Assembly (NCBI RefSeq): GCF_900156055.1 | Contig: NZ_FTMQ01000003.1 | Location: forward strand, 558,001-622,000 | Length of the DNA: 64,000 bases | Direction: 5' to 3' | Source: Rhizobium sp. RU33A | GTDB taxonomy: Bacteria > Pseudomonadota > Alphaproteobacteria > Rhizobiales > Rhizobiaceae | Shown: piece after piece, positions 1 through 64,000 of the stretch | Position numbering within the stretch: position 1 is the stretch's first letter | Layout: the number at the start of each line of letters is the position of its first letter | The notes under the pieces: model-generated | Seen by the model: only the letters and a program-made list of their open reading frames with translations | Told to the model about the DNA's origin: nothing | The model's database searches: none | Made by a program: the position numbers and the translations under genes

Positions 1-1815
1 GAAGTCGAGCGTTCGCTGCGCGTGCTCGACGGTGCCATCGCCCTTCTCGACGCCAATGCCGGTGTTGAGCCTCAGACCGAAACCGTCTGGCGTCAGGCTG
101 AAAAGTACAACGTCCCGCGGATGATCTTCTGCAACAAGATGGACAAGACCGGTGCTGACTTCTACCGCTCGGTCGAGATGATCAAGACCCGTCTCGGTGC
201 CACCGCAGTTGTCATGCAGCTCCCGATCGGCGCTGAGACCGAGTTCAAGGGCGTCGTGGATCTGATCGAGATGAACGCGCTCGTATGGCGCGACGAGTCG
301 CTCGGTGCCGCCTGGGACGTTGTCGAGATCCCGGACGACCTGAAGGAAAAGGCTGAAGAATACCGCGAAAAGCTGATCGAGACGGTTGTCGAAATCGACG
401 AGCAGGCGATGGAAGACTACTTGAACGGCATCATGCCGGACAATGAGAAGATCCGTTCGCTCGTTCGTCGCGGCACTATCGACGTCAAGTTCCACCCGAT
501 GTTCTGCGGCACTGCCTTCAAGAACAAGGGCGTTCAGCCGCTGCTCGACGCCGTCGTCGAGTATCTGCCGTCGCCGTTGGACATTCCCGCGATCAAGGGC
601 ATCGACTTCAAGACCGAAGCCGAAATCGAACGTCACGCTGACGACTCCGAGCCTTTGGCAATGCTGGCGTTCAAGATCATGAACGACCCCTTCGTCGGCT
701 CGCTGACCTTCGCACGTATCTATTCGGGCAAGCTCGAAAAGGGCGTGTCGGTTATGAACACGGTCAAGGACAAGCGCGAGCGCGTCGGCCGCATGCTGCA
801 GATGCACTCGAACAGCCGCGAAGACATCGAAGAAGCCTTCTCTGGCGACATCGTTGCACTGGCCGGCCTCAAGGAAACCACGACAGGCGACACGCTCTGC
901 GATCCCCTGAAGCCGGTTATCCTCGAGCGCATGGAATTCCCCGAGCCGGTCATTCAGATTGCGATCGAGCCGAAGACCAAGGGCGACCAGGAAAAGATGG
1001 GCCTCGCGCTCAACCGTCTGGCTGCTGAAGATCCGTCGTTCCGCGTCAAGACTGACCAGGAGTCGGGCCAGACCATCATTGCCGGCATGGGTGAGCTTCA
1101 CCTCGACATTCTCGTTGACCGCATGCGTCGCGAGTTCAAGGTTGAAGCAACCGTTGGTGCTCCGCAGGTTGCTTACCGCGAAACCATTACGCGTCAGCAC
1201 GAAGAGGACTACACGCACAAGAAGCAGTCCGGTGGTACCGGTCAGTTCGCGCGCGTCAAGCTCGTCTTCGAACCGAACCCGGATGGCGAAGACTTCAAGT
1301 TCGAGTCCAAGATCGTCGGTGGTTCTGTTCCGAAGGAATACATCCCGGGCGTTCAGAAGGGTATCGAGAGCGTTCTGTCGTCTGGTCCGCTCGCAGGGTT
1401 CCCGATGCTTGGCGTCAAGGCCACCCTCATCGACGGTGCCTTCCACGATGTCGACTCCTCGGTTCTCGCCTTCGAAATCGCATCGCGTGCCTGCTTCCGT
1501 GAAGCTGCCAAGAAGGCTGGTGCACAGCTGCTCGAGCCGATGATGAAGGTCGAAGTGGTAACGCCTGAAGATTACGTCGGTGACGTGATCGGTGACCTGA
1601 ACTCGCGTCGCGGTCAGATCCAGGGCCAGGAACAGCGTGGCATCGCGATCGTGATCAATGCTCACGTCCCGCTCGCCAACATGTTCAAGTACGTCGACAA
1701 CCTGCGCTCCATGTCGCAGGGCCGCGCCCAGTACTCGATGACCTTCGATCACTACGCACCGGTCCCGTCGAACGTTGCTGCTGAAATCCAGGCAAAGTAT
1801 TCCGGTCAGAAGTGA
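1..1815 (+). CDS. fusA: Elongation factor G, 5' end cut by the window
   Basis: Ribosomal translocase GTPase of translation elongation and ribosome recycling. The frame is open from base 1; 604 residues are visible, so about 95 N-terminal residues (P-loop and switch I) lie outside the window. Visible are the end of the G domain with the NKMD guanine-specificity motif (bases 133-144), the domain II barrel, domain III, domain IV starting around [12 protein letters not shown], and a C-terminal domain V ending KYSGQK. It is followed by tuf after 72 bp, the standard str operon order. Confidence 0.98.
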
Positions 1816-1887
1816 CCGGGATACCCCGCCCGTCCAATTGAATTTGTGAATTTCCCCTGACGGGGACCAGAAAATGGAGAGCCGAAA

Positions 1888-3063
<1,176 letters not shown>

Positions 3064-3075
3064 TCGATTGAGATG

Positions 3076-3112
3076 GCGGCCTCGGGCCTTGTGTCCGAGG
3101 CCGCTTTTCGTT
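3076..3112 (+). terminator. Rho-independent terminator after tuf
   Basis: Perfect 10-bp stem (3076-3085 with 3095-3104, GCGGCCTCGG/CCGAGGCCGC), 9-nt loop, then TTTTCGTTTTC. It starts 13 bp after the tuf stop and separates the str operon from the S10 operon. Confidence 0.85.
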
Positions 3113-3441
3113 TTCGTCTGCATCTTGGTGCAAGCCAGTCATGCAGACAGCGCGCATGTCGCCAATTCGTCCGGTTGGGCGCATTGACGAAGGGCCGATT
3201 GCGGTGTATGTCGCCGGCCACGATCAGAATCGTACGGTGATTTGCTCCGTATGGTTTTTAGCGCTGCAGATTCTAAGGCCTGGTGACGGGTCGAGTTCGG
3301 CAGGGCTCCTTATGACTAGAAAGAGTGACAGGGACACCCCGTGGTGTTGCTGTGATTTTGGAAAATTTGGGGCCGGCCAGTCATGGTAATTCACTGTCTC
3401 TGCGTATGCGGGACGCAAGAAAAGAAACAAGGACAAGTCGA
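3113..3441 (+). promoter_or_regulatory. S10 operon promoter and leader region
   Basis: A 329-bp non-coding spacer between the tuf terminator and rpsJ, so the S10 operon promoter should lie here. The best candidate is TTGACG at 3184-3189 followed after 17 bp by TATGTC (3207-3212); the match is only moderate. That would give a leader of roughly 220 nt. No leader resembling the E. coli L4-binding S10 leader could be recognised by eye. An in-frame upstream ATG at 3325 lacks a ribosome site and is not proposed as a start. Confidence 0.4.
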
Positions 3442-3750
3442 ATGAACGGCCAGAATATCCGCATCCGCCTCAAGGCGTTTGATCACCGGGTTCTCGATGC
3501 CTCCACGCGCGAGATCGTGCAGACGGCAAAGCGCACCGGTGCGAGCGTTCGCGGCCCGGTACCGCTCCCGACACGCATTGAAAAATTTACCGTCAACCGT
3601 TCGCCGCACGTCGACAAGAAGAGCCGCGAACAGTTCGAAATGCGCACGCATAAGCGCCTGCTCGACATCGTAGACCCGACCCCGCAGACCGTGGACGCGC
3701 TGATGAAGCTCGACCTGGCTGCCGGCGTTGACGTCGAGATCAAGCTCTAA
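3442..3750 (+). CDS. rpsJ: Ribosomal protein S10
   Basis: 30S subunit protein uS10, also the NusE antitermination partner of NusB. 102 residues, beginning [16 protein letters not shown] and containing the conserved [19 protein letters not shown] loop region. The ATG at 3442 was chosen over an upstream in-frame ATG because the protein then matches the family length and AAGG lies just upstream. First gene of the S10 operon; a 173-bp spacer to rplC follows, longer than usual. Confidence 0.97.
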
Positions 3751-3923
3751 GAAGAAATTCCGGCGAGAGCCGTAATAACAAGGAAGGTACGTGGCAAGAC
3801 CTGCCAACGACTTCTCGAAACGGGAAACCCGATGGTTCGGAAGGGCCTGAGTGGAATCCTTAAACAAAGAGGAAAGGCCTGGATCACTTTTTCCCGGCCG
3901 CGACTCTCAAGAGGAATGAACCA
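3751..3923 (+). other. Structured spacer between rpsJ and rplC
   Basis: 173 bp without a gene inside the S10 operon, where most bacteria have only a few bases. Visible pairings: GGCA/TGCC (3793-3796 with 3802-3805); a nested hairpin CGAA/TTCG (3816-3819 with 3836-3839) enclosing CGGG/CCCG (3821-3824 with 3828-3831); AAGG/CCTT (3841-3844 with 3858-3861); and GGAAA/TTTCC (3871-3875 with 3890-3894). It could be a cis-regulatory leader for rplC and downstream genes or carry an internal promoter; the sequence does not decide. Confidence 0.45.
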
Positions 3924-4562
3924 ATGCGTTCAGGTGTGATTGCACAGAAAGTGGGAATGACCCGCGTCTATAACGACGCCGGCGAACATATCCCGGTAAC
4001 AGTTCTGCGTATGGATAACGTACAGGTCGTCGCTCAGCGCACGGCCGACAAGAACGGCTATGTAGCGCTTCAGCTCGGTGCCGGTACGTCGAAAGTCAAG
4101 AACACGACGAAGGGCCTTCGTGGTCACTTCGCAGCTGCGAGCGTTGAGCCCAAGGCCAAGCTCGTTGAATTCCGCGTTTCCGAAGACAACCTCATCGATG
4201 TCGGCGCACAGCTGACCGCGAGCCACTTTGAAGCCGGCCAGCTGGTCGACGTCACGGGCACGACGATCGGTAAGGGTTTCGCCGGTGCCATGAAGCGTCA
4301 CAACTTCGGTGGTCTTCGTGCGACCCACGGTGTTTCCGTTTCGCACCGCTCGCATGGTTCGACCGGTTCGAACCAGGATCCGGGCAAGGTCTGGAAGGGC
4401 AAGCGCATGGCTGGTCACATGGGCCAGACGCGCGTCACCACCCAGAACCTCGAAGTCGTTTCGACCGATGAAGATCGTGGTCTTATCCTTGTGAAGGGCG
4501 CCGTTCCCGGTTCCAAGGGTTCCTGGATCATCGTCCGCGACGCCGTGAAGTCGGCGAAGTAA
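3924..4562 (+). CDS. rplC: Ribosomal protein L3
   Basis: 50S protein uL3, an early assembly protein whose long loop reaches the peptidyl-transferase centre. 212 residues, starting [16 protein letters not shown]. The [20 protein letters not shown] stretch contains the glutamine that PrmB methylates in other bacteria. A GAGGAA ribosome site precedes the ATG. rplD follows after 13 bp. Confidence 0.97.
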
Positions 4563-4575
4563 GGGAGCCAAGGAC

Positions 4576-5196
4576 ATGGAATTTAACGTCAAGACCCTCG
4601 AGGGCAAAGACGCCGGCAAGCTTTCTCTGTCGGACGAAATCTTTGGTCTGGATCCCCGCGAAGATCTGATCGCGCGCATGATCCGCTACCAGCTGGCCAA
4701 GAAGCGCCAGGGTACGCACAAGACCAAGGGCCGTTCGGAAGTTTCCCGCACCGGCTCCAAGATGTACAAGCAGAAGGGCACCGGTCGTGCTCGTCACCAT
4801 TCGGCCCGCGCTCCGCAGTTCCGCGGCGGTGGTAAGGCACATGGTCCGGTTGTTCGCAGCCACGCCCATGACCTGCCGAAGAAGGTTCGTGCGCTCGCTC
4901 TGCGTCACGCCCTGTCTGCAAAGTTCAAGTCGGATGACGTGATCATCGTCGACAACCTGGTTGCGGCTGAAGCCAAGACCAAGCTGCTCGTCGGTAGCTT
5001 CGCCTCCCTCGGCCTCACTAATGCTCTCGTCATCGGCGGCGCCGAAATCGACAGCAACTTCAAGCTCGCCGCTTCGAACATCCCGAACATCGATGTTCTG
5101 CCGGTTCAGGGCATCAACGTTTATGACATCCTGCGCCGTGGCAAGCTCGTGCTTTCCAAGGCTGCTGTGGAAGCTCTGGAGGAGCGGTTCAAATGA
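4576..5196 (+). CDS. rplD: Ribosomal protein L4
   Basis: 50S protein uL4, which lines the exit tunnel; in E. coli it also represses the S10 operon. 206 residues, with the basic tunnel loop around [19 protein letters not shown]. Preceded by AAGGAC. Its stop overlaps the rplW start by 4 bp (ATGA), indicating translational coupling. Confidence 0.97.
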
Positions 5197-5486
5197 CGGA
5201 TCTTCGCCATTATGACGTGATCGTATCTCCGTCGATCACGGAAAAGTCGACCATGGTGTCTGAGTTCAACCAGGTCGTCTTCAACGTCGCCAAGGGCGCC
5301 AGCAAGCCTGAAATCAAGGCTGCTGTCGAGGCTCTCTTCGGCGTCAAGGTTACTGCCGTCAATACGCTCGTCCGCAAGGGCAAGACCAAGCGTTTCCGCG
5401 GCTTCGCCGGCAAGCAGAAGGACGTCAAGAAGGCCGTCGTGACGCTCGCCGAAGGTCAGTCCATCGACGTGTCGACGGGCGTCTGA
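5193..5486 (+). CDS. rplW: Ribosomal protein L23
   Basis: 50S protein uL23 at the tunnel exit, the docking site for SRP and trigger factor. 97 residues with the conserved [10 protein letters not shown] start and [15 protein letters not shown] loop. The start codon overlaps the rplD stop; rplB begins 17 bp later after an AGGTAGGGAAC ribosome site. Confidence 0.97.
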
Positions 5487-5503
5487 GGTAGGGAACAAGA
5501 ACA

Positions 5504-6340
5504 ATGGCATTGAAAAGCTACAATCCGACGACCCCCAGCCAGCGTCAGCTGGTCATCGTCGACCGCTCGGGCCTCTGGAAGGGCAAGCCGGTCAAGGCGC
5601 TGACGGAAGGTCTTTCGAAGAGCGGTGGCCGTAACAACTACGGTCGCATCACCGCTCGCTTCATCGGTGGTGGTCACAAGCGCACCTATCGTCTGGTTGA
5701 CTTCAAGCGTCGCAAGTTCGACGTCGAAGGCACCGTCGAGCGGCTGGAATACGACCCGAACCGTTCGGCCTTCATCGCACTCATCAACTATGCTGATGGC
5801 GAGCAGGCCTACATCCTGGCACCGCAGCGCATCGCTGCCGGCGACAAGGTCATCGCGTCTGAAAAGGCCGTCGACGTAAAGCCCGGCAACACTATGCCGC
5901 TGCAGTACATCCCGGTCGGTTCGATCGTCCACAACGTCGAAATGAAGCCTGGTAAGGGCGGTCAGATTGCACGTTCGGCTGGCACCTACGTCCAGCTGGT
6001 CGGCCGCGACGCCGGCATGGCAATCCTGCGCCTGAACTCGGGTGAGCAGCGTCTGGTCCCGGGCTCCTGCCTGGCAACCATTGGCGCCGTTTCCAACCCG
6101 GACCACGGCAACACCAACGACGGCAAGGCCGGTCGTACCCGTTGGCGCGGCAAGACCCCGCACAACCGCGGTGTCGTCATGAACCCGGTCGACCACCCGC
6201 ACGGTGGTGGTGAAGGCCGTACATCCGGTGGTCGTCACCCGGTTTCCCCGTGGGGCAAGCCGACCAAGGGCAAGCGGACTCGCTCGAACAAGTCGACCGA
6301 CAAGTTCATCATGCGTTCGCGCCACCTGAAGAAGAAGTAA
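5504..6340 (+). CDS. rplB: Ribosomal protein L2
   Basis: 50S protein uL2, needed for subunit association and peptidyl-transferase activity. 278 residues, the normal length. The C-terminal signature [18 protein letters not shown], with its essential histidine region, is intact, and the basic tail ends RSRHLKKK. rpsS follows after 15 bp. Confidence 0.98.
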
Positions 6341-6355
6341 GAGAGGTAGTCTGAA

Positions 6356-6634
6356 ATGGCTCGTTCAGTATGGAAAGGTCCGTTCGTTGACGGCTATCTT
6401 CTCAAGAAGGCTGAGAAGGTTCGTGAAGGCGGTCGTAGCGAAGTGATCAAGATGTGGAGCCGTCGCTCCACGATCCTGCCGCAGTTCGTCGGTCTCACCT
6501 TCGGCGTCTACAACGGCTCAAAGCATGTGCCCGTCTCGGTCAACGAAGACATGGTCGGTCACAAGTTCGGTGAATTCTCTCCGACCCGGACCTATTACGG
6601 TCACGGTGCGGACAAGAAGGCGAAGAGGAAGTAA
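6356..6634 (+). CDS. rpsS: Ribosomal protein S19
   Basis: 30S head protein uS19, partner of S13. 92 residues, beginning [18 protein letters not shown] and carrying the family motif [17 protein letters not shown]. rplV starts 2 bp after its stop, so the pair is coupled. Confidence 0.98.
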
Positions 6635-6636
6635 CG

Positions 6637-7026
6637 ATGGGCAAGGCAAAAACCGAACGCCGGCTCAAGGACAACGAAGCGCAGGCAGTCGCCCGCACGA
6701 TCCGTGTCAGCCCCCAGAAGCTCAACTTGGTTGCCGCGCTCATCCGCGGCAAGAAGGTCGAGCGCGCTCTCGCTGAGCTGGAATTCTCCCGAAAGCGTAT
6801 CGCCGGAACCGTTCGCAAGACTCTCGAGTCTGCGATCGCCAACGCCGAGAACAACCATGATCTCGACGTCGACCAGCTGGTCGTCGCCGAGGCCTATGTT
6901 GGCAAGTCGATCACCATGAAGCGTTTCCACGCTCGTGGCCGCGGCCGCGCATCGCGCATCGAAAAGCCGTTCTCGCACCTCACCATCGTGGTGCGTGAAG
7001 TCGAAGCCAAAGGGGAGGCCGCATAA
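6637..7026 (+). CDS. rplV: Ribosomal protein L22
   Basis: 50S protein uL22, whose beta hairpin lines the exit tunnel and is a macrolide resistance site. 129 residues with [20 protein letters not shown] and the hairpin [19 protein letters not shown]. The stop overlaps the rpsC start by one base (TAATG). Confidence 0.97.
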
Positions 7027-7757
7027 TGGGTCAGAAAATCAATCCGATTGGCTTCCGCCTCGGGATCAATCGCACCTGGGATAGCCGTTGGTTCGCCGAC
7101 AACGCCGAATACGGCAAGCTGCTCCACGAAGACCTGAAGATCCGCAAGTATCTGATGGACGAGCTGAAGCAGGCCGGCATTGCCAAGGTTGTCATCGAGC
7201 GTCCGCACAAGAAGTGCCGCGTCACGATCCACTCGGCTCGTCCGGGTCTGATCATCGGCAAGAAGGGTGCAGACATCGAGAAGCTTCGCAAGAAGATCTC
7301 GTCGATGACCAACTCGGAAACCCACCTCAACATCGTTGAAGTGCGCAAGCCGGAAGTCGACGCAACGCTCGTTGCTCAGTCGATCACCCAGCAGCTCGAG
7401 CGTCGTATTGCGTTCCGTCGCGCCATGAAGCGCGCCGTTCAGTCGGCCATGCGTCTCGGTGCCGAAGGCATCAAGATCACCTGCGCCGGCCGTCTCGGTG
7501 GTGCCGAAATCGCTCGTACCGAATGGTACCGCGAAGGTCGCGTTCCGCTCCACACCCTGCGTGCAGACATCGATTACGGTACGGCTGAAGCCGAAACCGC
7601 ATACGGCATCTGCGGCGTGAAGGTCTGGATCTTCAAGGGCGAAATCCTCGAGCACGATCCGATGGCATCGGAACGCCGTGCGATGGAGGGCGATGCTCAG
7701 GGTCCCGCAAGCCGTGAACGCGGCGATCGTGGCGACCGTCGCCGCGAGAACGCTTGA
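7026..7757 (+). CDS. rpsC: Ribosomal protein S3
   Basis: 30S protein uS3 at the mRNA entry site. 243 residues. The N-terminal [14 protein letters not shown] is standard; a KH domain carries the [12 protein letters not shown] loop; the C-terminal domain ends in a charged tail [11 protein letters not shown], as in other alphaproteobacterial S3 proteins. Confidence 0.97.
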
Positions 7758-7796
7758 TTGAACGCTGGCGAAAGATAAGCTCGGAGAAGTAAGAAA

Positions 7797-8210
7797 ATGT
7801 TGCAGCCAAAGCGTACAAAGTACCGCAAGCAGTTCAAGGGCCGCATCAAGGGCGTCGCCAAGGGCGGTTTTGATCTGGCATTCGGTGAATTCGGCCTTAA
7901 GGCTCTGGAACCGAACCGCGTGAACGCTCGCGAAATTGAAGCAGCCCGTCGTGCGATCACCCGCTACATGAAGCGTGCTGGTCGCGTGTGGATCCGCGTA
8001 TTCCCTGACGTTCCGGTCACTGCCAAGCCGACCGAAGTTCGTATGGGTAAGGGTAAGGGTTCGGTCGAATACTGGGCATGCAAGGTCAAGCCCGGCCGTA
8101 TCATGTTCGAGATCGACGGCGTATCGGAAGAGATCGCGCGCGAGGCTCTCCGCCTCGGTTCCGCCAAGCTCTCTGTCACGACGCGCTTCGTACAGCGCAT
8201 TGCAGAGTGA
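7797..8210 (+). CDS. rplP: Ribosomal protein L16
   Basis: 50S protein uL16 near the A site. 137 residues, beginning [16 protein letters not shown], with the conserved [18 protein letters not shown] loop. Ribosome site GGAGAAG lies 9 bp upstream. rpmC follows after 11 bp. Confidence 0.97.
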
Positions 8211-8221
8211 GGATCAAGTCG

Positions 8222-8422
8222 ATGAAAGCCGTAGACGTACGCGCCATGAGCGCCGACCAGCTGAACGACGAGCTTGCAAAGCTGAAGAAGGAGCAGTTCA
8301 ACCTGCGCTTCCAGAAGGCCACCGGCCAGCTCGAGAAGTCTTCCCGTATTCAGGAAGTCCGTCGTGACATCGCACGCGTGAAAACCATTGCCCGCCAGAA
8401 GGCGGCAGAAGCCAAGGCCTAA
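8222..8422 (+). CDS. rpmC: Ribosomal protein L29
   Basis: 50S protein uL29 at the tunnel exit next to L23. 66 residues, helical, with the family core [18 protein letters not shown] and [14 protein letters not shown]. The ATG at 8222 gives the usual length; upstream in-frame ATGs lie inside rplP and are rejected. Confidence 0.96.
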
Positions 8423-8434
8423 GGACCGAGAAAT

Positions 8435-8671
8435 ATGCCGAAACGCATTCTGCAGGGCGTAGTTGTCAGCGATAAGAACGACAAGACTGTCGTTGTTCGC
8501 GTTGAGCGTCGATTCGCCCACCCGCTGCTTCAGAAGACCGTTCGCCGGTCCAAGAAGTACAAGGCACATGACGAAGCCAACCAGTACAAGACCGGTGACG
8601 TCGTTTCCATCCAGGAATGTGCACCGATCTCCAAGGACAAGCGCTGGACGGTAATTGCCGCCCAGGCTTAA
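8435..8671 (+). CDS. rpsQ: Ribosomal protein S17
   Basis: 30S primary binding protein uS17 (OB fold). 78 residues with [21 protein letters not shown] and the [19 protein letters not shown] motif. Last gene of the S10 operon in the classical arrangement; the long hairpin-rich spacer behind it agrees. Confidence 0.97.
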
Positions 8672-8683
8672 TTTACGGACTTA

Positions 8684-8766
8684 CTGCGCAAGGGCTTGCA
8701 CCTTGCGCAGAAATCTGTATGAAGCAGGCCACTGGCTGAGAACGCTCGGAATCGGGCGTTCTTTTG
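8684..8766 (+). terminator. Two hairpins ending the S10 operon
   Basis: First hairpin: perfect 10-bp stem CTGCGCAAGG/CCTTGCGCAG (8684-8693 with 8701-8710), with no T run. Second: AGAACGC/GCGTTCT (8739-8745 with 8756-8762) followed by TTTG, a better terminator shape. They sit at the S10/spc junction where a terminator is expected, but read-through is possible. Confidence 0.55.
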
Positions 8767-8900
8767 CTTTGAGCGCACGGAAGGTCCCGTATGGGAAACC
8801 ACCCTGTATAGACCTTCCCGCGCACACCAGAAATTTATCATAAGCCGGAATAGGGGGCCTCGGCCCAACCGTTCGGGTTACAACAAGAAGGCGACCTGAC
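8767..8900 (+). promoter_or_regulatory. Leader region of the spc operon
   Basis: Non-coding spacer between the S10 terminator and rplN. It holds a long hairpin: GGAAGGTC at 8779-8786 pairs perfectly with GACCTTCC at 8811-8818, with GGG/CCC pairing inside. A promoter must lie here if the spc operon is independent, but I see no convincing -35/-10 pair. AGAAGG just before 8901 is the rplN ribosome site region. Confidence 0.4.
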
Positions 8901-9269
8901 ATGATTCAGATGCAGACTAACCTCGACGTGGCGGATAATTCCGGCGCACGTCGTGTCATGTGCATCAAGGTGCTGGGCGGCTCCAAGCGCAAGTACGCTT
9001 CCATCGGCGACATCATCGTCGTTTCGATCAAGGAAGCGATCCCGCGCGGCCGCGTGAAGAAGGGTGACGTGATGAAGGCGGTTGTGGTTCGCACTGCCAA
9101 GGACATCCGTCGCGCCGACGGCAGCGTCATTCGATTCGATAACAACGCAGCCGTTCTTATCGACAACAAGAAAGAGCCGATCGGCACCCGTATCTTCGGA
9201 CCGGTTCCGCGCGAACTTCGCGCCAAGAACCATATGAAGATCATCTCGCTGGCTCCAGAAGTACTGTAA
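8901..9269 (+). CDS. rplN: Ribosomal protein L14
   Basis: 50S protein uL14, which forms inter-subunit bridges and is the docking site of RsfS. 122 residues, beginning [21 protein letters not shown] and ending [10 protein letters not shown]. First gene of the spc operon. rplX follows after 13 bp. Confidence 0.97.
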
Positions 9270-9282
9270 GGAGCGGGAAGCG

Positions 9283-9591
9283 ATGAACAAGATCCGCAAA
9301 GGCGACAGCGTTGTCGTACTCGCCGGCAAGGACAAGGGCCGTACTGGCGAAGTCCTGCAGGTTATGCCGAAGGAAGATCGCGCACTCGTGCGTGGTATCA
9401 ACATGGTGAAGCGCCACCAGCGTCAGTCTCAGACGCAGGAAGCCGGCATCATCAACAAGGAAGCCTCCATTCACCTGTCCAACATTGCCATCGTCGGCAA
9501 GGACGGCAAGCCGACGCGCGTTGGTTTCTCCGTCGTCGACGGCAAGAAGGTGCGTGTAGCCAAGCGTTCGGGGGATGTGATCGATGGCTGA
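9283..9591 (+). CDS. rplX: Ribosomal protein L24
   Basis: 50S assembly initiator uL24. 102 residues with the KOW motif in [21 protein letters not shown] and [10 protein letters not shown]. The 3' end overlaps the rplE start by 8 bp, so translation is coupled. Confidence 0.97.
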
Positions 9592-10141
9592 GTCCAAGTA
9601 CGAGCCGCGGCTCAAGGCTGAATACGTTTCCCGCATTCGCGCAGCGATGCAGGAGCAGTTCTCCTACACCAATGACATGATGATCCCCAAGCTGGACAAG
9701 ATCGTCATCAACATGGGTGTTGGCGAAGCCACTGCCGATTCGAAGAAGCCCTCCGTTGCAGCTGCCGACCTTGCCGCGATTGCTGGTCAGAAGCCGGTCA
9801 TCACCAAGGCGCGCAACTCGATCGCGGGCTTCAAGGTTCGCGAATTCATGCCGATCGGTGCGAAGGTTACTCTTCGTGGCGCCCGCATGTATGAATTCCT
9901 GGACCGCCTGGTCAACATCGCGCTTCCGCGCGTTCGCGACTTCCGGGGCCTGAACCCGAAGAGCTTTGACGGCCGTGGCAACTTCGCCATGGGCATCAAG
10001 GAACACATTGTGTTCCCGGAGATCAACTACGACAAGGTTGATCAGATGTGGGGCATGGACATCATCGTTTGCACGACGGCGCCGACGGACGACGAAGCAC
10101 GGGCTCTTTTGAAAGAGTTCAACTTCCCGTTCCGTACATAA
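9584..10141 (+). CDS. rplE: Ribosomal protein L5
   Basis: 50S central protuberance protein uL5, which binds 5S rRNA. 185 residues with [12 protein letters not shown], the [18 protein letters not shown] loop and [15 protein letters not shown]. The start lies inside the end of rplX. rpsN follows after 33 bp. Confidence 0.97.
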
Positions 10142-10174
10142 CCGTAACGACGAGCGTAGAAGAGGAACTTCCAT

Positions 10175-10480
10175 ATGGCGAAGACAAGCGCAGTTGAAAA
10201 GAACAAGCGCCGCCGCAAGATCGTCGCAAGCCAGGCCAACAAGCGGGCCGGTCTGAAGGCGATCATCATGAACCAGTCTCTTTCGATTGAAGAGCGGTTC
10301 AAGGCCACCCTGAGGCTGGCAGAACTGCCGCGCGATGGCTCCAAGACCCGAGTTCGTAACCGTTGCGAAGTCACCGGTCGTCCGCGTGCGTTCTATCGCA
10401 AGCTTGGAATGTCGCGTATCGCGCTTCGCGAGCTTGGCAACACCGGCAAGGTGCCGGGCGTTGTAAAGTCGAGCTGGTAA
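10175..10480 (+). CDS. rpsN: Ribosomal protein S14, zinc-free type
   Basis: 30S head protein uS14. 101 residues, the long form without the CxxC zinc knuckle of short S14. Family motif [21 protein letters not shown] is present, and it ends VPGVVKSSW. Ribosome site GAGGAAC precedes the ATG. Confidence 0.97.
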
Positions 10481-10492
10481 GGAGACGCCAAT

Positions 10493-10891
10493 ATGACGAT
10501 GACTGATCCGTTGGGCGATATGCTCACCCGTATCCGGAATGGTGCCGCTCGCCGCAAGAGCTCTGTCACCACCCCGGCCTCCAAGCTCCGTGCCCGCGTT
10601 CTCGACGTTTTGCAGGCCGAAGGCTACATCCGTGGCTACAGCCAGGTCGATTACGACAATGGCAAGTCCGAGATCACGATCGAACTGAAGTACTACGAAG
10701 GTTCTTCGGTCATTCGCGAAATCGGTCGCGTATCCAAGCCGGGCCGCCGAGTTTATGTCTCGGTTAAGTCCATCCCGCAGGTCGCGAACGGCCTCGGCAT
10801 CACCATCCTTTCGACTCCGAAGGGTGTGATGGCCGATCACCAGGCTCGCGAACAGAACGTTGGTGGTGAGGTACTCTGCTCCGTCTTCTAA
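10493..10891 (+). CDS. rpsH: Ribosomal protein S8
   Basis: 30S protein uS8; in E. coli it also represses the spc operon. 132 residues. The start reads [17 protein letters not shown]; the ATG at 10493 follows GGAGACGCCAAT. C-terminal motif [21 protein letters not shown] is standard. Confidence 0.97.
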
Positions 10892-10934
10892 GACGGGCAG
10901 GGGATCTCCATAGCGAACAGACAGGATAAAAACT

Positions 10935-11468
10935 ATGTCTCGTATCGGTAAGAAGCCCGTTCCGGTTCCGGCTGGTGTGACCGCCTCTGTCGAAGGCCAG
11001 AAGGTCTCCGTCAAGGGCCCGAAGGGTGAACTTTTCTTCGTCGCAAACGACGAAATCTCCGTGAAGCTCGAAGACAACGCTGTTGTCGTTCAGCCGAACA
11101 ACGACTCCAAGGATGCTCGTTCGAAGTGGGGCATGTCCCGCACGATGATCGAAAACATCCTGAAGGGTGTTAAGGACGGTTACGAGCGTAAGCTCGAAAT
11201 CAACGGCGTTGGTTACCGTGCGACGCTTCAGGGCAAGAACCTGCAGCTGGCACTCGGCTTTAGCCATGATGTCGTCTATGAGCCGCCGGTTGGCATCTCG
11301 ATTGCTGTTCCGAAGCCGACCGAAATCATCGTGTCCGGCATCAACAAGCAGCAGGTCGGCCAGGTTGCCGCCGAGATCCGCGAATATCGCGGTCCGGAGC
11401 CCTACAAGGGCAAGGGCGTCAAGTATGCCGAAGAGCGGATCGTCCGCAAAGAAGGCAAGAAGAAGTAA
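10935..11468 (+). CDS. rplF: Ribosomal protein L6
   Basis: 50S protein uL6 close to the sarcin-ricin loop. 177 residues in two similar domains; starts [15 protein letters not shown] and carries the C-terminal signature [18 protein letters not shown]. Preceded by a 43-bp spacer with GACAGGAT. rplR follows after 12 bp. Confidence 0.97.
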
Positions 11469-11480
11469 GGATCGCGCGAA

Positions 11481-11843
11481 ATGGCAAGCAGAAAAGAAGC
11501 ACTTGTTCGCCGTGCGAACCGCGTACGGCGTCAGATCAAGGCGGTGGCAAATGGCCGTCCGCGTCTGTCGGTACATCGCTCTTCGAAGAACATCTACGCT
11601 CAGATCATCGACGACGTCGCTGGCAAGACCCTTGCCGCTGCTTCGACCCTCGATGGCGGCTTGAAGGCCGAGCTCAAGACTGGCGCCGACATCGCAGCAG
11701 CTGCTGCCGTTGGCAAGCTGGTTGCAGAGCGGGCCGTCAAGGCTGGCGTGAACGAAGTTGTCTTCGACCGTGGCGCCTTCATCTATCACGGCCGCATCAA
11801 GGCTCTCGCCGAAGCGGCTCGTGAAGGTGGTCTGACCTTCTAA
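11481..11843 (+). CDS. rplR: Ribosomal protein L18
   Basis: 5S rRNA-binding protein uL18. 120 residues, with [18 protein letters not shown] and the C-terminal [20 protein letters not shown] motif. Followed by a 143-bp spacer with hairpins before rpsE, an unusual gap inside the spc operon. Confidence 0.97.
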
Positions 11844-11986
11844 GACTGAATTTCCACCCGGGCTTACGTCCGGGTGGATTTCCGGCTTCATGCCGGTCAC
11901 ACCGGATTCCACCTTGCACCCAAGCGGGCAGGGGGAACTATGCGTAATCTGCCGATTGCACCCGGAAAAGAAAAAGGAAAAGGACA
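11844..11986 (+). other. Hairpin-bearing spacer between rplR and rpsE
   Basis: Contains a perfect 9-bp stem TCCACCCGG/CCGGGTGGA (11853-11861 with 11870-11878) and then CCGGC/GCCGG (11882-11886 with 11892-11896). There is no long T run after either, so attenuation or mRNA processing is as likely as termination. A purine-rich AAAAGGAAAAGGACA precedes the rpsE start. Confidence 0.45.
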
Positions 11987-12556
11987 ATGGCACAAGAAAA
12001 GCGTGGTTCGCGCGATGATCGCCAGAACCGTGAAGAGCGCGATAGCGAGTTTGTCGACAAGCTGGTCGCCATCAACCGCGTCGCCAAGGTAGTTAAGGGC
12101 GGCCGTCGCTTCGGCTTCGCAGCCCTCGTCGTCGTTGGCGACCAGAAGGGCCGTGTAGGTTTCGGTCATGGCAAGGCACGTGAAGTGCCGGAAGCCATCC
12201 GCAAAGCGACTGAAGCTGCCAAGCGCGACTTGATCTTCGTTCCCCTGCGTGACGGCCGTACGCTGCATCACGACGTCAATGGCCGCCACGGCGCCGGCAA
12301 GGTTCTGCTGCGCTCCGCTAAGGCTGGTACCGGCATCATCGCCGGTGGTCCGATGCGCGCCGTGTTCGAAACGCTCGGCATGTCGGACGTCGTCGCCAAG
12401 TCGACCGGTTCGTCGAACCCCTACAACATGGTTCGTGCAACGTTTGACGCCCTGAAGGCTCAGGTGCATCCGAAGGATGTGGCAGCTCAGCGTGGCCTCA
12501 AGTATGCTACGCTCCAGGCTCGCCGCGCTGCCTCCGGCAACGCAGCTGAAGAATAA
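11987..12556 (+). CDS. rpsE: Ribosomal protein S5
   Basis: 30S protein uS5, important for decoding accuracy and mRNA unwinding at the entry site. 189 residues. Conserved core [23 protein letters not shown], and a second motif around [21 protein letters not shown] broken here only for display. rpmD starts 14 bp after the stop behind AAGAGGAG. Confidence 0.97.
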
Positions 12557-12570
12557 GAGGAGTCTGATCC

Positions 12571-12780
12571 ATGGCCAAGGCTACGAAGAAGACTGAAGCA
12601 AAGACGATCACGGTCGAGCAGATCGGTTCGCCTATTCGCCGTCCGGCTGTCCAGCGCGCAACGCTGGTTGGTCTGGGCCTCAACAAGATGCACCGGGTCC
12701 GCACCCTGGAAGATACGCCTTCCGTTCGTGGCATGATCCGTGCTGTCCAGCATCTCGTTCGCGTCGTCGACGAGAAGTGA
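12571..12780 (+). CDS. rpmD: Ribosomal protein L30
   Basis: 50S protein uL30. 69 residues, slightly longer than the E. coli 59-residue form because of a lysine-rich N-terminus. Core [20 protein letters not shown] and [20 protein letters not shown] are typical. Confidence 0.96.
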
Positions 12781-12796
12781 GACGGGGGAAGTCATC

Positions 12797-13276
12797 ATGA
12801 AACTGAATGAAATCAAAGACAACGAAGGCTCTTCCAAGGAGCGTATCCGCGTAGGTCGCGGTATCGGTTCCGGCAAAGGCAAGACCGGTGGTCGCGGCGT
12901 CAAGGGTCAGAAGGCTCGTTCGGGCGTTGCCATCAACGGCTTCGAAGGCGGTCAGATGCCCATCTACCGCCGCCTGCCGAAGCGCGGCTTCAACAACATC
13001 TTCGCATCGGAATACGTTACCGTTTCTCTCGGCCGTATTCAGACCGCGATCGATGCTGGCAAGCTCGACGCCAAGGCAACGGTTGATGCCGCTTCGCTCA
13101 AGGCAGCCGGTGTGATCCGCCGCGTCAAGGACGGCGTTCGCGTCCTGTCCGACGGCGAGTTGAAGGCAAAGATCACGATCGAAGCCGCCGGCGCCTCCAA
13201 GGCCGCTGTCGAGAAGATCGAAAAGGCTGGCGCTTCCATCAAGCTGCTCGAAGCAGCCAAGGAAGCCGCTGAATAA
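12797..13276 (+). CDS. rplO: Ribosomal protein L15
   Basis: 50S late assembly protein uL15. 159 residues. The ATG at 12797 was chosen ([20 protein letters not shown]) because the upstream in-frame extension overlaps rpmD and lacks homology to L15. Glycine-rich [20 protein letters not shown] and [15 protein letters not shown] are signatures. A terminator-like hairpin follows directly. Confidence 0.97.
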
Positions 13277-13285
13277 GTGACAGAC

Positions 13286-13318
13286 AATCGCCCGGGGTGC
13301 TTCACACCGGGCGATTTT
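13286..13318 (+). terminator. Terminator-like hairpin between rplO and secY
   Basis: Perfect 10-bp stem AATCGCCCGG/CCGGGCGATT (13286-13295 with 13307-13316) with GTG/CAC pairing in the loop, then TTTTGC. It lies 9 bp after the rplO stop. Since secY is normally co-transcribed with rplO, this may be an attenuator rather than a full stop. Confidence 0.65.
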
Positions 13319-13514
13319 GCTCCCATATGTGAGCCTCACGATCCCAGGACGGAATCGACGTCGTTTCGTCTTCCGGGTTATCTGGAAAACAAGTGTGTGA
13401 GGCATGCGGTTGTTCGCAACTTCTCCCGCGCCCTGTTTTCTGAAAAACAGTTTGAACGAATAGCCTCCGGCTTCGACGGAATACCGTCTCCGGTTTAGGT
13501 TTGCGGAGAATTCT
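13319..13514 (+). promoter_or_regulatory. secY leader region
   Basis: 196-bp non-coding stretch before secY. A 7-bp stem CTGTTTT/AAAACAG with a 4-nt loop (13433-13439 with 13444-13450) is followed by TTTG, and GACGG/CCGTC pairs at about 13479-13492. TGCGGAGAATTCT is the ribosome site region of secY. No clear promoter hexamers seen. Confidence 0.35.
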
Positions 13515-14851
<1,337 letters not shown>

Positions 14852-14855
<4 letters not shown>

Positions 14856-15502
14856 GACTGATTCTGTTAGGACCGCCGGGCGCGGGTAAGGGGACCCAAG
14901 CCCAGCGGATCGTGGAGAAGCACGGCATTCCGCAGCTTTCCACCGGTGACATGCTTCGTGCCGCGGTTTCCGCCGGTACGGAGGTCGGGAAACGCGCCAA
15001 GGCTGTCATGGACGCCGGCAAGCTTGTTTCCGACGATATCGTCATCGCCATCGTCTCCGAGCGCATTGATGCGCCCGACTGTGCCAATGGCTTCATTCTC
15101 GATGGCTTTCCCCGGACGCTCGTCCAGGCGGATGCCACCGAGGCGATGCTCAAGGGCAAGGACCTCGATCTCTCGGCAGTCGTTGAGATTCGCGTCGATG
15201 ACGAGATCCTCGCGGATCGAATCGCCGGTCGCTACACCTGTGCCAACTGTGGCGCCGGTTATCACGACGAGAACCTGAAGCCGAAGGTGGATGGCGTCTG
15301 CGACAAGTGTGGTTCGACTCATTTCAAGCGTCGTCCTGACGACAACCGTGATACGGTCCGCACCCGCTTGCAGGCCTATTACAAGGAGACATCGCCGCTG
15401 ATCGGCTATTACCACGCTAAGGGTAAGCTGCATTCGGTCGACGGCATGGGTGAGATCGATGCCGTCACCGGCGAGATCGAGGCCATTCTCGCCAAGCTCT
15501 AG
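14852..15502 (+). CDS. adk: Adenylate kinase with zinc-type lid
   Basis: Interconverts AMP + ATP and 2 ADP. 216 residues. P-loop [11 protein letters not shown] at residues 7-17, NMP-binding region STGDMLRAA, and [12 protein letters not shown]. The lid carries CANC and CDKC cysteine pairs, the four-cysteine zinc-binding form found in Gram-positives and several alphaproteobacteria, instead of the H/S/D/T lid of E. coli. Coupled to secY by overlap. Confidence 0.97.
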
Positions 15503-15533
15503 AGGCTGGCAGTCCTAAGAATCTTCGCGGGGC

Positions 15534-15655
15534 CGGTTGCTTTCGGCAACCGATTCCGCTAAAGACCGCGCCAACTCGCGACATGACTGCGATCGGCGCG
15601 TTCTTCCAAAACGCTGGGAGACCGGGTTCGATCGTTTTGGTTTGTCGAGAACCCG
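15534..15655 (+). promoter_or_regulatory. Candidate pseudoknot leader upstream of rpsM
   Basis: In the 231-bp adk-rpsM spacer. A simple hairpin CGGTTGC/GCAACCG (15534-15540 with 15546-15552) is followed by two interleaved perfect stems: CCAAAACG/CGTTTTGG (15606-15613 with 15633-15640) and CGGGTTC/GAACCCG (15623-15629 with 15649-15655). Arms alternate A1-B1-A2-B2, the order of an H-type pseudoknot, with 9-, 3- and 8-nt connectors; alternatively the two are competing hairpins. The E. coli alpha operon leader is also a pseudoknot, bound by S4, but no sequence similarity is claimed. Confidence 0.5.
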
Positions 15656-15733
15656 AATTGTAATTGCGGTCCCTTTGGGCCGTGTAACGAGACACCACTT
15701 GCCGGATGGCAACTGGAAGCAAGGAGAATAGGC

Positions 15734-16102
15734 GTGGCACGTATCGCTGGCGTCAACATCCCGACTGCGAAGCGCGTTGTTATCGCGCTGACCTATATTC
15801 ACGGGATTGGACCGAAGTTCGCATCGGAAATCATGGAGAAGGTCGGTCTTCCGGCCGACAAGCGCGTTCATCAGCTGACCGACGCTGAAGTTCTTCAGAT
15901 CCGCGAAACCATCGACCGCGACTACCAGGTCGAAGGCGACCTGCGTCGCGATACCGCGATGAACATCAAGCGTCTGATGGACCTTGGCTGCTACCGTGGC
16001 CTGCGCCATCGTCGTGGTCTCCCGGTTCGCGGTCAGCGCACGCACACCAACGCCCGCACCCGCAAGGGTCCGGCGAAGGCGATCGCTGGTAAGAAGAAGT
16101 AA
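15734..16102 (+). CDS. rpsM: Ribosomal protein S13
   Basis: 30S head protein uS13, contacting the P-site tRNA and L5. GTG start at 15734, preceded by AAGGAGAATAGGC. 122 residues: [20 protein letters not shown] at the start and the basic C-terminal [15 protein letters not shown]. First gene of the alpha operon. Confidence 0.97.
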
Positions 16103-16231
16103 TTTTTCGCGGCATTCGGAAAAGGGCAGTGGGCGTCGGGGTGACCTGATGCCCACTGCCTTCATCCTGTTGCCGCGATTGGTGTAGCCGCTGGCATTAC
16201 GGCGGTGCTTAGATCAACTGAAAGGAAGACC
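16103..16231 (+). other. Hairpin spacer between rpsM and rpsK
   Basis: Holds a perfect 10-bp stem GGCAGTGGGC/GCCCACTGCC (16125-16134 with 16151-16160) with a 16-nt loop. No T run follows. In most bacteria rpsK follows rpsM after a few bases. Confidence 0.45.
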
Positions 16232-16621
16232 ATGGCCAAGGAAGCCACACGCGTTCGCCGTCGCGAACGCAAAAACATCTCGTCGGGCGTTGCTCACGTC
16301 AACTCGACCTTCAACAACACGATGATCACCATCACCGACGCACAGGGCAACGCGATTGCCTGGTCGTCTGCTGGTGCCAAGGGCTTCAAGGGTTCGCGTA
16401 AGTCGACTCCGTTTGCTGCCCAGATCGCTGCTGAAGACTGCGCCAAGAAGGCTCAGGAACACGGCATGAAGACGCTGGAAGTTGAAGTTTGCGGTCCGGG
16501 CTCCGGTCGTGAATCCGCTCTGCGCGCCCTCCAGGCTGCCGGCTTCATGATCACGTCCATCCGCGACGTGACCCCGATCCCGCACAATGGCTGCCGTCCG
16601 CGCAAGAAGCGTCGCGTCTAA
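16232..16621 (+). CDS. rpsK: Ribosomal protein S11
   Basis: 30S platform protein uS11. 129 residues. The ATG at 16232 follows GAAAGGAAGACC and gives [19 protein letters not shown], the family start; an in-frame ATG nine codons upstream is less likely. Motifs [19 protein letters not shown] and [11 protein letters not shown] are intact. rpsD, which follows rpsK in E. coli, is absent. Confidence 0.97.
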
Positions 16622-16636
16622 TCATTCTTCGTTTTG

Positions 16637-16662
16637 CCGGGCAGGCGTATTCGCCTTCCCGG
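16637..16662 (+). other. Hairpin between rpsK and rpoA
   Basis: CCGGG (16637-16641) pairs with CCCGG (16658-16662), enclosing AGGCG/CGCCT (16643-16647 with 16652-16656). No T run. It occupies the place where rpsD would be in the gammaproteobacterial operon. Confidence 0.45.
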
Positions 16663-16719
16663 TGCTTCTCATATTCGGCCGTCACGATTGAATGGTGATG
16701 GCGAACGGAAGGTAAAATC

Positions 16720-17730
16720 ATGATTCAGAAGAATTGGCAGGAACTGATCAAGCCGAACAAGGTGGAATTCTCCTCCTCCGGCCGCACCAAGGCGACGCTC
16801 GTCGCCGAGCCGCTTGAGCGTGGCTTCGGCCTGACGCTCGGCAACGCTCTGCGTCGCGTTCTCCTGTCGTCGCTTCGTGGTGCAGCCGTCACGGCTGTCC
16901 AGATCGACGGCGTTCTGCACGAGTTCTCGTCTATCCCGGGCGTTCGCGAAGATGTCACCGACATCGTCCTGAACATCAAGGAAATCGCCATCAAGATGGA
17001 CGGCGACGATGCCAAGCGCATGGTTGTCCGTAAGCAGGGTCCGGGCGTTGTAACCGCCGGTGACATCCAGACGGTCGGCGACATTGAGATCCTGAACCCC
17101 AACCACGTGATCTGCACCCTCGACGAGGGCGCTGAAATCCGCATGGAGTTCACGGTCAACAACGGCAAGGGCTACGTGCCTGCCGAGCGCAACCGCGCAG
17201 AAGATGCACCGATCGGTCTTATCCCGGTCGACAGCCTCTACTCGCCGGTCAAGAAGGTGTCCTACAAGGTCGAAAACACCCGTGAGGGCCAGGTTCTCGA
17301 CTATGACAAGCTGCTGATGACCATCGAAACCGATGGCTCCGTCACCGGTGAGGACGCTGTCGCTTTCGCGGCCCGCATTCTTCAGGACCAGCTCGGCGTA
17401 TTCGTCAACTTCGACGAACCGCAGAAGGAAGCCGAAGAGGAAGCCGTCACCGAGCTCGCCTTCAACCCGGCTCTGCTCAAGAAGGTTGATGAACTCGAAT
17501 TGTCTGTCCGCTCGGCGAACTGCCTGAAGAACGACAACATCGTGTACATCGGCGATCTGATCCAGAAGACCGAAGCAGAGATGCTGCGCACGCCGAACTT
17601 TGGTCGCAAGTCGCTGAACGAAATCAAGGAAGTTCTCGCTTCCATGGGTCTGCACCTCGGTATGGAAGTACCGGCATGGCCGCCCGAGAACATCGAAGAT
17701 CTCGCAAAGCGTTACGAAGACCAATATTAA
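16720..17730 (+). CDS. rpoA: RNA polymerase alpha subunit
   Basis: Alpha subunit that dimerises to assemble core RNA polymerase and contacts UP elements and activators. 336 residues. N-terminal domain with [20 protein letters not shown]; an acidic linker EEAEEE-like around residue 237; C-terminal helix-hairpin domain with [14 protein letters not shown] and [18 protein letters not shown]. Ribosome site GGAAGG upstream. Confidence 0.98.
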
Positions 17731-17738
17731 TAACAGTG

Positions 17739-17765
17739 AAGGCAGCCTCTAAGCCTGCCTTTCCC
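17739..17765 (+). terminator. Hairpin after rpoA
   Basis: AAGGCAG/CTGCCTT stem (17739-17745 with 17755-17761), 9-nt loop, then TCCCC. Weak as a terminator because the T run is short; rplQ downstream may still be co-transcribed. Confidence 0.35.
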
Positions 17766-17846
17766 CGTCAAACTGCGGGCGAATGCCCGTATGTGTCAGG
17801 AAACGGCAGCCTCTGAGACAGAGCCTGCACTCAAAGGAGAATAGCA

Positions 17847-18269
17847 ATGCGCCACCAGAAAGCCGGCCGCAAGCTGAACCGTACCGCCAGCCACCGTAAG
17901 GCGATGTTCGCCAACATGGCTGCTTCGCTCATCACCCATGAGCAGATCGTCACCACGCTCCCGAAGGCGAAGGAAATTCGCCCGATCGTCGAGAAGCTGG
18001 TCACCCTCGGCAAGCGCGGCGACCTGCACGCTCGTCGTCAGGCCATCTCGCAGATCAAGGACGTTGATGCCGTCCGGAAGCTGTTCGACGCCATCGCAAC
18101 GCGTTACGCCACCCGCAACGGCGGCTACCTGCGTATCATGAAGGCCGGTTTCCGCCAGGGCGACAATGCCGCCATGGCTGTGATCGAATTCGTCGAACGC
18201 GACGTTGATGCCAAGGGCGCAGCCGACAAGGCCCGCGTCGCCGCCGAAGCCGAAGCTGAAGCAGCGTAA
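17847..18269 (+). CDS. rplQ: Ribosomal protein L17
   Basis: 50S protein bL17 near the tunnel exit. 140 residues, with [20 protein letters not shown] and the [18 protein letters not shown] motif; the C-terminus is an alanine-rich extension of about 20 residues. Ribosome site AAAGGAG. Last gene of the cluster, closed by a strong terminator. Confidence 0.97.
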
Positions 18270-18293
18270 GTTTCCTCCCGTAAGGGAAGGATG

Positions 18294-18326
18294 AAAAAGC
18301 CGGGTGAGCGATCACCCGGCTTTTTG
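18294..18326 (+). terminator. Terminator of the alpha operon
   Basis: Stem GCCGGGTGA/TCACCCGGC (18299-18307 with 18312-18320), extended by AAAAA/TTTTT on the outside, capped by a GCGA tetraloop of the stable GNRA type. It may work in both directions, since the convergent gene at 18351 ends nearby. Confidence 0.9.
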
Positions 18327-18350
18327 CGTTGAGGTGGCACGTCGTCCCAT

Positions 18351-18731
18351 CTACCAGACCTGACGCACGCTTGGGGTTCCGTCGATGTCCGTGTCCACGC
18401 GCACGATGCCCCCATCCAGTCCCGGAAGGTGCAGGCTGCAAGCGGACGGGTAGAATGCTGAGGACGTATAGACGAAGCTCACCGTGCCATTGCTGACGTC
18501 GATGTTTCTGAGCTGGTAATCGCTGTTTGTCAGAAATTCATGGACCTTCGCAAGAGATCCACCGTGCGTTTTGCCATAGGCGCTGATGGCCTCCTTGCTC
18601 GCGATCTCATTGCGGGCCTCGGCGCAGCTCATCTTATCCGCGCCGGCTGGACCAATCGAAGGGGCGATAACGAGATAGGCGATGGCACAGTTCATTAGGA
18701 TGGAGAGAGTCAGCACGGCATTCTTGAACAT
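18351..18731 (-). CDS. Hypothetical protein with N-terminal membrane anchor or signal
   Basis: 126 residues; no family recognised. The N-terminus MFKNAVLTLSILMNCAIAYL is a hydrophobic anchor or uncleaved signal, so the rest is probably periplasmic. It contains three cysteines (one in the hydrophobic N-terminal segment) and ends in a beta-rich stretch. The start at 18731 is preferred because GGTGGAAG precedes it; an alternative ATG six codons upstream has no ribosome site. It lies 53 bp downstream of the sigma factor gene on the same strand and could be read with it. Confidence 0.6.
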   Translation of the reverse strand: MFKNAVLTLSILMNCAIAYLVIAPSIGPAGADKMSCAEARNEIASKEAISAYGKTHGGSLAKVHEFLTNSDYQLRNIDVSNGTVSFVYTSSAFYPSACSLHLPGLDGGIVRVDTDIDGTPSVRQVW

Positions 18732-18784
18732 CGAGCTTCCACCTTCCATTGCAGATCGGCAATCATTGCCCGTCTTTCAGCTCT

Positions 18785-20164
18785 CTAGCCAGTCGCCTGA
18801 TGATTTTGCCTGTCGGTGCTCGGATCGTTCGCAAGCTGCGCGCGCCGCAGGAGAAAGGCGCGCTCCGTGGCATTGATGCTGAGACCCCCGGCCTTCTCAA
18901 ACTCCAGGCGCGCCTCCGACATCCGTCCCAGTCGCATCAGAAAGTCGCCCTTCGCCGCATAGAGCGCCGCGTAACCGGCCAGCTGCGGCTCTGCCTCGAT
19001 CTCCGCCAGCAGCGCCAGTCCCGTCTTTGGTCCAAACGCCATCGCATGCGCCACCGCCCGATTCAGCGCCACGACGGGCGAGGGGAACCGCTCCAACAGC
19101 CGGTCATAGAGCGCGGCGCTCCGACCCCAGTCGGTATCCTCAAACCGCGGCGCCCGCGCATGCACGGCTGCGAGCGCTGCCTGCAGCGCATAAACCCCTT
19201 CATCACCGCCGAGCCGCTTTGCGGTCGCCAACCCATCAAGCCCGCGCTGGATGAGCAACCTGTCCCAGAGGCGCCGGTTTTGCGTTTCCAGCGTATTAGC
19301 ACTGCCATCCGGTCCGATCCGCGCCTTGAAGCGCGAGGCCTGCAGCTCCATGAGGGCCAGCAGCCCATGCGCTTCAGGCTCTTCTGGCGCGAGCCCCACC
19401 AGAATGCGCCCCAGTCGCATGGCCTCATTACACAGCTGCGGCCGTATCAGATCCTCGCCTGAGCTTGACGCATAACCCTCGTTGAAGATCAGGTAGATGA
19501 CTTCCAGCACCGAGGCGAGACGAGCATCGCGCTCTTCGCCGATAGGCACCTCGAAGGCGACTTCACTCTCCCGCAGCACCTTTTTCGCCCGAACGATCCG
19601 CTGCGCCACTGTCGTTTCCTGCGTAAGAAAGGCCCGGGCGATCTCCTCCGTCGCCAGCCCGGCGATGACCTTCAGCGTCAGCGCCGTGCGCTGGTCGCGG
19701 GAGAGCTGCGGATGGCAGGCGGTGAAGATCAGCGACAACCGCTCGTCGCCTATCTCGTCATCAAGTGCGGCCTCGATGGCAGCCTGTTCGTCCGCCCTGC
19801 CGGTCTCGATGTCATGGGCAAGCGACGCTTCGTGCCGGGCCATCATTCGGCGCCGCCGCCACAGGTCAACGGCCCGTCGCTTGGCAGTCGTCATCAGCCA
19901 TCCACCCGGGTTGGGCGGCGTACCGGATGCGGGCCAGGTCGCGAGTGCCGCCACAAGCGCTTCCTGCGCCAGATCCTCGGCGAGGCTCAGATCGCGGACA
20001 TGTCTTGCGAGCCCGGCGACCAGCCGGACCCGCTCCATACGATAGATCCTCTCGATGTCCGGGGGCGCCAGCGCCTGGCTGTCTGCATCCACCGCCCCCG
20101 ACTGTCCGTCTCGTGTCATGATCCCGAGTATGGACGCGGCTTCAGTCCGGTCAACCGCGGTCAT
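18785..20164 (-). CDS. ECF42-type RNA polymerase sigma factor with C-terminal helical domain
   Basis: 459 residues from the ATG at 20164. The N-terminal region 2 reads LSLAEDLAQEALVAALATWP with the NPGGWLMTTAKRRAVDLWRR promoter-melting stretch; region 4 includes GLATEEIARAFLTQETTVAQ. Beyond residue 200 there is a long helical extension (DUF6596/TPR-like) typical of group ECF42 and needed for activity in the family. Starts 4 bp after the VOC gene, so it is the third gene of an operon with a YCII protein, the hallmark of ECF42. No anti-sigma factor is seen, as expected. A second ATG at 20119 would shorten it by 15 residues. Confidence 0.88.
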   Translation of the reverse strand: MTAVDRTEAASILGIMTRDGQSGAVDADSQALAPPDIERIYRMERVRLVAGLARHVRDLSLAEDLAQEALVAALATWPASGTPPNPGGWLMTTAKRRAVDLWRRRRMMARHEASLAHDIETGRADEQAAIEAALDDEIGDERLSLIFTACHPQLSRDQRTALTLKVIAGLATEEIARAFLTQETTVAQRIVRAKKVLRESEVAFEVPIGEERDARLASVLEVIYLIFNEGYASSSGEDLIRPQLCNEAMRLGRILVGLAPEEPEAHGLLALMELQASRFKARIGPDGSANTLETQNRRLWDRLLIQRGLDGLATAKRLGGDEGVYALQAALAAVHARAPRFEDTDWGRSAALYDRLLERFPSPVVALNRAVAHAMAFGPKTGLALLAEIEAEPQLAGYAALYAAKGDFLMRLGRMSEARLEFEKAGGLSINATERAFLLRRAQLANDPSTDRQNHQATG

Positions 20165-20168
20165 CGTG

Positions 20169-20597
20169 TCAGGCGTCGACACCAGTCGTGTCGCCACCGG
20201 CAGCCGCCGGGTCCATCCAGAAGATCTCCCAGACATGCCCGTCCGGATCCTCCACTGAGCGGCTCCACATGAAGCCGTGATCCTGCGGCGGGTTCGGATC
20301 GGCCCGTCCACCGGCAGCACTCGCTGCCCCCACAACCCGGTCGACATCCGCATGCGCCTCGACAGTCAGCGCCAGAAGCGTCTGGCTGGTCGTCTTGGCG
20401 TCTGCAATCGGACGGCTGGTGAAGGTCCGGTAGAAGTCATGCGTCAGGATCATCACGCCGATCGTCTCGGTCAGCATCATGCAGACAGCATTGTCGTTCG
20501 AGAATTGCGGGTTCTTCGTCGCCCCCAGCGCCTCGTAGAAACCGGTCGAGGCAGCAAGGTCCGTCACCGGCAGGTTGATGAAGATCATCTTGTTCAT
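20169..20597 (-). CDS. VOC superfamily (glyoxalase/bleomycin resistance-like) protein
   Basis: 142 residues. Starts MNKMIFINLPVTDLAASTGFY, the typical first beta-alpha unit, and ends with EDPDGHVWEIFWMDP, the second metal-ligand strand with glutamate. The substrate is unknown. It begins 6 bp after the YCII gene stop and ends 4 bp before the sigma gene, so all three are co-transcribed. VOC proteins of this sort commonly accompany ECF42 operons. Confidence 0.85.
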   Translation of the reverse strand: MNKMIFINLPVTDLAASTGFYEALGATKNPQFSNDNAVCMMLTETIGVMILTHDFYRTFTSRPIADAKTTSQTLLALTVEAHADVDRVVGAASAAGGRADPNPPQDHGFMWSRSVEDPDGHVWEIFWMDPAAAGGDTTGVDA

Positions 20598-20603
20598 GAT
20601 GGC

Positions 20604-21041
20604 TCAGCCCTTCGACTTCTGCTGAGCCGCAAGTCCTTCCGCCGCGCGGTCATGGCTCGCCTGTCCCTCGGGGGAGGCGACATCGGCGAAATCTTCCATC
20701 TCGTAGAACGGCCGGATCTCGATCTCGCTCGGTGTCATCATCGGATTCGGGCAACGTTTGACCCAGGCAACGGCCTCGTCCATGTCCTTGACCTCCCAGA
20801 TCCAGTAGCCGGCAACCAGCTCCCGGGTCTCGGCAAAGGGCCCGTCAATCACCCGGCGGTCCGGCCCGTCGAAGGCAATCCGCTTGCCCGTCTTTGAGGG
20901 CTTCAAGCCGTCGCCCGAGAGCATGATGCCGGCCTGCACCAGTTCCTCGTTGAACTTGCCCATGGCCTCGAACAATTCGGGCGGCGGCATGATGCCTTCT
21001 TCGCTGTCTTCAGTCGCCTTCACCATCACCATGACACGCAT
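20604..21041 (-). CDS. YCII-related (DGPF) domain protein
   Basis: 145 residues. MRVMVMVKATEDSEEGIMPP at the start, and the DGPF signature in VIDGPFAETRELVAGYWIWEV. These small ferredoxin-like-fold proteins are the standard partners of ECF42 sigma factors and are their usual targets, but their activity is unknown. The ATG at 21041 follows GAGAGGAG by 7 bp; an in-frame upstream ATG has no ribosome site. First gene of the operon, so the ECF42 promoter should lie in 21042-21154. Confidence 0.88.
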   Translation of the reverse strand: MRVMVMVKATEDSEEGIMPPPELFEAMGKFNEELVQAGIMLSGDGLKPSKTGKRIAFDGPDRRVIDGPFAETRELVAGYWIWEVKDMDEAVAWVKRCPNPMMTPSEIEIRPFYEMEDFADVASPEGQASHDRAAEGLAAQQKSKG

Positions 21042-21154
21042 GTCTTCACTCCTCTCGTTGTCAAGACCGCCCTTGCGATCCTGCTCCCCCAAACGAATGA
21101 GCTAAACCCATTTCGACACGACATGCGAAAAAAATCTGTCGCGGTCTGTGTCGG

Positions 21155-22048
21155 TCACTTTGGAATGTGGATCGTCGCGCGAATATGCTTGAGCGAGGCA
21201 ACGATCGTAAACGTCATCATCACCAGCAGCGTCCAGGAACTCCACTTGCCCAGATGCACCGTCGACCAGGCGCCCAGCTGGTTCGGATAGTGCCAGATCG
21301 CAAAGAAGGTCGAGATGTTCTCGGCCACCCAGATGAAGAAGCCGATCAGGATGAAGGCAAGCAGCATCGGCATCTGCCGGTCGCGGTCGAAGGGCCGGTA
21401 GATGACGGTGGTGCGCGCATAGAGCCCGATGGCAAGCGCTGCCAGATACCAGCGATAATCGCCGATATAATGATGGGTGAAGAAGTTGAGGTAGATCGCG
21501 ACAGCCACGCCGATTGCCATCCAGTAGGGCGGGTGATGGCGGATGCGCACATCAAGCAGGCGCCAGGCCTGGATGATGTAGCTGCCGACGGCGGCATACA
21601 TGAAGCCGGAGAACAAGGGCACGCCGAGCAGCTTCGTATAGGCGAAGTCCTGATAGGTCCAAGACGGATTGGCACCGGCGGTCTTGAAGGCTTCGAGCGC
21701 GAAACCAACCACGTGGAAGAGGCAGATCGCCTTCAGCTCGTCCATCGTCTCGAGTTTGGTCCAGACCATCCAGATCTGGATGGCAAGCGCGATGATCAGC
21801 AGGACGTCATAGCGCGGAATACCGAAGAGACCGGCGCGCGGTACAGCAAAGATCGAGATGAAGAACAGGCCGGCAAACAGACAGGCCCGCGCCTCCTTGA
21901 TGCCGAACATGACGAACTCGACGGCGAATCGCCGGATGCCGGTCAATTGCGGATGCGGAGCATTGTCGATCAGTCGCCGATCCAGCGCGCTCAGCAGATC
22001 CTTGCGCCCCTCTGCCACCAGTGTCATTTGCCAGCCCCGCTGTTGCAT
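21155..22048 (-). CDS. DUF817 family integral membrane protein
   Basis: 297 residues with about eight hydrophobic segments. Matches the DUF817 (YoaT-like) family by its RFAVEFVMFGIKEARACLF start and the motif WTYQDFAYTKLLGVPLFSGF. Function unknown. The start could be ATG 22048 or ATG 22027 (MTLVAEGRK); neither has a strong ribosome site. Divergent from the DUF2809 gene, with 28 bp between the two starts. Confidence 0.8.
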   Translation of the reverse strand: MQQRGWQMTLVAEGRKDLLSALDRRLIDNAPHPQLTGIRRFAVEFVMFGIKEARACLFAGLFFISIFAVPRAGLFGIPRYDVLLIIALAIQIWMVWTKLETMDELKAICLFHVVGFALEAFKTAGANPSWTYQDFAYTKLLGVPLFSGFMYAAVGSYIIQAWRLLDVRIRHHPPYWMAIGVAVAIYLNFFTHHYIGDYRWYLAALAIGLYARTTVIYRPFDRDRQMPMLLAFILIGFFIWVAENISTFFAIWHYPNQLGAWSTVHLGKWSSWTLLVMMTFTIVASLKHIRATIHIPK

Positions 22049-22076
22049 TCCGTTGCAACCTCAGTACTAAGCGCTG

Positions 22077-22499
22077 ATGGACGAAATCAAGGCAAGGATG
22101 TCACAACGCATGCGCCGGCTGGGGATAGCGCTTGCCATCATCGCGTGTGGCGTGGCTTTGAGGCTCGGCGGCTATGAGATCGGCCTGCCGTATTTTCTGG
22201 TGAAATACGGTGGTTCGACGCTCTGGGGCGGCATGGTCTTCTTCCTCTTCGCCACCCTGTTGCCCCGCCAGCCCCTCGGTCGCCTGGCGATCCTGTCCGT
22301 CGTGGCGGCGACCCTCATCGAATTCACCCGGCTCTATCACACACCCTGGCTCGATGAATTCCGCCTGACATTGGCGGGCGCTCTCCTGCTCGGGCGCATC
22401 TTCTCCTGGTGGAACATTGTCGCCTATGCCGTCGGCATTGTGATCGCTGGCCTGCTCGAGAACCGCCATTTGGCCCGCGTCAGCAGGCTGCCTGGCTAA
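22077..22499 (+). CDS. DUF2809 family small membrane protein
   Basis: 140 residues with about four membrane segments. The signature EFTRLYHTPWLDEFRLTLAGALLLG is the DUF2809 motif (quoted in part). Function unknown. Alternative starts at 22098 and 22110 are possible; GGCAAGG lies before 22098. Ends 9 bp before the convergent CcdA-like gene. Confidence 0.78.
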   Translation: MDEIKARMSQRMRRLGIALAIIACGVALRLGGYEIGLPYFLVKYGGSTLWGGMVFFLFATLLPRQPLGRLAILSVVAATLIEFTRLYHTPWLDEFRLTLAGALLLGRIFSWWNIVAYAVGIVIAGLLENRHLARVSRLPG

Positions 22500-22508
22500 C
22501 GCGCGGCT

Positions 22509-23228
22509 CTAGATGCGTGTGGTCAGGTCGATCAGCCACTCCGGCGAGTTTTCCAACATCCAGATCTCGATTGTCTTGTCGAAGCCCGAAACCACGAGTG
22601 CGCCTGTGATGATCAGCAGCCCGCCCATCAGGCTCTTCCCCGCCTGACCCAGCGTCAGCAGACGTTGACGCGACCGCGCAAGCGCCTCGCGAGACAACAC
22701 GCCGATCAGGAGCAGCGGCAGAGCCGCACCGAGACCGAAGGCGACCATGGTCGTCGTCACCTGCAGCAGGTTCTCGCCACGGGACGCCATCAAAGAGGCA
22801 GCCCCCAGAGTAGGCCCGACACAGGGGCTCCAGACGGCGCCAAGAAGCAGGCCGACCAGAAACTGCCCCTTGAGACCCTTGTCGTCGACCTGGCCGAAGC
22901 GTGACTGCGACCAGGCCGCGACCGGTCCGGCGGCGGCAGCCACCCGGTGCTGAGCGATCGGCACGATGAGAACCGCGCCGAACAGGATCATGATGATGCC
23001 GGCCACCATCCGGAAGACAGTGAAGTCGAGGCCGACCGAGAAGCCGACCAGCGCGACGAAGAGGCCGATCGTCACGAAGGAAAGCGTCAGCCCCGCCGCA
23101 AGCGCGACGGGTCCGTAGCGATGACGGTTGATCGCTGTTCCCAGAACAATCGGAATGAGCGGCAGTGTGCAGGGATTGAGAAGGGACAGCACGCCCGCGA
23201 GAAAGGCAAGCAGAGCGCTGCCCAGCAT
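22509..23228 (-). CDS. CcdA/DsbD-type membrane thiol transporter
   Basis: 239 residues, six or seven membrane segments. Moves reducing equivalents from cytoplasmic thioredoxin across the inner membrane. The paired cysteines are visible in LLNPCTLPLIP (TM1) and WSPCVGPTLG (TM4), the CcdA/DsbD-beta arrangement. The ATG at 23228 lies 4 bp after the stop of the secreted thioredoxin gene, so the two are translated together and this is its likely electron donor. Final gene of the msrP-msrQ-trx-ccdA-like unit. Confidence 0.88.
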   Translation of the reverse strand: MLGSALLAFLAGVLSLLNPCTLPLIPIVLGTAINRHRYGPVALAAGLTLSFVTIGLFVALVGFSVGLDFTVFRMVAGIIMILFGAVLIVPIAQHRVAAAAGPVAAWSQSRFGQVDDKGLKGQFLVGLLLGAVWSPCVGPTLGAASLMASRGENLLQVTTTMVAFGLGAALPLLLIGVLSREALARSRQRLLTLGQAGKSLMGGLLIITGALVVSGFDKTIEIWMLENSPEWLIDLTTRI

Positions 23229-23232
23229 GGCA

Positions 23233-23637
23233 TCATTGTCCCAGGGTCGAGGCGAAGAGCTGTTCGACCGAGGCCGGGTTCGTATCCGCGACACTGCGGC
23301 CCGTCTCGTCTGCACCCTTGAACGCAATCAGCGTCGAGCGGTTCTGTGCCCCAAGACTGCGCATCTCGTCCTTTTGCTTGTCGTAGTCGAGCTTCAGGAC
23401 GAGGACGTCCTTGAATTCCGGCTTGGCCGCCAGCGTGTCGATGATCTTGGTCTGGGCCCGGCAGGTGCTGCACCAACTGGCTGTGACGTCGACGACCACC
23501 GATTTACCCTCCGCTTTGGCAGCTTCGAGGGCCGAAGCTTGGAAGGGCGCGATCTCGAGGGCACTGGCAACACCAGCCGTGGCGAGCATCACGGCACCCG
23601 CAAGCGCCGCACTCCATGTCTTTCGAAGGCTTCTCAT
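23233..23637 (-). CDS. Secreted thioredoxin-fold protein
   Basis: 134 residues. Signal peptide of about 27 residues ending VASALE, then a thioredoxin domain with the active site WCSTC in VVVDVTASWCSTCRAQ. It resembles the C-terminal domain of DsbD, so together with the CcdA-like neighbour it makes a split DsbD. The start at 23637 is set by the signal peptide; the longer frame upstream overlaps msrQ. Periplasmic reductase by inference; the target is not known. Confidence 0.87.
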   Translation of the reverse strand: MRSLRKTWSAALAGAVMLATAGVASALEIAPFQASALEAAKAEGKSVVVDVTASWCSTCRAQTKIIDTLAAKPEFKDVLVLKLDYDKQKDEMRSLGAQNRSTLIAFKGADETGRSVADTNPASVEQLFASTLGQ

Positions 23638-23675
23638 CGGACTCACCCCTTGTTTGTCGATTGTCGAAAAAGCTG

Positions 23676-24320
23676 TCAGGCCCGCGTCGCCGCCATGCGC
23701 TTGGCCCGCCGCCGCTCCATGATCTTCGGCCGCACCAGCCGGTAACCGAGCAGTAGGATCGTGACCGTGATATAGAAGGCCGCCTCTGGATCGATCACCT
23801 TCAGCGACAGTGCATAATGCAGGATCGCCACGAGCAGGATCGGATAGGTCAGCTTGTGCAGTCTGTTCCAACGCGGACCGAGCCTTCGGATCGACCACTG
23901 GTTGGAGGTCAGCGCCAGCGGAATCAGCATCAAAAGTCCCGCCATGCCGAGCATGATGTAGGGACGCTTCAGGATGTCGCCGGCGATCGACGACAGGATG
24001 AGCCCCCGGTCGAGCGTCAGGTACACGGCAAAATGCGCCAGCACGTAATAGAACGCCAATAGCCCAAGCGCGCGCCGATAGGCGATCAGATTGATCCCGA
24101 ACAGATCCCGCAATGGCGTGACCGCAAGCCCGAGGCAGAGGAAACGGAAGGCCCAGAGCCCCAGCAGATGCTCGAAGGCGCGCACGGGATCGGCGCCCAG
24201 GCCGCCATAGATCCCGAGATAGAAGGCATAGAGCCCCGGCATCAGCCCTATGGCATAGAGCGCCCAGATGGCCGCCGGCTTGTAGCGGGCGGGCAGGGCC
24301 GGGAGTGCGAGCGTGGCCAT
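23676..24320 (-). CDS. msrQ: MsrQ heme-binding membrane subunit of MsrPQ
   Basis: Inner-membrane b-type heme protein that passes electrons from the quinone pool to MsrP. 214 residues, six membrane segments, ferric-reductase-like fold; RALGLLAFYYVLAHFAVYL and RRLGPRWNRLHKLTYPILL carry likely heme histidines. The ATG shares its first base with the msrP stop (TGATG), so the two are translationally coupled. Confidence 0.93.
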   Translation of the reverse strand: MATLALPALPARYKPAAIWALYAIGLMPGLYAFYLGIYGGLGADPVRAFEHLLGLWAFRFLCLGLAVTPLRDLFGINLIAYRRALGLLAFYYVLAHFAVYLTLDRGLILSSIAGDILKRPYIMLGMAGLLMLIPLALTSNQWSIRRLGPRWNRLHKLTYPILLVAILHYALSLKVIDPEAAFYITVTILLLGYRLVRPKIMERRRAKRMAATRA

Positions 24321-25270
24321 CAGTAGAACTTTGTCAGGTCCATGCCGTCATAGAGACTTGCGACCTCGTCGGCATAGCCGTTGAACGGCAGGGTATCGAT
24401 GCGCGCTCCGCCGAACAGGCCGTCGGCCTCGCCGATCCGCCGCTCGGTCGCCTGGCTCCAGCGCGGATGATCGACGGCCGGATTGACGTTGGCGTAGAAG
24501 CCGTATTCCGACGGCTGAAGCAGGTTCCAGGTCGACGCCGGCTCCTCTTCCGTCAGCGTGATCTTGACGATCGACTTGATGCCCTTGAAGCCGTATTTCC
24601 ACGGCACGACGAGCCTGATTGGCGCACCGTTCTGGTTTGGCAGCGTCTCGCCGTAAAGACCGGTCGCAAGGATCGCCAGCGGATGGCGAGCCTCATCGAG
24701 GCGAAGGCCCTCGCGATAGGGCCATTCCAGCGCCTGGAAGATGCCGGCCTGGCCCTGCATCTCCTCAGGCCTCACAAGCGTCTCGAACGCCACATATTTC
24801 GCCGAACCCAGAGGCTCGACCCGGTCGAGCAAGGCCGAGATCGGGAAGCCGATCCACGGAATCACCATCGACCAGGCTTCTACGCAGCGCATCCGGTAGA
24901 CGCGCTCTTCCATTGGAATCTCGCTCATGATCGTTTCGATGTCGATCACCTGTGGCTTGGCGACCAGTCCGCCCACTTCGATCGTCCAGGGCCGCGTCGT
25001 CAGAGACCCTGCATTGCGCGCCGGATCTTCCTTGCCCGTGCCGAACTCATAGAAGTTGTTGTAGGTAGTCACGTCCTCTTTCGAGGTCAGCTTCTCGTCG
25101 AGCTTGTAGATGCTGGGTTTGGCGGCCAGTGGCGCCGCCAGGGCTGGTGCCCCGAGCCCGGCCGCGGCGAGCCCGCCGGCCGCCACACCCATGAAATGTC
25201 GTCGCTTGAGATAGAGCGACTTTGGCGTGATCTCGGAACTTGCAATCTTCGGCGGATGGTAGACCGGCAT
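24320..25270 (-). CDS. msrP: MsrP molybdopterin methionine sulfoxide reductase
   Basis: Periplasmic Moco enzyme that repairs oxidised methionine in envelope proteins. 316 residues. A twin-arginine signal ([12 protein letters not shown], residues 22-33) exports the folded enzyme. The Moco-ligating cysteine is C129 in [11 protein letters not shown]. Later [17 protein letters not shown] is typical of the family. Heads a four-gene unit with msrQ, a secreted thioredoxin and a CcdA-like protein. Confidence 0.95.
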
Positions 25271-25428
25271 GGCAGACCTCTTGAGGCTTTCTCTGTCACT
25301 CTAAAATAGAAGACGGGAGCATAGAGACCAGAGTTTCATCATCTGGAAAAGAAGTCCGACAGGAACAATTTCGTGTAGGTCCGCGCAGGCAGGCGCGTGT
25401 AAGGATCGGCGTCGTTCGCCGACACGCG

Positions 25429-26031
25429 TCAGCCGCACCAGTTCTGCTTGTGCCCTTCCCATCGATGGGCGATGCCGCGTGCAATCATATTGTCGCCGAC
25501 GGAGCGTCCGTCCTGCAGGACCACCCGAAGCTTTCGGCCATACCGATCGGTGTCGCGACGCTCCCGGCGCTCCATAACGAGATCGCCGCCATTGAGGGCA
25601 TCAAGCAGCGCGACCTGTGCCTCGAGCCCGAGCGCGCGTTCCCGCTCGCAGGCAGGGCGCCCGATCTCCGGCGTGTTGATATCCGAGATCCGGTATTTCA
25701 CCGCCCGGTACCAGAAGGTGTCGCCGTCGACGACGCAGTTGATCCGCTGCGCCCCAGCGCAGGTGACGAAGCGGCCCTCGATTGGCTCCGAATGGGGGGC
25801 GACTGCGCCGGTTATGGCGTAGTCGATCAGCTTGTTCGATGCCGGGACGACAAGATAGGAATAGGGAAGCTTTTCGAAATGAATGGCGGCCAGCACCGCA
25901 AGGCAGGCCATCATCAGGATGCGGCGCATCCGATAGAGTGCCTTGAACGGGTTCCAGCGCGGCGCAGGCTCGGGATTGAGCTTCTGGCGAGCATCTTTCA
26001 GCAGAATCACGCGGGCAGGTTTCCGGGTCAT
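25429..26031 (-). CDS. Thermonuclease-family (SNase-like) nuclease, membrane-anchored or secreted
   Basis: 200 residues. Basic N-terminus followed by a hydrophobic segment (RRILMMACLAVLAAIHF) that should export or anchor it. The SNase domain shows VVDGDTFWY, RISDINTPEIG and RDTDRYGRKL, which provide the acidic metal ligands and both catalytic arginines. Probably active in the periplasm. ATG 26031 is preferred over the adjacent ATG 26034 because AGGGGAG is 5 bp from it. A CGGCG/CGCCG double hairpin lies just behind the stop (25390-25428). Confidence 0.82.
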   Translation of the reverse strand: MTRKPARVILLKDARQKLNPEPAPRWNPFKALYRMRRILMMACLAVLAAIHFEKLPYSYLVVPASNKLIDYAITGAVAPHSEPIEGRFVTCAGAQRINCVVDGDTFWYRAVKYRISDINTPEIGRPACERERALGLEAQVALLDALNGGDLVMERRERRDTDRYGRKLRVVLQDGRSVGDNMIARGIAHRWEGHKQNWCG

Positions 26032-26263
26032 CATGACTCCCCTTTCCGCGGTAAACTCTAATAAACACATCTTGCCGCAGGCTTAAGCCGATCACTCAAA
26101 TGCGAACGAAGTCGCACGCTCCGTGAGCCCAAGGCGTACCGATTTGCCCTTGGATGCTAGTGACAGGTGAGGGGACATGGCTTAGACCAGTTCCAAAATG
26201 GCCGCCTTGCCTTGGCGCCGAGGGTGCAGGCATGGCGGCGAACAAGCCATCGAGGTGACACCC

Positions 26264-28099
26264 ATGCCCGTCTATCGTTCGAGAACCACCACCCACGGCC
26301 GCAACATGGCCGGTGCCCGCGGCCTCTGGCGCGCGACCGGCATGAAGGACGGCGATTTCGGCAAGCCGATCATCGCGGTCGTCAACTCCTTTACCCAGTT
26401 CGTGCCCGGCCACGTCCACCTGAAGGACCTCGGCCAGCTCGTCGCCCGTGAAATCGAAGCCGCCGGCGGCGTTGCCAAGGAATTCAACACCATCGCCGTC
26501 GATGACGGCATCGCCATGGGCCATGACGGCATGCTCTATTCGCTGCCGTCGCGCGAGATCATCTCCGACTCGGTCGAATACATGGTCAACGCCCACTGCG
26601 CCGACGCCATGGTCTGCATCTCCAACTGCGACAAGATCACGCCCGGCATGCTGTCGGCCGCCATGCGCCTCAACATTCCCGCCGTCTTCGTCTCCGGTGG
26701 CCCGATGGAGGCCGGCAAGGCGATCCTGCAGGGCCGCAAGGTCGCACTTGATCTTGTCGATGCCATGGTTGCCGCGGCCGACGACAGCATCTCCGATGCC
26801 GATGTCGATGAGATCGAAAAGGCCGCCTGTCCGACCTGCGGCTCCTGCTCCGGCATGTTCACCGCCAATTCGATGAACTGCTTGACCGAAGCCCTTGGCC
26901 TGTCGCTGCCCGGTAACGGCTCGACGCTCGCAACCCATGCCGACCGCAAGCGCCTCTTCGTCGAAGCCGGCCACCTGATCGTCGACATCACCCGCCGCTA
27001 TTATGAACAGAACGACGAAAGCGTTCTGCCGCGCAACGTTGCCTCAAAGCAGGCTTTTGAAAACGCCATGGCGCTCGACATTGCCATGGGCGGCTCGACC
27101 AATACGGTCCTGCACATCCTGGCGGCTGCCCATGAAGGCGGAATCGATTTCACCATGGACGACATCGATCGCCTGTCGCGCAAGGTGCCCTGCCTGTCGA
27201 AGGTTGCCCCTGCCAAGCAGGACGTGCACATGGAAGACGTCCACCGCGCCGGCGGCATCATGCGCATCCTCGGCGAACTCGATCGCGGCGGCCTGATCAA
27301 CCGCGATTGCCCGACCGTGCATGCCGAAACCCTCGGCCATGCCATCGACCGCTGGGACATCACCCGCACCAATTCCGAAACCGTGCGCGAATTCTTCAAG
27401 GCCGCCCCCGGTGGCGTGCGCACCACCCAGGCCTTCTCGCAGGCCTCGCGCTGGGACGATCTCGACACCGACGGCGAAAAGGGCGTCATCCGTTCCGTCG
27501 AACATCCCTTCTCAAAGGATGGCGGTCTCGCCGTTCTCAAGGGCAACATCGCGCTCGACGGCTGCATCGTAAAGACCGCCGGCGTCGATGAATCGATCCT
27601 GAAATTCTCTGGTCCCGCCCGCGTCTTCGAAAGCCAGGATGCCTCGGTGAAGGCGATCCTGTCGAACGAGGTCAAGGCCGGCGACGTCGTCGTCATCCGT
27701 TATGAAGGCCCCAAGGGCGGCCCCGGCATGCAGGAAATGCTCTATCCGACGAGCTATCTGAAGTCGAAGGGCCTCGGCAAGGTTTGCGCCCTGATTACCG
27801 ACGGCCGCTTCTCTGGCGGTACCTCCGGCCTCTCGATCGGTCACGCATCGCCGGAAGCAGCTCAGGGCGGCGCGATCGGTCTCGTCCGCGAGGGCGACAT
27901 CATCGACATCGACATCCCCAACCGCACGATCAACCTCGTCGTCGACCCGGCAGAGCTTGAACGTCGCCGCGCCGAACAGGACGCCAAGGGCTGGTTCCCC
28001 GAAGAAAAGCGCAAGCGCAACGTCACGACCGCGCTGAAGGCCTACGCCGCCTTCGCCTCGTCCGCCGACAAGGGCGCCGTGCGTCAGTTGCCGGAATAA
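26264..28099 (+). CDS. ilvD: Dihydroxy-acid dehydratase
   Basis: Third common step of valine, leucine and isoleucine synthesis: dehydration of 2,3-dihydroxy acids to 2-oxo acids, using an Fe-S cluster. 611 residues. Cluster cysteines are visible in [12 protein letters not shown] and [19 protein letters not shown]; the C-terminal [20 protein letters not shown] motif is intact. ATG 26264 follows GAGGTGACACCC; the longer upstream frame adds an unrelated arginine-rich stretch. Single gene with its own terminator. Confidence 0.97.
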
Positions 28100-28128
28100 G
28101 CTTCAACGGCCCTGCTACCTGCAAAATC

Positions 28129-28162
28129 AAAGACCCGCCGGATCGCTCCGGCGGGTCTTTTT
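28129..28162 (+). terminator. Terminator after ilvD
   Basis: Perfect 14-bp stem AAAGACCCGCCGGA/TCCGGCGGGTCTTT (28129-28142 with 28147-28160), TCGC loop, TT after. It lies between convergent genes and the A/T ends suit both directions. Confidence 0.92.
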
Positions 28163-28184
28163 CATTCCTGTTTGTCTGTGAACT

Positions 28185-28949
28185 CTAATCCCGCCAGGAC
28201 GCATCTTCCTTATCCAGGCACGATTTCAGATAGGCGAAATGCTTCTCCGCCATGCCGCGATAGGGGATCCAGCCGTCTGACGTACCTTGCGCTATCTCGT
28301 CCGACAGCACCGCGAGCGGCTTGCCGGTCGAGAGCGCCAGCACCATCGTCTGGGCTGCCTTCTCGAAGAAATAGAGATCCTCAAACGCATCCGCCACCGT
28401 CTCGCCGGCAACCGACACGCCGTGATTGCCCATGACCAGAACCGACTTGCCGCGTATCATCTCGACAAGCCGCTCGCCTTCTTCCGCCGCATCGGCGATC
28501 CCGCCGAAGTCGAGGTCGTAGCCGATCCGACCGAAAAAACGTGCCGTGTTGTTGTCGAGCGGCAGAAGCGTCGGGTCCTTGAGGCAGGAAAGCGCCACCG
28601 CATAGGGCGAATGGCAATGCAGGATCACGCGTGCCTCCGGCAGCATCCGGTGCAGCGTGCCATGTACGGTCCAGGCTGAAGGGTCGGGGGCATTCGGTCG
28701 GTTCATCACATCGGGATCGTCGGCATCGAGCAGCAGCAGATCGCTCGCCTTGATCGTCGCAAAATGCTGCCAGCGCGCATTGAGAAGGAACTTGCGCCCA
28801 TTCGCCGAGACCGCCGCGCTGAAATGATTGCCGACCGACTCGCTCCAGCCAAAGCGATGGCAGAGCCGGAAGGCAGCGGCGAGATCCTGACGCAGCGTGG
28901 TCAGCGCCGCATCGTCGAGCATATCGTTTCCGGAAGCTGCGATATTCAT
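28185..28949 (-). CDS. Class II aldolase/adducin family protein
   Basis: 254 residues. Zinc-dependent aldolase fold: LCHRFGWSESVGNHFSAAV near the start, the metal-ligand motif ILHCHSPYAVALSCL, and MGNHGVSVAGETVADAF. The substrate is not identifiable. Start overlaps the stop of the dioxygenase gene (ATGA, 28946-28949), so the two enzymes act together; a hydroxylated intermediate cleaved by the aldolase is a reasonable inference. Confidence 0.85.
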   Translation of the reverse strand: MNIAASGNDMLDDAALTTLRQDLAAAFRLCHRFGWSESVGNHFSAAVSANGRKFLLNARWQHFATIKASDLLLLDADDPDVMNRPNAPDPSAWTVHGTLHRMLPEARVILHCHSPYAVALSCLKDPTLLPLDNNTARFFGRIGYDLDFGGIADAAEEGERLVEMIRGKSVLVMGNHGVSVAGETVADAFEDLYFFEKAAQTMVLALSTGKPLAVLSDEIAQGTSDGWIPYRGMAEKHFAYLKSCLDKEDASWRD

Positions 28950-30076
28950 GTCTTGAACCGTCCTTCCGTCGTCAGCGCGCGGTAGGTCGAGCGCATTTCC
29001 TCGCGATCGGCATAACAGCCGCGCAGATAGCGATCGCCGCTGGTCGCCGAATAGGCCATGCGGCCATGCACGATGCGGTGGTTGTCGAACACCATGCAGT
29101 CACCCGCCTTCATCAGGAAGCGCATCATGAACTTGTCGTCCTGCAGCATCTTCCCGAAGCGACAGAAGGCCGGGTAATAATCGTCGAGCACGGTCTGCGG
29201 CAGATCGAACATGTCGGCCATGTGCTGGCTGATCGTCAGCCCCGAGACCTCGCCATGTTTGTCGAGCTCGATCACCCGCTGCCGCGAGCGCATGTCGTAG
29301 GTGTCGTGCTCGCAGAAGAACGGAATGTCGATTTCCGACAAGAGCTTGAACCCCTCGGGATCAATCTCTCTGTAAGCATTCGCCACCGCCACACCGTCCG
29401 AATAGATGCTCATGCCGCCTTCGACGGTATTGGCCCGGCAGTGCAGGAACTGGATGCCCGGCGCATGCTCCTCGGCCGGCGTGTCGGTATGCAGCTCCAG
29501 CGCCTTTGCCGTATAGGCCGTGTTCGTCGGGTTGATATGCGTCTTCACGTCGAAATATTCGCCGAAGAAGGTCGGTCGCACATGGCCCATGAGCTTGACC
29601 GTCTCGGTCAGCCCCTCGTGGCTGTCAGGCATGTCCGTCACGATCGTCAGCCCCTCGACGATCATCGCCTCCAGCCATTCCGCCACCTTCTTCGGATCGC
29701 GCATCAGCTCCGGCTGCGAGAAGCGGGGGATCTCGGGATAGTGGTCGCTGAACCAGGCCTTGCGCGGCAGGTCGGCCGGGTCGGGCCGATGTTTGCCCTC
29801 GGTATAGAGCGCCAGCAGCGACAGCGGAAAGCGCGACACATGGTTCTCGCCCGCCCAGCGGATCACCAGCATCCCGTCCTCGATCCCGGCGCTATCGGCA
29901 CGGGGTGCCGCTGACAGGTGGAAGATGTCGAAGCTGCGCTCGCGCGTTGCGCTGTCGAAGGAGGAGGGGCAATTGTCTCGCAGCCAGTAGTAATTGAAAT
30001 AGGCCTGCCCACCCTCGGAAAGCGGCAGGTGAAGCCCCTTATCAGCCAGCGTGACGGCCCCGGTCGCTACATGCAT
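28946..30076 (-). CDS. 2-oxoglutarate/Fe(II) dioxygenase of the gamma-butyrobetaine hydroxylase type
   Basis: 376 residues from ATG 30076. The N-terminal part has the YYWLRDNCPSSFDSATRER motif of the DUF971-like domain of butyrobetaine and trimethyllysine hydroxylases, but only one of the usual zinc cysteines remains. The TauD-type core shows the iron-binding HTD in ALELHTDTPAEEH and the distal histidine in VFDNHRIVHGRMAYS, with an arginine nearby for 2-oxoglutarate. A start at 30151 is possible but would leave little room for a promoter. Divergent from a LysR regulator and coupled to an aldolase gene. Confidence 0.82.
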   Translation of the reverse strand: MHVATGAVTLADKGLHLPLSEGGQAYFNYYWLRDNCPSSFDSATRERSFDIFHLSAAPRADSAGIEDGMLVIRWAGENHVSRFPLSLLALYTEGKHRPDPADLPRKAWFSDHYPEIPRFSQPELMRDPKKVAEWLEAMIVEGLTIVTDMPDSHEGLTETVKLMGHVRPTFFGEYFDVKTHINPTNTAYTAKALELHTDTPAEEHAPGIQFLHCRANTVEGGMSIYSDGVAVANAYREIDPEGFKLLSEIDIPFFCEHDTYDMRSRQRVIELDKHGEVSGLTISQHMADMFDLPQTVLDDYYPAFCRFGKMLQDDKFMMRFLMKAGDCMVFDNHRIVHGRMAYSATSGDRYLRGCYADREEMRSTYRALTTEGRFKT

Positions 30077-30171
30077 GTTCACAGCGGTTTTCCTTAAGTC
30101 TGGATGGCGGAGATGGGGATCTGATTTGACGATCATCATCCGTCTTTGCATGCGAGACCAGAGCGATTATG

Positions 30172-30187
30172 CTTATGCTGAGTTAAG
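30172..30187. promoter_or_regulatory. Candidate LysR-type binding site
   Basis: CTTA-N8-TAAG inverted repeat that contains T-N11-A (T30174, A30186), the minimal LysR-type motif, in the divergent region between the dioxygenase and lysR-like genes. It sits directly before the regulator's ribosome site, as expected for autoregulation. Short arms, so weak evidence. Confidence 0.3.
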
Positions 30188-30199
30188 CTGGAGGTTAAG

Positions 30200-31132
30200 T
30201 TGAGCCGTCTGCCACCCTTGCGCCTTCTGACCACGTTCGAGGCCGTCGCCCGGCTCGGCTCCATGCGCGAGGCAGCAAGCGCCTTGAACGTCACCCAGCC
30301 CGCCGTGACACAGGCCCTGAAAGCGCTGGAAGATCATGTCGGCGCCATCCTGATCGATCGCTCTACCCGCCCGGCCAGGCTCACCGAACCCGGCCAGCAA
30401 CTCGCCCGCGCCACCCGCGATGGCCTCGACCTGATTGCCGATACGATCGAGGAGATCCGCACCAGCACCGGCCTCGAGGATCAGCGCCTCACCGTTGCCT
30501 GCACCATGGGTTTTGCCACCCACTGGCTGATGCCGCGCTTGAGCGATTTCTACGCCGGCCATCCCGGCTTCTTCGTCAACGTCCAGGTCCCGCCCACCGA
30601 CTTGCCGCAGATGTGGCCCGGCACCGACCTCGTCCTACGTTACGGTCGCGGCACCTGGACCGACGGTGAGACGCTGCGCCTGTTCGACGAGACCGTATGC
30701 CCCGTCGGCCGCCCGGCTCTGGTCGAAAGCCTTCTCGCAAACGGCGAGGGGCTGGACGCTGCCCCGCTGATCCATGTCCGCACAGTGGAAGCGCGCCACT
30801 GGGAAGGTTGGACCGACTATCTCGCCCGCCGCGACCTGCCCAAACCGCGCGGCCCGTCCCACATCTTCGACAACTACGTCCAGGCCGTCCAGGCAGCCCT
30901 CGACGGCCGCGGCCTGATGCTCGGCTGGCGCTCGATCACCGATACCCTCGTCGCTGACGGCAGTCTGAAACCCTGGCCCGATGGCGCCCTCGACCTCGGC
31001 ACCGCCTATTTCGCCACGGTCGCACCGGCGGCTACGAAACGCCCGGCGGTCAGGGCTTTCGTGGCATGGTTGGGGGAGGGGTCGGAGGGCGGTGCGACGA
31101 GAGGTGAAGAGGATAGGGAGTTAGGCAAATAG
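30200..31132 (+). CDS. LysR-family transcriptional regulator
   Basis: 310 residues with a TTG start; GGAGG ends 5 bp upstream, which decides the start. The N-terminal winged helix-turn-helix reads MREAASALNVTQPAVTQALKALE; the rest is a LysR-type effector domain. Resembles the GcvA-like branch. Divergent from the dioxygenase-aldolase pair, which it probably controls. The last 20 residues are charged and of low complexity. Confidence 0.88.
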   Translation: MSRLPPLRLLTTFEAVARLGSMREAASALNVTQPAVTQALKALEDHVGAILIDRSTRPARLTEPGQQLARATRDGLDLIADTIEEIRTSTGLEDQRLTVACTMGFATHWLMPRLSDFYAGHPGFFVNVQVPPTDLPQMWPGTDLVLRYGRGTWTDGETLRLFDETVCPVGRPALVESLLANGEGLDAAPLIHVRTVEARHWEGWTDYLARRDLPKPRGPSHIFDNYVQAVQAALDGRGLMLGWRSITDTLVADGSLKPWPDGALDLGTAYFATVAPAATKRPAVRAFVAWLGEGSEGGATRGEEDRELGK

Positions 31133-31167
31133 AAAAATAGCCGATCGACAGGTTCCGGAGGTATGCG

Positions 31168-31824
31168 TCACGGAGCCGGCTGCGTTTCCCGAAAACTGTC
31201 CAGCGCCGTTATCCTTTGCCACCAATCACCGAGGTTGCGGTGTTCCGCAAACATCTCGCGAAATTCCTTGACCTCGAGCGCATAGTCGATCATCGGCGCC
31301 AGATAGAGATCCGCCAGCGTCAGCCTGTCTCCACACATCCACCGTTGATCGGCAAGCAGACCGGCGAGTACGGCGAGCGATACCAATGCAACGTCGCGAG
31401 CTTTCTCTACGCGACCTGCATCCGGGGTTTCGCCGCGCTTCGGCTTTTCGATGCATTCCACATAAAGCCCCCAGACCAACTGCTGATAAAGATAGCCGTC
31501 CGCAATGCTAATGATCTGGTTCATCCGGGCGCGCATTTTCGCATCGGCAGGCTGAAGCGCCGGCCCGTCGAAGGCCTCGTCGATATAGCGGGTTATGGCG
31601 CCGGTCTCATAGAGGTGAAAATCGCCGTGTTCTAAGGCCGGGATCTTGCCGAAGGGATGGCGGGCCAAGTGGGCGTCGCGCCTCTCGTCTTTCGCAAAGA
31701 TGTCGAGCGGCACCAGGCCATGCGACACGCCTTTTTCCAGAAGAGCAAGGCGGGCGATACGGACGTAAACGCTGTAATCGGCGCCGTAGAGCTGAGGTCG
31801 TTTTCTGCTGGTAGGCTCCGTCAC
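31168..31824 (-). CDS. Glutathione S-transferase family protein
   Basis: 218 residues. Thioredoxin-like N-terminal domain with HPFGKIPALEHGDFHLYETG, holding the cis-proline and the glutathione gamma-glutamyl site, then an all-helical C-terminal domain with LTLADLYLAPMIDYAL. Cytosolic conjugation or reduction; the electrophile is unknown. No link to its neighbours is evident. Confidence 0.88.
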   Translation of the reverse strand: MTEPTSRKRPQLYGADYSVYVRIARLALLEKGVSHGLVPLDIFAKDERRDAHLARHPFGKIPALEHGDFHLYETGAITRYIDEAFDGPALQPADAKMRARMNQIISIADGYLYQQLVWGLYVECIEKPKRGETPDAGRVEKARDVALVSLAVLAGLLADQRWMCGDRLTLADLYLAPMIDYALEVKEFREMFAEHRNLGDWWQRITALDSFRETQPAP

Positions 31825-31865
31825 CTTCGCTCCTCATACAGCCAATTCGGATGTGTGTGAACCAA

Positions 31866-32140
31866 TCAAAACACCCGAAGCGCGGACCTCTCGATATCGG
31901 CCCTGAGCATGGGGTGCAGGCTATGTCGTGAGATCGATCGCGATCGAAGTTCCTGCTTCAGAAACTGCTGGATGCCGATGAGTTCGATCAGGGAAAATTT
32001 CTGGGCTGGATGATGATGAATGAGCAGGTCCAGATCACTTTCTGGTGTCGCCCGCCGTCGAACCGAAGATAAAGAGCGAGGCCGCCCGGTACAGTGGGGG
32101 CAAGCGACTTGTGCCGCGTGATGGCTTCAACCTGTTTCAT
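31866..32140 (-). pseudogene. Broken MNT-type nucleotidyltransferase (antitoxin-like) gene
   Basis: Reading the minus strand from ATG 32140, recognisable pieces of a minimal nucleotidyltransferase appear in successive different frames: MKQVEAITRHKSLAP, then LFIFGSTAGDT, then SDLDLLIHHHPAQKF with LIELIGIQQFLKQEL, then IDLTT, then SLHPMLRADIERSAL to a stop at 31866. The GS...SDLDL motif is the nucleotide-binding signature of MNT proteins such as MntA. At least three frameshifts are needed, so it cannot make the full protein. No HEPN (HepT) partner gene is next to it. Confidence 0.75.
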
Positions 32141-32171
32141 GCGTGGATGTTAGCATAAGGCATTTTGCCCG

Positions 32172-32537
32172 TCACTTTGGCCGCTGCACATCCTGATACA
32201 CCGTCGCCAGTTGCGCCATCCGCGCCGTATAAGCAGCCGTCAGGCAGGCGACGTCGCCCTTGCATTCGCCGCGCTTGGTCAGCCACTCGATCTGCTGGTC
32301 CTGCAATTCGCCCCGCGCGCCCATGGCAAGCAAGCCAGAAAGAAGCTCGAAGGTGGTGACCATCTTCACATCCATGTCGTTCAGCGACAGCGTCTCGCAG
32401 ATGGCCGTCTCGTCCTCGGCAAGGTCGGGCTTCTGGCAGTCGAAACTTGCCGCGTGGGCGGGAAGTCCGCCCACCAGAACGGGGCCGGCTAGAAGTGCAA
32501 AAAGGATGGAGCGCACGGCTGCGGTTGTATCGGACAT
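32172..32537 (-). CDS. LprI-like small secreted protein
   Basis: 121 residues. Signal peptide ending at PAHAA, then the DUF1311/LprI pattern SFDCQKPDLAEDETAICETLSLNDMD (quoted in parts by its spaced cysteines), QIEWLTKRGECKGDVACL and a final AYTARMAQL. Family members bind or inhibit lysozyme in some bacteria; here only the fold can be claimed. ATG 32537 follows GCGAGG by 6 bp; the longer frame upstream runs antisense through the next gene. Confidence 0.75.
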   Translation of the reverse strand: MSDTTAAVRSILFALLAGPVLVGGLPAHAASFDCQKPDLAEDETAICETLSLNDMDVKMVTTFELLSGLLAMGARGELQDQQIEWLTKRGECKGDVACLTAAYTARMAQLATVYQDVQRPK

Positions 32538-32685
32538 GGTCACCTCGCTCGGTTTTAACGTGCCGAAGCAACGCCCGCAGCCGGCCCATCGTTCCATGCA
32601 ATCCGTGCATGTCAGCCTCTCACTATCCGGTGAAAATCCGCAAAAGGTCCTGTCATTGCCAGCCGCAATCCCTACCTTTACCACC

Positions 32686-33753
32686 ATGAACAGAAGAACC
32701 CTCCTAGCCGCCGCAGCCACCGCGCCCTTTCTTTCCGTATCTCGCGCCTTTGCCCAATCGGCAGAGCCCGCCGTGACGGTGCCTGCCGATGAGACGCCGC
32801 CGCCCGCCAATCTCGATGTTATCCGCCCCCGCATCGCGACGCTGCTCGAAGAAGCGCGCAGGCTGGATACACTGGAAACCGTCATTGTCACCCGCAATGG
32901 GGAGACGCTGGGCGAGCGCGCCTATGGCAACAACTCGCTGACCGGCTCCACCAACATCAAGTCCGCCTCGAAATGCGTCGTCTCGGCGCTGGTCGGCATT
33001 GCCATCGACAAGGGCCTGCTGGAAGGCGTCGACCAGCGCATCGAAACGGTCTTGCGCTCGGAATTTCCTGCCGATCCCGATCCCCGCCTGTCGCAGATCA
33101 CGATCGGCCACCTGCTTTCGATGCGCGCTGGCCTTGATCGTATGTCCGGCCCCAATTACGGCCGCTGGGTTGCGAGCCGGAACTGGACCCGTTTCGCGCT
33201 TGCCGCCGATTTCGTCGGGGAGCCCGGCAGCGGCATGCTCTATTCGACCGCTTCCACCCACCTGCTTTCGGTCATCCTGACCAAGGTGTCGGGCAAGCCG
33301 ACGCTGGCGCTTGCTCGTGAATGGCTGGAGCCGCTCGACGGTTTCCGCATCGGCTCCTGGGACCGCGACCCCCAGGGCTACTATCTCGGCGGCAACCAGA
33401 TGGCCATGACGCCGCGCTCGCTGCATGCCTTTGGAGAGCTCTATCGACGGGGTGGCGTCACCGAGGACGGCACCCGGTTGATCTCCGAAGCCTGGATCCG
33501 CGAAAGCTGGATCCGCCGCACCAACTCTGTCTTTAACGGCGATGGCTACGGTTACGCCTGGTTCCTCAAGGAAATGGCCGGCGAGCAGGTCAATTATGCC
33601 TGGGGTTACGGCGGCCAGATGCTCTACATCGTTCCCAACCTCGGCTTGACCGTCACCATGACCTCGAATGAAAGCGCTCCATCGGCACGCACCGGCTACC
33701 GGGACGAGCTTCACGGCCTGATGACACGCATCATCGAAACCGTCAGCACTTGA
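32686..33753 (+). CDS. Secreted serine hydrolase, class C beta-lactamase family
   Basis: 355 residues. Signal peptide of about 24 residues (RRTLLAAAATAPFLSVSRAFAQ). The catalytic SxxK tetrad is SASK at residues 93-96 in NIKSASKCVV; a tyrosine motif YSTAST follows, and WGYGGQMLYIVPNLG stands in place of the KTG box. These families include esterases and peptidases as well as beta-lactamases, so resistance cannot be inferred. ATG 32686 starts at the signal peptide. Confidence 0.82.
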   Translation: MNRRTLLAAAATAPFLSVSRAFAQSAEPAVTVPADETPPPANLDVIRPRIATLLEEARRLDTLETVIVTRNGETLGERAYGNNSLTGSTNIKSASKCVVSALVGIAIDKGLLEGVDQRIETVLRSEFPADPDPRLSQITIGHLLSMRAGLDRMSGPNYGRWVASRNWTRFALAADFVGEPGSGMLYSTASTHLLSVILTKVSGKPTLALAREWLEPLDGFRIGSWDRDPQGYYLGGNQMAMTPRSLHAFGELYRRGGVTEDGTRLISEAWIRESWIRRTNSVFNGDGYGYAWFLKEMAGEQVNYAWGYGGQMLYIVPNLGLTVTMTSNESAPSARTGYRDELHGLMTRIIETVST

Positions 33754-33859
33754 GGCCGACGCGCGTTATCCCCATCTGCGATACACCTTCCTTGGTTCTG
33801 CCTATTTGACGGCGCACGAACCGGGTCTAGAACGTCCATATCGCATGAAGGATCTTCGC

Positions 33860-35266
33860 ATGCCGCGCTTCGACTGCCTCAAACCTGTAGCTGTCATCAT
33901 CGCCCTGATCGCGCCGGTCGCATCGCCGGCGCTTGCCCAGGACAAGGCGGTGCCGAAGAGCCAGATCGAGATGCAGCTCTCCTTTGCGCCGCTGGTCAAG
34001 CAGGCGCGGGGCGCCGTCGTCAACGTCTATGCCGAGCGTCTGGTGCAGACCCGCTCCAGCCTGTTTGCCGGCGACCCCTTCTTCGAACAGTTCTTCGGCC
34101 AGCGCATGCCGAACCGGACCGAAAAGCAGTCTTCGCTCGGCTCCGGCGTCATCGTAGAGGCGGATGGCGTTGTGGTCACCAACAACCACGTCATTGATGG
34201 CGCCGACGACATCAAGGTGGCGCTCGCCGATGGTCGCGAGTTTCCGGTCAAGGTCGTGCTGAAGGACGACCGGCTCGATCTCGCGGTTCTGAAATTCGAG
34301 ACTAACGAGGTCATGCCGACGCTACCGATCGGCAATTCCGATGCGACCGAGGTCGGCGATCTTGTGCTGGCCATCGGCAACCCCTTCGGTGTTGGCCAGA
34401 CGGTGACCTCGGGCATCGTCTCGGCGCTCGCCAGAAACCAGGTGACGGAAGGCGATTTCGGCTTCTTCATCCAGACCGATGCCGCGATCAATCCCGGCAA
34501 TTCGGGCGGTGCCCTCGTCAACATGAATGGCGAGCTGATCGGCATCAACACCGCAATCTTCTCGCGCGGCGGGGGCTCCAACGGTGTCGGCTTCGCCATC
34601 CCTGCCAATCTCGTGCGCGTCTTCCTCGATGCAGCCGATCGCGGTGAAGCGAGCTTCGAACGTCCTTACGTCGGCGCAAGCTTCGAGCCTGTGACCTCCG
34701 ATGTCGCTGAAGCGCTTGGTCTCCAGACCGTACGTGGCGCGCTTGTCGTTAGCGTCGTCGAGGGTGGCCCGGCAGAGAAGGCAGGTCTTAAGCCGGGGCA
34801 GGTCGTGACCGCAGTCAACGGCGTCCCGGTCGAACATCCCGATGCACTCGGCTATCGCCTCACAACGGCTGGCCTCGGCAAGGTAGCCGAACTCACCATC
34901 CAGCAGGATGGCAAGCAGGAGGCAATTCCCCTGCAGCTGGCATCGGCGCCCGAAACCCGGCCGCGCGACATCCAGCTGATCGAGGGCCGCAGCCCCTTCG
35001 CAGGCCTCCGCGCCGGCAACCTCTCGCCGCGCCTTGCCTATGAGCTGAAAATGCCCTCTGAAGTGACGGGCGTCGTCGTGACCGAAGTCATTCGCGGCTC
35101 ACCGGCTGCCCGGCTCGGCTTTGCCCCGCGCGACATCGTCGTGGCCGTGAATGGCGAGCCGATCACATCCGTTGATGATCTGCAGACCATGTCCGAGAGC
35201 GACCCGGGCTTCTGGCGGGTCGAGATCGAGCGTGGCGGACAGCGAATCCGGCAGATCTTCCGATGA
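33860..35266 (+). CDS. DegP/DegQ-type periplasmic serine protease
   Basis: 468 residues. Envelope protease/chaperone that removes misfolded proteins. Signal peptide to PALAQ; trypsin-like domain with H110 in NNHVIDGAD, aspartate in DDRLDLAVLKF and serine in NPGNSGGALV; then two PDZ domains (VEGGPAEKAGLKPGQ and RGSPAARLGFAPRD). ATG 33860 is chosen because AAGGA lies 7 bp upstream and the signal peptide starts cleanly; ATGs at 33806 and 33845 are alternatives. Its stop overlaps the rarA start by 4 bp. Confidence 0.92.
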   Translation: MPRFDCLKPVAVIIALIAPVASPALAQDKAVPKSQIEMQLSFAPLVKQARGAVVNVYAERLVQTRSSLFAGDPFFEQFFGQRMPNRTEKQSSLGSGVIVEADGVVVTNNHVIDGADDIKVALADGREFPVKVVLKDDRLDLAVLKFETNEVMPTLPIGNSDATEVGDLVLAIGNPFGVGQTVTSGIVSALARNQVTEGDFGFFIQTDAAINPGNSGGALVNMNGELIGINTAIFSRGGGSNGVGFAIPANLVRVFLDAADRGEASFERPYVGASFEPVTSDVAEALGLQTVRGALVVSVVEGGPAEKAGLKPGQVVTAVNGVPVEHPDALGYRLTTAGLGKVAELTIQQDGKQEAIPLQLASAPETRPRDIQLIEGRSPFAGLRAGNLSPRLAYELKMPSEVTGVVVTEVIRGSPAARLGFAPRDIVVAVNGEPITSVDDLQTMSESDPGFWRVEIERGGQRIRQIFR

Positions 35267-36573
35267 GTGACCTCTTCGCGCCGCAGATGTCAAAGGAAAT
35301 GGCCGAGCGTCGCCCGCTCGCCGATCGCCTGCGGCCGAAAAGCCTGAGTGAAGTCACCGGCCAGGAACACCTGACCGGCGAGGATGGCGTGCTCGCCCGG
35401 ATGATCGCCTCCGGCTCGCTCGGTTCGATGATCTTCTGGGGCCCGCCAGGTACCGGCAAGACCACTGTCGCTCGGCTCCTGTCCGGCGAGGCGGGGCTTG
35501 CCTTCGAGCAGATCTCGGCGATCTTCTCCGGCGTCGCCGACCTGAAGAAAGTCTTCGAGAGCGCCCGCCTGCGCCGCATGGAAGGCCGCCAGACCCTGCT
35601 TTTCGTCGATGAGATCCATCGCTTCAACCGCGCCCAGCAGGACAGTTTCTTGCCTGTCATGGAAGACGGCACCGTCATCCTCGTCGGTGCGACCACCGAG
35701 AACCCCAGCTTCGAACTGAATGCTGCTCTCTTGTCCCGCGCCCGGGTCCTCACCTTCAAGAGCCATGATGCCGAAAGCATCGAGACGCTTTTGAAGCGCG
35801 CCGAGGAAACCGAAGCCAAGCCGCTGCCGCTGGATGCCGATGCCCGTGCAACTCTGATCCGCATGGCCGATGGCGATGGCCGCGCCTCGCTGACGCTCGC
35901 CGAAGAAGTTTGGCGTGCCGCCCGCCCGGGCGAGGTCTTCGACACCGAGGGCTTAGGCAAAATCGTCCAGCGTCGCGCGCCGGTTTACGACAAGGGCCAG
36001 GACGGCCACTACAACCTGATCTCGGCCCTCCACAAGGCGGTGCGCGGCTCGGATCCGGATGCGGCGCTCTACTATCTCTGCCGCATGTTCGATGCCGGCG
36101 AAGATCCGCTTTATCTCGGCCGCCGTTTGGTGCGCATGGCGGTCGAAGACATCGGGCTTGCCGACCCCCAGGCGCTAGTCGTCTGCAATGCCGCCAAGGA
36201 CGCCTATGATTATCTGGGCTCCCCGGAAGGCGAGCTGGCGCTGGCGCAGGCTTGCGTCTATCTCGCCACCGCGCCGAAGTCGAACGGCGTCTATGTCGCC
36301 TACAAGGCCGCCATGCGCGCCGCCAAGGAGCACGGCTCACTTTTGCCGCCCAAGCACATCCTGAACGCCCCGACCAAGCTGATGAAGGCGGAAGGCTACA
36401 ACGAAGGCTATCTCTACGACCATGACCAGCCGGACGCTTTTTCCGGCCAGGACTATTTCCCGGAGAAAATGGGCCGCAAGACCTTCTACGATCCGCCGGA
36501 GCGTGGCTTCGAACGGGAGATCAAGAAGCGCCTCGACTGGTGGGCGAAGCTTCGCCGTGAGCGCGGCGGCTGA
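35263..36573 (+). CDS. rarA: Replication-associated recombination protein A (AAA+ ATPase)
   Basis: MgsA/RarA ATPase that acts at stalled replication forks. 436 residues. Walker A GPPGTGKTT at residues 60-68, Walker B LLFVDEIHRFN, sensor 1 GATTENPSFELN, and the C-terminal tetramerisation region with DIGLADPQALVVCNAAKDAY. Overlap with the protease gene (ATGA) shows co-translation, an arrangement common in Rhizobiales. Confidence 0.95.
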   Translation: MSDLFAPQMSKEMAERRPLADRLRPKSLSEVTGQEHLTGEDGVLARMIASGSLGSMIFWGPPGTGKTTVARLLSGEAGLAFEQISAIFSGVADLKKVFESARLRRMEGRQTLLFVDEIHRFNRAQQDSFLPVMEDGTVILVGATTENPSFELNAALLSRARVLTFKSHDAESIETLLKRAEETEAKPLPLDADARATLIRMADGDGRASLTLAEEVWRAARPGEVFDTEGLGKIVQRRAPVYDKGQDGHYNLISALHKAVRGSDPDAALYYLCRMFDAGEDPLYLGRRLVRMAVEDIGLADPQALVVCNAAKDAYDYLGSPEGELALAQACVYLATAPKSNGVYVAYKAAMRAAKEHGSLLPPKHILNAPTKLMKAEGYNEGYLYDHDQPDAFSGQDYFPEKMGRKTFYDPPERGFEREIKKRLDWWAKLRRERGG

Positions 36574-36600
36574 TAGCGACTTGCCTATCGTCATTTCAGC

Positions 36601-36615
36601 TTAAGCTGCTTTTAA
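36601..36615. promoter_or_regulatory. CtrA-type motif upstream of the GGDEF gene
   Basis: Exact TTAA-N7-TTAA (TTAAGCTGCTTTTAA), the full consensus of the alphaproteobacterial cell-cycle regulator CtrA, 40 bp before the start of the diguanylate cyclase gene. The same bases also form a small GCTTAA/TTAAGC hairpin, so a role as a weak rarA terminator is the alternative. Confidence 0.5.
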
Positions 36616-36655
36616 GCGCTGTGCTCTAGGCTCCCGGCCGAACAGGGGATCGTGC

Positions 36656-38161
36656 ATGGCGAAAGAGATGGATGGATGGCACATGCCAGGCGCGAACGCC
36701 GCGCGGCGTCTTGGCCTGCCGGCCATGGTAAAGCTGTCCTCCATAGTGCTGATCACGCTTTCGGCCTTGTCGCTGCTCTTCATCGGCTACATCGCCTCGC
36801 GCAAGGCCGATGATATCGCCGCCGAAAAGCAGACCATGCTGCTGGAGAATGTGCTGCGAGATCGCCAGAGCCTGCTGGCCCGCGACCAGCTGGGTCTGGC
36901 CCGCTGGGATCGCTCGGTGAAATACATCACCCTCAAGTTTCACGCCTCCTACGTCATTGAGGAATTCGTCTCTTCGCTCTGGTACGATTTCGGCCATGAG
37001 CGCAGTTTCCTGATCGGCCCCGGTGGTCGCGTCTTGATGTCGGCCTGGCAAGACGAGGTGGATCTGACCGCCCGCGATCTGAAACCCGGCGATGATCTGA
37101 GGGCACTCGCCGAACTGGCGCTGACCCGCCACCACGCGCATCGCACCACGATCGACGGTGGTTTCGGCCAGCGGCCGGTGCCGACATCGCAAGTGCATGC
37201 CATCGCGGCCTTCGGCTTTGCCGAAGTCGACGGAGAGGTCATGCTGGCGACCGCCATGGCGATCGTGCCCGACGACGGCGAGGTGGCGCTGCCGCAAGGC
37301 GACCCAGTCATCCTGGTCTCTGCCCGGCCAATCGATGCCGATCTGGTGGCCGATCTCAACTCGCAACTCGAATATGAAAACCTGCAGTTCAACCGCAATG
37401 GCGACGGGTTGCTGACGGTGAAAAGCGCCGATGGTCAGGCACTCGGCAGTTTCGACTTCACGCTGTTCAAGCCGGGTGCCGATATCTGGACCATCGTCGT
37501 TCCCGCCGTCGTCTTGCTCTGCGGCCTCATGTTCGCCGCAAGCTTCGTGCTCGGCCGCTATATCGGCAGGCTGTCGGAGCGTCTGGAGGAGAGCGAGTGG
37601 CGCAACCGCGAGCTCGCCCATCGGGATGCGCTCTCGGGCCTTGCCAACCGCCTCTGCTTCGACAAGGCGCTGCACGAGGCCGCCGATCGGCTGGCCCATG
37701 CGCCGTTTGCGGTGATCGCCTGTGATCTCGATCGTTTCAAGGCCGTCAACGATCTGCATGGCCACGGCGCCGGCGACGAGGTCATCCGCGTGGTGGCCGA
37801 GCGGCTCCGCGAGGCCGTTGGTGAAAACGGTCTGGTCGGCCGGGTCGGCGGCGACGAATTCGTCATCCTCGTGCATGCCTTCCGCGACCGGCCGCGCTTG
37901 TCGATGCTCGCCCAGTCGATCATCGCCTCGGTCTCCCGGCCGATTACGCTCTCGACCGGACCGGAGGTCGATGTCGGCATCAGCCTCGGCTTGGCTATAG
38001 CGCCCGAAAACGGTGCAGCCGCGCGGCCGATCATGGCGATCGCCGACCGGGCGCTCTATGCATCCAAGCAAGGTGGCCGGGGACGCTCCTTTTTCGCCGA
38101 GGATCTGGTCCCGGAGGACGGGGCGCGGGCGGAAGCCGCAACTCGGGTCGACGCGGCCTGA
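36656..38161 (+). CDS. Membrane CHASE4-GGDEF diguanylate cyclase
   Basis: 501 residues. TM1 at about 25-47, a periplasmic CHASE4-like sensor with RDQLGLARWDRSVKYI (residues 76-91), TM2 at about 277-300, then a GGDEF domain with DLDRFKAVNDLHGHGAGDE and the active site GGDEF at 398-402. Makes c-di-GMP from GTP. The RxxD inhibitory site five residues before the active site is absent (GENG there), so no product feedback by that route. No EAL domain. A CtrA-like motif precedes the gene. Confidence 0.92.
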   Translation: MAKEMDGWHMPGANAARRLGLPAMVKLSSIVLITLSALSLLFIGYIASRKADDIAAEKQTMLLENVLRDRQSLLARDQLGLARWDRSVKYITLKFHASYVIEEFVSSLWYDFGHERSFLIGPGGRVLMSAWQDEVDLTARDLKPGDDLRALAELALTRHHAHRTTIDGGFGQRPVPTSQVHAIAAFGFAEVDGEVMLATAMAIVPDDGEVALPQGDPVILVSARPIDADLVADLNSQLEYENLQFNRNGDGLLTVKSADGQALGSFDFTLFKPGADIWTIVVPAVVLLCGLMFAASFVLGRYIGRLSERLEESEWRNRELAHRDALSGLANRLCFDKALHEAADRLAHAPFAVIACDLDRFKAVNDLHGHGAGDEVIRVVAERLREAVGENGLVGRVGGDEFVILVHAFRDRPRLSMLAQSIIASVSRPITLSTGPEVDVGISLGLAIAPENGAAARPIMAIADRALYASKQGGRGRSFFAEDLVPEDGARAEAATRVDAA

Positions 38162-38357
38162 TGATCCCTGCGCGAGCGGCGAAGCGCTCTGTCGCCTTCA
38201 GGCGGGCGGTCTCACCGCTGCCGGGCGCATCAGGGGCCGCCGGTCTGATCTTGCTGGTAGAAGAACATGGCCGCGCCGGAACACTCCGCCCGTCTTCGAG
38301 CAGAGAGCGGGAGGTTCCACGCCGGGTCGGGAGGCGACGCCAAGACGCAGAGCCGTT

Positions 38358-38669
38358 TCAGGAGGCCTTTTGTTTTGGCTGGACGGCCGGGGCGGCGATC
38401 ATCTTGACCTTGGATTCGGCCAGTCCGTGATGGCCTTCCATGTCGACGATCAGATGCCAGTGGCCGCTTTCCGGAATGGCGATCTTCAGCGGCGACTTCT
38501 TCGCTACGCCACCCTGGAATTTGTAATCGAGCGTTTCCTTGAAGCGCTGAAAATTGGCCGGCGTCATCAGCCGCACATTGTTCACCGCCGACAGCGTCAC
38601 TTCGATGATCGTGCCGGCACGCTGTTCCTTCAGGTCGTAATGGGTGAAGCGGAAGGTCGGTTTGGACAT
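38358..38669 (-). CDS. DUF1883 domain protein
   Basis: 103 residues. MSKPTFRFTHYDLKEQRAGT and the SGHWHLIVDMEGHHGLAES motif identify DUF1883, a small beta-rich family of unknown function sometimes fused to TIR domains; no TIR domain is here. Ribosome site GGAGA upstream. The C-terminus ends in a lysine/glutamine tail. Confidence 0.8.
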   Translation of the reverse strand: MSKPTFRFTHYDLKEQRAGTIIEVTLSAVNNVRLMTPANFQRFKETLDYKFQGGVAKKSPLKIAIPESGHWHLIVDMEGHHGLAESKVKMIAAPAVQPKQKAS

Positions 38670-38820
38670 TTCGCTTGGGTCTCCGTCCGTCTTTTAATCT
38701 ATCGTAATGTACCGCAAGGCCGTTAAGGAAGCGTTCGGCGGGCGGGCTCGATAGGTGGGGCAGGGCGGACTTTTTTGGGACGCGGCGTTTATCGGAATGA
38801 AAGAGGGTAGGGCTGTCTGT

Positions 38821-39015
38821 CCTCTCCCCCTTTGTGGGAGAGGTTACAAAATCGAGGGCTTAGCCGATCAGGGCTAAACCTCAGATTTTGTTGGTGAGGG
38901 GATCGGTGCTGCGGGCACGGCGAACGGCCCCCCTCACTTGCGATTTCAGATGTTTAGGCGGCTTGCGCTCGCCTAATTCATCGAAATCGCTTTCTCCCCC
39001 ACCAGGGGGGAGATG
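38821..39015. repeat. Double-palindrome repeat, copy 1
   Basis: About 195 bp built of two hairpins. First: CAAAATC/GATTTTG (38847-38853 with 38884-38890) around TTAGCC/GGCTAA. Second: GCGATTTC/GAAATCGC (38940-38947 with 38983-38990) around TAGGCG/CGCCTA. Both ends carry C-run/G-run hairpins (CTCCCCC...GGGAG). Same architecture as the copies at 39903 and 40756 but with swapped and compensated arms. Confidence 0.85.
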
Positions 39016-39039
39016 GGTTCCGCGGAGGCGTCTCGACGC

Positions 39040-39141
39040 CCTCATGCTGAGGTGCCCGCGTGAAGCGCGGGCCTCGAAGCATCCTGCGAAGGTGGCCTCG
39101 CCCCTTCGAGGCCCTGATGTGTCGGGCACCTCAGGGTGAGG
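39040..39141. repeat. 102-bp imperfect palindromic element
   Basis: The 19-bp ends are inverted copies with 17 matches (CCTCATGCTGAGGTGCCCG at 39040-39058 and CGGGCACCTCAGGGTGAGG at 39123-39141). Inside are a CGCG...CGCG mini-hairpin and CCTCGAAG...CTTCGAGG. This looks like the palindromic intergenic repeats common in Rhizobiales genomes. Confidence 0.75.
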
Positions 39142-39206
39142 GGAAAACTCATGCCCAAGCTTCGCCGCCGGTCGAGATCAACTCCCTCCGGGTGGGGCAT
39201 GCTCGC

Positions 39207-39226
39207 CCTCGGGTTAAACCCGAGGG
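39207..39226. repeat. Near-perfect 21-bp palindrome
   Basis: CCCTCGGGTT at 39206-39215 is mirrored by AACCCGAGGG at 39217-39226 around a single central A. No gene context; part of the repeat mosaic. Confidence 0.6.
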
Positions 39227-39231
39227 ATCGG

Positions 39232-39300
39232 ACGAGGCGCCAGAAGCAACCTGTCTAAGTAATGTATGTGGCTCCTTCCGGCGCCTCGTTCGGCGTTTTT
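39232..39300. repeat. Long-armed hairpin followed by a T run
   Basis: ACGAGGCGCC (39232-39241) pairs perfectly with GGCGCCTCGT (39280-39289) over a 38-nt loop, with a further GAAG/CTTC match inside. CGGCGTTTTTT follows, so it has terminator shape on the + strand although no gene precedes it. Confidence 0.5.
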
Positions 39301-39902
39301 TCCCGCTGCATGCATCTCTCTGGCAAGGCGGCGACGGTCCTTGGAACTTGCGTTCCAGGGATGACCGGGCGCGGGTCCGGCTGCGGCGTCACCGCGAGAT
39401 GACGCTTCAGCCTGGCCGGTGGCCCGGGAGGTTCCCGCCGGATGGTGCACCATTCCGACCGGGACCCTCGCCCGGGGGATGGGGCTTTGGCCATTTGCGA
39501 CCTCACCATCATCCCCGCCGTTTTATCCGCCCCGCCGTCTGGATGTTCGCGACAGCGCTGGCGCCTTGTCTGTGTGCCTCTGAGGCACGTCCTTCCGATC
39601 GGGGTATCCAGCTCCGGGGCATCCGACCCAGTCACCTTCGTATCCAGCCCCACGTCCGGAGGGAGACCGTTGCAGCGGGCCGGGGATTTGTGCCTGCGAG
39701 AGCACGCCACCCCGGCGCCGGCCCCGCCTCGCCTGACATCGCATCGTCAGGTGTATCCGAGGGCGGGACGGGGATTAGGGTAAAGCAGGGGAAATGGTGG
39801 GGGATGAAAAAACATGTCGGGATTTGATTTTGCTCGGAATTTTCTCAAACGCATCCCCCTCGCACTGTGGGAATTGAGAGGTTTTGGGCGGCTTGCGCGG
39901 GG

Positions 39903-40110
39903 CCATCTCCCCCCTTGCGGGGGAGAAAGCGATTTCGATGAATTAGTCGTGGCGCAAGCCACGGCTAAACATCTGAAATCGCAAGAGGGGGGCTTGGTCA
40001 GGCTCTTGCCCACGGAACCGTGCCCCTCTCCAGGAAAATCTGAAGTGTAGGCGGCTTGCGCTCGCCTAAGTCTTCGATTTTCCGTCCTCTCCCGCTTGGG
40101 GGGAGGTGGG
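39903..40110. repeat. Double-palindrome repeat, copy 2
   Basis: 208 bp. First hairpin GCGATTTC/GAAATCGC (39929-39936 with 39975-39982) around CGTGGC-GCAA-GCCACG; second GGAAAATC/GATTTTCC (40033-40040 with 40076-40083) around AGGCG...CGCCT. Bounded by CTCCCCCCTTGCGGGGGAG and a C-run/G-run hairpin ending GGGAGGTGGG. Same orientation as copy 3, so the two are direct repeats around two small genes. Confidence 0.88.
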
Positions 40111-40114
40111 CGGC

Positions 40115-40294
40115 TCACTTCGGGGTGCAGGTCATTCCATTGCGTTGTGCGTTGCTGATGCAATCGCTCTTGTTAATGTAGCTCTCTGCCGAAGCGCCCA
40201 CTATCCTGCCGTTGGGTGCCGTCCGTCGCCACCGCCACCCATCGCTTTTGTAGATCTCCCAGGTATCGCCATTCTTGTCCTTACAGCTTTCCAT
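40115..40294 (-). CDS. Small YegP-like (DUF1508) protein
   Basis: 59 residues, too short for many gene finders. The core DTWEIYKSDGWRWRRTAPNG followed by RIVGASAESYINKSDC matches the DUF1508 repeat (EIYK...WRWR...NG...S..Y..K..C). Ribosome site GGAGGACATA 6 bp before ATG 40294 supports expression. Single repeat rather than the two of E. coli YegP; function unknown. It lies within the direct-repeat-bounded segment, 4 bp from copy 2. Confidence 0.75.
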   Translation of the reverse strand: MESCKDKNGDTWEIYKSDGWRWRRTAPNGRIVGASAESYINKSDCISNAQRNGMTCTPK

Positions 40295-40391
40295 TATGTC
40301 CTCCCTCCGAAAGCAGCCTTGATGCCTACCGGATGCCTCTTTCCTTTGCCACGAACCGAGTGCAATCTCTGGTGGTTTTCGAGGGGCTCGA

Positions 40392-40751
40392 ATGACGCAT
40401 CGCGAGGTTCCGCACCATCACCGCCACTTTGCTCGCACCACGCGGGCAGATGCCACCTGGGCTGAGAACCGGCTCTGGCAGGTGCTGCGGGCGAAACAAT
40501 TCGGTGGCTTCAAGTTTCGCCGGCAGGTGCCGGTCGACGGCTATATCCTCGATTTCGTCTGCTTCGAGGCGCGGCTGATCGTTGAGGTGGATGGGCATCA
40601 GCATGCCGATAGCGAGCACGATGCGCGGCGGGATGCCTGGTTTCGCGCCCAGGGTTTTCGGGTGCTGAGGGTCTGGAATGGCGAGATCGAGGACAATCTC
40701 GATGGCGTCTGCAGTTTCATCGTGGATGAGTTGAGGAACACTGGCGAGTGA
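40392..40751 (+). CDS. DUF559 (Vsr-like endonuclease fold) protein
   Basis: 119 residues. LWQVLRAKQFGGFKFRRQVP, DGYILDFVCFEARLIVEVDG and RVLRVWNGEIEDNLDGV are DUF559 hallmarks; the D...E.D pattern (ILDF, VEVDG) fits the restriction-endonuclease-like fold related to Vsr. Activity is unproven in the family. The first start is ATG 40392 (MTHREVPHHH). Repeat copy 3 begins 4 bp after its stop codon and copy 2 ends 281 bp before it. Confidence 0.85.
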   Translation: MTHREVPHHHRHFARTTRADATWAENRLWQVLRAKQFGGFKFRRQVPVDGYILDFVCFEARLIVEVDGHQHADSEHDARRDAWFRAQGFRVLRVWNGEIEDNLDGVCSFIVDELRNTGE

Positions 40752-40755
40752 GGCC

Positions 40756-40956
40756 CCATCTCCCCCCTTGCGGGGGAGAAAGCGAAATCGAGGAATTGGC
40801 CCGATCAGGGCCAAACCTCAGATTTCGCAAGAGAGGGGCACGGTAAGTTGTTTGCCCACGGAACCGTGCCCCTCTCCAGGAAAATCTGAAGTTTAGGCGG
40901 CTTACGCTCGCCTAAGCCTTCGATTTTCCGTCCTCCCCCGCATGGGGGGAGGTGGG
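40756..40956. repeat. Double-palindrome repeat, copy 3
   Basis: 201 bp, direct repeat of copy 2. First hairpin GCGAAATC/GATTTCGC (40782-40789 with 40821-40828) around TTGGCCC/GGGCCAA; second GGAAAATC/GATTTTCC (40879-40886 with 40922-40929) around AGGCG/CGCCT. The central stretch GCCCACGGAACCGTGCCCCT is identical in copies 2 and 3. Arms differ from copy 2 by paired, compensating changes. Confidence 0.88.
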
Positions 40957-40974
40957 ACCATCCTGCCTACAATA

Positions 40975-41649
40975 TCAGACTTCTGGTGACGGCTGATCTG
41001 GCGGTACAGTAGGCTTCCCGCCGCCGCGCTCCTCGATTGAAGCTAGACAAAGCCGTTCCAGATGGGCCATCAGGTCGTTCGCTAAACCTTGATAGGTTTT
41101 GGGATCATCGGACCACCGATAAAGCTTCATGTCCTGAAGTGACAGCACTGCAAAGTCGTCTGCCGCATCAGTATTCCGAGGCCAGTTCCGTTGGACCAGT
41201 GTTAAAGCTGCAAGAACCAGATGTCGGGAAAGCTTGGTACCTTTTGTGTTCCAGACATGAATGGCCACACGTTTTTGATCAAGCTTGACTACACAATCCG
41301 CGTCAAAGCGAACCTTGAATAGTGAGGCTGGGCTTTCGACGATGACGGAGTCACAGTTTGAGAGTGTTCCGGGATTCAGTCTCCGCCATTTAAGGTAACG
41401 GATAACCCCGCGCTTGGCAGAATGCCGTTCCGGTACCTTTTTGATCGAGCTTAAAGCCGATAGAAGTTCAGGTGCTGTCTGACTGCCACTATTGAGGTTT
41501 TGGAGGGCGAGGCGAAGGCTTCGATGGAAATCATATCCATTCCGTTTCGAAGGTTTGTAGCGCTCACGAATTGCCGATTTTTGGGGTGATTCGTTTAGCG
41601 AAATCAGCCGCAAGAATGCGGAGAAACCAAATGTCGGTGTCTTGGACAA
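40975..41649 (-). CDS. Uncharacterised protein of lower G+C
   Basis: 224 residues with a TTG start at 41649 behind AAAGGAACACACC. No family recognised. A basic N-terminal third (RERYKPSKRNGYDFHRSLRL) is followed by a mixed alpha/beta region (VAIHVWNTKGTKLSRHLVLA) and a polar proline-rich tail. Its base composition is visibly nearer 50% G+C than the surrounding genes, and it sits next to the repeat cluster, both suggesting later acquisition. Confidence 0.6.
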   Translation of the reverse strand: MSKTPTFGFSAFLRLISLNESPQKSAIRERYKPSKRNGYDFHRSLRLALQNLNSGSQTAPELLSALSSIKKVPERHSAKRGVIRYLKWRRLNPGTLSNCDSVIVESPASLFKVRFDADCVVKLDQKRVAIHVWNTKGTKLSRHLVLAALTLVQRNWPRNTDAADDFAVLSLQDMKLYRWSDDPKTYQGLANDLMAHLERLCLASIEERGGGKPTVPPDQPSPEV

Positions 41650-41774
41650 GGTGTGTTCCTTTGTTGAAAGTCAGTGCCTGTGCTCGACTCTCAATCCGAC
41701 TCCTCGTAAGGTAACCTTGTCACAGGGTGAGGAGAGATCTTCGCCTCGCATAAGCACTTAGCTTGTTGCGATTT

Positions 41775-41808
41775 CGAAACCGGCATCATTGCAGTGATGC
41801 CGGTTTCG
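41775..41808 (-). terminator. Hairpin downstream of nrdJ
   Basis: Perfect 14-bp stem CGAAACCGGCATCA/TGATGCCGGTTTCG (41775-41788 with 41795-41808), 6-nt loop. It lies 107 bp past the nrdJ stop and before the orphan gene's start. The T run on the minus strand is weak (GGTTTCG), so function as a terminator is likely but not certain. The rest of 41650-41914 shows no gene. Confidence 0.6.
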
Positions 41809-41914
41809 TCGTTTTGGGGCGAAGCTGCAGTCAGGAGTTCATTCCTGTTTCGTTCCGCCTTGCACTTCGGCCCGAGGTTTCCCCCGGGCCGAAATCTCAC
41901 TCAATTCTCAGCCC

Positions 41915-44900
41915 TCAGCTGCACCCGCTCGTCGCGCCACACGTGTCGCACTTCTCGCAAGTGCCGTTCCGCACCATCGTGAAGTTCTGGCATTCCGAGC
42001 ACATGTTGCCCGTATACCCTTGCGCAATCGAGCGCATGCGGCGCGAGGCCTCGAGCTTCTTGGCGTCGGCCTTGGCGGCTGCTGCCTCATCCGCCGCAGC
42101 GTCGGTGAAGACGCTTTCGGAGGCGATCTCCTCGGCCAGTTCCACGGCGCGTTCCTCGTAGTCGCGCTTGAAGGACACGACCTCAGAGGTGGCGATCGCG
42201 GTCGTCACTTCCAGCTTGCGGGCAGTGGCGCCCGAAGAGGAGAAGGCGGTGACGGTGGCGGATGCCTTGGCGGGGGCGGCTGTTGCTGCACCCTTGGGCT
42301 CGCTGCCCGCCGCAGCCGGCATGTGGCTGGAGACGAGCGTCGGCTTGTAACCGCGGGTCAGGCCCTTGGAGACGACATCCGCCTTGCCTTCCTTCACGCC
42401 ACGGCCGAGTGCGGTCGTGGAGAAGTCGGAGGTGTCGACATGCGCGAGATCGTTGCGACCGAGATAGGAGATCGCCAGTTCCCGGAAGACGTAGTCGAGG
42501 ATCGACGTCGCATTCTTGATCGCATCGTTGCCGGTGACCATGCCGGCCGGCTCGAACTTGGTGAAGGTGAAGGCGTCGACATATTCCTCGAGCGGCACGC
42601 CATACTGCAGGCCGAGCGAGACGGAGATGGCGAAGTTGTTGATGAAGGCGCGAAGGGCCGAGCCTTCCTTGTTCATGTCAAGGAAGATTTCGCCGAGACG
42701 GCCGTCGTCATATTCGCCGGTGCGCAGGAAGATGGTGTGACCACCGATCTTGGCCTTCTGGGTATAACCCTTGCGGCGCGTCGGCAGCTTTTCCTGTTCG
42801 CGCACGACACGATCGACGATGCGCTCGACGATGCGTTCCGTGATGGTGACCGCCTGGGCCGCCATCGGCTGCTGGAGCAGTTCGTCTACGCCGTCCTCGT
42901 CATCCTCGTCCTCGATCAGCGAGGCGTTGAGCGGCTGGGAGAGCTTCGAGCCGTCGCGGTACAGCGCGTTGGCCTTGAGGGCCAGCTTCCAGGACAGCAT
43001 GTAGGCGGAGCCGCAATCCTCGACTGTGGCTTCGTTCGGCATGTTGATCGTCTTGGAGATCGCGCCCGAGATGAACGGCTGGGCCGCTGCCATCATCCGG
43101 ATGTGGCTCTCGACCGAGAGGTAACGCTTGCCGATCTTGCCGCACGGATTGGCGCAATCGAAGACGGGCAGGTGCTCCTTCTTGAGGAAGGGGGCGCCTT
43201 CGAGCGTCATCGCACCGCAAACGTGGATGTTGGCGGCCTCGATGTCCTTCTTCGAGAAGCCCATGTGGTCGAGCAGGTTGAAGCTCATGTCGGCGAGCTG
43301 CTCGTCGGAAACTTTAAGGGTTTCCTTGAGGAAGTCGGCGCCGAGCGTCCACTGGTTGAAGACGAACTTGATGTCGAAGGCAGCCTTCAGCGCACCGTTG
43401 ACGGCTTCGATCTTCTCGTCGGTGAAGCCCTTGGCACGCAGCGTCGAGGGGTTGATGCCCGGCGCCTGGTTCAAGTTGCCATGGCCGACGGCATAGGCGT
43501 CGATTTCGGCGATCTGGCTTTCCGAATAGCCGAGCGAGCGCAGCGCTTCCGGAACGGCAGCGTTGATGATCTTGAAGTAGCCGCCACCGGCGAGCTTCTT
43601 GAACTTGACCAGCGCGAAGTCGGGCTCGATGCCGGTCGTGTCGCAGTCCATGACGAGACCGATCGTGCCGGTCGGGGCGATGACCGAGACCTGGGCATTG
43701 CGGTAGCCATGCTTTTCGCCGAGCGCCAAAGCCTTGTCCCAGGCGGCCGTGGCATGGGCGATCAGGGCCGGATCCGTGCATTCGGCATGAACCAGCGGCA
43801 CAGGATTGACGGAGAGGCCTTCATAGCCGTCCGACAGGCCGAGCGCTGCGCGGCGATGGTTGCGGATGACGCGCAGCATGTTGTCGCGGTTCGGCGCAAA
43901 GCCCGGGAAGGGGCCGAGTTCCGAAGCCATCTCGGCTGACGTCGCATAGGAGACGCCGGTCATGATGGCGGTGAGCGCACCGGCGATGGCACGGCCCTCG
44001 GCGCTATCATACGGGATTCCCGAGGACATCAGCAGGCCGCCGATATTGGCATAGCCGAGGCCGAGCGTGCGGTATTCATAGGAGCGTTCGGCAATCTGGC
44101 GCGACGGGAACTGCGCCATCATCACGGAGACTTCGAGAACGACGGTCCACAGGCGAACGGCATGTTCGTAGTCGGCGATGTCGATGTTCTTGGTCTTCTG
44201 GTCCTTGAAGCGGAGCAGGTTCAGCGAAGCCAGGTTGCAGGCCGTGTCGTCGAGGAACATGTATTCCGAGCACGGGTTCGACGCGCGGATCGGGCCGGCT
44301 GCCGGGGAAGTGTGCCAGTCGTTCATCGTCGTGTTGAAGTGCAGGCCCGGATCTGCCGATGCCCAGGCGGCATAGGAGATCTTGTCCCAGAGGTCGCGGG
44401 CCTTCAGCGTCTTCATCACCTTGCCGTCCTTGCGGGCGGTCAGGTTCCAGTCGCCATCATTCTCGACGGCGCGCAGGAAGTCGTCCTTCAGCGAGACCGA
44501 GTTGTTGGAGTTCTGGCCGGAGACGGTGAGATAGGCTTCCGAATCCCAGTCGGTGTCATAGGTCTTGAAGTCGAGATCCTTGTAGCCCTGCTGGGCAAAC
44601 TGGATGACGCGCTTGATGTAGTTTTCCGGAACCTGGTCCTTCTTCGCGGCCTTGATTTCGCGCTTGAGGGCAGGGTTCTCGTTCGGGTCAAAGCAGGCGC
44701 CGTTGTCAGCCTCGCAGTTGACGCAGGCCTTCATGATCGCCTTCAGATGCTTGGCGACGACCTTGGAACCGGTGACGAGGGCTGCAACCTTCTGCTCTTC
44801 CTTCACCTTCCAGTCGATATAGGCTTCGATATCCGGATGGTCGATGTCGACGACGACCATCTTGGCCGCGCGACGCGTGGTGCCGCCCGACTTGATGGCG

Positions 44901-45697
44901 CCAGCTGCGCGGTCGCCGATCTTCAGGAAGGACATGAGGCCGCTTGAGCGACCGCCGCCGGACAGCTTTTCGCCTTCGCCGCGCAGGTAGGAGAAGTTGG
45001 AGCCGGTGCCGGAGCCATACTTGAAGAGGCGGGCTTCGCGAACCCAGAGGTCCATGATGCCGCCTTCGTTGACCAGATCGTCTTCGACGGACTGGATGAA
45101 GCAGGCATGCGGCTGCGGATGCTCGTAGGACGACTTCGACTTGACGAGCTTGCCGGTGAAGGGGTCGACATAGAAATGGCCCTGGCCGGGGCCGTCAATG
45201 CCATAGGCCCAGTGCAGGCCGGTGTTAAACCACTGCGGCGAATTCGGTGCGACGCGCTGGGTGGCGAGCATGTAGGAGAGCTCGTCCTTGAAGGCGGCCG
45301 CGTCTTCTTCCGACGTGAAATACTTGCCCTTCCAGCCCCAATAGGTCCAGGTACCGGCCAGGCGATCGAAGACCTGTCGGGCATCGGTTTCCGAGCCGTA
45401 GCGTTCGTTTTCGGGGAGAGCCGCCATCGCCTTCTCGTCGGCGACAGAGCGCCACAGGAAGGAAGGAACGTCGTTCTCCTCGACCTTCTTCAGCACCTTT
45501 GGCACGCCGGCCTTGCGGAAATACTTCTGGGCGAGAATGTCGGCGGCCACCTGGCTGAACTGGGCGGGCACGTCGATGTCGGCAAGACGAAATACGATTG
45601 AGCCGTCGGGATTCTTGATCTCGCTGATGGCCTTGCGGAACTCGATCTCCGCATAAGCGGACTGCCCCGGTTTGGTGAAGCGACGTTCAATGCGCAT
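41915..45697 (-). CDS. nrdJ: Adenosylcobalamin-dependent (class II) ribonucleotide reductase
   Basis: Reduces ribonucleotides to deoxyribonucleotides using a B12 radical, independent of oxygen. 1260 residues from ATG 45697 ([15 protein letters not shown]). The catalytic core shows [21 protein letters not shown]-type sequence (in parts NPCSEYMF and [11 protein letters not shown]) and [20 protein letters not shown]. The C-terminal tail has CSECQNF, CEKCDTC and a final SGCS, cysteines for re-reduction. The frame can be extended to 45850, but that extension would run up to the NrdR boxes and lacks homology. No cobalamin riboswitch recognised upstream. Confidence 0.96.
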
Positions 45698-45819
45698 CTG
45701 CCTGTGTCCCTCGATCTGGTGCGCCGGAAATCGGCGCGATAAATTTCGTTCGGTCGCACGGTGGGCCGTGCAGCCGTTCACTGGTTCGTCCGTCAGGTGA
45801 TTCATCCGGAGATGAGAGC

Positions 45820-45866
45820 ACCCTCTATCTTGTGGTGATGTTGGCTGCAAATACTAAATATAGTTT
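45820..45866 (-). promoter_or_regulatory. Tandem NrdR-type boxes upstream of nrdJ
   Basis: ATACTAAATATAGTTT at 45851-45866 matches the NrdR consensus ACACTATATATAGTGT at 13 of 16 positions; ACCCTCTATCTTGTGG at 45820-45835 matches at 11. Their starts are 31 bp apart, the three-turn spacing typical of NrdR repressor sites. They lie 123-170 bp before the nrdJ start, consistent with dATP/ATP-responsive repression. Confidence 0.75.
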
Positions 45867-46539
45867 TACCACACAATTGCCGCCAGACCCAGACCCCCTG
45901 TGCGGCGGTCAAAAATCGCACAGATTTCCTATCGCGGAGGGCGTCGTCAGAACGCCGTTCCACCTCAAAGAAAGCCGCTACAATGTTTGATGAAACCCGG
46001 CCTCGTTCATGCCCGGTCCAGTCGCCGCCGCAACTGGGCCCATTAACATCGTCTCGACTGATTCCGTCAAGGGGTGGTCTGTGAAGGAAATGTTAACGCT
46101 ATATGTTGTGGTGCCACGCTGTGGATAACGGGCAAAAGAGCGAAGTCACGGGAATGAAAGAGCTTTCTCGGCTCGTGTGACGCAAGCCGCCACGCATGTC
46201 TCTCCGTCAGACAGATGTCACGGGGTAAAATTCGTCCCGAAATGACCCGCCTGAGCCATCGGCGCCCGCATTTGGTGGCTTTCGCGAAAGGCCGCGCCTG
46301 TTGCTCAAAAACCTGGGGATGACCCGCGCCAAGAATCAGTGCCTTGACATCCGAAATTGGCGACCGTGTCACGCCTCCGGCGCCCACCTAAAAATCATAT
46401 GCATACTTCCTGTATTTCGTAGCAACGAAATCGCAACATGTCCCGCGTATTGAGAGAGGCATACGTATGGAATGAGTTCCATGCCCGGCCGGTCGTGGCC
46501 GCCTGCCAGGATGGCGGGTTCGCACGGAGTAAGATTTCC
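45867..46539. other. Long intergenic region between nrdJ and the chemoreceptor gene
   Basis: About 670 bp without a supportable gene. It holds a third NrdR-like box (46096-46111) and a DnaA box (46120-46128). TTGACA at 46344-46349 may be a -35 for the chemoreceptor gene, but the -10 is unclear. A minus-strand frame at 46067-46387 has no family resemblance and no ribosome site, and is not called. Confidence 0.5.
46096..46128. promoter_or_regulatory. NrdR-like box next to a perfect DnaA box
   Basis: ACGCTATATGTTGTGG (46096-46111) agrees with the NrdR consensus at 12 of 16 positions. Nine bases on, TGTGGATAA (46120-46128) is the exact complement of the strong DnaA box TTATCCACA. E. coli nrdAB is also controlled by both NrdR and DnaA. 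The distance to nrdJ (about 400 bp) makes a role uncertain. Confidence 0.4.
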
Positions 46540-48450
46540 ATGAGTATTGCCAATCTTTCCATTCTGAAGAAGGTCAGCCTCGTCGTTGTCCTGATGGGCG
46601 TGGCGGCTGCCGCCATCGCAGCCGTGGGCGCAAGCGGTTTGTCTTCGCTGGGCTCCGCCCTGAAGGATACCGGCGCCCGCGAGGAAGTCGCCCGTGAGGC
46701 GATGGACCTGCGCGTCGACATCATTGCCATTTCGCGCATGACCTACCAGCTGGCGCTCGCGCCGGAAAATGCGGCCGATTTTGCGGCTGAAACCGACAAG
46801 CGTGCCGCCGAAATGCTGGCACGTCTGCCGAAGATCGCGACCACCGCGAGCCCGGCCGAAGCCCAGATCCTCGACCGCACCAAGATCGCGCTCGATGCCT
46901 ACTTCAACCAGATCCGCGCCATGGTGGCCGTGGCCGCAACGCCTGCCGGTCAGGACCTCGCCGTGATGAAGGCCGAGCTTGCCAAGGCGCTCGAGGCGCA
47001 GAAGACGGTAACTGCTGTCGTCAAGGAATACTCGACCTCGTCGGCCGAGAGCCTGAAGGGTTCGCGTGAAAACGCGCTTGCCGCCTCCGGCTTCACCATG
47101 CTGCTCCAGGTCGTGACCGCCGCTGTCTGCATTCTCGCCGGCGTCGCAATCAGCTTCCTCCTCGCCCGCCGCGGCATCGTCAATCCGATCCGCAGCCTGA
47201 CCGCCGTTATGACGGACATGGCCTCCGGCAAGCTCGGCAATGCGATTGCCGGTACCGAGCGCAAGGATGAGATCGGCGAGATGGCGCGTGCGCTCGAAGT
47301 CTTCCGGACCAATGAAGCGCAGATGCGCGCCATGGAAGCGCAGGAAGCGGCCCTCCACGCCCAGAGCCGCGACCTGCAGACCTCGATCAGCGACATCGTC
47401 GCCGCCGCCGCTGCCGGTGACTTCTCGAAGCGCATCTCCAAGACCTATGAGGATGCGGACCTGCAGCGCTTCGCAGCCTCGGTCAACGAACTGGTCGAAA
47501 GCGTCGATCGCGGCGTGACCGAAGTGCGCCGCGTCATTGCAGCGCTCGCCGATGCCGACCTTACACACGATATGCAGGGCCAGTTCCAGGGCGCGTTTGC
47601 CGAACTCCAGGGCAACGTCAACCAGACCATGGCCGTTCTGCGCCAGACCATGCAGAACATCCTGAATGCCGCCGGCACGATCACCGACAATTCCGGTGAG
47701 CTCTCGTCGGCTGCCAACCAGCTCGCCCGCCGCACCGAGCAGCAGGCCGCTTCGCTGGAAGAGACAGCCGCAGCGCTTGAGGAAATCACCACCACGGTCA
47801 AGACCTCGACCCAGCGCGCCAAGGAAGCCTCCCATATGGTCGAAGAGACCAGGGGCAGCGCCGGCAAGTCGGGTGACATCGTCCGCAATGCGATCGACGC
47901 CATGGGCCGCATCGAGCAGTCCTCGCAGAAGATCAGCCAGATCATCTCCGTCATCGACGAGATCGCCTTCCAGACCAACCTCTTGGCGCTGAATGCCGGC
48001 GTCGAAGCTGCGCGCGCCGGTGAAGCCGGCCGTGGTTTCGCCGTCGTCGCCCAGGAAGTCCGCGAACTGGCCCAGCGCTCGGCCAATGCCGCGAAGGAGA
48101 TCAAGACCCTGATCAACACCTCGGCCGAGGAAGTGAAGGGCGGCGTGTCGCTCGTGCTGTCCACCGGTGAGGCGTTGAAGGAGATCGAATCGCTGGTCAA
48201 CCGCGTCAACGATCACGTCGTGACGATTGCCCGTGCCGCCGAAGAACAGTCGGCAGCGCTCGGCGAGATCAACACTTCGGTCAACCACATGGACCAGATG
48301 ACCCAGCAGAACGCCGCCATGGTCGAAGAGACAACGGCCGCCAGCCAGGTTCTCGCCGGCGAAGCCCGTCAGCTGCAGGCGCAGCTTGCCCGCTTCAGGC
48401 TGGAAGGTGGCGCATCCGCTGGCTCGGCAGGCTATCGTGCGGCCGCCTGA
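46540..48450 (+). CDS. Methyl-accepting chemotaxis protein
   Basis: 636 residues. TM1 at 10-32 ([20 protein letters not shown]), a helical periplasmic domain, TM2 at about 185-210, one or two HAMP domains ([20 protein letters not shown] and ITEVRRV-type repeat near 330), then a cytoplasmic coiled coil with the conserved tip [20 protein letters not shown]. No C-terminal CheR/CheB pentapeptide; it ends GYRAAA. ATG 46540 follows GGAGTAAGATTTCC; the 34-residue upstream extension is rejected because it precedes TM1 without homology. Ligand unknown. Confidence 0.92.
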
Positions 48451-48614
48451 GAAAATTCGGAAAATCGCTAACTAGTGAAATAGAGAAGCGCCGCAGCGAT
48501 GCGGCGCTTCTTTCGTTTGTGTGATGGAACGGGCAGTCTTTGCACGCATTGAGGCCTGCATTGCGCCTTGGCACTGGCCTTGAGGCGAGACATCGGAATG
48601 AGGGAGACGGGATC

Positions 48615-49244
48615 ATGCATCTGTTGCTGTTGGGCGCCACCGGACTTGTCGGCAGTCATGTCCTCAACCTCGCGCTTGCCGACCCACGCGTGTCGGCCGT
48701 CACTGCCCCGACCCGCCGACCGCTGCCGGAACGCGCTGGCCTTTCGGCGCCGGTGGTGGATTTCGACAATCTTCCGCAGGATCCGTCGATCTGGGCCGTC
48801 GATGCGGTGATCTGTGCTCTCGGCACCACGCTGAAGACGGCCGGATCACGCGAGCGCTTCCGTCAGGTCGACCACGACTATCCTCTGGAGATTGCAAGGC
48901 TTGCAAAAGCTCACGGCGCAGGGACCTTCGTTCTCAACTCGGCGAAGGGGGCCGACGTGAAATCGCTCTTTTTCTACAGTCGTGTGAAGGGTGAGACGGA
49001 GCGTGATATCCTGCAGCTCGGCTTCGAGAGTACGGTGGTAGTCCGTCCCGGGCTCATCGATGGCCCGCGCCAAGAGCCACGGCCGATGGAGCAGTGGGCG
49101 GGCAGGGTACTTTCGATCCTGGATCCGATCCTGCCGCCCTCCATCAAGCCGAACCCGCCACACGCGATCGCCCGCGCCATGCTGGATGCCGCCGTGTCGG
49201 CGACACCGGGGGTGACCATCGTGCCGTCACAGGCTCTGCTGTAA
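48615..49244 (+). CDS. NAD(P)-binding Rossmann-fold protein (atypical SDR)
   Basis: 209 residues. MHLLLLGATGLVGSHVLNLA is a GxxGxxG dinucleotide-binding start; VICALGTTLKTAGSRERFRQVDHDY and LNSAKGADVKSLFFYSRVKG (both quoted in part elsewhere as family marks) resemble HTATIP2-like atypical SDRs, with Y-x3-K as YSRVK. Substrate unknown. ATG 48615 follows GGGAGACGG; the frame upstream is not conserved. Confidence 0.82.
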   Translation: MHLLLLGATGLVGSHVLNLALADPRVSAVTAPTRRPLPERAGLSAPVVDFDNLPQDPSIWAVDAVICALGTTLKTAGSRERFRQVDHDYPLEIARLAKAHGAGTFVLNSAKGADVKSLFFYSRVKGETERDILQLGFESTVVVRPGLIDGPRQEPRPMEQWAGRVLSILDPILPPSIKPNPPHAIARAMLDAAVSATPGVTIVPSQALL

Positions 49245-49270
49245 CGGGACGCAAGACACCTTCTCAAAGG

Positions 49271-50098
49271 TCAGTTCGTGCCACGGATCGGTAGATGACG
49301 GCGCAGGTCGCCGGCCTCCGGCGCATTGATGTGCCGGTAACGGGCCTCCACGAAGTTGTAGACGCCGAAGGCGGCGAGGCCGACTGCAACCACGGCATAG
49401 ATGATGCCGCCGAAGGGCAGGCTCTGCACCCAGGCCAGAGCGTCGGCCATGCCACCAGCCTGGTCAGGATCGACGGTGAAAGCGGCATAGAGGAAGAAGA
49501 CCCCAATGATGCCGAAAACCAGACCGCGCGCGACCAGGCCGTAGATCGAAATCAGCACGGCCGGCGAGTTCTTCTTTGCGTCGAGGTCGAGATAGCGGCC
49601 GAACTTGCGCTTGATGCCCTTCATCGCCGTGACGATGCCGCCGATGACAAAGCCGATCCCGATGATGCCTGCGAGATAGCGACCGAAGGGCTGGGCCATC
49701 ACCCAGGCGGCCAGACCTTCCTCGCCGCCCGAGCCACCACCACCGGACATCTGGAGCGCCATCAGCATGCTTGTCATCGCAAGACCCGCATAGGTGATCG
49801 CGCTGCCGAAAAGTGCGGCGCGGATCGCATAGCCCTTCATGTCGTCGTCCTGTCCGTCGGCATTGGCAAGCGACTGGGCGAGACGCCAGACGACGAAGCC
49901 CGCAAGGCCGAGGCCGATGAGGCCGATCCAGATCCGTCCGAACGGCTGCTGCAGGATCGTCTCCAGCGCCGAATTGGTGTCCGGCTTCGATCCGGCAAAG
50001 CTAGAAAACAGAGCGATAGCGGCAATCATCAGAAAAACGATTCCGCGCGCACTATAACCGGCCCGTGCCATCAGCTGAAATTTCGATCGCGTGTTCAT
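49271..50098 (-). CDS. DUF1206 family membrane protein
   Basis: 275 residues, six membrane segments in three two-helix repeats; each repeat begins with a G.ARG.V-like turn (ARAGYSARGIVFLM, RAALFGSAITYAGLA, GLVARGLVFGIIG) and the repeats end QQPFGRIWIG, AQPFGRYLAG and SLPFGGIIYA. Function unknown. Convergent with the SDR gene. Confidence 0.85.
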   Translation of the reverse strand: MNTRSKFQLMARAGYSARGIVFLMIAAIALFSSFAGSKPDTNSALETILQQPFGRIWIGLIGLGLAGFVVWRLAQSLANADGQDDDMKGYAIRAALFGSAITYAGLAMTSMLMALQMSGGGGSGGEEGLAAWVMAQPFGRYLAGIIGIGFVIGGIVTAMKGIKRKFGRYLDLDAKKNSPAVLISIYGLVARGLVFGIIGVFFLYAAFTVDPDQAGGMADALAWVQSLPFGGIIYAVVAVGLAAFGVYNFVEARYRHINAPEAGDLRRHLPIRGTN

Positions 50099-50240
50099 GG
50101 AAATCCTCTCCTGCTGTGAGCAAGAAACGGAGGAGGGCAGGCACGGTTCCTTCCTTTCGCACGTCAGCCCATCGGACAGTCATCGGAACCAAGCGATAAT
50201 CGACGGGTTACCTGCTGAGGTAACGACACGGGAGACACTG

Positions 50241-50411
50241 ATGGCGACGGAGCCAAGCGAAAACGGCAAAGGCACGGAGGTGCGACGGTCCACCGAATAT
50301 TCCGCGCAGTCAGACAGTGGCGCAAAACCCGGATTTGCGCTCTCCGCCTGGTCGCTCATCGTCGGCGGTTGCTTTCTCCTCTTGGTTCTCGGCTGGCTAT
50401 TTCTCCTCTGA
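50241..50411 (+). CDS. Short single-pass membrane protein
   Basis: 56 residues. A polar N-terminal half is followed by one strong membrane helix (SLIVGGCFLLLVLGWLFLL) ending at the C-terminus, a tail-anchored shape. ATG 50241 follows GGGAGACACTG. No family recognised; the ribosome site and clean topology support it. Confidence 0.55.
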   Translation: MATEPSENGKGTEVRRSTEYSAQSDSGAKPGFALSAWSLIVGGCFLLLVLGWLFLL

Positions 50412-50436
50412 GAAAAATGGGCGCAGATCGTCGTTA

Positions 50437-50488
50437 AACCAAATGGTTGACAATTGATCTGTAGGTGTAGATATTCAACCACATGGTT
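50437..50488 (+). promoter_or_regulatory. Promoter and paired operators of the ArsR-SRPBCC operon
   Basis: Two copies of AACCA-N2-TGGTT (50437-50448 and 50477-50488), 40 bp apart, flank a promoter TTGACA (50447-50452), 17-bp spacer, GATATT (50470-50475). The second operator covers the start codon at 50483. Transcription would begin at about 50482-50483, so the mRNA is probably leaderless. The operators would let the ArsR product block its own promoter. Confidence 0.6.
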
Positions 50489-50845
50489 GAGATTACGCAA
50501 AACCCCTTGGACATGATCTTTCACGCGCTGGGCGATGAGACGCGTCGGCGCATGCTGGCGTCCCTTTCGCAAGGGGAAAGGAGCGTCGGCGAACTGGCCG
50601 AGCCTTTTTCCATGTCGCTCGCCGCTGCCTCCAAACACATCAAGGTCCTCGAAGCCGCAGGCCTTATCCGCCGCGAGATCCGAGGCCGTACCCATCTCTG
50701 CCGACTGGATCCGGGACCGCTTGCCGGTGCCCACCAGTGGCTGAGCGCCTACGAGCACTTCTGGACCGGCCGGCTGGATGTCCTCGAACGGCTCCTTCAC
50801 GCGGAGGATGCCGCATTTCCCCGACAGAAACCTGATGGAGAATGA
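50483..50845 (+). CDS. ArsR-family transcriptional repressor
   Basis: 120 residues. Winged helix-turn-helix: DMIFHALGDETRRRMLASLS, then SVGELAEPFSMSLAAASKHIKVLE. No metal-binding CxC motif in helix 3, so it is the SRPBCC-partner type rather than a metalloregulator. No ribosome site precedes ATG 50483; the likely promoter puts the transcript start on that ATG. The stop overlaps the next gene (ATGA). Confidence 0.9.
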   Translation: MVEITQNPLDMIFHALGDETRRRMLASLSQGERSVGELAEPFSMSLAAASKHIKVLEAAGLIRREIRGRTHLCRLDPGPLAGAHQWLSAYEHFWTGRLDVLERLLHAEDAAFPRQKPDGE

Positions 50846-51381
50846 CGATGACGGAAAGACTGGACGTAAATCCCAATGGTCGACTGAGCGAGCCCGCAAC
50901 GCTGGTGATCGAACGGCTGTTGCCAGGACCGGCTTCACGGATCTGGTCATATCTGACCGATGGCGAGATGCGGCGCAAATGGCTCGCCGCAGGCAGCATG
51001 GAGGAAAAGGCGGGTTCGACCTTTGAGCTCGTGTGGCGCAATGACGAACTCACCGATCCCCCCGGTCACAGGCCGGATGGTTTTAGCGAGGAGATGCGGA
51101 TGAAGAGCCGCGTTCTCGAAGTGCAGAAGGACAAGCGTCTCGTCTTCACCTGGGGCGAGAGCGGTGAGGTCGCCTTCGATCTCAAGGCTGAAGGCGACGA
51201 GGTGTTGTTGACGGTGACGCACATGCGGATTTCGGACCGCGCCAATCTGCTGATGGTCGGTGCCGGCTGGCACATGCATCTCGACATTCTCTGCGCTCAT
51301 CTTGACGGCCGGCGGTCGGAGCCGTTCTGGGATGGCTGGCTCAAGCTCAAGGACGAATATGATCGGCGTTTGCCGGCCTGA
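50842..51381 (+). CDS. SRPBCC/AHSA1-like domain protein
   Basis: 179 residues. START-like fold: LVIERLLPGPASRIWSYLTD at the start, GRVTE-equivalent VLEVQKDKRLVFTWGESGEV and a final WDGWLKLKDEYDR. These AHSA1 domains bind hydrophobic ligands; what this one binds is unknown. Start overlaps the arsR-type gene, so the pair is one regulatory unit; ATG 50848 is an alternative start. Confidence 0.87.
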   Translation: MTMTERLDVNPNGRLSEPATLVIERLLPGPASRIWSYLTDGEMRRKWLAAGSMEEKAGSTFELVWRNDELTDPPGHRPDGFSEEMRMKSRVLEVQKDKRLVFTWGESGEVAFDLKAEGDEVLLTVTHMRISDRANLLMVGAGWHMHLDILCAHLDGRRSEPFWDGWLKLKDEYDRRLPA

Positions 51382-51406
51382 CCACAGAAGCGAGCCTGAT
51401 CAAATC

Positions 51407-51440
51407 GAAAGCCCTCCGCCATATCCGGCAGAGGGCTTTC
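51407..51440. terminator. Bidirectional terminator between convergent genes
   Basis: GAAAGCCCTC (51407-51416) pairs perfectly with GAGGGCTTTC (51431-51440), with CGCC/GGC pairing inside. A/T ends on both sides suit termination of the SRPBCC gene and of the convergent sugar dehydrogenase gene. Confidence 0.8.
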
Positions 51441-51463
51441 TGGTCTTTCGAAGCTGCAAAAGG

Positions 51464-53167
51464 TCAGGGCTGTGCAGGCGCCGGCGTTGCAGGCGTCGCG
51501 TCCTGGACCGCACCTTCCGGACCCGTCGCCGGGACATCCGTCTGTGGCGGTGTCGGAGGTGCGAGCGTGCCGTCGCCAGTATTGGCCGGCGCATCCGGGG
51601 TTGGGGCTACCGCCGGATCTTCAGAGGTCGGCGGCGTGGATGACGGCGTTGTAGTGTCCGGGGCAGGGCTCGTAGGCGCAGGTGTTTCCGCTGTGGGTGT
51701 GCCCTCGGCCGGTGCAGTCGCCGGCGGCGTGCCTTCCACGGCTTCCGCCGCGGCAGCCTGTTCCGCCGCAACCGGGGAGCCCGGCGGCATTTCGTCCGTG
51801 CCGAGCGGTTCGGCAAGTGCCGTCGCATTCTGCGCTGCGACACGCCAGACCGTATTGCCGGCATCGTCGGCGACAAGCAGAGCACCGGTGCCGTCGAAGC
51901 CGAGGCCGACGGGGCGGCCGCGTGCCTGTTCCTCGCCATTGAGGAAGCCGGTCACGACATCACGGGCCTCGCCTGCGGGTGCGCCATTCTCGAAGGGCAC
52001 GTAAAGCACCTTGTAGCCATTGAACTGGTCGCGGTTCCAGCTGCCGCGATTGCCGACAAAGGCGCCGTTGGTAAAATCCTCAGGCATGGCCATGCCCATG
52101 GAGAAGGCGAGACCGAGGGCGGCGACATGGCTTGACAGCGCATAGTCCGGCTTGATCGCCTGCTCGACCATGTCGGGACGCGGCGGATGCAGGCGCGGAT
52201 CGACATGCTGGCCGAAATAGCTCCATGGCCAGCCGTAGAAGCCCCGGTCCTGCACCGAGGTCATATAGTCGGGCACCAGATTGGGGCCGAGTTCGTCGCG
52301 CTCGTTGACGACTGTCCAGAGTGCGCCGCTCTCCGGGTTGATCGTCAAGCCGTTCGGATTGCGCAGGCCCGATGCATAGACGCGCGAGGCACCGGTTTCC
52401 CGGTCGATCTGCCAGATCGCGGCGCGGCCTTTCTCGGCCTCCAGACCGCGTTCGCCGGCATTCGAGTTGGAGCCGACCGAGGCATAGAGGAAGCGACCGT
52501 CGGGGCTGAGCGCCAGATCCTTGGTCCAATGGTGATTGATCGGGCCACCCGGCAAGGGGGTGAGGACGCGCGGCGGTGTGGTGATCTCGTTCTGCCCGAG
52601 CTGGTAGTCATAGGCGAGTACCGCGTCGGCAGCTGCGACATAAAGCGTGTCGTCGGCGAAGGCGAGGCCGAAGGGGGAGTTGAGATCGGTGAGCAGATCG
52701 TGGCGCTCGTCGACGGTGCCGTTGCGATCGGTATCGCGCAGTAGCGTGATCAGATTGGTGGGCTTGTCGTCACCCCCACTGCCGGCCGCAAACGCCATGA
52801 TGAAGTCGCGGATGACGTCCTTCGGCCGCTCCACCGGTTTGCCGGGCGGCGCCTTGCTTTGCACCACGAGCACGTCGCCGTTGGGTAGCGTGTGCACGGT
52901 GCGCGGATTGGCAAGGTCGCGGGCATAGGCCGTGATGGTGAAGCCGTCCAACACGTCGGGGGTTTCGTTTTCTCCCCATCCGACGACCTCTGCGACCTTT
53001 AGGTCGGGCAGCAGCGACTGGCTCGGTTCGGGCAGGACGGGGTCGGCACCGATCTGGCTGGTGACGTCGAAATTGCCGTTGTCGTCGCTGCAGCCGGCAA
53101 GTGCCAGCACAAGAACGGCGGTCGATGCGAGGGCGGCGTGACGGAGCGTGAAGGGAGTGCGGGTCAT
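51464..53167 (-). CDS. Lipoprotein sorbosone-dehydrogenase-like (PQQ-type beta-propeller) protein
   Basis: 567 residues. Lipoprotein signal with lipobox LALAGC. The six-bladed beta-propeller of soluble glucose/sorbosone dehydrogenases follows: TVHTLPNGDVLVVQSK, LALSPDGRFLYASVGSNSN, ASGLRNPNGLTINPESG and FAGNRGSWNRDQ-like VGNRGSWNRDQFNGYKV. The last 110 residues are a Pro/Ala/Thr-rich spacer, unusual for a terminal position. Cofactor and substrate are inferred from family only. Start ATG 53167 overlaps the DUF2231 stop. Confidence 0.85.
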   Translation of the reverse strand: MTRTPFTLRHAALASTAVLVLALAGCSDDNGNFDVTSQIGADPVLPEPSQSLLPDLKVAEVVGWGENETPDVLDGFTITAYARDLANPRTVHTLPNGDVLVVQSKAPPGKPVERPKDVIRDFIMAFAAGSGGDDKPTNLITLLRDTDRNGTVDERHDLLTDLNSPFGLAFADDTLYVAAADAVLAYDYQLGQNEITTPPRVLTPLPGGPINHHWTKDLALSPDGRFLYASVGSNSNAGERGLEAEKGRAAIWQIDRETGASRVYASGLRNPNGLTINPESGALWTVVNERDELGPNLVPDYMTSVQDRGFYGWPWSYFGQHVDPRLHPPRPDMVEQAIKPDYALSSHVAALGLAFSMGMAMPEDFTNGAFVGNRGSWNRDQFNGYKVLYVPFENGAPAGEARDVVTGFLNGEEQARGRPVGLGFDGTGALLVADDAGNTVWRVAAQNATALAEPLGTDEMPPGSPVAAEQAAAAEAVEGTPPATAPAEGTPTAETPAPTSPAPDTTTPSSTPPTSEDPAVAPTPDAPANTGDGTLAPPTPPQTDVPATGPEGAVQDATPATPAPAQP

Positions 53168-53604
53168 GGAGTTCTCCAGGCATCGGCGCTGCGTTGCTCG
53201 GCGGTGAGGTAGACACAGGCGATCATCGCGATCACGGTGATCAGGGATGTGGCAAGGCCATAGGGCACGATCGCCGTCCAGCCGTCGCCGGCATGGATGA
53301 AGCTGTTGATGAAGGCGAGCACCAGAACAGCGAGATAGGCAAGCACTGCCGGCCAGCTCGGGCGCAGCGCCCGAGTTGCAGGACGGGCGAGATCGACGAG
53401 GCCGGCAATGATCGACAGGGCGCCGAAGATCAGGCCGAAGAACAAGAGCCAGTCGGAGAAGTTGCTCCACATCAGATGTGACGTCCGCCAGTAGAGGATG
53501 TCGGTGATCAGCGTCAGCGTGAAGCAGACGAAGGGGAAGGGGACGAACAGCGCCGAAGCCGGATAGGCGTTCGAGGCTGTCGGCGGCGAGTGGAGGGTGG
53601 CCAT
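53164..53604 (-). CDS. DUF2231 family membrane protein
   Basis: 146 residues, four membrane segments. FVPFPFVCFTLTLITDILYWRT at the start and SIIAGLVDLARPATRA are DUF2231 marks; histidines in TSHLMW and FINSFIHAGDGW could bind heme. The stop overlaps the dehydrogenase start by 4 bp (ATGA), so it may pass electrons from that enzyme into the respiratory chain; this is inference. Confidence 0.82.
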   Translation of the reverse strand: MATLHSPPTASNAYPASALFVPFPFVCFTLTLITDILYWRTSHLMWSNFSDWLLFFGLIFGALSIIAGLVDLARPATRALRPSWPAVLAYLAVLVLAFINSFIHAGDGWTAIVPYGLATSLITVIAMIACVYLTAEQRSADAWRTP

Positions 53605-53743
53605 CAGTTGCTCTCTACCGTTGGAAGTGGAACACGAGAGCCATACGGCCGGGCGGCCGAATTGTTCCGTCCCATCACCAGGCGTGTGCAACAAGCGGGG
53701 CGGCCGGCCGAGATATCGGAGGGTGGGAGGGCTTTTGCCGGCC

Positions 53744-53778
53744 AAGAAAAAACCCGCCTGCGGGTGACAGGCGGGTTT
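53744..53778 (-). terminator. Terminator of gpt
   Basis: AAACCCGCCTG/CAGGCGGGTTT stem (53750-53760 with 53768-53778), 7-nt loop. On the minus strand it is followed by six T residues ending at about 53747, a strong rho-independent signal 23 bp after the gpt stop. Confidence 0.88.
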
Positions 53779-53800
53779 GATTATGGCGGCGGGACTTGGA

Positions 53801-54298
53801 TCAGCCCTTCGAGCCCTTGGCGATCGGCTCCTGATAGGTAAAGCCCATGTCCCAGGGGAAATAGATCCAGGTATCCTGGGATACCTCGGTCACGAAGGTG
53901 TCGATGGTCGGCACGCCCTTCGGCTTGGCATAGACGCAGGCGAAATGCGCCTTCGGCATCATTTCGCGCACTTCAAGCGCCGTCTTGCCGGTGTCGGTCA
54001 GATCGTCGACGACGAGCACGCCTTCGCCGCCATTGACCATCAGCTCGGCGGTGATGCCCTTCAGGAGGTTCATTTCGCCCTGGTTGACGTAGTCATGGTA
54101 GGAGGCGATGCAGACCGTCTCGATCAGGCGGATGTTGAGTTCGCGCGAGATGATTGCCGCGGGTACCAGACCGCCGCGGGTGATGCAGACGATGGCGCGG
54201 AATTCCTGGCCGAGGCCGGCGAGGCGCCAGGCGAGCGCACGGGCGTCGCGGTGGAACTGATCCCAGGAAACGGGAAAGGCTTTATCGGGGAGAGACAT
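53801..54298 (-). CDS. gpt: Xanthine-guanine phosphoribosyltransferase
   Basis: Purine salvage: converts xanthine and guanine with PRPP into nucleotides. 165 residues. The PRPP-binding loop [17 protein letters not shown] and the hood region [17 protein letters not shown] are typical of Gpt; YFPWDMGF closes the base pocket. Its own terminator follows. Confidence 0.93.
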
Positions 54299-54522
54299 GC
54301 ACGGGGCTCCGCTGGCTGGATGATATCGTCCGCGCCGGATTGCGGCGCCGTCGACCGGATCCTTTCAGGCGGGCCGCCTTGCGCGGTCCCGAAACGCGTT
54401 TCGCGCGGCAGATACCGCGCGAACCTCGTCCCCTCAAAGGGTTCCAGTCTTTGGCCGTTGCTATTAGCGGGAATCCGAAGCCTCTGGCAAGGCCTCGCGT
54501 TCCCGCCCCATCAACCGATCAA
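54299..54522. other. GC-palindrome-rich spacer upstream of gpt
   Basis: 224 bp without a gene. It contains the perfect 14-bp palindrome CGAAACGCGTTTCG (54390-54403), a CGCGCGG/CCGCGCG hairpin with 6-nt loop (54402-54408 with 54415-54421) and GGTTC/GAACC pairing around 54422-54444. This could be the gpt mRNA leader or a small structured RNA on the minus strand; no known family was recognised. Confidence 0.4.
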
Positions 54523-55365
54523 TCAGCGCGACAGGAGCGTCAGCGCCGTCATTGAATCGAGCAGCGTGCGGGTGACGCCGCCGAACAGCATTTCCCACCA
54601 GCGCTTGTTGCCATAGGCGCCCATGACCAGGAGATCGATGGAGCTGTCCGACAGCCGGTTCTCGATGGCGATCGCCGGGTCGAGGCCGGTCTTTTCCGAT
54701 GCCGTGACGGTCACCTTGATCCCGTGGCGGGCGAGCGAAGCGGAGATCTCGGCGCCGGCGATTGCGCCGGTCTGGGTGGAGGTGTCGGAGGCGTCGACGG
54801 TGAAGATCTCGACCTCTTCGGCTGCCATCAGGAAGGGCAGGGCGTCGAAGGTGGCGCGGGCCGCCTCGCGCGAGCCGTTCCAGGCAACGAGCACCCGGCG
54901 GATCGGCTTCGGCGCCTTCAGGATATGCGGGATGAGCAGCACCGGCCGCCCGCTTTCGAACAGGAAGCTTTCGAGTTCGGAACGGGTCTCCGACAGCATG
55001 CCCGCTTCACCCTGGGCGGCGATGACGAGATCGACGCTGCGGGCGCTGTCGATCAGGGCGGCTGAATTGAAGCCGGAGGATGTGACGAAGCTGCGCCATT
55101 CATGCGACAGGCCTTCGCGGTTACCGATTTCGCGAAAGATCCGCTCCACGCTTTCTGTCTCCTGATGCGCCATGTCCTGCAGCGCCTGCACGGTGGCAGG
55201 GTCCGGGATTTCCATCGGCGCAACCAGCGGCACCATGGCCACGGCCTCTGCATGGGCGCCAATCACATGCGATTGAAACTGGTTGGCAATGGCGACGGCA
55301 AAATCCGTCACCTGTTGCGTGGTTTTGGGTGTGTCCAATATGGCAAGAAGTGTGCGGTAACCCAT
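54523..55365 (-). CDS. Tandem-domain universal stress protein
   Basis: 280 residues, two UspA-like domains. The C-terminal domain ends with DLLVMGAYGNKRWWEMLFGG and TRTLL, the G-x2-G-x9-G-type nucleotide loop; the N-terminal domain lacks a full loop. Such proteins help survival under low oxygen or stasis. A TTGAC-N4-GTCAA box with correctly spaced -10 lies upstream. Ribosome site AGAGGAGACGACC. Confidence 0.92.
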   Translation of the reverse strand: MGYRTLLAILDTPKTTQQVTDFAVAIANQFQSHVIGAHAEAVAMVPLVAPMEIPDPATVQALQDMAHQETESVERIFREIGNREGLSHEWRSFVTSSGFNSAALIDSARSVDLVIAAQGEAGMLSETRSELESFLFESGRPVLLIPHILKAPKPIRRVLVAWNGSREAARATFDALPFLMAAEEVEIFTVDASDTSTQTGAIAGAEISASLARHGIKVTVTASEKTGLDPAIAIENRLSDSSIDLLVMGAYGNKRWWEMLFGGVTRTLLDSMTALTLLSR

Positions 55366-55409
55366 GGTCGTCTCCTCTTGCGGCCCTTACTTATTGTCCG
55401 CATGAGATA

Positions 55410-55451
55410 ACTATGGGTTCCATTACCAGGTTCCGCCTTGACTGAGGTCAA
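55410..55451 (-). promoter_or_regulatory. Probable FNR/FixK-dependent promoter of the universal stress gene
   Basis: TTGACTGAGGTCAA (55438-55451) is a symmetric anaerobox (TTGAC-N4-GTCAA). If it is centred at -41.5, the -10 hexamer must lie at 55410-55415; the minus strand there reads CATAGT, a four-of-six TATAAT match, and +1 falls on an A at 55403. That is the class II FNR promoter layout, with a 37-nt leader to the ATG. Confidence 0.6.
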
Positions 55452-55486
55452 GTGGGGAGCGGCTTGAGGCGCGAAGCAAAGCCGGC

Positions 55487-56272
55487 TCAGGCGACCTCGC
55501 CGGTGCCGAGATCGCGCGTGGCGGCCGCGTCCTTCTCGTTCCGGATCGCATCGATCATCGCCTCGACATCGGCCGCTGCCGCATCGACGATCGACTGATC
55601 GCGCGCCCTGACGATAAGTTCGGTCGAGAAGCGCCGACCGTCGAAATGTGGATAGGAACCGATCGAGGTTTCCGGATGCGCTTTCTGGATCGCGCCGAGA
55701 GCCGTGCCGATATCCCCTTCACCGAAGGGGCAGGCGATCGAGCGCGACAGCACCCGCTGGCCGGCCGGCAGTGTTTCGATCACATGCGCCATCATTGCCT
55801 GGAAGACCTGCGGCACGCCCGCCATCACATGCACATTGCCGATGATGAAGCCGGGCGCGGTCGAGACCGGGTTCGGGATATGGCGGCTGCCTTCCGGCAT
55901 GCGCGCCATGCGCTGGCGGGCCTCGGTGAATTCCAGCCCGCGGCCGGCATACATGTCGCCGAGCAGCTTCATGGCGTCAGGGTCATGCAGGCACGGCACG
56001 GCGAAAGCCTTCGACACGGCATCCGCCGTGATGTCGTCATGCGTCGGGCCGATGCCGCCCGAGGTGAAGACATAGGTGTATTTCGACCTGAGCGCATTCA
56101 GCGCCTCGACGATCGCATCCTCCTCGTCGGAGACGATGCGGACCTCTTTCAGATCGATGCCGGCTACCGTCAGCAGGTCGGCGAGATGGCCGATATTCTT
56201 GTCCTTGGTGCGGCCGGACAGGAGTTCGTCACCGATGGCGAGCATGGCGGCGGTCTTGATCGTCGAGGTCAT
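55487..56272 (-). CDS. CinA-like molybdopterin-binding domain protein
   Basis: 261 residues. AAMLAIGDELLSGRTKDKN and VFTSGGIGPTHDDITADAVS mark the MoCF/CinA N-terminal domain; the C-terminal NMN-deamidase domain of full CinA is missing, as in many alphaproteobacterial single-domain forms. Nucleotide (FAD or ADP-ribose) pyrophosphatase activity is known for relatives; not certain here. Lies 121 bp past the stress protein start. Confidence 0.85.
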   Translation of the reverse strand: MTSTIKTAAMLAIGDELLSGRTKDKNIGHLADLLTVAGIDLKEVRIVSDEEDAIVEALNALRSKYTYVFTSGGIGPTHDDITADAVSKAFAVPCLHDPDAMKLLGDMYAGRGLEFTEARQRMARMPEGSRHIPNPVSTAPGFIIGNVHVMAGVPQVFQAMMAHVIETLPAGQRVLSRSIACPFGEGDIGTALGAIQKAHPETSIGSYPHFDGRRFSTELIVRARDQSIVDAAAADVEAMIDAIRNEKDAAATRDLGTGEVA

Positions 56273-56462
56273 GGATGAAGTCCTATGGGAATGGGGCAGG
56301 CGGGGAGCGAGAGGTTACCGTTTTATGTCCGTGAAGAGAAGTAAAGGCACTCATTGATTGAACACTGCGTTCCCGCAGCCGCGACTGGTTCCCGGCGTGG
56401 AATGCGCTACATGTCGCACATCCACAGCGCGGCAGGGCCGCATGTTCAAAGGGAGATACGAC

Positions 56463-57059
56463 ATGGCCAAGGTACTGGTTCTCTATTATTCCGCTTACGG
56501 TCACATCGAAACCATGGCCTATGCCGTTGCCGAAGGCGCAAAGTCGGCCGGTGCTGACGTCACCGTCAAGCGCGTTCCGGAACTCGTGCCGGAAGATGTC
56601 GCCAAGGCTTCCTATTACAAGATGGACCAGCAGGCCCCGATTGCCGACCCGGCCGAACTCGACCAGTATGACGCCATCATCGTCGGCGCCGGCACCCGTT
56701 ACGGCACGGTCGCCTCGCAGATGCGCAATTTCTGGGATCAGACCGGCGGTCTCTGGGCCCAGGGCAAGCTGACCGGCAAGCTCGGCTCGATGTTCACCTC
56801 GACCGCGACACAGCATGGCGGCCAGGAAACCACCATCATGGGCTTCATACCGACCTTCCTGCATCACGGCATGCTTTATGCCGGTCTGCCCTACGCCTTC
56901 CAGGGTCAGATGGGTGTCAGCGAAGTCATGGGCAACTCGCCCTACGGCGCCTCCACGATCACGGCCGGCGACGGTTCGCGCCAGCCCTCCGAGATCGAAC
57001 TCGAAGGTGCCCGCTACCAGGGCGCCCATGTGGCGAAGCTCGCAGCCAAGCTGGCCTGA
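56463..57059 (+). CDS. wrbA: NAD(P)H:quinone oxidoreductase WrbA
   Basis: FMN-dependent two-electron quinone reductase. 198 residues. The FMN phosphate site is in [41 protein letters not shown] (given by its parts GTRYG and FWDQTGG) and [13 protein letters not shown] form the flavin and active-site loops. ATG 56463 follows GGGAGATACGAC; the frame upstream is not conserved. Confidence 0.95.
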
Positions 57060-57221
57060 GCGTAGAATTGACTATCGTCAAAAGGCGGGGCGCAAGCTCC
57101 GCCTTTTCACGTCTTTGGGACACCTTGGCGCGCTATCGTTAAAATGCGACCGGACGTTCCAAGGGTCTCTTGAGCGCTTAGGCGCATGCTTCGGGTTGTA
57201 AGACCTGAAAGGACGCATGCC

Positions 57222-57485
57222 ATGGAACAGCCAGATCGTCGTCGCCAGCCCCGCCTGCGGGCGCTCAAAGCCGGCCGCGCCATCCTCCCCGGCGGCCATT
57301 CCACCTTCGACTGCATGATTCGCAATCTGTCGCCGCTCGGCGCCAAGATGAGCTTCGAATCGACCGCCGACATTCCGCCTCAGTTCCGCCTGCGCCTGGA
57401 GGACGGCACCGTCCATGACTGCGCCGTCAAATGGCGCAGCCCCCGCGAGATCGGCGTCGAATTCCTGGATGCACTGGCAAGCTGA
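57222..57485 (+). CDS. PilZ-domain protein
   Basis: 87 residues, a lone PilZ domain. The N-terminal RRRQPRLRALKAG supplies the RxxxR motif and IRNLSPLGAKMSF the D/NxSxxG motif (N in place of D), so c-di-GMP binding is likely. The rest is the beta barrel ending EIGVEFLD. Ribosome site AAAGGAC 8 bp upstream. Possible receptor for cyclases such as the one at 36656. Confidence 0.85.
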   Translation: MEQPDRRRQPRLRALKAGRAILPGGHSTFDCMIRNLSPLGAKMSFESTADIPPQFRLRLEDGTVHDCAVKWRSPREIGVEFLDALAS

Positions 57486-57568
57486 GTGATCGATGACACG
57501 GGGCGGGCCACAGCTTTGGCCCGCCACCCTTGACGCGTCCGCCGATCTGATCGAAACAGGGCCCGCAC

Positions 57569-57654
57569 GCGGACGTGGCGAAACTGGTAGACGCAAGAGA
57601 CTTAAAATCTCTCGGCCTTAGGTCATGCGGGTTCGATCCCCGCCGTCCGCACCA
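57569..57654 (+). tRNA. tRNA-Leu (UAA)
   Basis: 86 nt with CCA encoded. Acceptor GCGGACG pairs with CGTCCGC; anticodon stem AGAGA/TCTCT closes the loop CTTAAAA, anticodon TAA (57602-57604); a long variable arm (type II) and the TTCGATC T-loop are present. A leucine tRNA by anticodon and by the long variable arm. Confidence 0.97.
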
Positions 57655-57851
57655 AATCTTCTTGTTCTTTTGACTGTTAGCGCTGGCCTGTTCCCATCGG
57701 GACAGGTCCTTGATGTCGTACATCTCTTTGCACTCAATGCGCCAAATTTGTGCAAATCCATTGTTGGCGAAAGTTTGAGCATTTTTCCGCTTTGCGGGCT
57801 CGGCGTTTCCTGCTTTGATGCGCCCACCAAAAACAAGGGGAACTCAAATCT

Positions 57852-58886
57852 ATGATCACAAGACGTCTCTTTTCGGCTGCCGTTGTGGCGGCGGGTCTGC
57901 TTGCTGGCGTGACGCTGCCGGTCGGTCAGGCGCATGCCGAGACGGCCATCAAGTTCACGCTCGACTGGAAGTTCGAGGGCCCGGCCGCCGGCTTCCTGCT
58001 GGCGCAGGACAAGGGATATTTCGCAGCGGAAGGCCTGGATGTGACGATCGATTCGGGCAATGGCTCGGTCGAGGCGATCCCGCGTGTCGCGACCGGCGCC
58101 TATCAGATGGGCTTCGGCGACATCAACTCGGTGATCAAGTTCCTCGATGAGGATCCGTCGCAGAAGGTCAAGGCCGTGATGATGGTCTATGACAAGCCGG
58201 TCTTCTCGGTGGTCGGCCGCAAGTCGCTCGGCGTGACGGAAGATCCGGAGTCGCTGGAAGGCAAGAAGCTTGGGGCCCCGCCGCCGGATGGCGCGTTTGC
58301 CCAGTGGCCGGCCTTCAAACAGGCCGCCGGCATCGACGACAGCGGCATCACCATCGAATCGATCGGCTTTCCCGTGCGCGAGCCGATGCTCGCCAAGGGC
58401 GACGTTGACGCCGTCTTCGGTTTCGCCTTCTCGGTCATCCTGAACCTCAAGGCGCAAGGGATCCCGGCAGACGACATCGCGACCATCCTGATGGCCGATA
58501 ACGGCCTGAACCTCTATGGCAACAGCGTTCTGGTGAACTCTGACTTCGCCGCCGAAAACCCCGAGGCTGTGAAAGGCTTCCTGAAGGCGCTGGCCAAGGG
58601 CTTTGCCGATGCCGTTGCCAATCCGGAAGAGGGTGCCGCCGCTGTCCTGAAGCGCAACGAGACGCTGAATGTCGACATCGAGAAGGAACGTCTGGAAATG
58701 GCCAATGCCATGAACATCAAGACGCCGTATGTTGTCGAAAACGGCATGGGCAGCGTCGACATGGCACGCCTTTCCGCCTCGATCGAGACGCTCAAGGTCT
58801 CCATGGGCCTGAAGGGCAATGTCACGGCCGAGCAGGTCTTCGACGGAAGCTTCCTGCCGGCCAAGGAAGAGCGGATGTTGCCGTAA
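57852..58886 (+). CDS. ABC transporter substrate-binding protein (NMT1/THI5-like)
   Basis: 344 residues. Signal peptide to QAHAE, then the SsuA/THI5-type start IKFTLDWKFEGPAAGFLLAQ and DKGYFAAEGLDVTI. Binds the transported solute in the periplasm; candidates are a pyrimidine (thiamine precursor), nitrate or sulfonate compound, which sequence alone cannot separate. No TPP riboswitch is seen upstream. An ATPase and a permease follow. Confidence 0.85.
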   Translation: MITRRLFSAAVVAAGLLAGVTLPVGQAHAETAIKFTLDWKFEGPAAGFLLAQDKGYFAAEGLDVTIDSGNGSVEAIPRVATGAYQMGFGDINSVIKFLDEDPSQKVKAVMMVYDKPVFSVVGRKSLGVTEDPESLEGKKLGAPPPDGAFAQWPAFKQAAGIDDSGITIESIGFPVREPMLAKGDVDAVFGFAFSVILNLKAQGIPADDIATILMADNGLNLYGNSVLVNSDFAAENPEAVKGFLKALAKGFADAVANPEEGAAAVLKRNETLNVDIEKERLEMANAMNIKTPYVVENGMGSVDMARLSASIETLKVSMGLKGNVTAEQVFDGSFLPAKEERMLP

Positions 58887-58892
58887 TCTCTC

Positions 58893-59026
58893 CTTCTCCC
58901 CAGCGGGGAGAAAGTGGCGCGTAGCGCCGGATGAGGGGGGCGAAGCAACGACGCTTGCAAGCCTTGTACCGTGTCGCCCCCTCATCGCCTCGCATGCGCT
59001 CGGCACTTCTCCCCGCTGGGGAGAAG
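58893..59026. repeat. Palindromic intergenic repeat inside the ABC operon
   Basis: 134 bp. Both ends are near-palindromic (CTTCTCCCCAGCGGGGAGAA at 58893-58912; CTTCTCCCCGCTGGGGAGAAG, one base over twenty, at 59006-59026). Inside, GATGAGGGGG (58930-58939) matches CCCCCTCATC (58977-58986) with one bulge. It fills the gap between the binding-protein and ATPase genes, unlike a usual tight operon junction. Confidence 0.8.
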
Positions 59027-59047
59027 AGGAAGCTTAAAGGAGCCCCG

Positions 59048-59836
59048 ATGTCCCACCTCGTTTCCATCGACAATGTCGACATGCGCTATGGCGGCGCGGA
59101 CGGCACGCTTGCCGTATCCGGCCTCACCATGCGCGTCGACAAGGGCGAATTCTCCGCCGTGGTCGGCCCGTCCGGCTGTGGCAAGTCCACCCTGATGAAG
59201 CTCGTGACCGGGCTGCACATCCCGCAATCCGGTGTCGTCATTGTCGCCGGCCAGCAGGTGACCAAGCCGGTGTCGATCGTCGGCATGGCCTTCCAGAACC
59301 CGACCATGCTGCCCTGGCGCACGACGCTCGAAAACATCCTCCTGCCGCTTGAGATCGTGGAAAGGCATCGCCATCGGCTTCGAGCGAACAAGAAGGAGTA
59401 TGTCGAGAAGGCCGAGAACCTCCTGGAGATCGTCGGCCTGAAGGGCGTGGGCTCGAAATTCCCCTGGCAGCTGTCGGGCGGCATGCAGCAGCGCGCCAAT
59501 CTCTGCCGCGCCCTGATCCACGAACCCGAACTGCTGATGCTCGACGAGCCCTTCGGCGCCCTCGATGCCTTCACCCGCGAGGAGCTGTGGTGCGTCATCC
59601 GCGACCTGCATGCGGCGCAGGGCGTGACCATCGTGCTCGTCACGCATGACCTGCGCGAGGCGGTCTTCCTCGCCGACCGGATTTTCGTGATGAGTGCCAG
59701 ACCCGGCAAGGTGGTCAAGGAACACACGGTGCCCTTCGCGCGACCAAGGGATCTGGAATTGATGTACCAGACCGAATTCAACGACATGGTGCATGTGCTG
59801 CACGGCGAGATCGCAAAGGCGAGGGTGGCGGCATGA
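59048..59836 (+). CDS. ABC transporter ATP-binding protein
   Basis: 262 residues. Walker A GPSGCGKST, signature LSGGMQQRANLCRAL, Walker B LLMLDEPFGALD and the H-loop VLVTHDLREAVFLADR. NrtD/SsuB/TauB type. ATG 59048 follows AAAGGAGCCCCG and lies just after the palindromic repeat; the longer frame starts within the repeat and is rejected. Overlaps the permease gene by 4 bp. Confidence 0.95.
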   Translation: MSHLVSIDNVDMRYGGADGTLAVSGLTMRVDKGEFSAVVGPSGCGKSTLMKLVTGLHIPQSGVVIVAGQQVTKPVSIVGMAFQNPTMLPWRTTLENILLPLEIVERHRHRLRANKKEYVEKAENLLEIVGLKGVGSKFPWQLSGGMQQRANLCRALIHEPELLMLDEPFGALDAFTREELWCVIRDLHAAQGVTIVLVTHDLREAVFLADRIFVMSARPGKVVKEHTVPFARPRDLELMYQTEFNDMVHVLHGEIAKARVAA

Positions 59837-60651
59837 CGATGACGATCGAAACAGCGCCGACCCGGCCGGTCGTAAAGCCGCTGATGCAGCGCATCAACTG
59901 GGTGCGGGCCGCACCCTTCCTCTACACGCTGGCGCTTTTCGCCATCTGGGAGTTGACCGTCCTTGCGCTCGACATGCCGCCGACCATCCTGCCGGCACCA
60001 TCACGGGTATTCGAGGCGGTGGTGCAATACTGGTCGCCGATCTGGAAGAACTCGCTGCAGACGCTCTACACGACGACGCTCGGCTTCATGATAGCCGTTG
60101 TCGCCGGACTGGGGCTCGGTCTTTTCATCGGCTGGTCGAAGTCCATCTATGCCGGGCTCTATCCCCTGATGATCGGCTTCAATGCGATCCCCAAGGTGGC
60201 GCTCGTGCCGATCCTCGTCATCTGGTTCGGCATTGGCACCGTGCCGGCGGTGCTGACCGCCTTCCTGATTTCCTTCTTCCCGATCGTCGTCAATGTCGCA
60301 ACGGGCCTCGCCACCATCGAGCCGGAGACGGAGGATGTGTTGCGGGCGCTGGGCGCGAAGAAGCTCGACATCATGCTGAAGGTCGGCATTCCCCGCTCGA
60401 TGCCGTATTTCTTCGGCTCGCTGAAGATTGCGATCACGCTCGCCTTCGTCGGCTCTGTTGTCTCGGAGACGGTGGCCTCAAATTACGGTCTCGGCAACAT
60501 GATGAGCTCGGCGCAGAGCCAGTTCAACGTGCCCCTGGTCTTTGCCGGGCTCCTGGCGCTCGCGGTCGAGGGCATCGCCATGTATGCGCTGATGGCCTGG
60601 CTCGAAAAGCGCATGACCGGCTGGGCGCACCGCTCGACCATGGCGAATTGA
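59833..60651 (+). CDS. ABC transporter permease
   Basis: 272 residues, six membrane segments. The EAA-like coupling loop is DVLRALGAKKLDIMLKVGIPRSMPY (parts RALGAKKLD and GIPRSMPY). SsuC/TauC family. Start ATG 59833 overlaps the ATPase stop; convergent with the next gene on the minus strand. Confidence 0.94.
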   Translation: MTMTIETAPTRPVVKPLMQRINWVRAAPFLYTLALFAIWELTVLALDMPPTILPAPSRVFEAVVQYWSPIWKNSLQTLYTTTLGFMIAVVAGLGLGLFIGWSKSIYAGLYPLMIGFNAIPKVALVPILVIWFGIGTVPAVLTAFLISFFPIVVNVATGLATIEPETEDVLRALGAKKLDIMLKVGIPRSMPYFFGSLKIAITLAFVGSVVSETVASNYGLGNMMSSAQSQFNVPLVFAGLLALAVEGIAMYALMAWLEKRMTGWAHRSTMAN

Positions 60652-60681
60652 TCCGACACACTGAACGCCCGATGTGGGCGT

Positions 60682-61281
60682 TCAGCTTTTGTCCTTCAGC
60701 GTGAAGGGTAGTTCGAAAGGCGTCGAGCGTTCGGCGATCACATCGTTTACCGTATAGCGCAGCACGTAGGCGCCGGGCTTGGCGCCATCCACGTCGAGCG
60801 TGAGATGGGTATAGACCTCGATCGCATCCGAATGGCCGGTGAAGGTGAAGTTGCCGAATTCCTTTTGCAGCGCGAGCGTCTTGCCTTCGTCGTCGGTCAG
60901 TTCGAGATCGACGGTGAAATGCGATTGCCGCTGGTTATTAGGCGCTGCCTGCCATTTGAGCCCGGCCACCTCGACATAGGTGATGAGCTTCTCGCCGGTA
61001 GCGAAGACCGGCTCCCCTTTTGCGGTATAGGCCCTGTAGGCCTTGGGGACTTCCGTGATGAAGACGGCGCGGGGAACCGTGAGCGGCAAGCTCTGGCTGA
61101 AGGCTGCAAGCCCCGAACGCATCACCTCGAAGGCGCCCTTCGCATCGTTTTGTGCCGCCAGTTTCTCTGCCTCGATCGCCGCATCGAGAAGCGGGCCGGC
61201 CGCAACCGGTGCCGCAGAAAGGAATGCGCCGATGAGGGCAGCGGCAAGGGCGCGGGCAGGGACTGAGTATATCAGGGACAC
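60682..61281 (-). CDS. Periplasmic protein of unknown function
   Basis: 199 residues with a GTG start at 61281: CGGGAG lies 6 bp upstream, whereas ATG 61296 has no ribosome site. Signal peptide ends near PVAAG. The mature part starts with a helix (LLDAAIEAEKLAAQ) and then forms a beta-rich domain (KLITYVEVAGLKW, HFTVDLELTDDEG, YVLRYTVNDVIAE), like an immunoglobulin-type or accessory fold. No family recognised. Ends 30 bp from the convergent permease. Confidence 0.6.
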   Translation of the reverse strand: MSLIYSVPARALAAALIGAFLSAAPVAAGPLLDAAIEAEKLAAQNDAKGAFEVMRSGLAAFSQSLPLTVPRAVFITEVPKAYRAYTAKGEPVFATGEKLITYVEVAGLKWQAAPNNQRQSHFTVDLELTDDEGKTLALQKEFGNFTFTGHSDAIEVYTHLTLDVDGAKPGAYVLRYTVNDVIAERSTPFELPFTLKDKS

Positions 61282-61376
61282 GTGATTCTCCCGCATTGAT
61301 CTTGCGGGAGTGTGGGAAGAACGAAGCCCGTGCGTCAAGCGCCGCGCGGTTCTGTGCGATCACGTTGGCCTGATGC

Positions 61377-62831
61377 TCACGAGCGCCAGAACATCGGCAC
61401 GAGCAGCACCAGTACCGTCAGCACTTCGAGACGGCCGAGCAGCATGGCGAGCGACAGGATGTAGAGTTCCGGATCGTTCATCATTGCGAAATTGCCGACC
61501 GGGCCGATCAGCGGGCCGATGCCGGGGCCGACATTCGACAGTGCTGTGATGACCGAGGAGGTCGCTGTGGCAAAGTCATAGCCCGCAAGCGCCATGGCCA
61601 TGGAGCCGATCGCCCAGATGAAGACATAGGCGCTGACGAATAGGAACACGGCGCGCTGGGTTTCCGCATCAACGATCTGGTTGCCGTAGCGCACGGAATA
61701 GACGGCGTTCGGATAGATAAGCTTCTTCAGGCCCGTGACGATGATGTTGAACAGGATGACGAAGCGATAGGCCTTGATGCCGCCGGCCGTCGATCCGGAG
61801 CAGCCGCCCATGAAGGTGGCGAAGAAGGCGGCGGCGACCGCAAACGGTCCCCAGAGCGTGTAATCCTGGCTGGCATAGCCCGTCGTCGACAGGATCGAGG
61901 CGAAGTTGAAGAAGGAATGGGTGAGGGCCACCGGCAGTTCGATGCCGTTTCGCAAGTGATTGTAGAGCCCGCCGGCAATGGCGAAGGCACCGAGATAGCC
62001 GAGGAAGACGAAAATCTGCGGGTCGCGCAGGGCATCCAGACGTCCACGCACCAGAAGCACGATCAGGATCGAGAAGGGCAGGCTGCAGAGCGTCATGAAG
62101 AAGGTCGAGACCCAGAGCAGCGCATGGCTGTCAAAGGCCGCAAACGAATTGTCATAATTGCCGAAGCCAGCGGTCGCGACAGTCGTGAAGGCATGCACGA
62201 TGGCATCGAAATGGCCCATGGCGGTCACGTCATAAGCAATGATGCAGGCCAGCGTGATCCCGACATAGACCGCCATGAAGGCGCGCGTGAAGGTGGCGAT
62301 TCGCGCAAACGGCTTGTCACCGATGTCGGACGATTCCATCTTGAAGAAGGAGACGCCCCCGACACGCAGGAAGGGCAGGACAAAGAGGCCGAGCGCCACG
62401 ATCCCGATACCGCCGAGCCAGGCCAGCAGTGCACGCCATATCAGGATTCCGGGCGAGACCTGATGCAGATTGGAGATGACGGTTGATCCGGTGGTGGTGA
62501 TGCCGGAGATCGCCTCGAACAGGGACTGGGCGAAAGTCAGGTCGAGATCGGAGAAATAGAGCGGGATGGCGCCGACCAGCGAAAAGACGGCCCACAGCAC
62601 GTTGACGAGCAGGAAGCCCATCCGTTTGGTGAAGGACGGCGGTGGGCCGCGCGTCGCCATGGCGGCCGTCAGCGACAGTCCGCCGACCATGGCCGCTGAA
62701 ACGGTAAAGACCGACCAGGCGTCGTCACCGTAATAAAGGCTGACCATCGCCGGGATCAGCATGGCGGTGGACAGATAGAGCCCGCACAGGGCTGCGATAT
62801 AAACGACGGCGCGGAGCAGATTGGTATTCAA
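61377..62831 (-). CDS. trkH: TrkH potassium uptake channel subunit
   Basis: 484 residues from a TTG start at 62831, which equals the usual TrkH length and has GGAAG 7 bp upstream; ATG 62909 would add 26 unconserved residues. Four pore loops with the selectivity glycines are visible: TTTGSTVISN, TVATAGFGNYDN, STTGYASQD and LSNVGPGIG. Forms the membrane channel of the Trk system; its NAD-binding partner TrkA is not in this window. Confidence 0.92.
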   Translation of the reverse strand: MNTNLLRAVVYIAALCGLYLSTAMLIPAMVSLYYGDDAWSVFTVSAAMVGGLSLTAAMATRGPPPSFTKRMGFLLVNVLWAVFSLVGAIPLYFSDLDLTFAQSLFEAISGITTTGSTVISNLHQVSPGILIWRALLAWLGGIGIVALGLFVLPFLRVGGVSFFKMESSDIGDKPFARIATFTRAFMAVYVGITLACIIAYDVTAMGHFDAIVHAFTTVATAGFGNYDNSFAAFDSHALLWVSTFFMTLCSLPFSILIVLLVRGRLDALRDPQIFVFLGYLGAFAIAGGLYNHLRNGIELPVALTHSFFNFASILSTTGYASQDYTLWGPFAVAAAFFATFMGGCSGSTAGGIKAYRFVILFNIIVTGLKKLIYPNAVYSVRYGNQIVDAETQRAVFLFVSAYVFIWAIGSMAMALAGYDFATATSSVITALSNVGPGIGPLIGPVGNFAMMNDPELYILSLAMLLGRLEVLTVLVLLVPMFWRS

Positions 62832-62927
62832 GGAATGACTTCCGTCTGTTGCAACGCAAAGAGGCTTTGTCTCTGCCCGATGTGTATGCCATAGCGGGGC
62901 TCTGTCCAAAATTCAACGGAGGCTGAC

Positions 62928-64000
62928 GTGACCCCCAGTCAAGTCGACGAAGCGCTGGAGGCGATGCGCGGCCTCTTTCCCGAAACGCCGCTGCAGCTCA
63001 ACGAACATTTGAGCGCCCGTTACGGTGCCAATGTCTACCTGAAGCGCGAGGACCTGACGCCGGTTCGCTCCTACAAGATCCGGGGCGCCTTCAATTTTTT
63101 CCGCAAGATCGTCGAAGACAGCCCTTCCGGCACCACCTTCGTTTGCGCTTCCGCCGGCAATCACGCTCAGGGCTTTGCCTATGTCTGCCGTCATTTCGGT
63201 GTTCAGGGCGTGGTCTTCATGCCGGTGACGACGCCACAACAGAAGATCGACAAGACGCGCATCTTCGGCGGCGAATTCATCACCATCCGCCTGATCGGCG
63301 ACATTTTCGACCAGTGCTATCAGGCTGCCCGCGAACATGTCGAGGCGATCGGCGGCTATATGGTGCCGCCTTTCGACCATCCCGATATCATCGAGGGCCA
63401 GGCGACGGTCGCGGCTGAAATGATGCAGCAGTTGCCGGAAGGCGTGACGCCGGATCTCGTCATCATGCCGGTCGGTGGCGGTGGGCTGTCCTCCGGCATG
63501 ACCGGCTATCTTGCCGGCAAGGTTTCGCCCGAGGCGATGATCTTCTGCGAGCCGCAGGGAGCGCCGAGCCTGAAGACGAGCCTTGAGGCCGGCAAGGTCG
63601 TGACGCTGCCCAAGGTCGACAATTTCGTCGATGGTGCAGCCGTCGCCCGTATCGGTGACCATAATTTCGAGGCGCTGAAGGCTTTCCGCCCCGATCAGGT
63701 GCTGATCGTGCCGGAAAACGCGATCTGCGTGACCATGACCGACATGCTGAATGTCGAGGGTGTGGTTCTGGAGCCGGCAGGCGCGCTGGCACTTGCCGCA
63801 CTCGATCTTCTGCCGCGCGTTGCCTTGAGTGGGCGGACAATCGTCGCCGTCGTCTCCGGCGGCAATTTCGATTTCGAGCGGCTGCCCGACGTCAAGGAAC
63901 GCGCCATGCGCTACGCCGGCTTGAAGAAATACTTCATCCTGCGATTGCCGCAGCGTCCAGGCGCCCTGCGCGACTTCCTTAATCTTCTCGGGCCCGAAGA
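62928..64000 (+). CDS. ilvA: Threonine ammonia-lyase, 3' end outside the window
   Basis: PLP enzyme that deaminates threonine to 2-oxobutyrate, the first step of isoleucine synthesis (or a degradative role). GTG start at 62928 with GGAGG 5 bp upstream. 357 residues are visible. The PLP lysine is in LTPVRSYKIRGAFNF, the phosphate loop is GGGGLSSGM, and the start of a C-terminal ACT-like domain (KYFILRLPQRPGALRDFL) is present, so the biosynthetic, regulated form is likely. Divergent from trkH. Confidence 0.9.
   Translation, partial: MTPSQVDEALEAMRGLFPETPLQLNEHLSARYGANVYLKREDLTPVRSYKIRGAFNFFRKIVEDSPSGTTFVCASAGNHAQGFAYVCRHFGVQGVVFMPVTTPQQKIDKTRIFGGEFITIRLIGDIFDQCYQAAREHVEAIGGYMVPPFDHPDIIEGQATVAAEMMQQLPEGVTPDLVIMPVGGGGLSSGMTGYLAGKVSPEAMIFCEPQGAPSLKTSLEAGKVVTLPKVDNFVDGAAVARIGDHNFEALKAFRPDQVLIVPENAICVTMTDMLNVEGVVLEPAGALALAALDLLPRVALSGRTIVAVVSGGNFDFERLPDVKERAMRYAGLKKYFILRLPQRPGALRDFLNLLGPE

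Follow-up and report, generated by a model that had tools for sequence, protein, structure and literature searches.

A DUF559 gene between copies of a double-palindrome repeat in Rhizobium suggests a REP/RAYT-like partnership of DUF559 nucleases with CTCCC-hairpin repeats

Dispersed palindromes shape bacterial genomes. The RIME elements of Rhizobium, said to go back to Osteras in 1995, are reportedly intergenic mosaic elements of rhizobia, and we know of no nuclease gene that is tied to them. RIME elements of rhizobia are also mentioned in the excerpted text of PMC2573895. For RAYT and REP, the available sections of Nunvar 2010 (PMC2817692) describe flanking, matched subtypes and co-abundance together. 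In the literature consulted here, RAYT of the GTAG class is the sole partner enzyme to be named, and the CGTC class is reportedly without one, according to the portion of PMC3733652 used here. The BoxC/PIT/TMECO motif occurs in 18 regions per genome, and the consulted sections of PMC4666352 report no mobility genes (transposases, integrases) near it. Enterobacter 638 carries 100 CCCTCTCCC palindromes, for which excerpts of PMC2869309 presume a role in termination. With respect to the nucleases discussed below, YcjD was employed as a member of the PD-(D/E)XK group and its profile detects Vsr (PMC1189080, in part), and the Caulobacter DUF559 protein VsrA has been proposed to be a mismatch-repair nuclease and has been linked with a DNA-damage response (PMC12907096, in part).

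The window, by which we mean the whole 64,000-nucleotide stretch of DNA that was analysed, comes from the genome of Rhizobium sp. RU33A (G000, 4.85 Mb). Two forward-strand copies of a double-palindrome element, copy 2 (39903–40110) and copy 3 (40756–40956), form the upstream and downstream flanks of a cassette. They are direct repeats with 85% identity over 208 bp, and the only genes that they enclose are a DUF1508/YegP-like gene of 59 aa on the reverse strand (40115–40294) and a DUF559 gene of 119 aa on the forward strand (40392–40751; PF04480, Pfam E = 7e-38), whose stop codon is separated from the start of copy 3 by 4 bp. Copy 1 lies on the reverse strand at about 38819–39020, inverted with respect to copies 2 and 3. 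A preliminary description of this DNA had pictured two same-orientation copies enclosing a 59-residue and a 119-residue gene, copy 3 beginning 4 bp past the DUF559 stop (40751/40756) and an additional copy 1 kb off, and the alignments and coordinates agree with it on all of these points, copy 1 being in the opposite orientation. Its naming of the smaller gene as DUF1508 stood only in part: the gene is present, but its Pfam match (E = 5e-4, 20.3 bits) falls below the curated cut-off of 22, and it is therefore called YegP-like only. Such a gene accompanies DUF559 in 5/6 cassettes of the window's gene clade, these being the ones read at site A, the chromosomal site of the window's cassette. The genome contains exactly one DUF559 match and 33 blast places of the repeat, a tally in which both strands of one palindromic element are often counted separately. 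An Rfam search of 38000–42000 returned nothing up to E = 1, so the window's repeat is not a described RNA family. Adjoining copy 1 is another palindromic sequence (39039–39142) with 20-nt arms that are 90% complementary; its first arm also occurs at the corresponding place in two other genomes (G001 and G062), which makes it probably a separate dispersed repeat family. Following copy 3, an open reading frame of 224 aa (40975–41649) has no Pfam match and was seen in the window's own genome only (tblastn, 29 site-A loci).

We modelled the window's DUF559 protein with AlphaFold2 (mean pLDDT 83.9, pTM 0.79) and compared the model with known structures using Foldseek. The matches included 3hrl, a gonococcal endonuclease-like protein (E = 7e-8); 3r3p, the homing endonuclease I-Bth0305I, which was the second structural neighbour (E = 2e-5) and also matched DUF559 at the sequence level (E = 0.004); and E. 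coli Vsr (1vsr), at rank 7 (E = 7e-3, probability 1.0). Judging by the model, the protein is predicted to be a Vsr-fold PD-(D/E)XK nuclease, and the Vsr-like endonuclease fold proposed in the preliminary description is upheld by the 3hrl and 1vsr matches. In an alignment of 33 sequences including the window's, D54, E65, D67, G68, H71, D77 and R80 are among the invariant residues, which makes it likely that the protein is an active nuclease, catalysis being predicted from these residues. We also considered plasmid carriage and rejected it: 25 PLSDB plasmid records match the protein, all at <60% identity, so that no close relative of this gene was seen among those plasmids.

The repeat element itself is about 205 bp long and consists of two inverted half-units of about 80–105 bp, each with a hairpin of the CTCCCCC-loop-GGGGGAG type followed by a longer imperfect arm. 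Folded as single-stranded DNA, copy 3 adopts four arms at -82.5 kcal/mol, compared with -34.4 for shuffles (z -13.9; 0/200 shuffles equally stable). We aligned 65 of 103 half-units, drawn from 298 full-length model hits in a selection that favoured full-length, high-scoring hits, and RNAalifold predicted 24 pairs in this alignment. At 16 of the 24, the pair was kept with both sides changed in at least one sequence, a count that rests on related sequences. Since pairs are kept despite changes on both sides, the hairpin arm is preserved as a structure across genera. Read by eye, the consensus of the 65 half-units is free of the tetranucleotides GTAG and CGTC.

Across the genus, 51/63 genomes have a DUF559 match, with 120 matches altogether. 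For 110 of these we collected at most 20 kb of surrounding sequence (110 domains at 108 loci); the ten matches left out were weak (E = 3e-8 or worse), and nine fell within open frames longer than 400 aa. With a repeat model built from 12 copies of the window's own genome, the repeat was found within 400 bp of 31/110 domains, on both sides of 28 and only downstream of 3. On the DUF559 tree these domains coincide exactly with two clades, one of 10 and one of 21 rows, in which 31/31 are flanked, compared with 0/79 elsewhere; placing the repeat-flanked label on the tree takes 2 changes, against a mean of 27.3 when it is shuffled. Among 12 control regions of 19 kb, set at round coordinates in six genomes rather than drawn at random, 1 contained a repeat hit. 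The 31 flanked genes occupy about four chromosomal sites, in an assignment where contig ends truncate some of the loci: most are at site A or at a second site, B, and two genes lie elsewhere. Many of the flankings must therefore have been inherited together rather than arising by independent insertion, and we rejected independent insertion at 31 sites. The repeat subtype mostly follows the gene clade. At site A, and likewise at site B, two gene clades are present and their repeats differ, the two repeat sets are unlike within each of the 7 genomes that have two flanked genes, and for 82/87 near-gene repeats the best match at another locus adjoins a gene of the same clade, a figure that includes partly orthologous DNA.

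A model-free test, which compared the 700 bp before each gene with the 700 bp after it, found similar flanks (>40 bits) at 29/31 flanked genus genes and at 39/78 of the other genus genes. The repeats at these other genes are missed by the window's repeat model, and many are strongly palindromic with a CT-rich hairpin. One DUF559 clade of 16 rows (L102, L108–L110, L112, L114–L116, L118, L131 (8032), L150 (7800), L162–L165 and L168) has no similar flank pair (0/16), and a hairpin within 350 bp is absent in 12/16; this clade may be a housekeeping, repair-type branch.

Orthologous positions differ in whether they hold the repeat. At one of them it is absent in G002, roughly half-length in G025, G026 and G046, and full in G017; copy 1 is absent at the corresponding place in G062 and in G001, the latter with a short hairpin-like remnant. 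Site A was readable in 13 cassette-less genomes over the interval between DUF1883 and a ribonucleotide-reductase-like neighbour that we take to be nrdJ; eight of these genomes have one repeat there, four have two and one has none. Sites lacking the cassette, for which the preliminary description had recommended a search, thus exist with a solo repeat or with none. No clear target-site duplication was seen at the presence/absence sites examined.

The window's repeat was matched in at least 23/24 genomes that have the flanked gene and in at least 18/39 of those that do not (p = 3e-5). It is also held by at least four of the 12 genus genomes without any DUF559 match (G003, G020, G032 and G043). 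The preliminary description had named repeats in genomes lacking DUF559 as a finding that would speak against a tie between the two; they do occur, in at least 4/12 such genomes, and the repeat is nonetheless commoner where the gene is present. The gene is therefore not needed now, which argues against strict dependence, and gene loss after the repeat had spread, or other means of spread, must be allowed. G032, a distant species with no DUF559, has five full copies (L292–L296) that are 90–94% identical to the window's copy and 91–94% identical to one another within each orientation, so that they are not decayed; its neighbouring DUF1883 protein has 73% identity. These copies are a hint that the repeat itself may have spread horizontally. 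The arms of two other repeat families, about 50–60 bp long, matched in at least 60/63 and at least 45/63 genomes of the genus irrespective of the presence of the cognate gene, and nearly all of the full-length matches listed for these families were at the genes. A strict dependence of one repeat on one gene was rejected, as both repeats and arms occur without a cognate gene.

In the wider family, the gene-clade profile matched in 194/297 genomes. Among the best 30 of the family loci, the window's included, a repeat-model hit lay within 400 bp at 28/30 (E up to 0.1) or 26/30 (E up to 0.01), and the signature hairpin described below was near 28/30 (control 0). Flanks were similar (>40 bits) at 21/30 of these best family loci and at 53/77 named loci, which are mostly from Pseudomonadota with a few from other phyla. 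Control intervals shifted by 3.5–5.5 kb, which are intervals and not genes and cover the genus and named sets only, exceeded 40 bits in 0/103 cases for the flanked genus genes, 3/301 for the other genus genes and 5/232 for the named loci (8/636). The signature CTCYCCC-N2..14-GGGRGAG was picked ahead of the phylum counts and after viewing the flanks of loci that in part were also among those scored. It was present within 350 bp of 167/220 DUF559 genes, and its reversed control near 0/220. In every group, hairpin density was 1.0–4.6 per kb within 300 bp and <0.4 per kb past 500 bp. Many of the other DUF559 genes, both in the genus and in other phyla, have repeats of a different kind with a CT-rich CTCCC-loop-GGGAG hairpin in common.

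At L284 (G331:C7:1823318–1824224), two tandem DUF559 genes with equal scores stand 595 bp apart from start to start, and the pair may have arisen when gene and repeat were recently duplicated together. In Mesorhizobium sp. 1M-11, about 26 kb of a single contig separate the DUF559 loci L191 and L193, one of which has a cluster of repeat hits 4–7 kb off.

We then counted genes and hairpins in 396 Pseudomonadota genomes, searching for PF04480 and for TCTCCCN{2,14}GGGAGA, the motif search including its own reversed control. The median motif count was 41 where the DUF559 match was strong (120 genomes; E up to 1e-20, a class fixed after the tables were viewed), 1 where it was weak (45 genomes) and 1 where there was none (231 genomes), and the control median was 1 throughout. 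Motif-rich genomes (≥10 motifs and ≥3x control, a rule likewise fixed after the tables were viewed) made up 95/120, 8/45 and 19/231 of these classes; 95/120 against 27/276 for all others corresponds to an odds ratio of 35 (p about 1e-42). In the families containing both kinds of genome, the median was higher with DUF559 in 14/16 and lower in 2. We rejected a RAYT/Y1 transposase as the driver at the phylum level: 59/193 genomes with Y1_Tnp and 63/203 without it were motif-rich (odds ratio 0.98, p = 1.0), and the DUF559 odds ratio was 30 and 42 in the two Y1_Tnp strata, so that the link is seen with or without Y1. At the best 30 phylum loci (one per genome), the hairpin was near the gene in 26/30 and the control in 1/30, using a slightly looser hairpin pattern and the domain end as gene end; 14/30 had similar flanks (>40 bits). 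Exceptions run both ways, with 27 motif-rich genomes that lack a strong DUF559 match and 25/120 strong-DUF559 genomes that are not motif-rich. The correlation has no direction, and the nuclease might conversely be kept by genomes because they are rich in repeats. Taken over all of these samples, the enrichment of the repeat around DUF559 genes of relatives that the preliminary description anticipated is found in two genus clades (31/31), in other genera and, as a hairpin, across the phylum, but not at the other genus domains (0/79).

In E. coli, ycjD is a DUF559 gene that sits between sapF and fabI, and megablast found it in 3365/5426 complete genomes. In a K-12 strain, CCCTCGCCCCTCTGGGGAGAGGGTTAGGGTGAGGGG starts 168 bp past ycjD and has a degraded hairpin at its end, as read by eye. 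The same sequence is identical to motif 9 of Holder 2015 and to three more of the 23 motifs given in the excerpted part of that paper (PMC4666352), where the listed position of motif 9, in another K-12 record, fits the place after ycjD. The BoxC/PIT flank is on one side of ycjD only. With 18 regions per genome, we estimate that a chance adjacency of ycjD and BoxC of this order would arise in roughly 0.2–1% of cases. Neither ycjD, fabI, sapF nor an (endo)nuclease is mentioned in the main text of PMC4666352, as far as it was available. A ycjD-less E. coli genome is not a simple empty site, and we rejected this comparison: the one genome read has efflux genes right after sapF, in agreement with the sections of PMC12817139 consulted.

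Flanking, cognate subtypes and co-abundance are all REP/RAYT traits, so that DUF559 (YcjD-like, Vsr-fold PD-(D/E)XK) nucleases and CTCCC-loop-GGGAG repeats probably, in our moderately confident view, form a partnership that works like REP/RAYT without being a member of it. In such a system, a nuclease gene inside copies of its own repeat would serve a dispersed population of short palindromes. The nuclease would recognise the hairpin, either when it is extruded or when it is exposed as single-stranded DNA at forks, and nick or cut at or near it, whereupon repair synthesis or strand switching could copy the repeat unit elsewhere; the DUF559 gene itself would be carried by the same repeats and inherited at few sites. 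We infer, as the preliminary description did, that the nuclease may mobilise or maintain the repeats. Alternatively, DUF559 could be a homing-type selfish gene, a free-standing endonuclease cutting pre-existing repeats that something else had made and being copied into them. The second structural neighbour of the protein is indeed I-Bth0305I, the gene is short and its occurrence is patchy, and at site A 12/13 cassette-less genomes have 1–2 repeats where others have repeat-YegP-DUF559-repeat. Mere use of a target, however, does not predict that genome-wide abundance of the signature tracks DUF559 across the phylum, and repeat subtypes specific to gene clades also speak against homing, which we regard as unlikely.

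The lack of direction in the phylum correlation would also suit palindrome-rich genomes selecting a Vsr-like, structure-specific nuclease for hairpin tolerance or repair, with no repeat spreading by the gene. In its fold the protein is similar to a nicking enzyme of DNA repair, and Caulobacter VsrA has been linked with a DNA-damage response (PMC12907096, in part), but the presence of repeats directly at both sides of the gene and the clade-matched subtypes would be left unexplained, and we think this reading distinctly improbable. Least probable of all, to the point of being very doubtful, is that a small gene was simply caught between recombinogenic repeats and moved by homologous recombination only. 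The flanking repeats are direct, repeats also occur without the gene, and at site B the orientation of the gene relative to its neighbours varies among genomes, all of which a passenger would allow. It fits poorly with 31/31 flanked domains in two clades against 0/79 others, with the same association recurring elsewhere with unrelated repeats, and with shifted intervals that are rarely bounded by similar flanks (8/636).

Extending the partnership of nuclease and repeat further, DUF559/YcjD proteins could be the drivers hitherto missing for a third superfamily of dispersed palindromes that spans the phylum, made up of CTCCC-hairpin repeats including the window's, the Enterobacter CCCTCTCCC palindromes and BoxC/PIT; we put this forward tentatively, as a possibility somewhat short of an even chance. 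If true, no earlier genome-wide palindrome system known to us would have had a PD-(D/E)XK nuclease in place of an HUH transposase to run it. DUF559, a domain of unknown function, would gain a role, ycjD would be tied to BoxC, and a long-standing question would become directly testable in K-12. If causality were reversed, there would still be a strong link of hairpin load with a repair-like nuclease. The open-access literature searched, in the portions available, contained no link of DUF559 or ycjD to repeats, and the results suggest a nuclease–repeat partnership that was previously unrecognised.

Several described systems can be set beside this locus. The window's element and RIME, likened by description only, may be the same or related repeats. 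Vsr and the DUF559/VsrA nucleases share a fold family with the window's protein, and the excerpts of the papers on them (PMC12907096, PMC1189080) do not tie the family to repeats. Compared with a homing endonuclease, the window's gene is free-standing and intergenic, and site A has solo-repeat and cassette alleles with no split target seen. Compared with a MITE, the element has inverted halves and presence/absence sites, with no clear target duplication seen. The CCCTC-CCC...GGG-GAGGG hairpin of BoxC/PIT/TMECO carries the same signature as the window's repeat, but the full pattern CCCTCNCCC-N3..6-GGGNGAGGG-N3-GGGNGAGGG does not fit the window copies when read by eye, since they have one hairpin per half and lack the second GGG-GAGGG block that defines the BoxC triplex motif. 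With regard to REP/RAYT, the enzyme there is Y1/HUH (PF01797), which has no match in the window's genome, whereas here it is PD-(D/E)XK; REP carries a GTAG (or CGTC) foot tag, which the half-unit consensus lacks, and the window's half-units are, unlike REP, doubled to about 205 bp. The resemblance to the REP/RAYT pattern drawn in the preliminary description accordingly does not extend to the enzyme (PF04480, not Y1/HUH) and holds for the architecture, in flanking and in matched lineages: as in the REPtrons described in the available parts of PMC2817692 and Di Nocera 2013 (PMC3733652), an enzyme gene lies amid its own dispersed palindromes, and the lineages of the two are matched.
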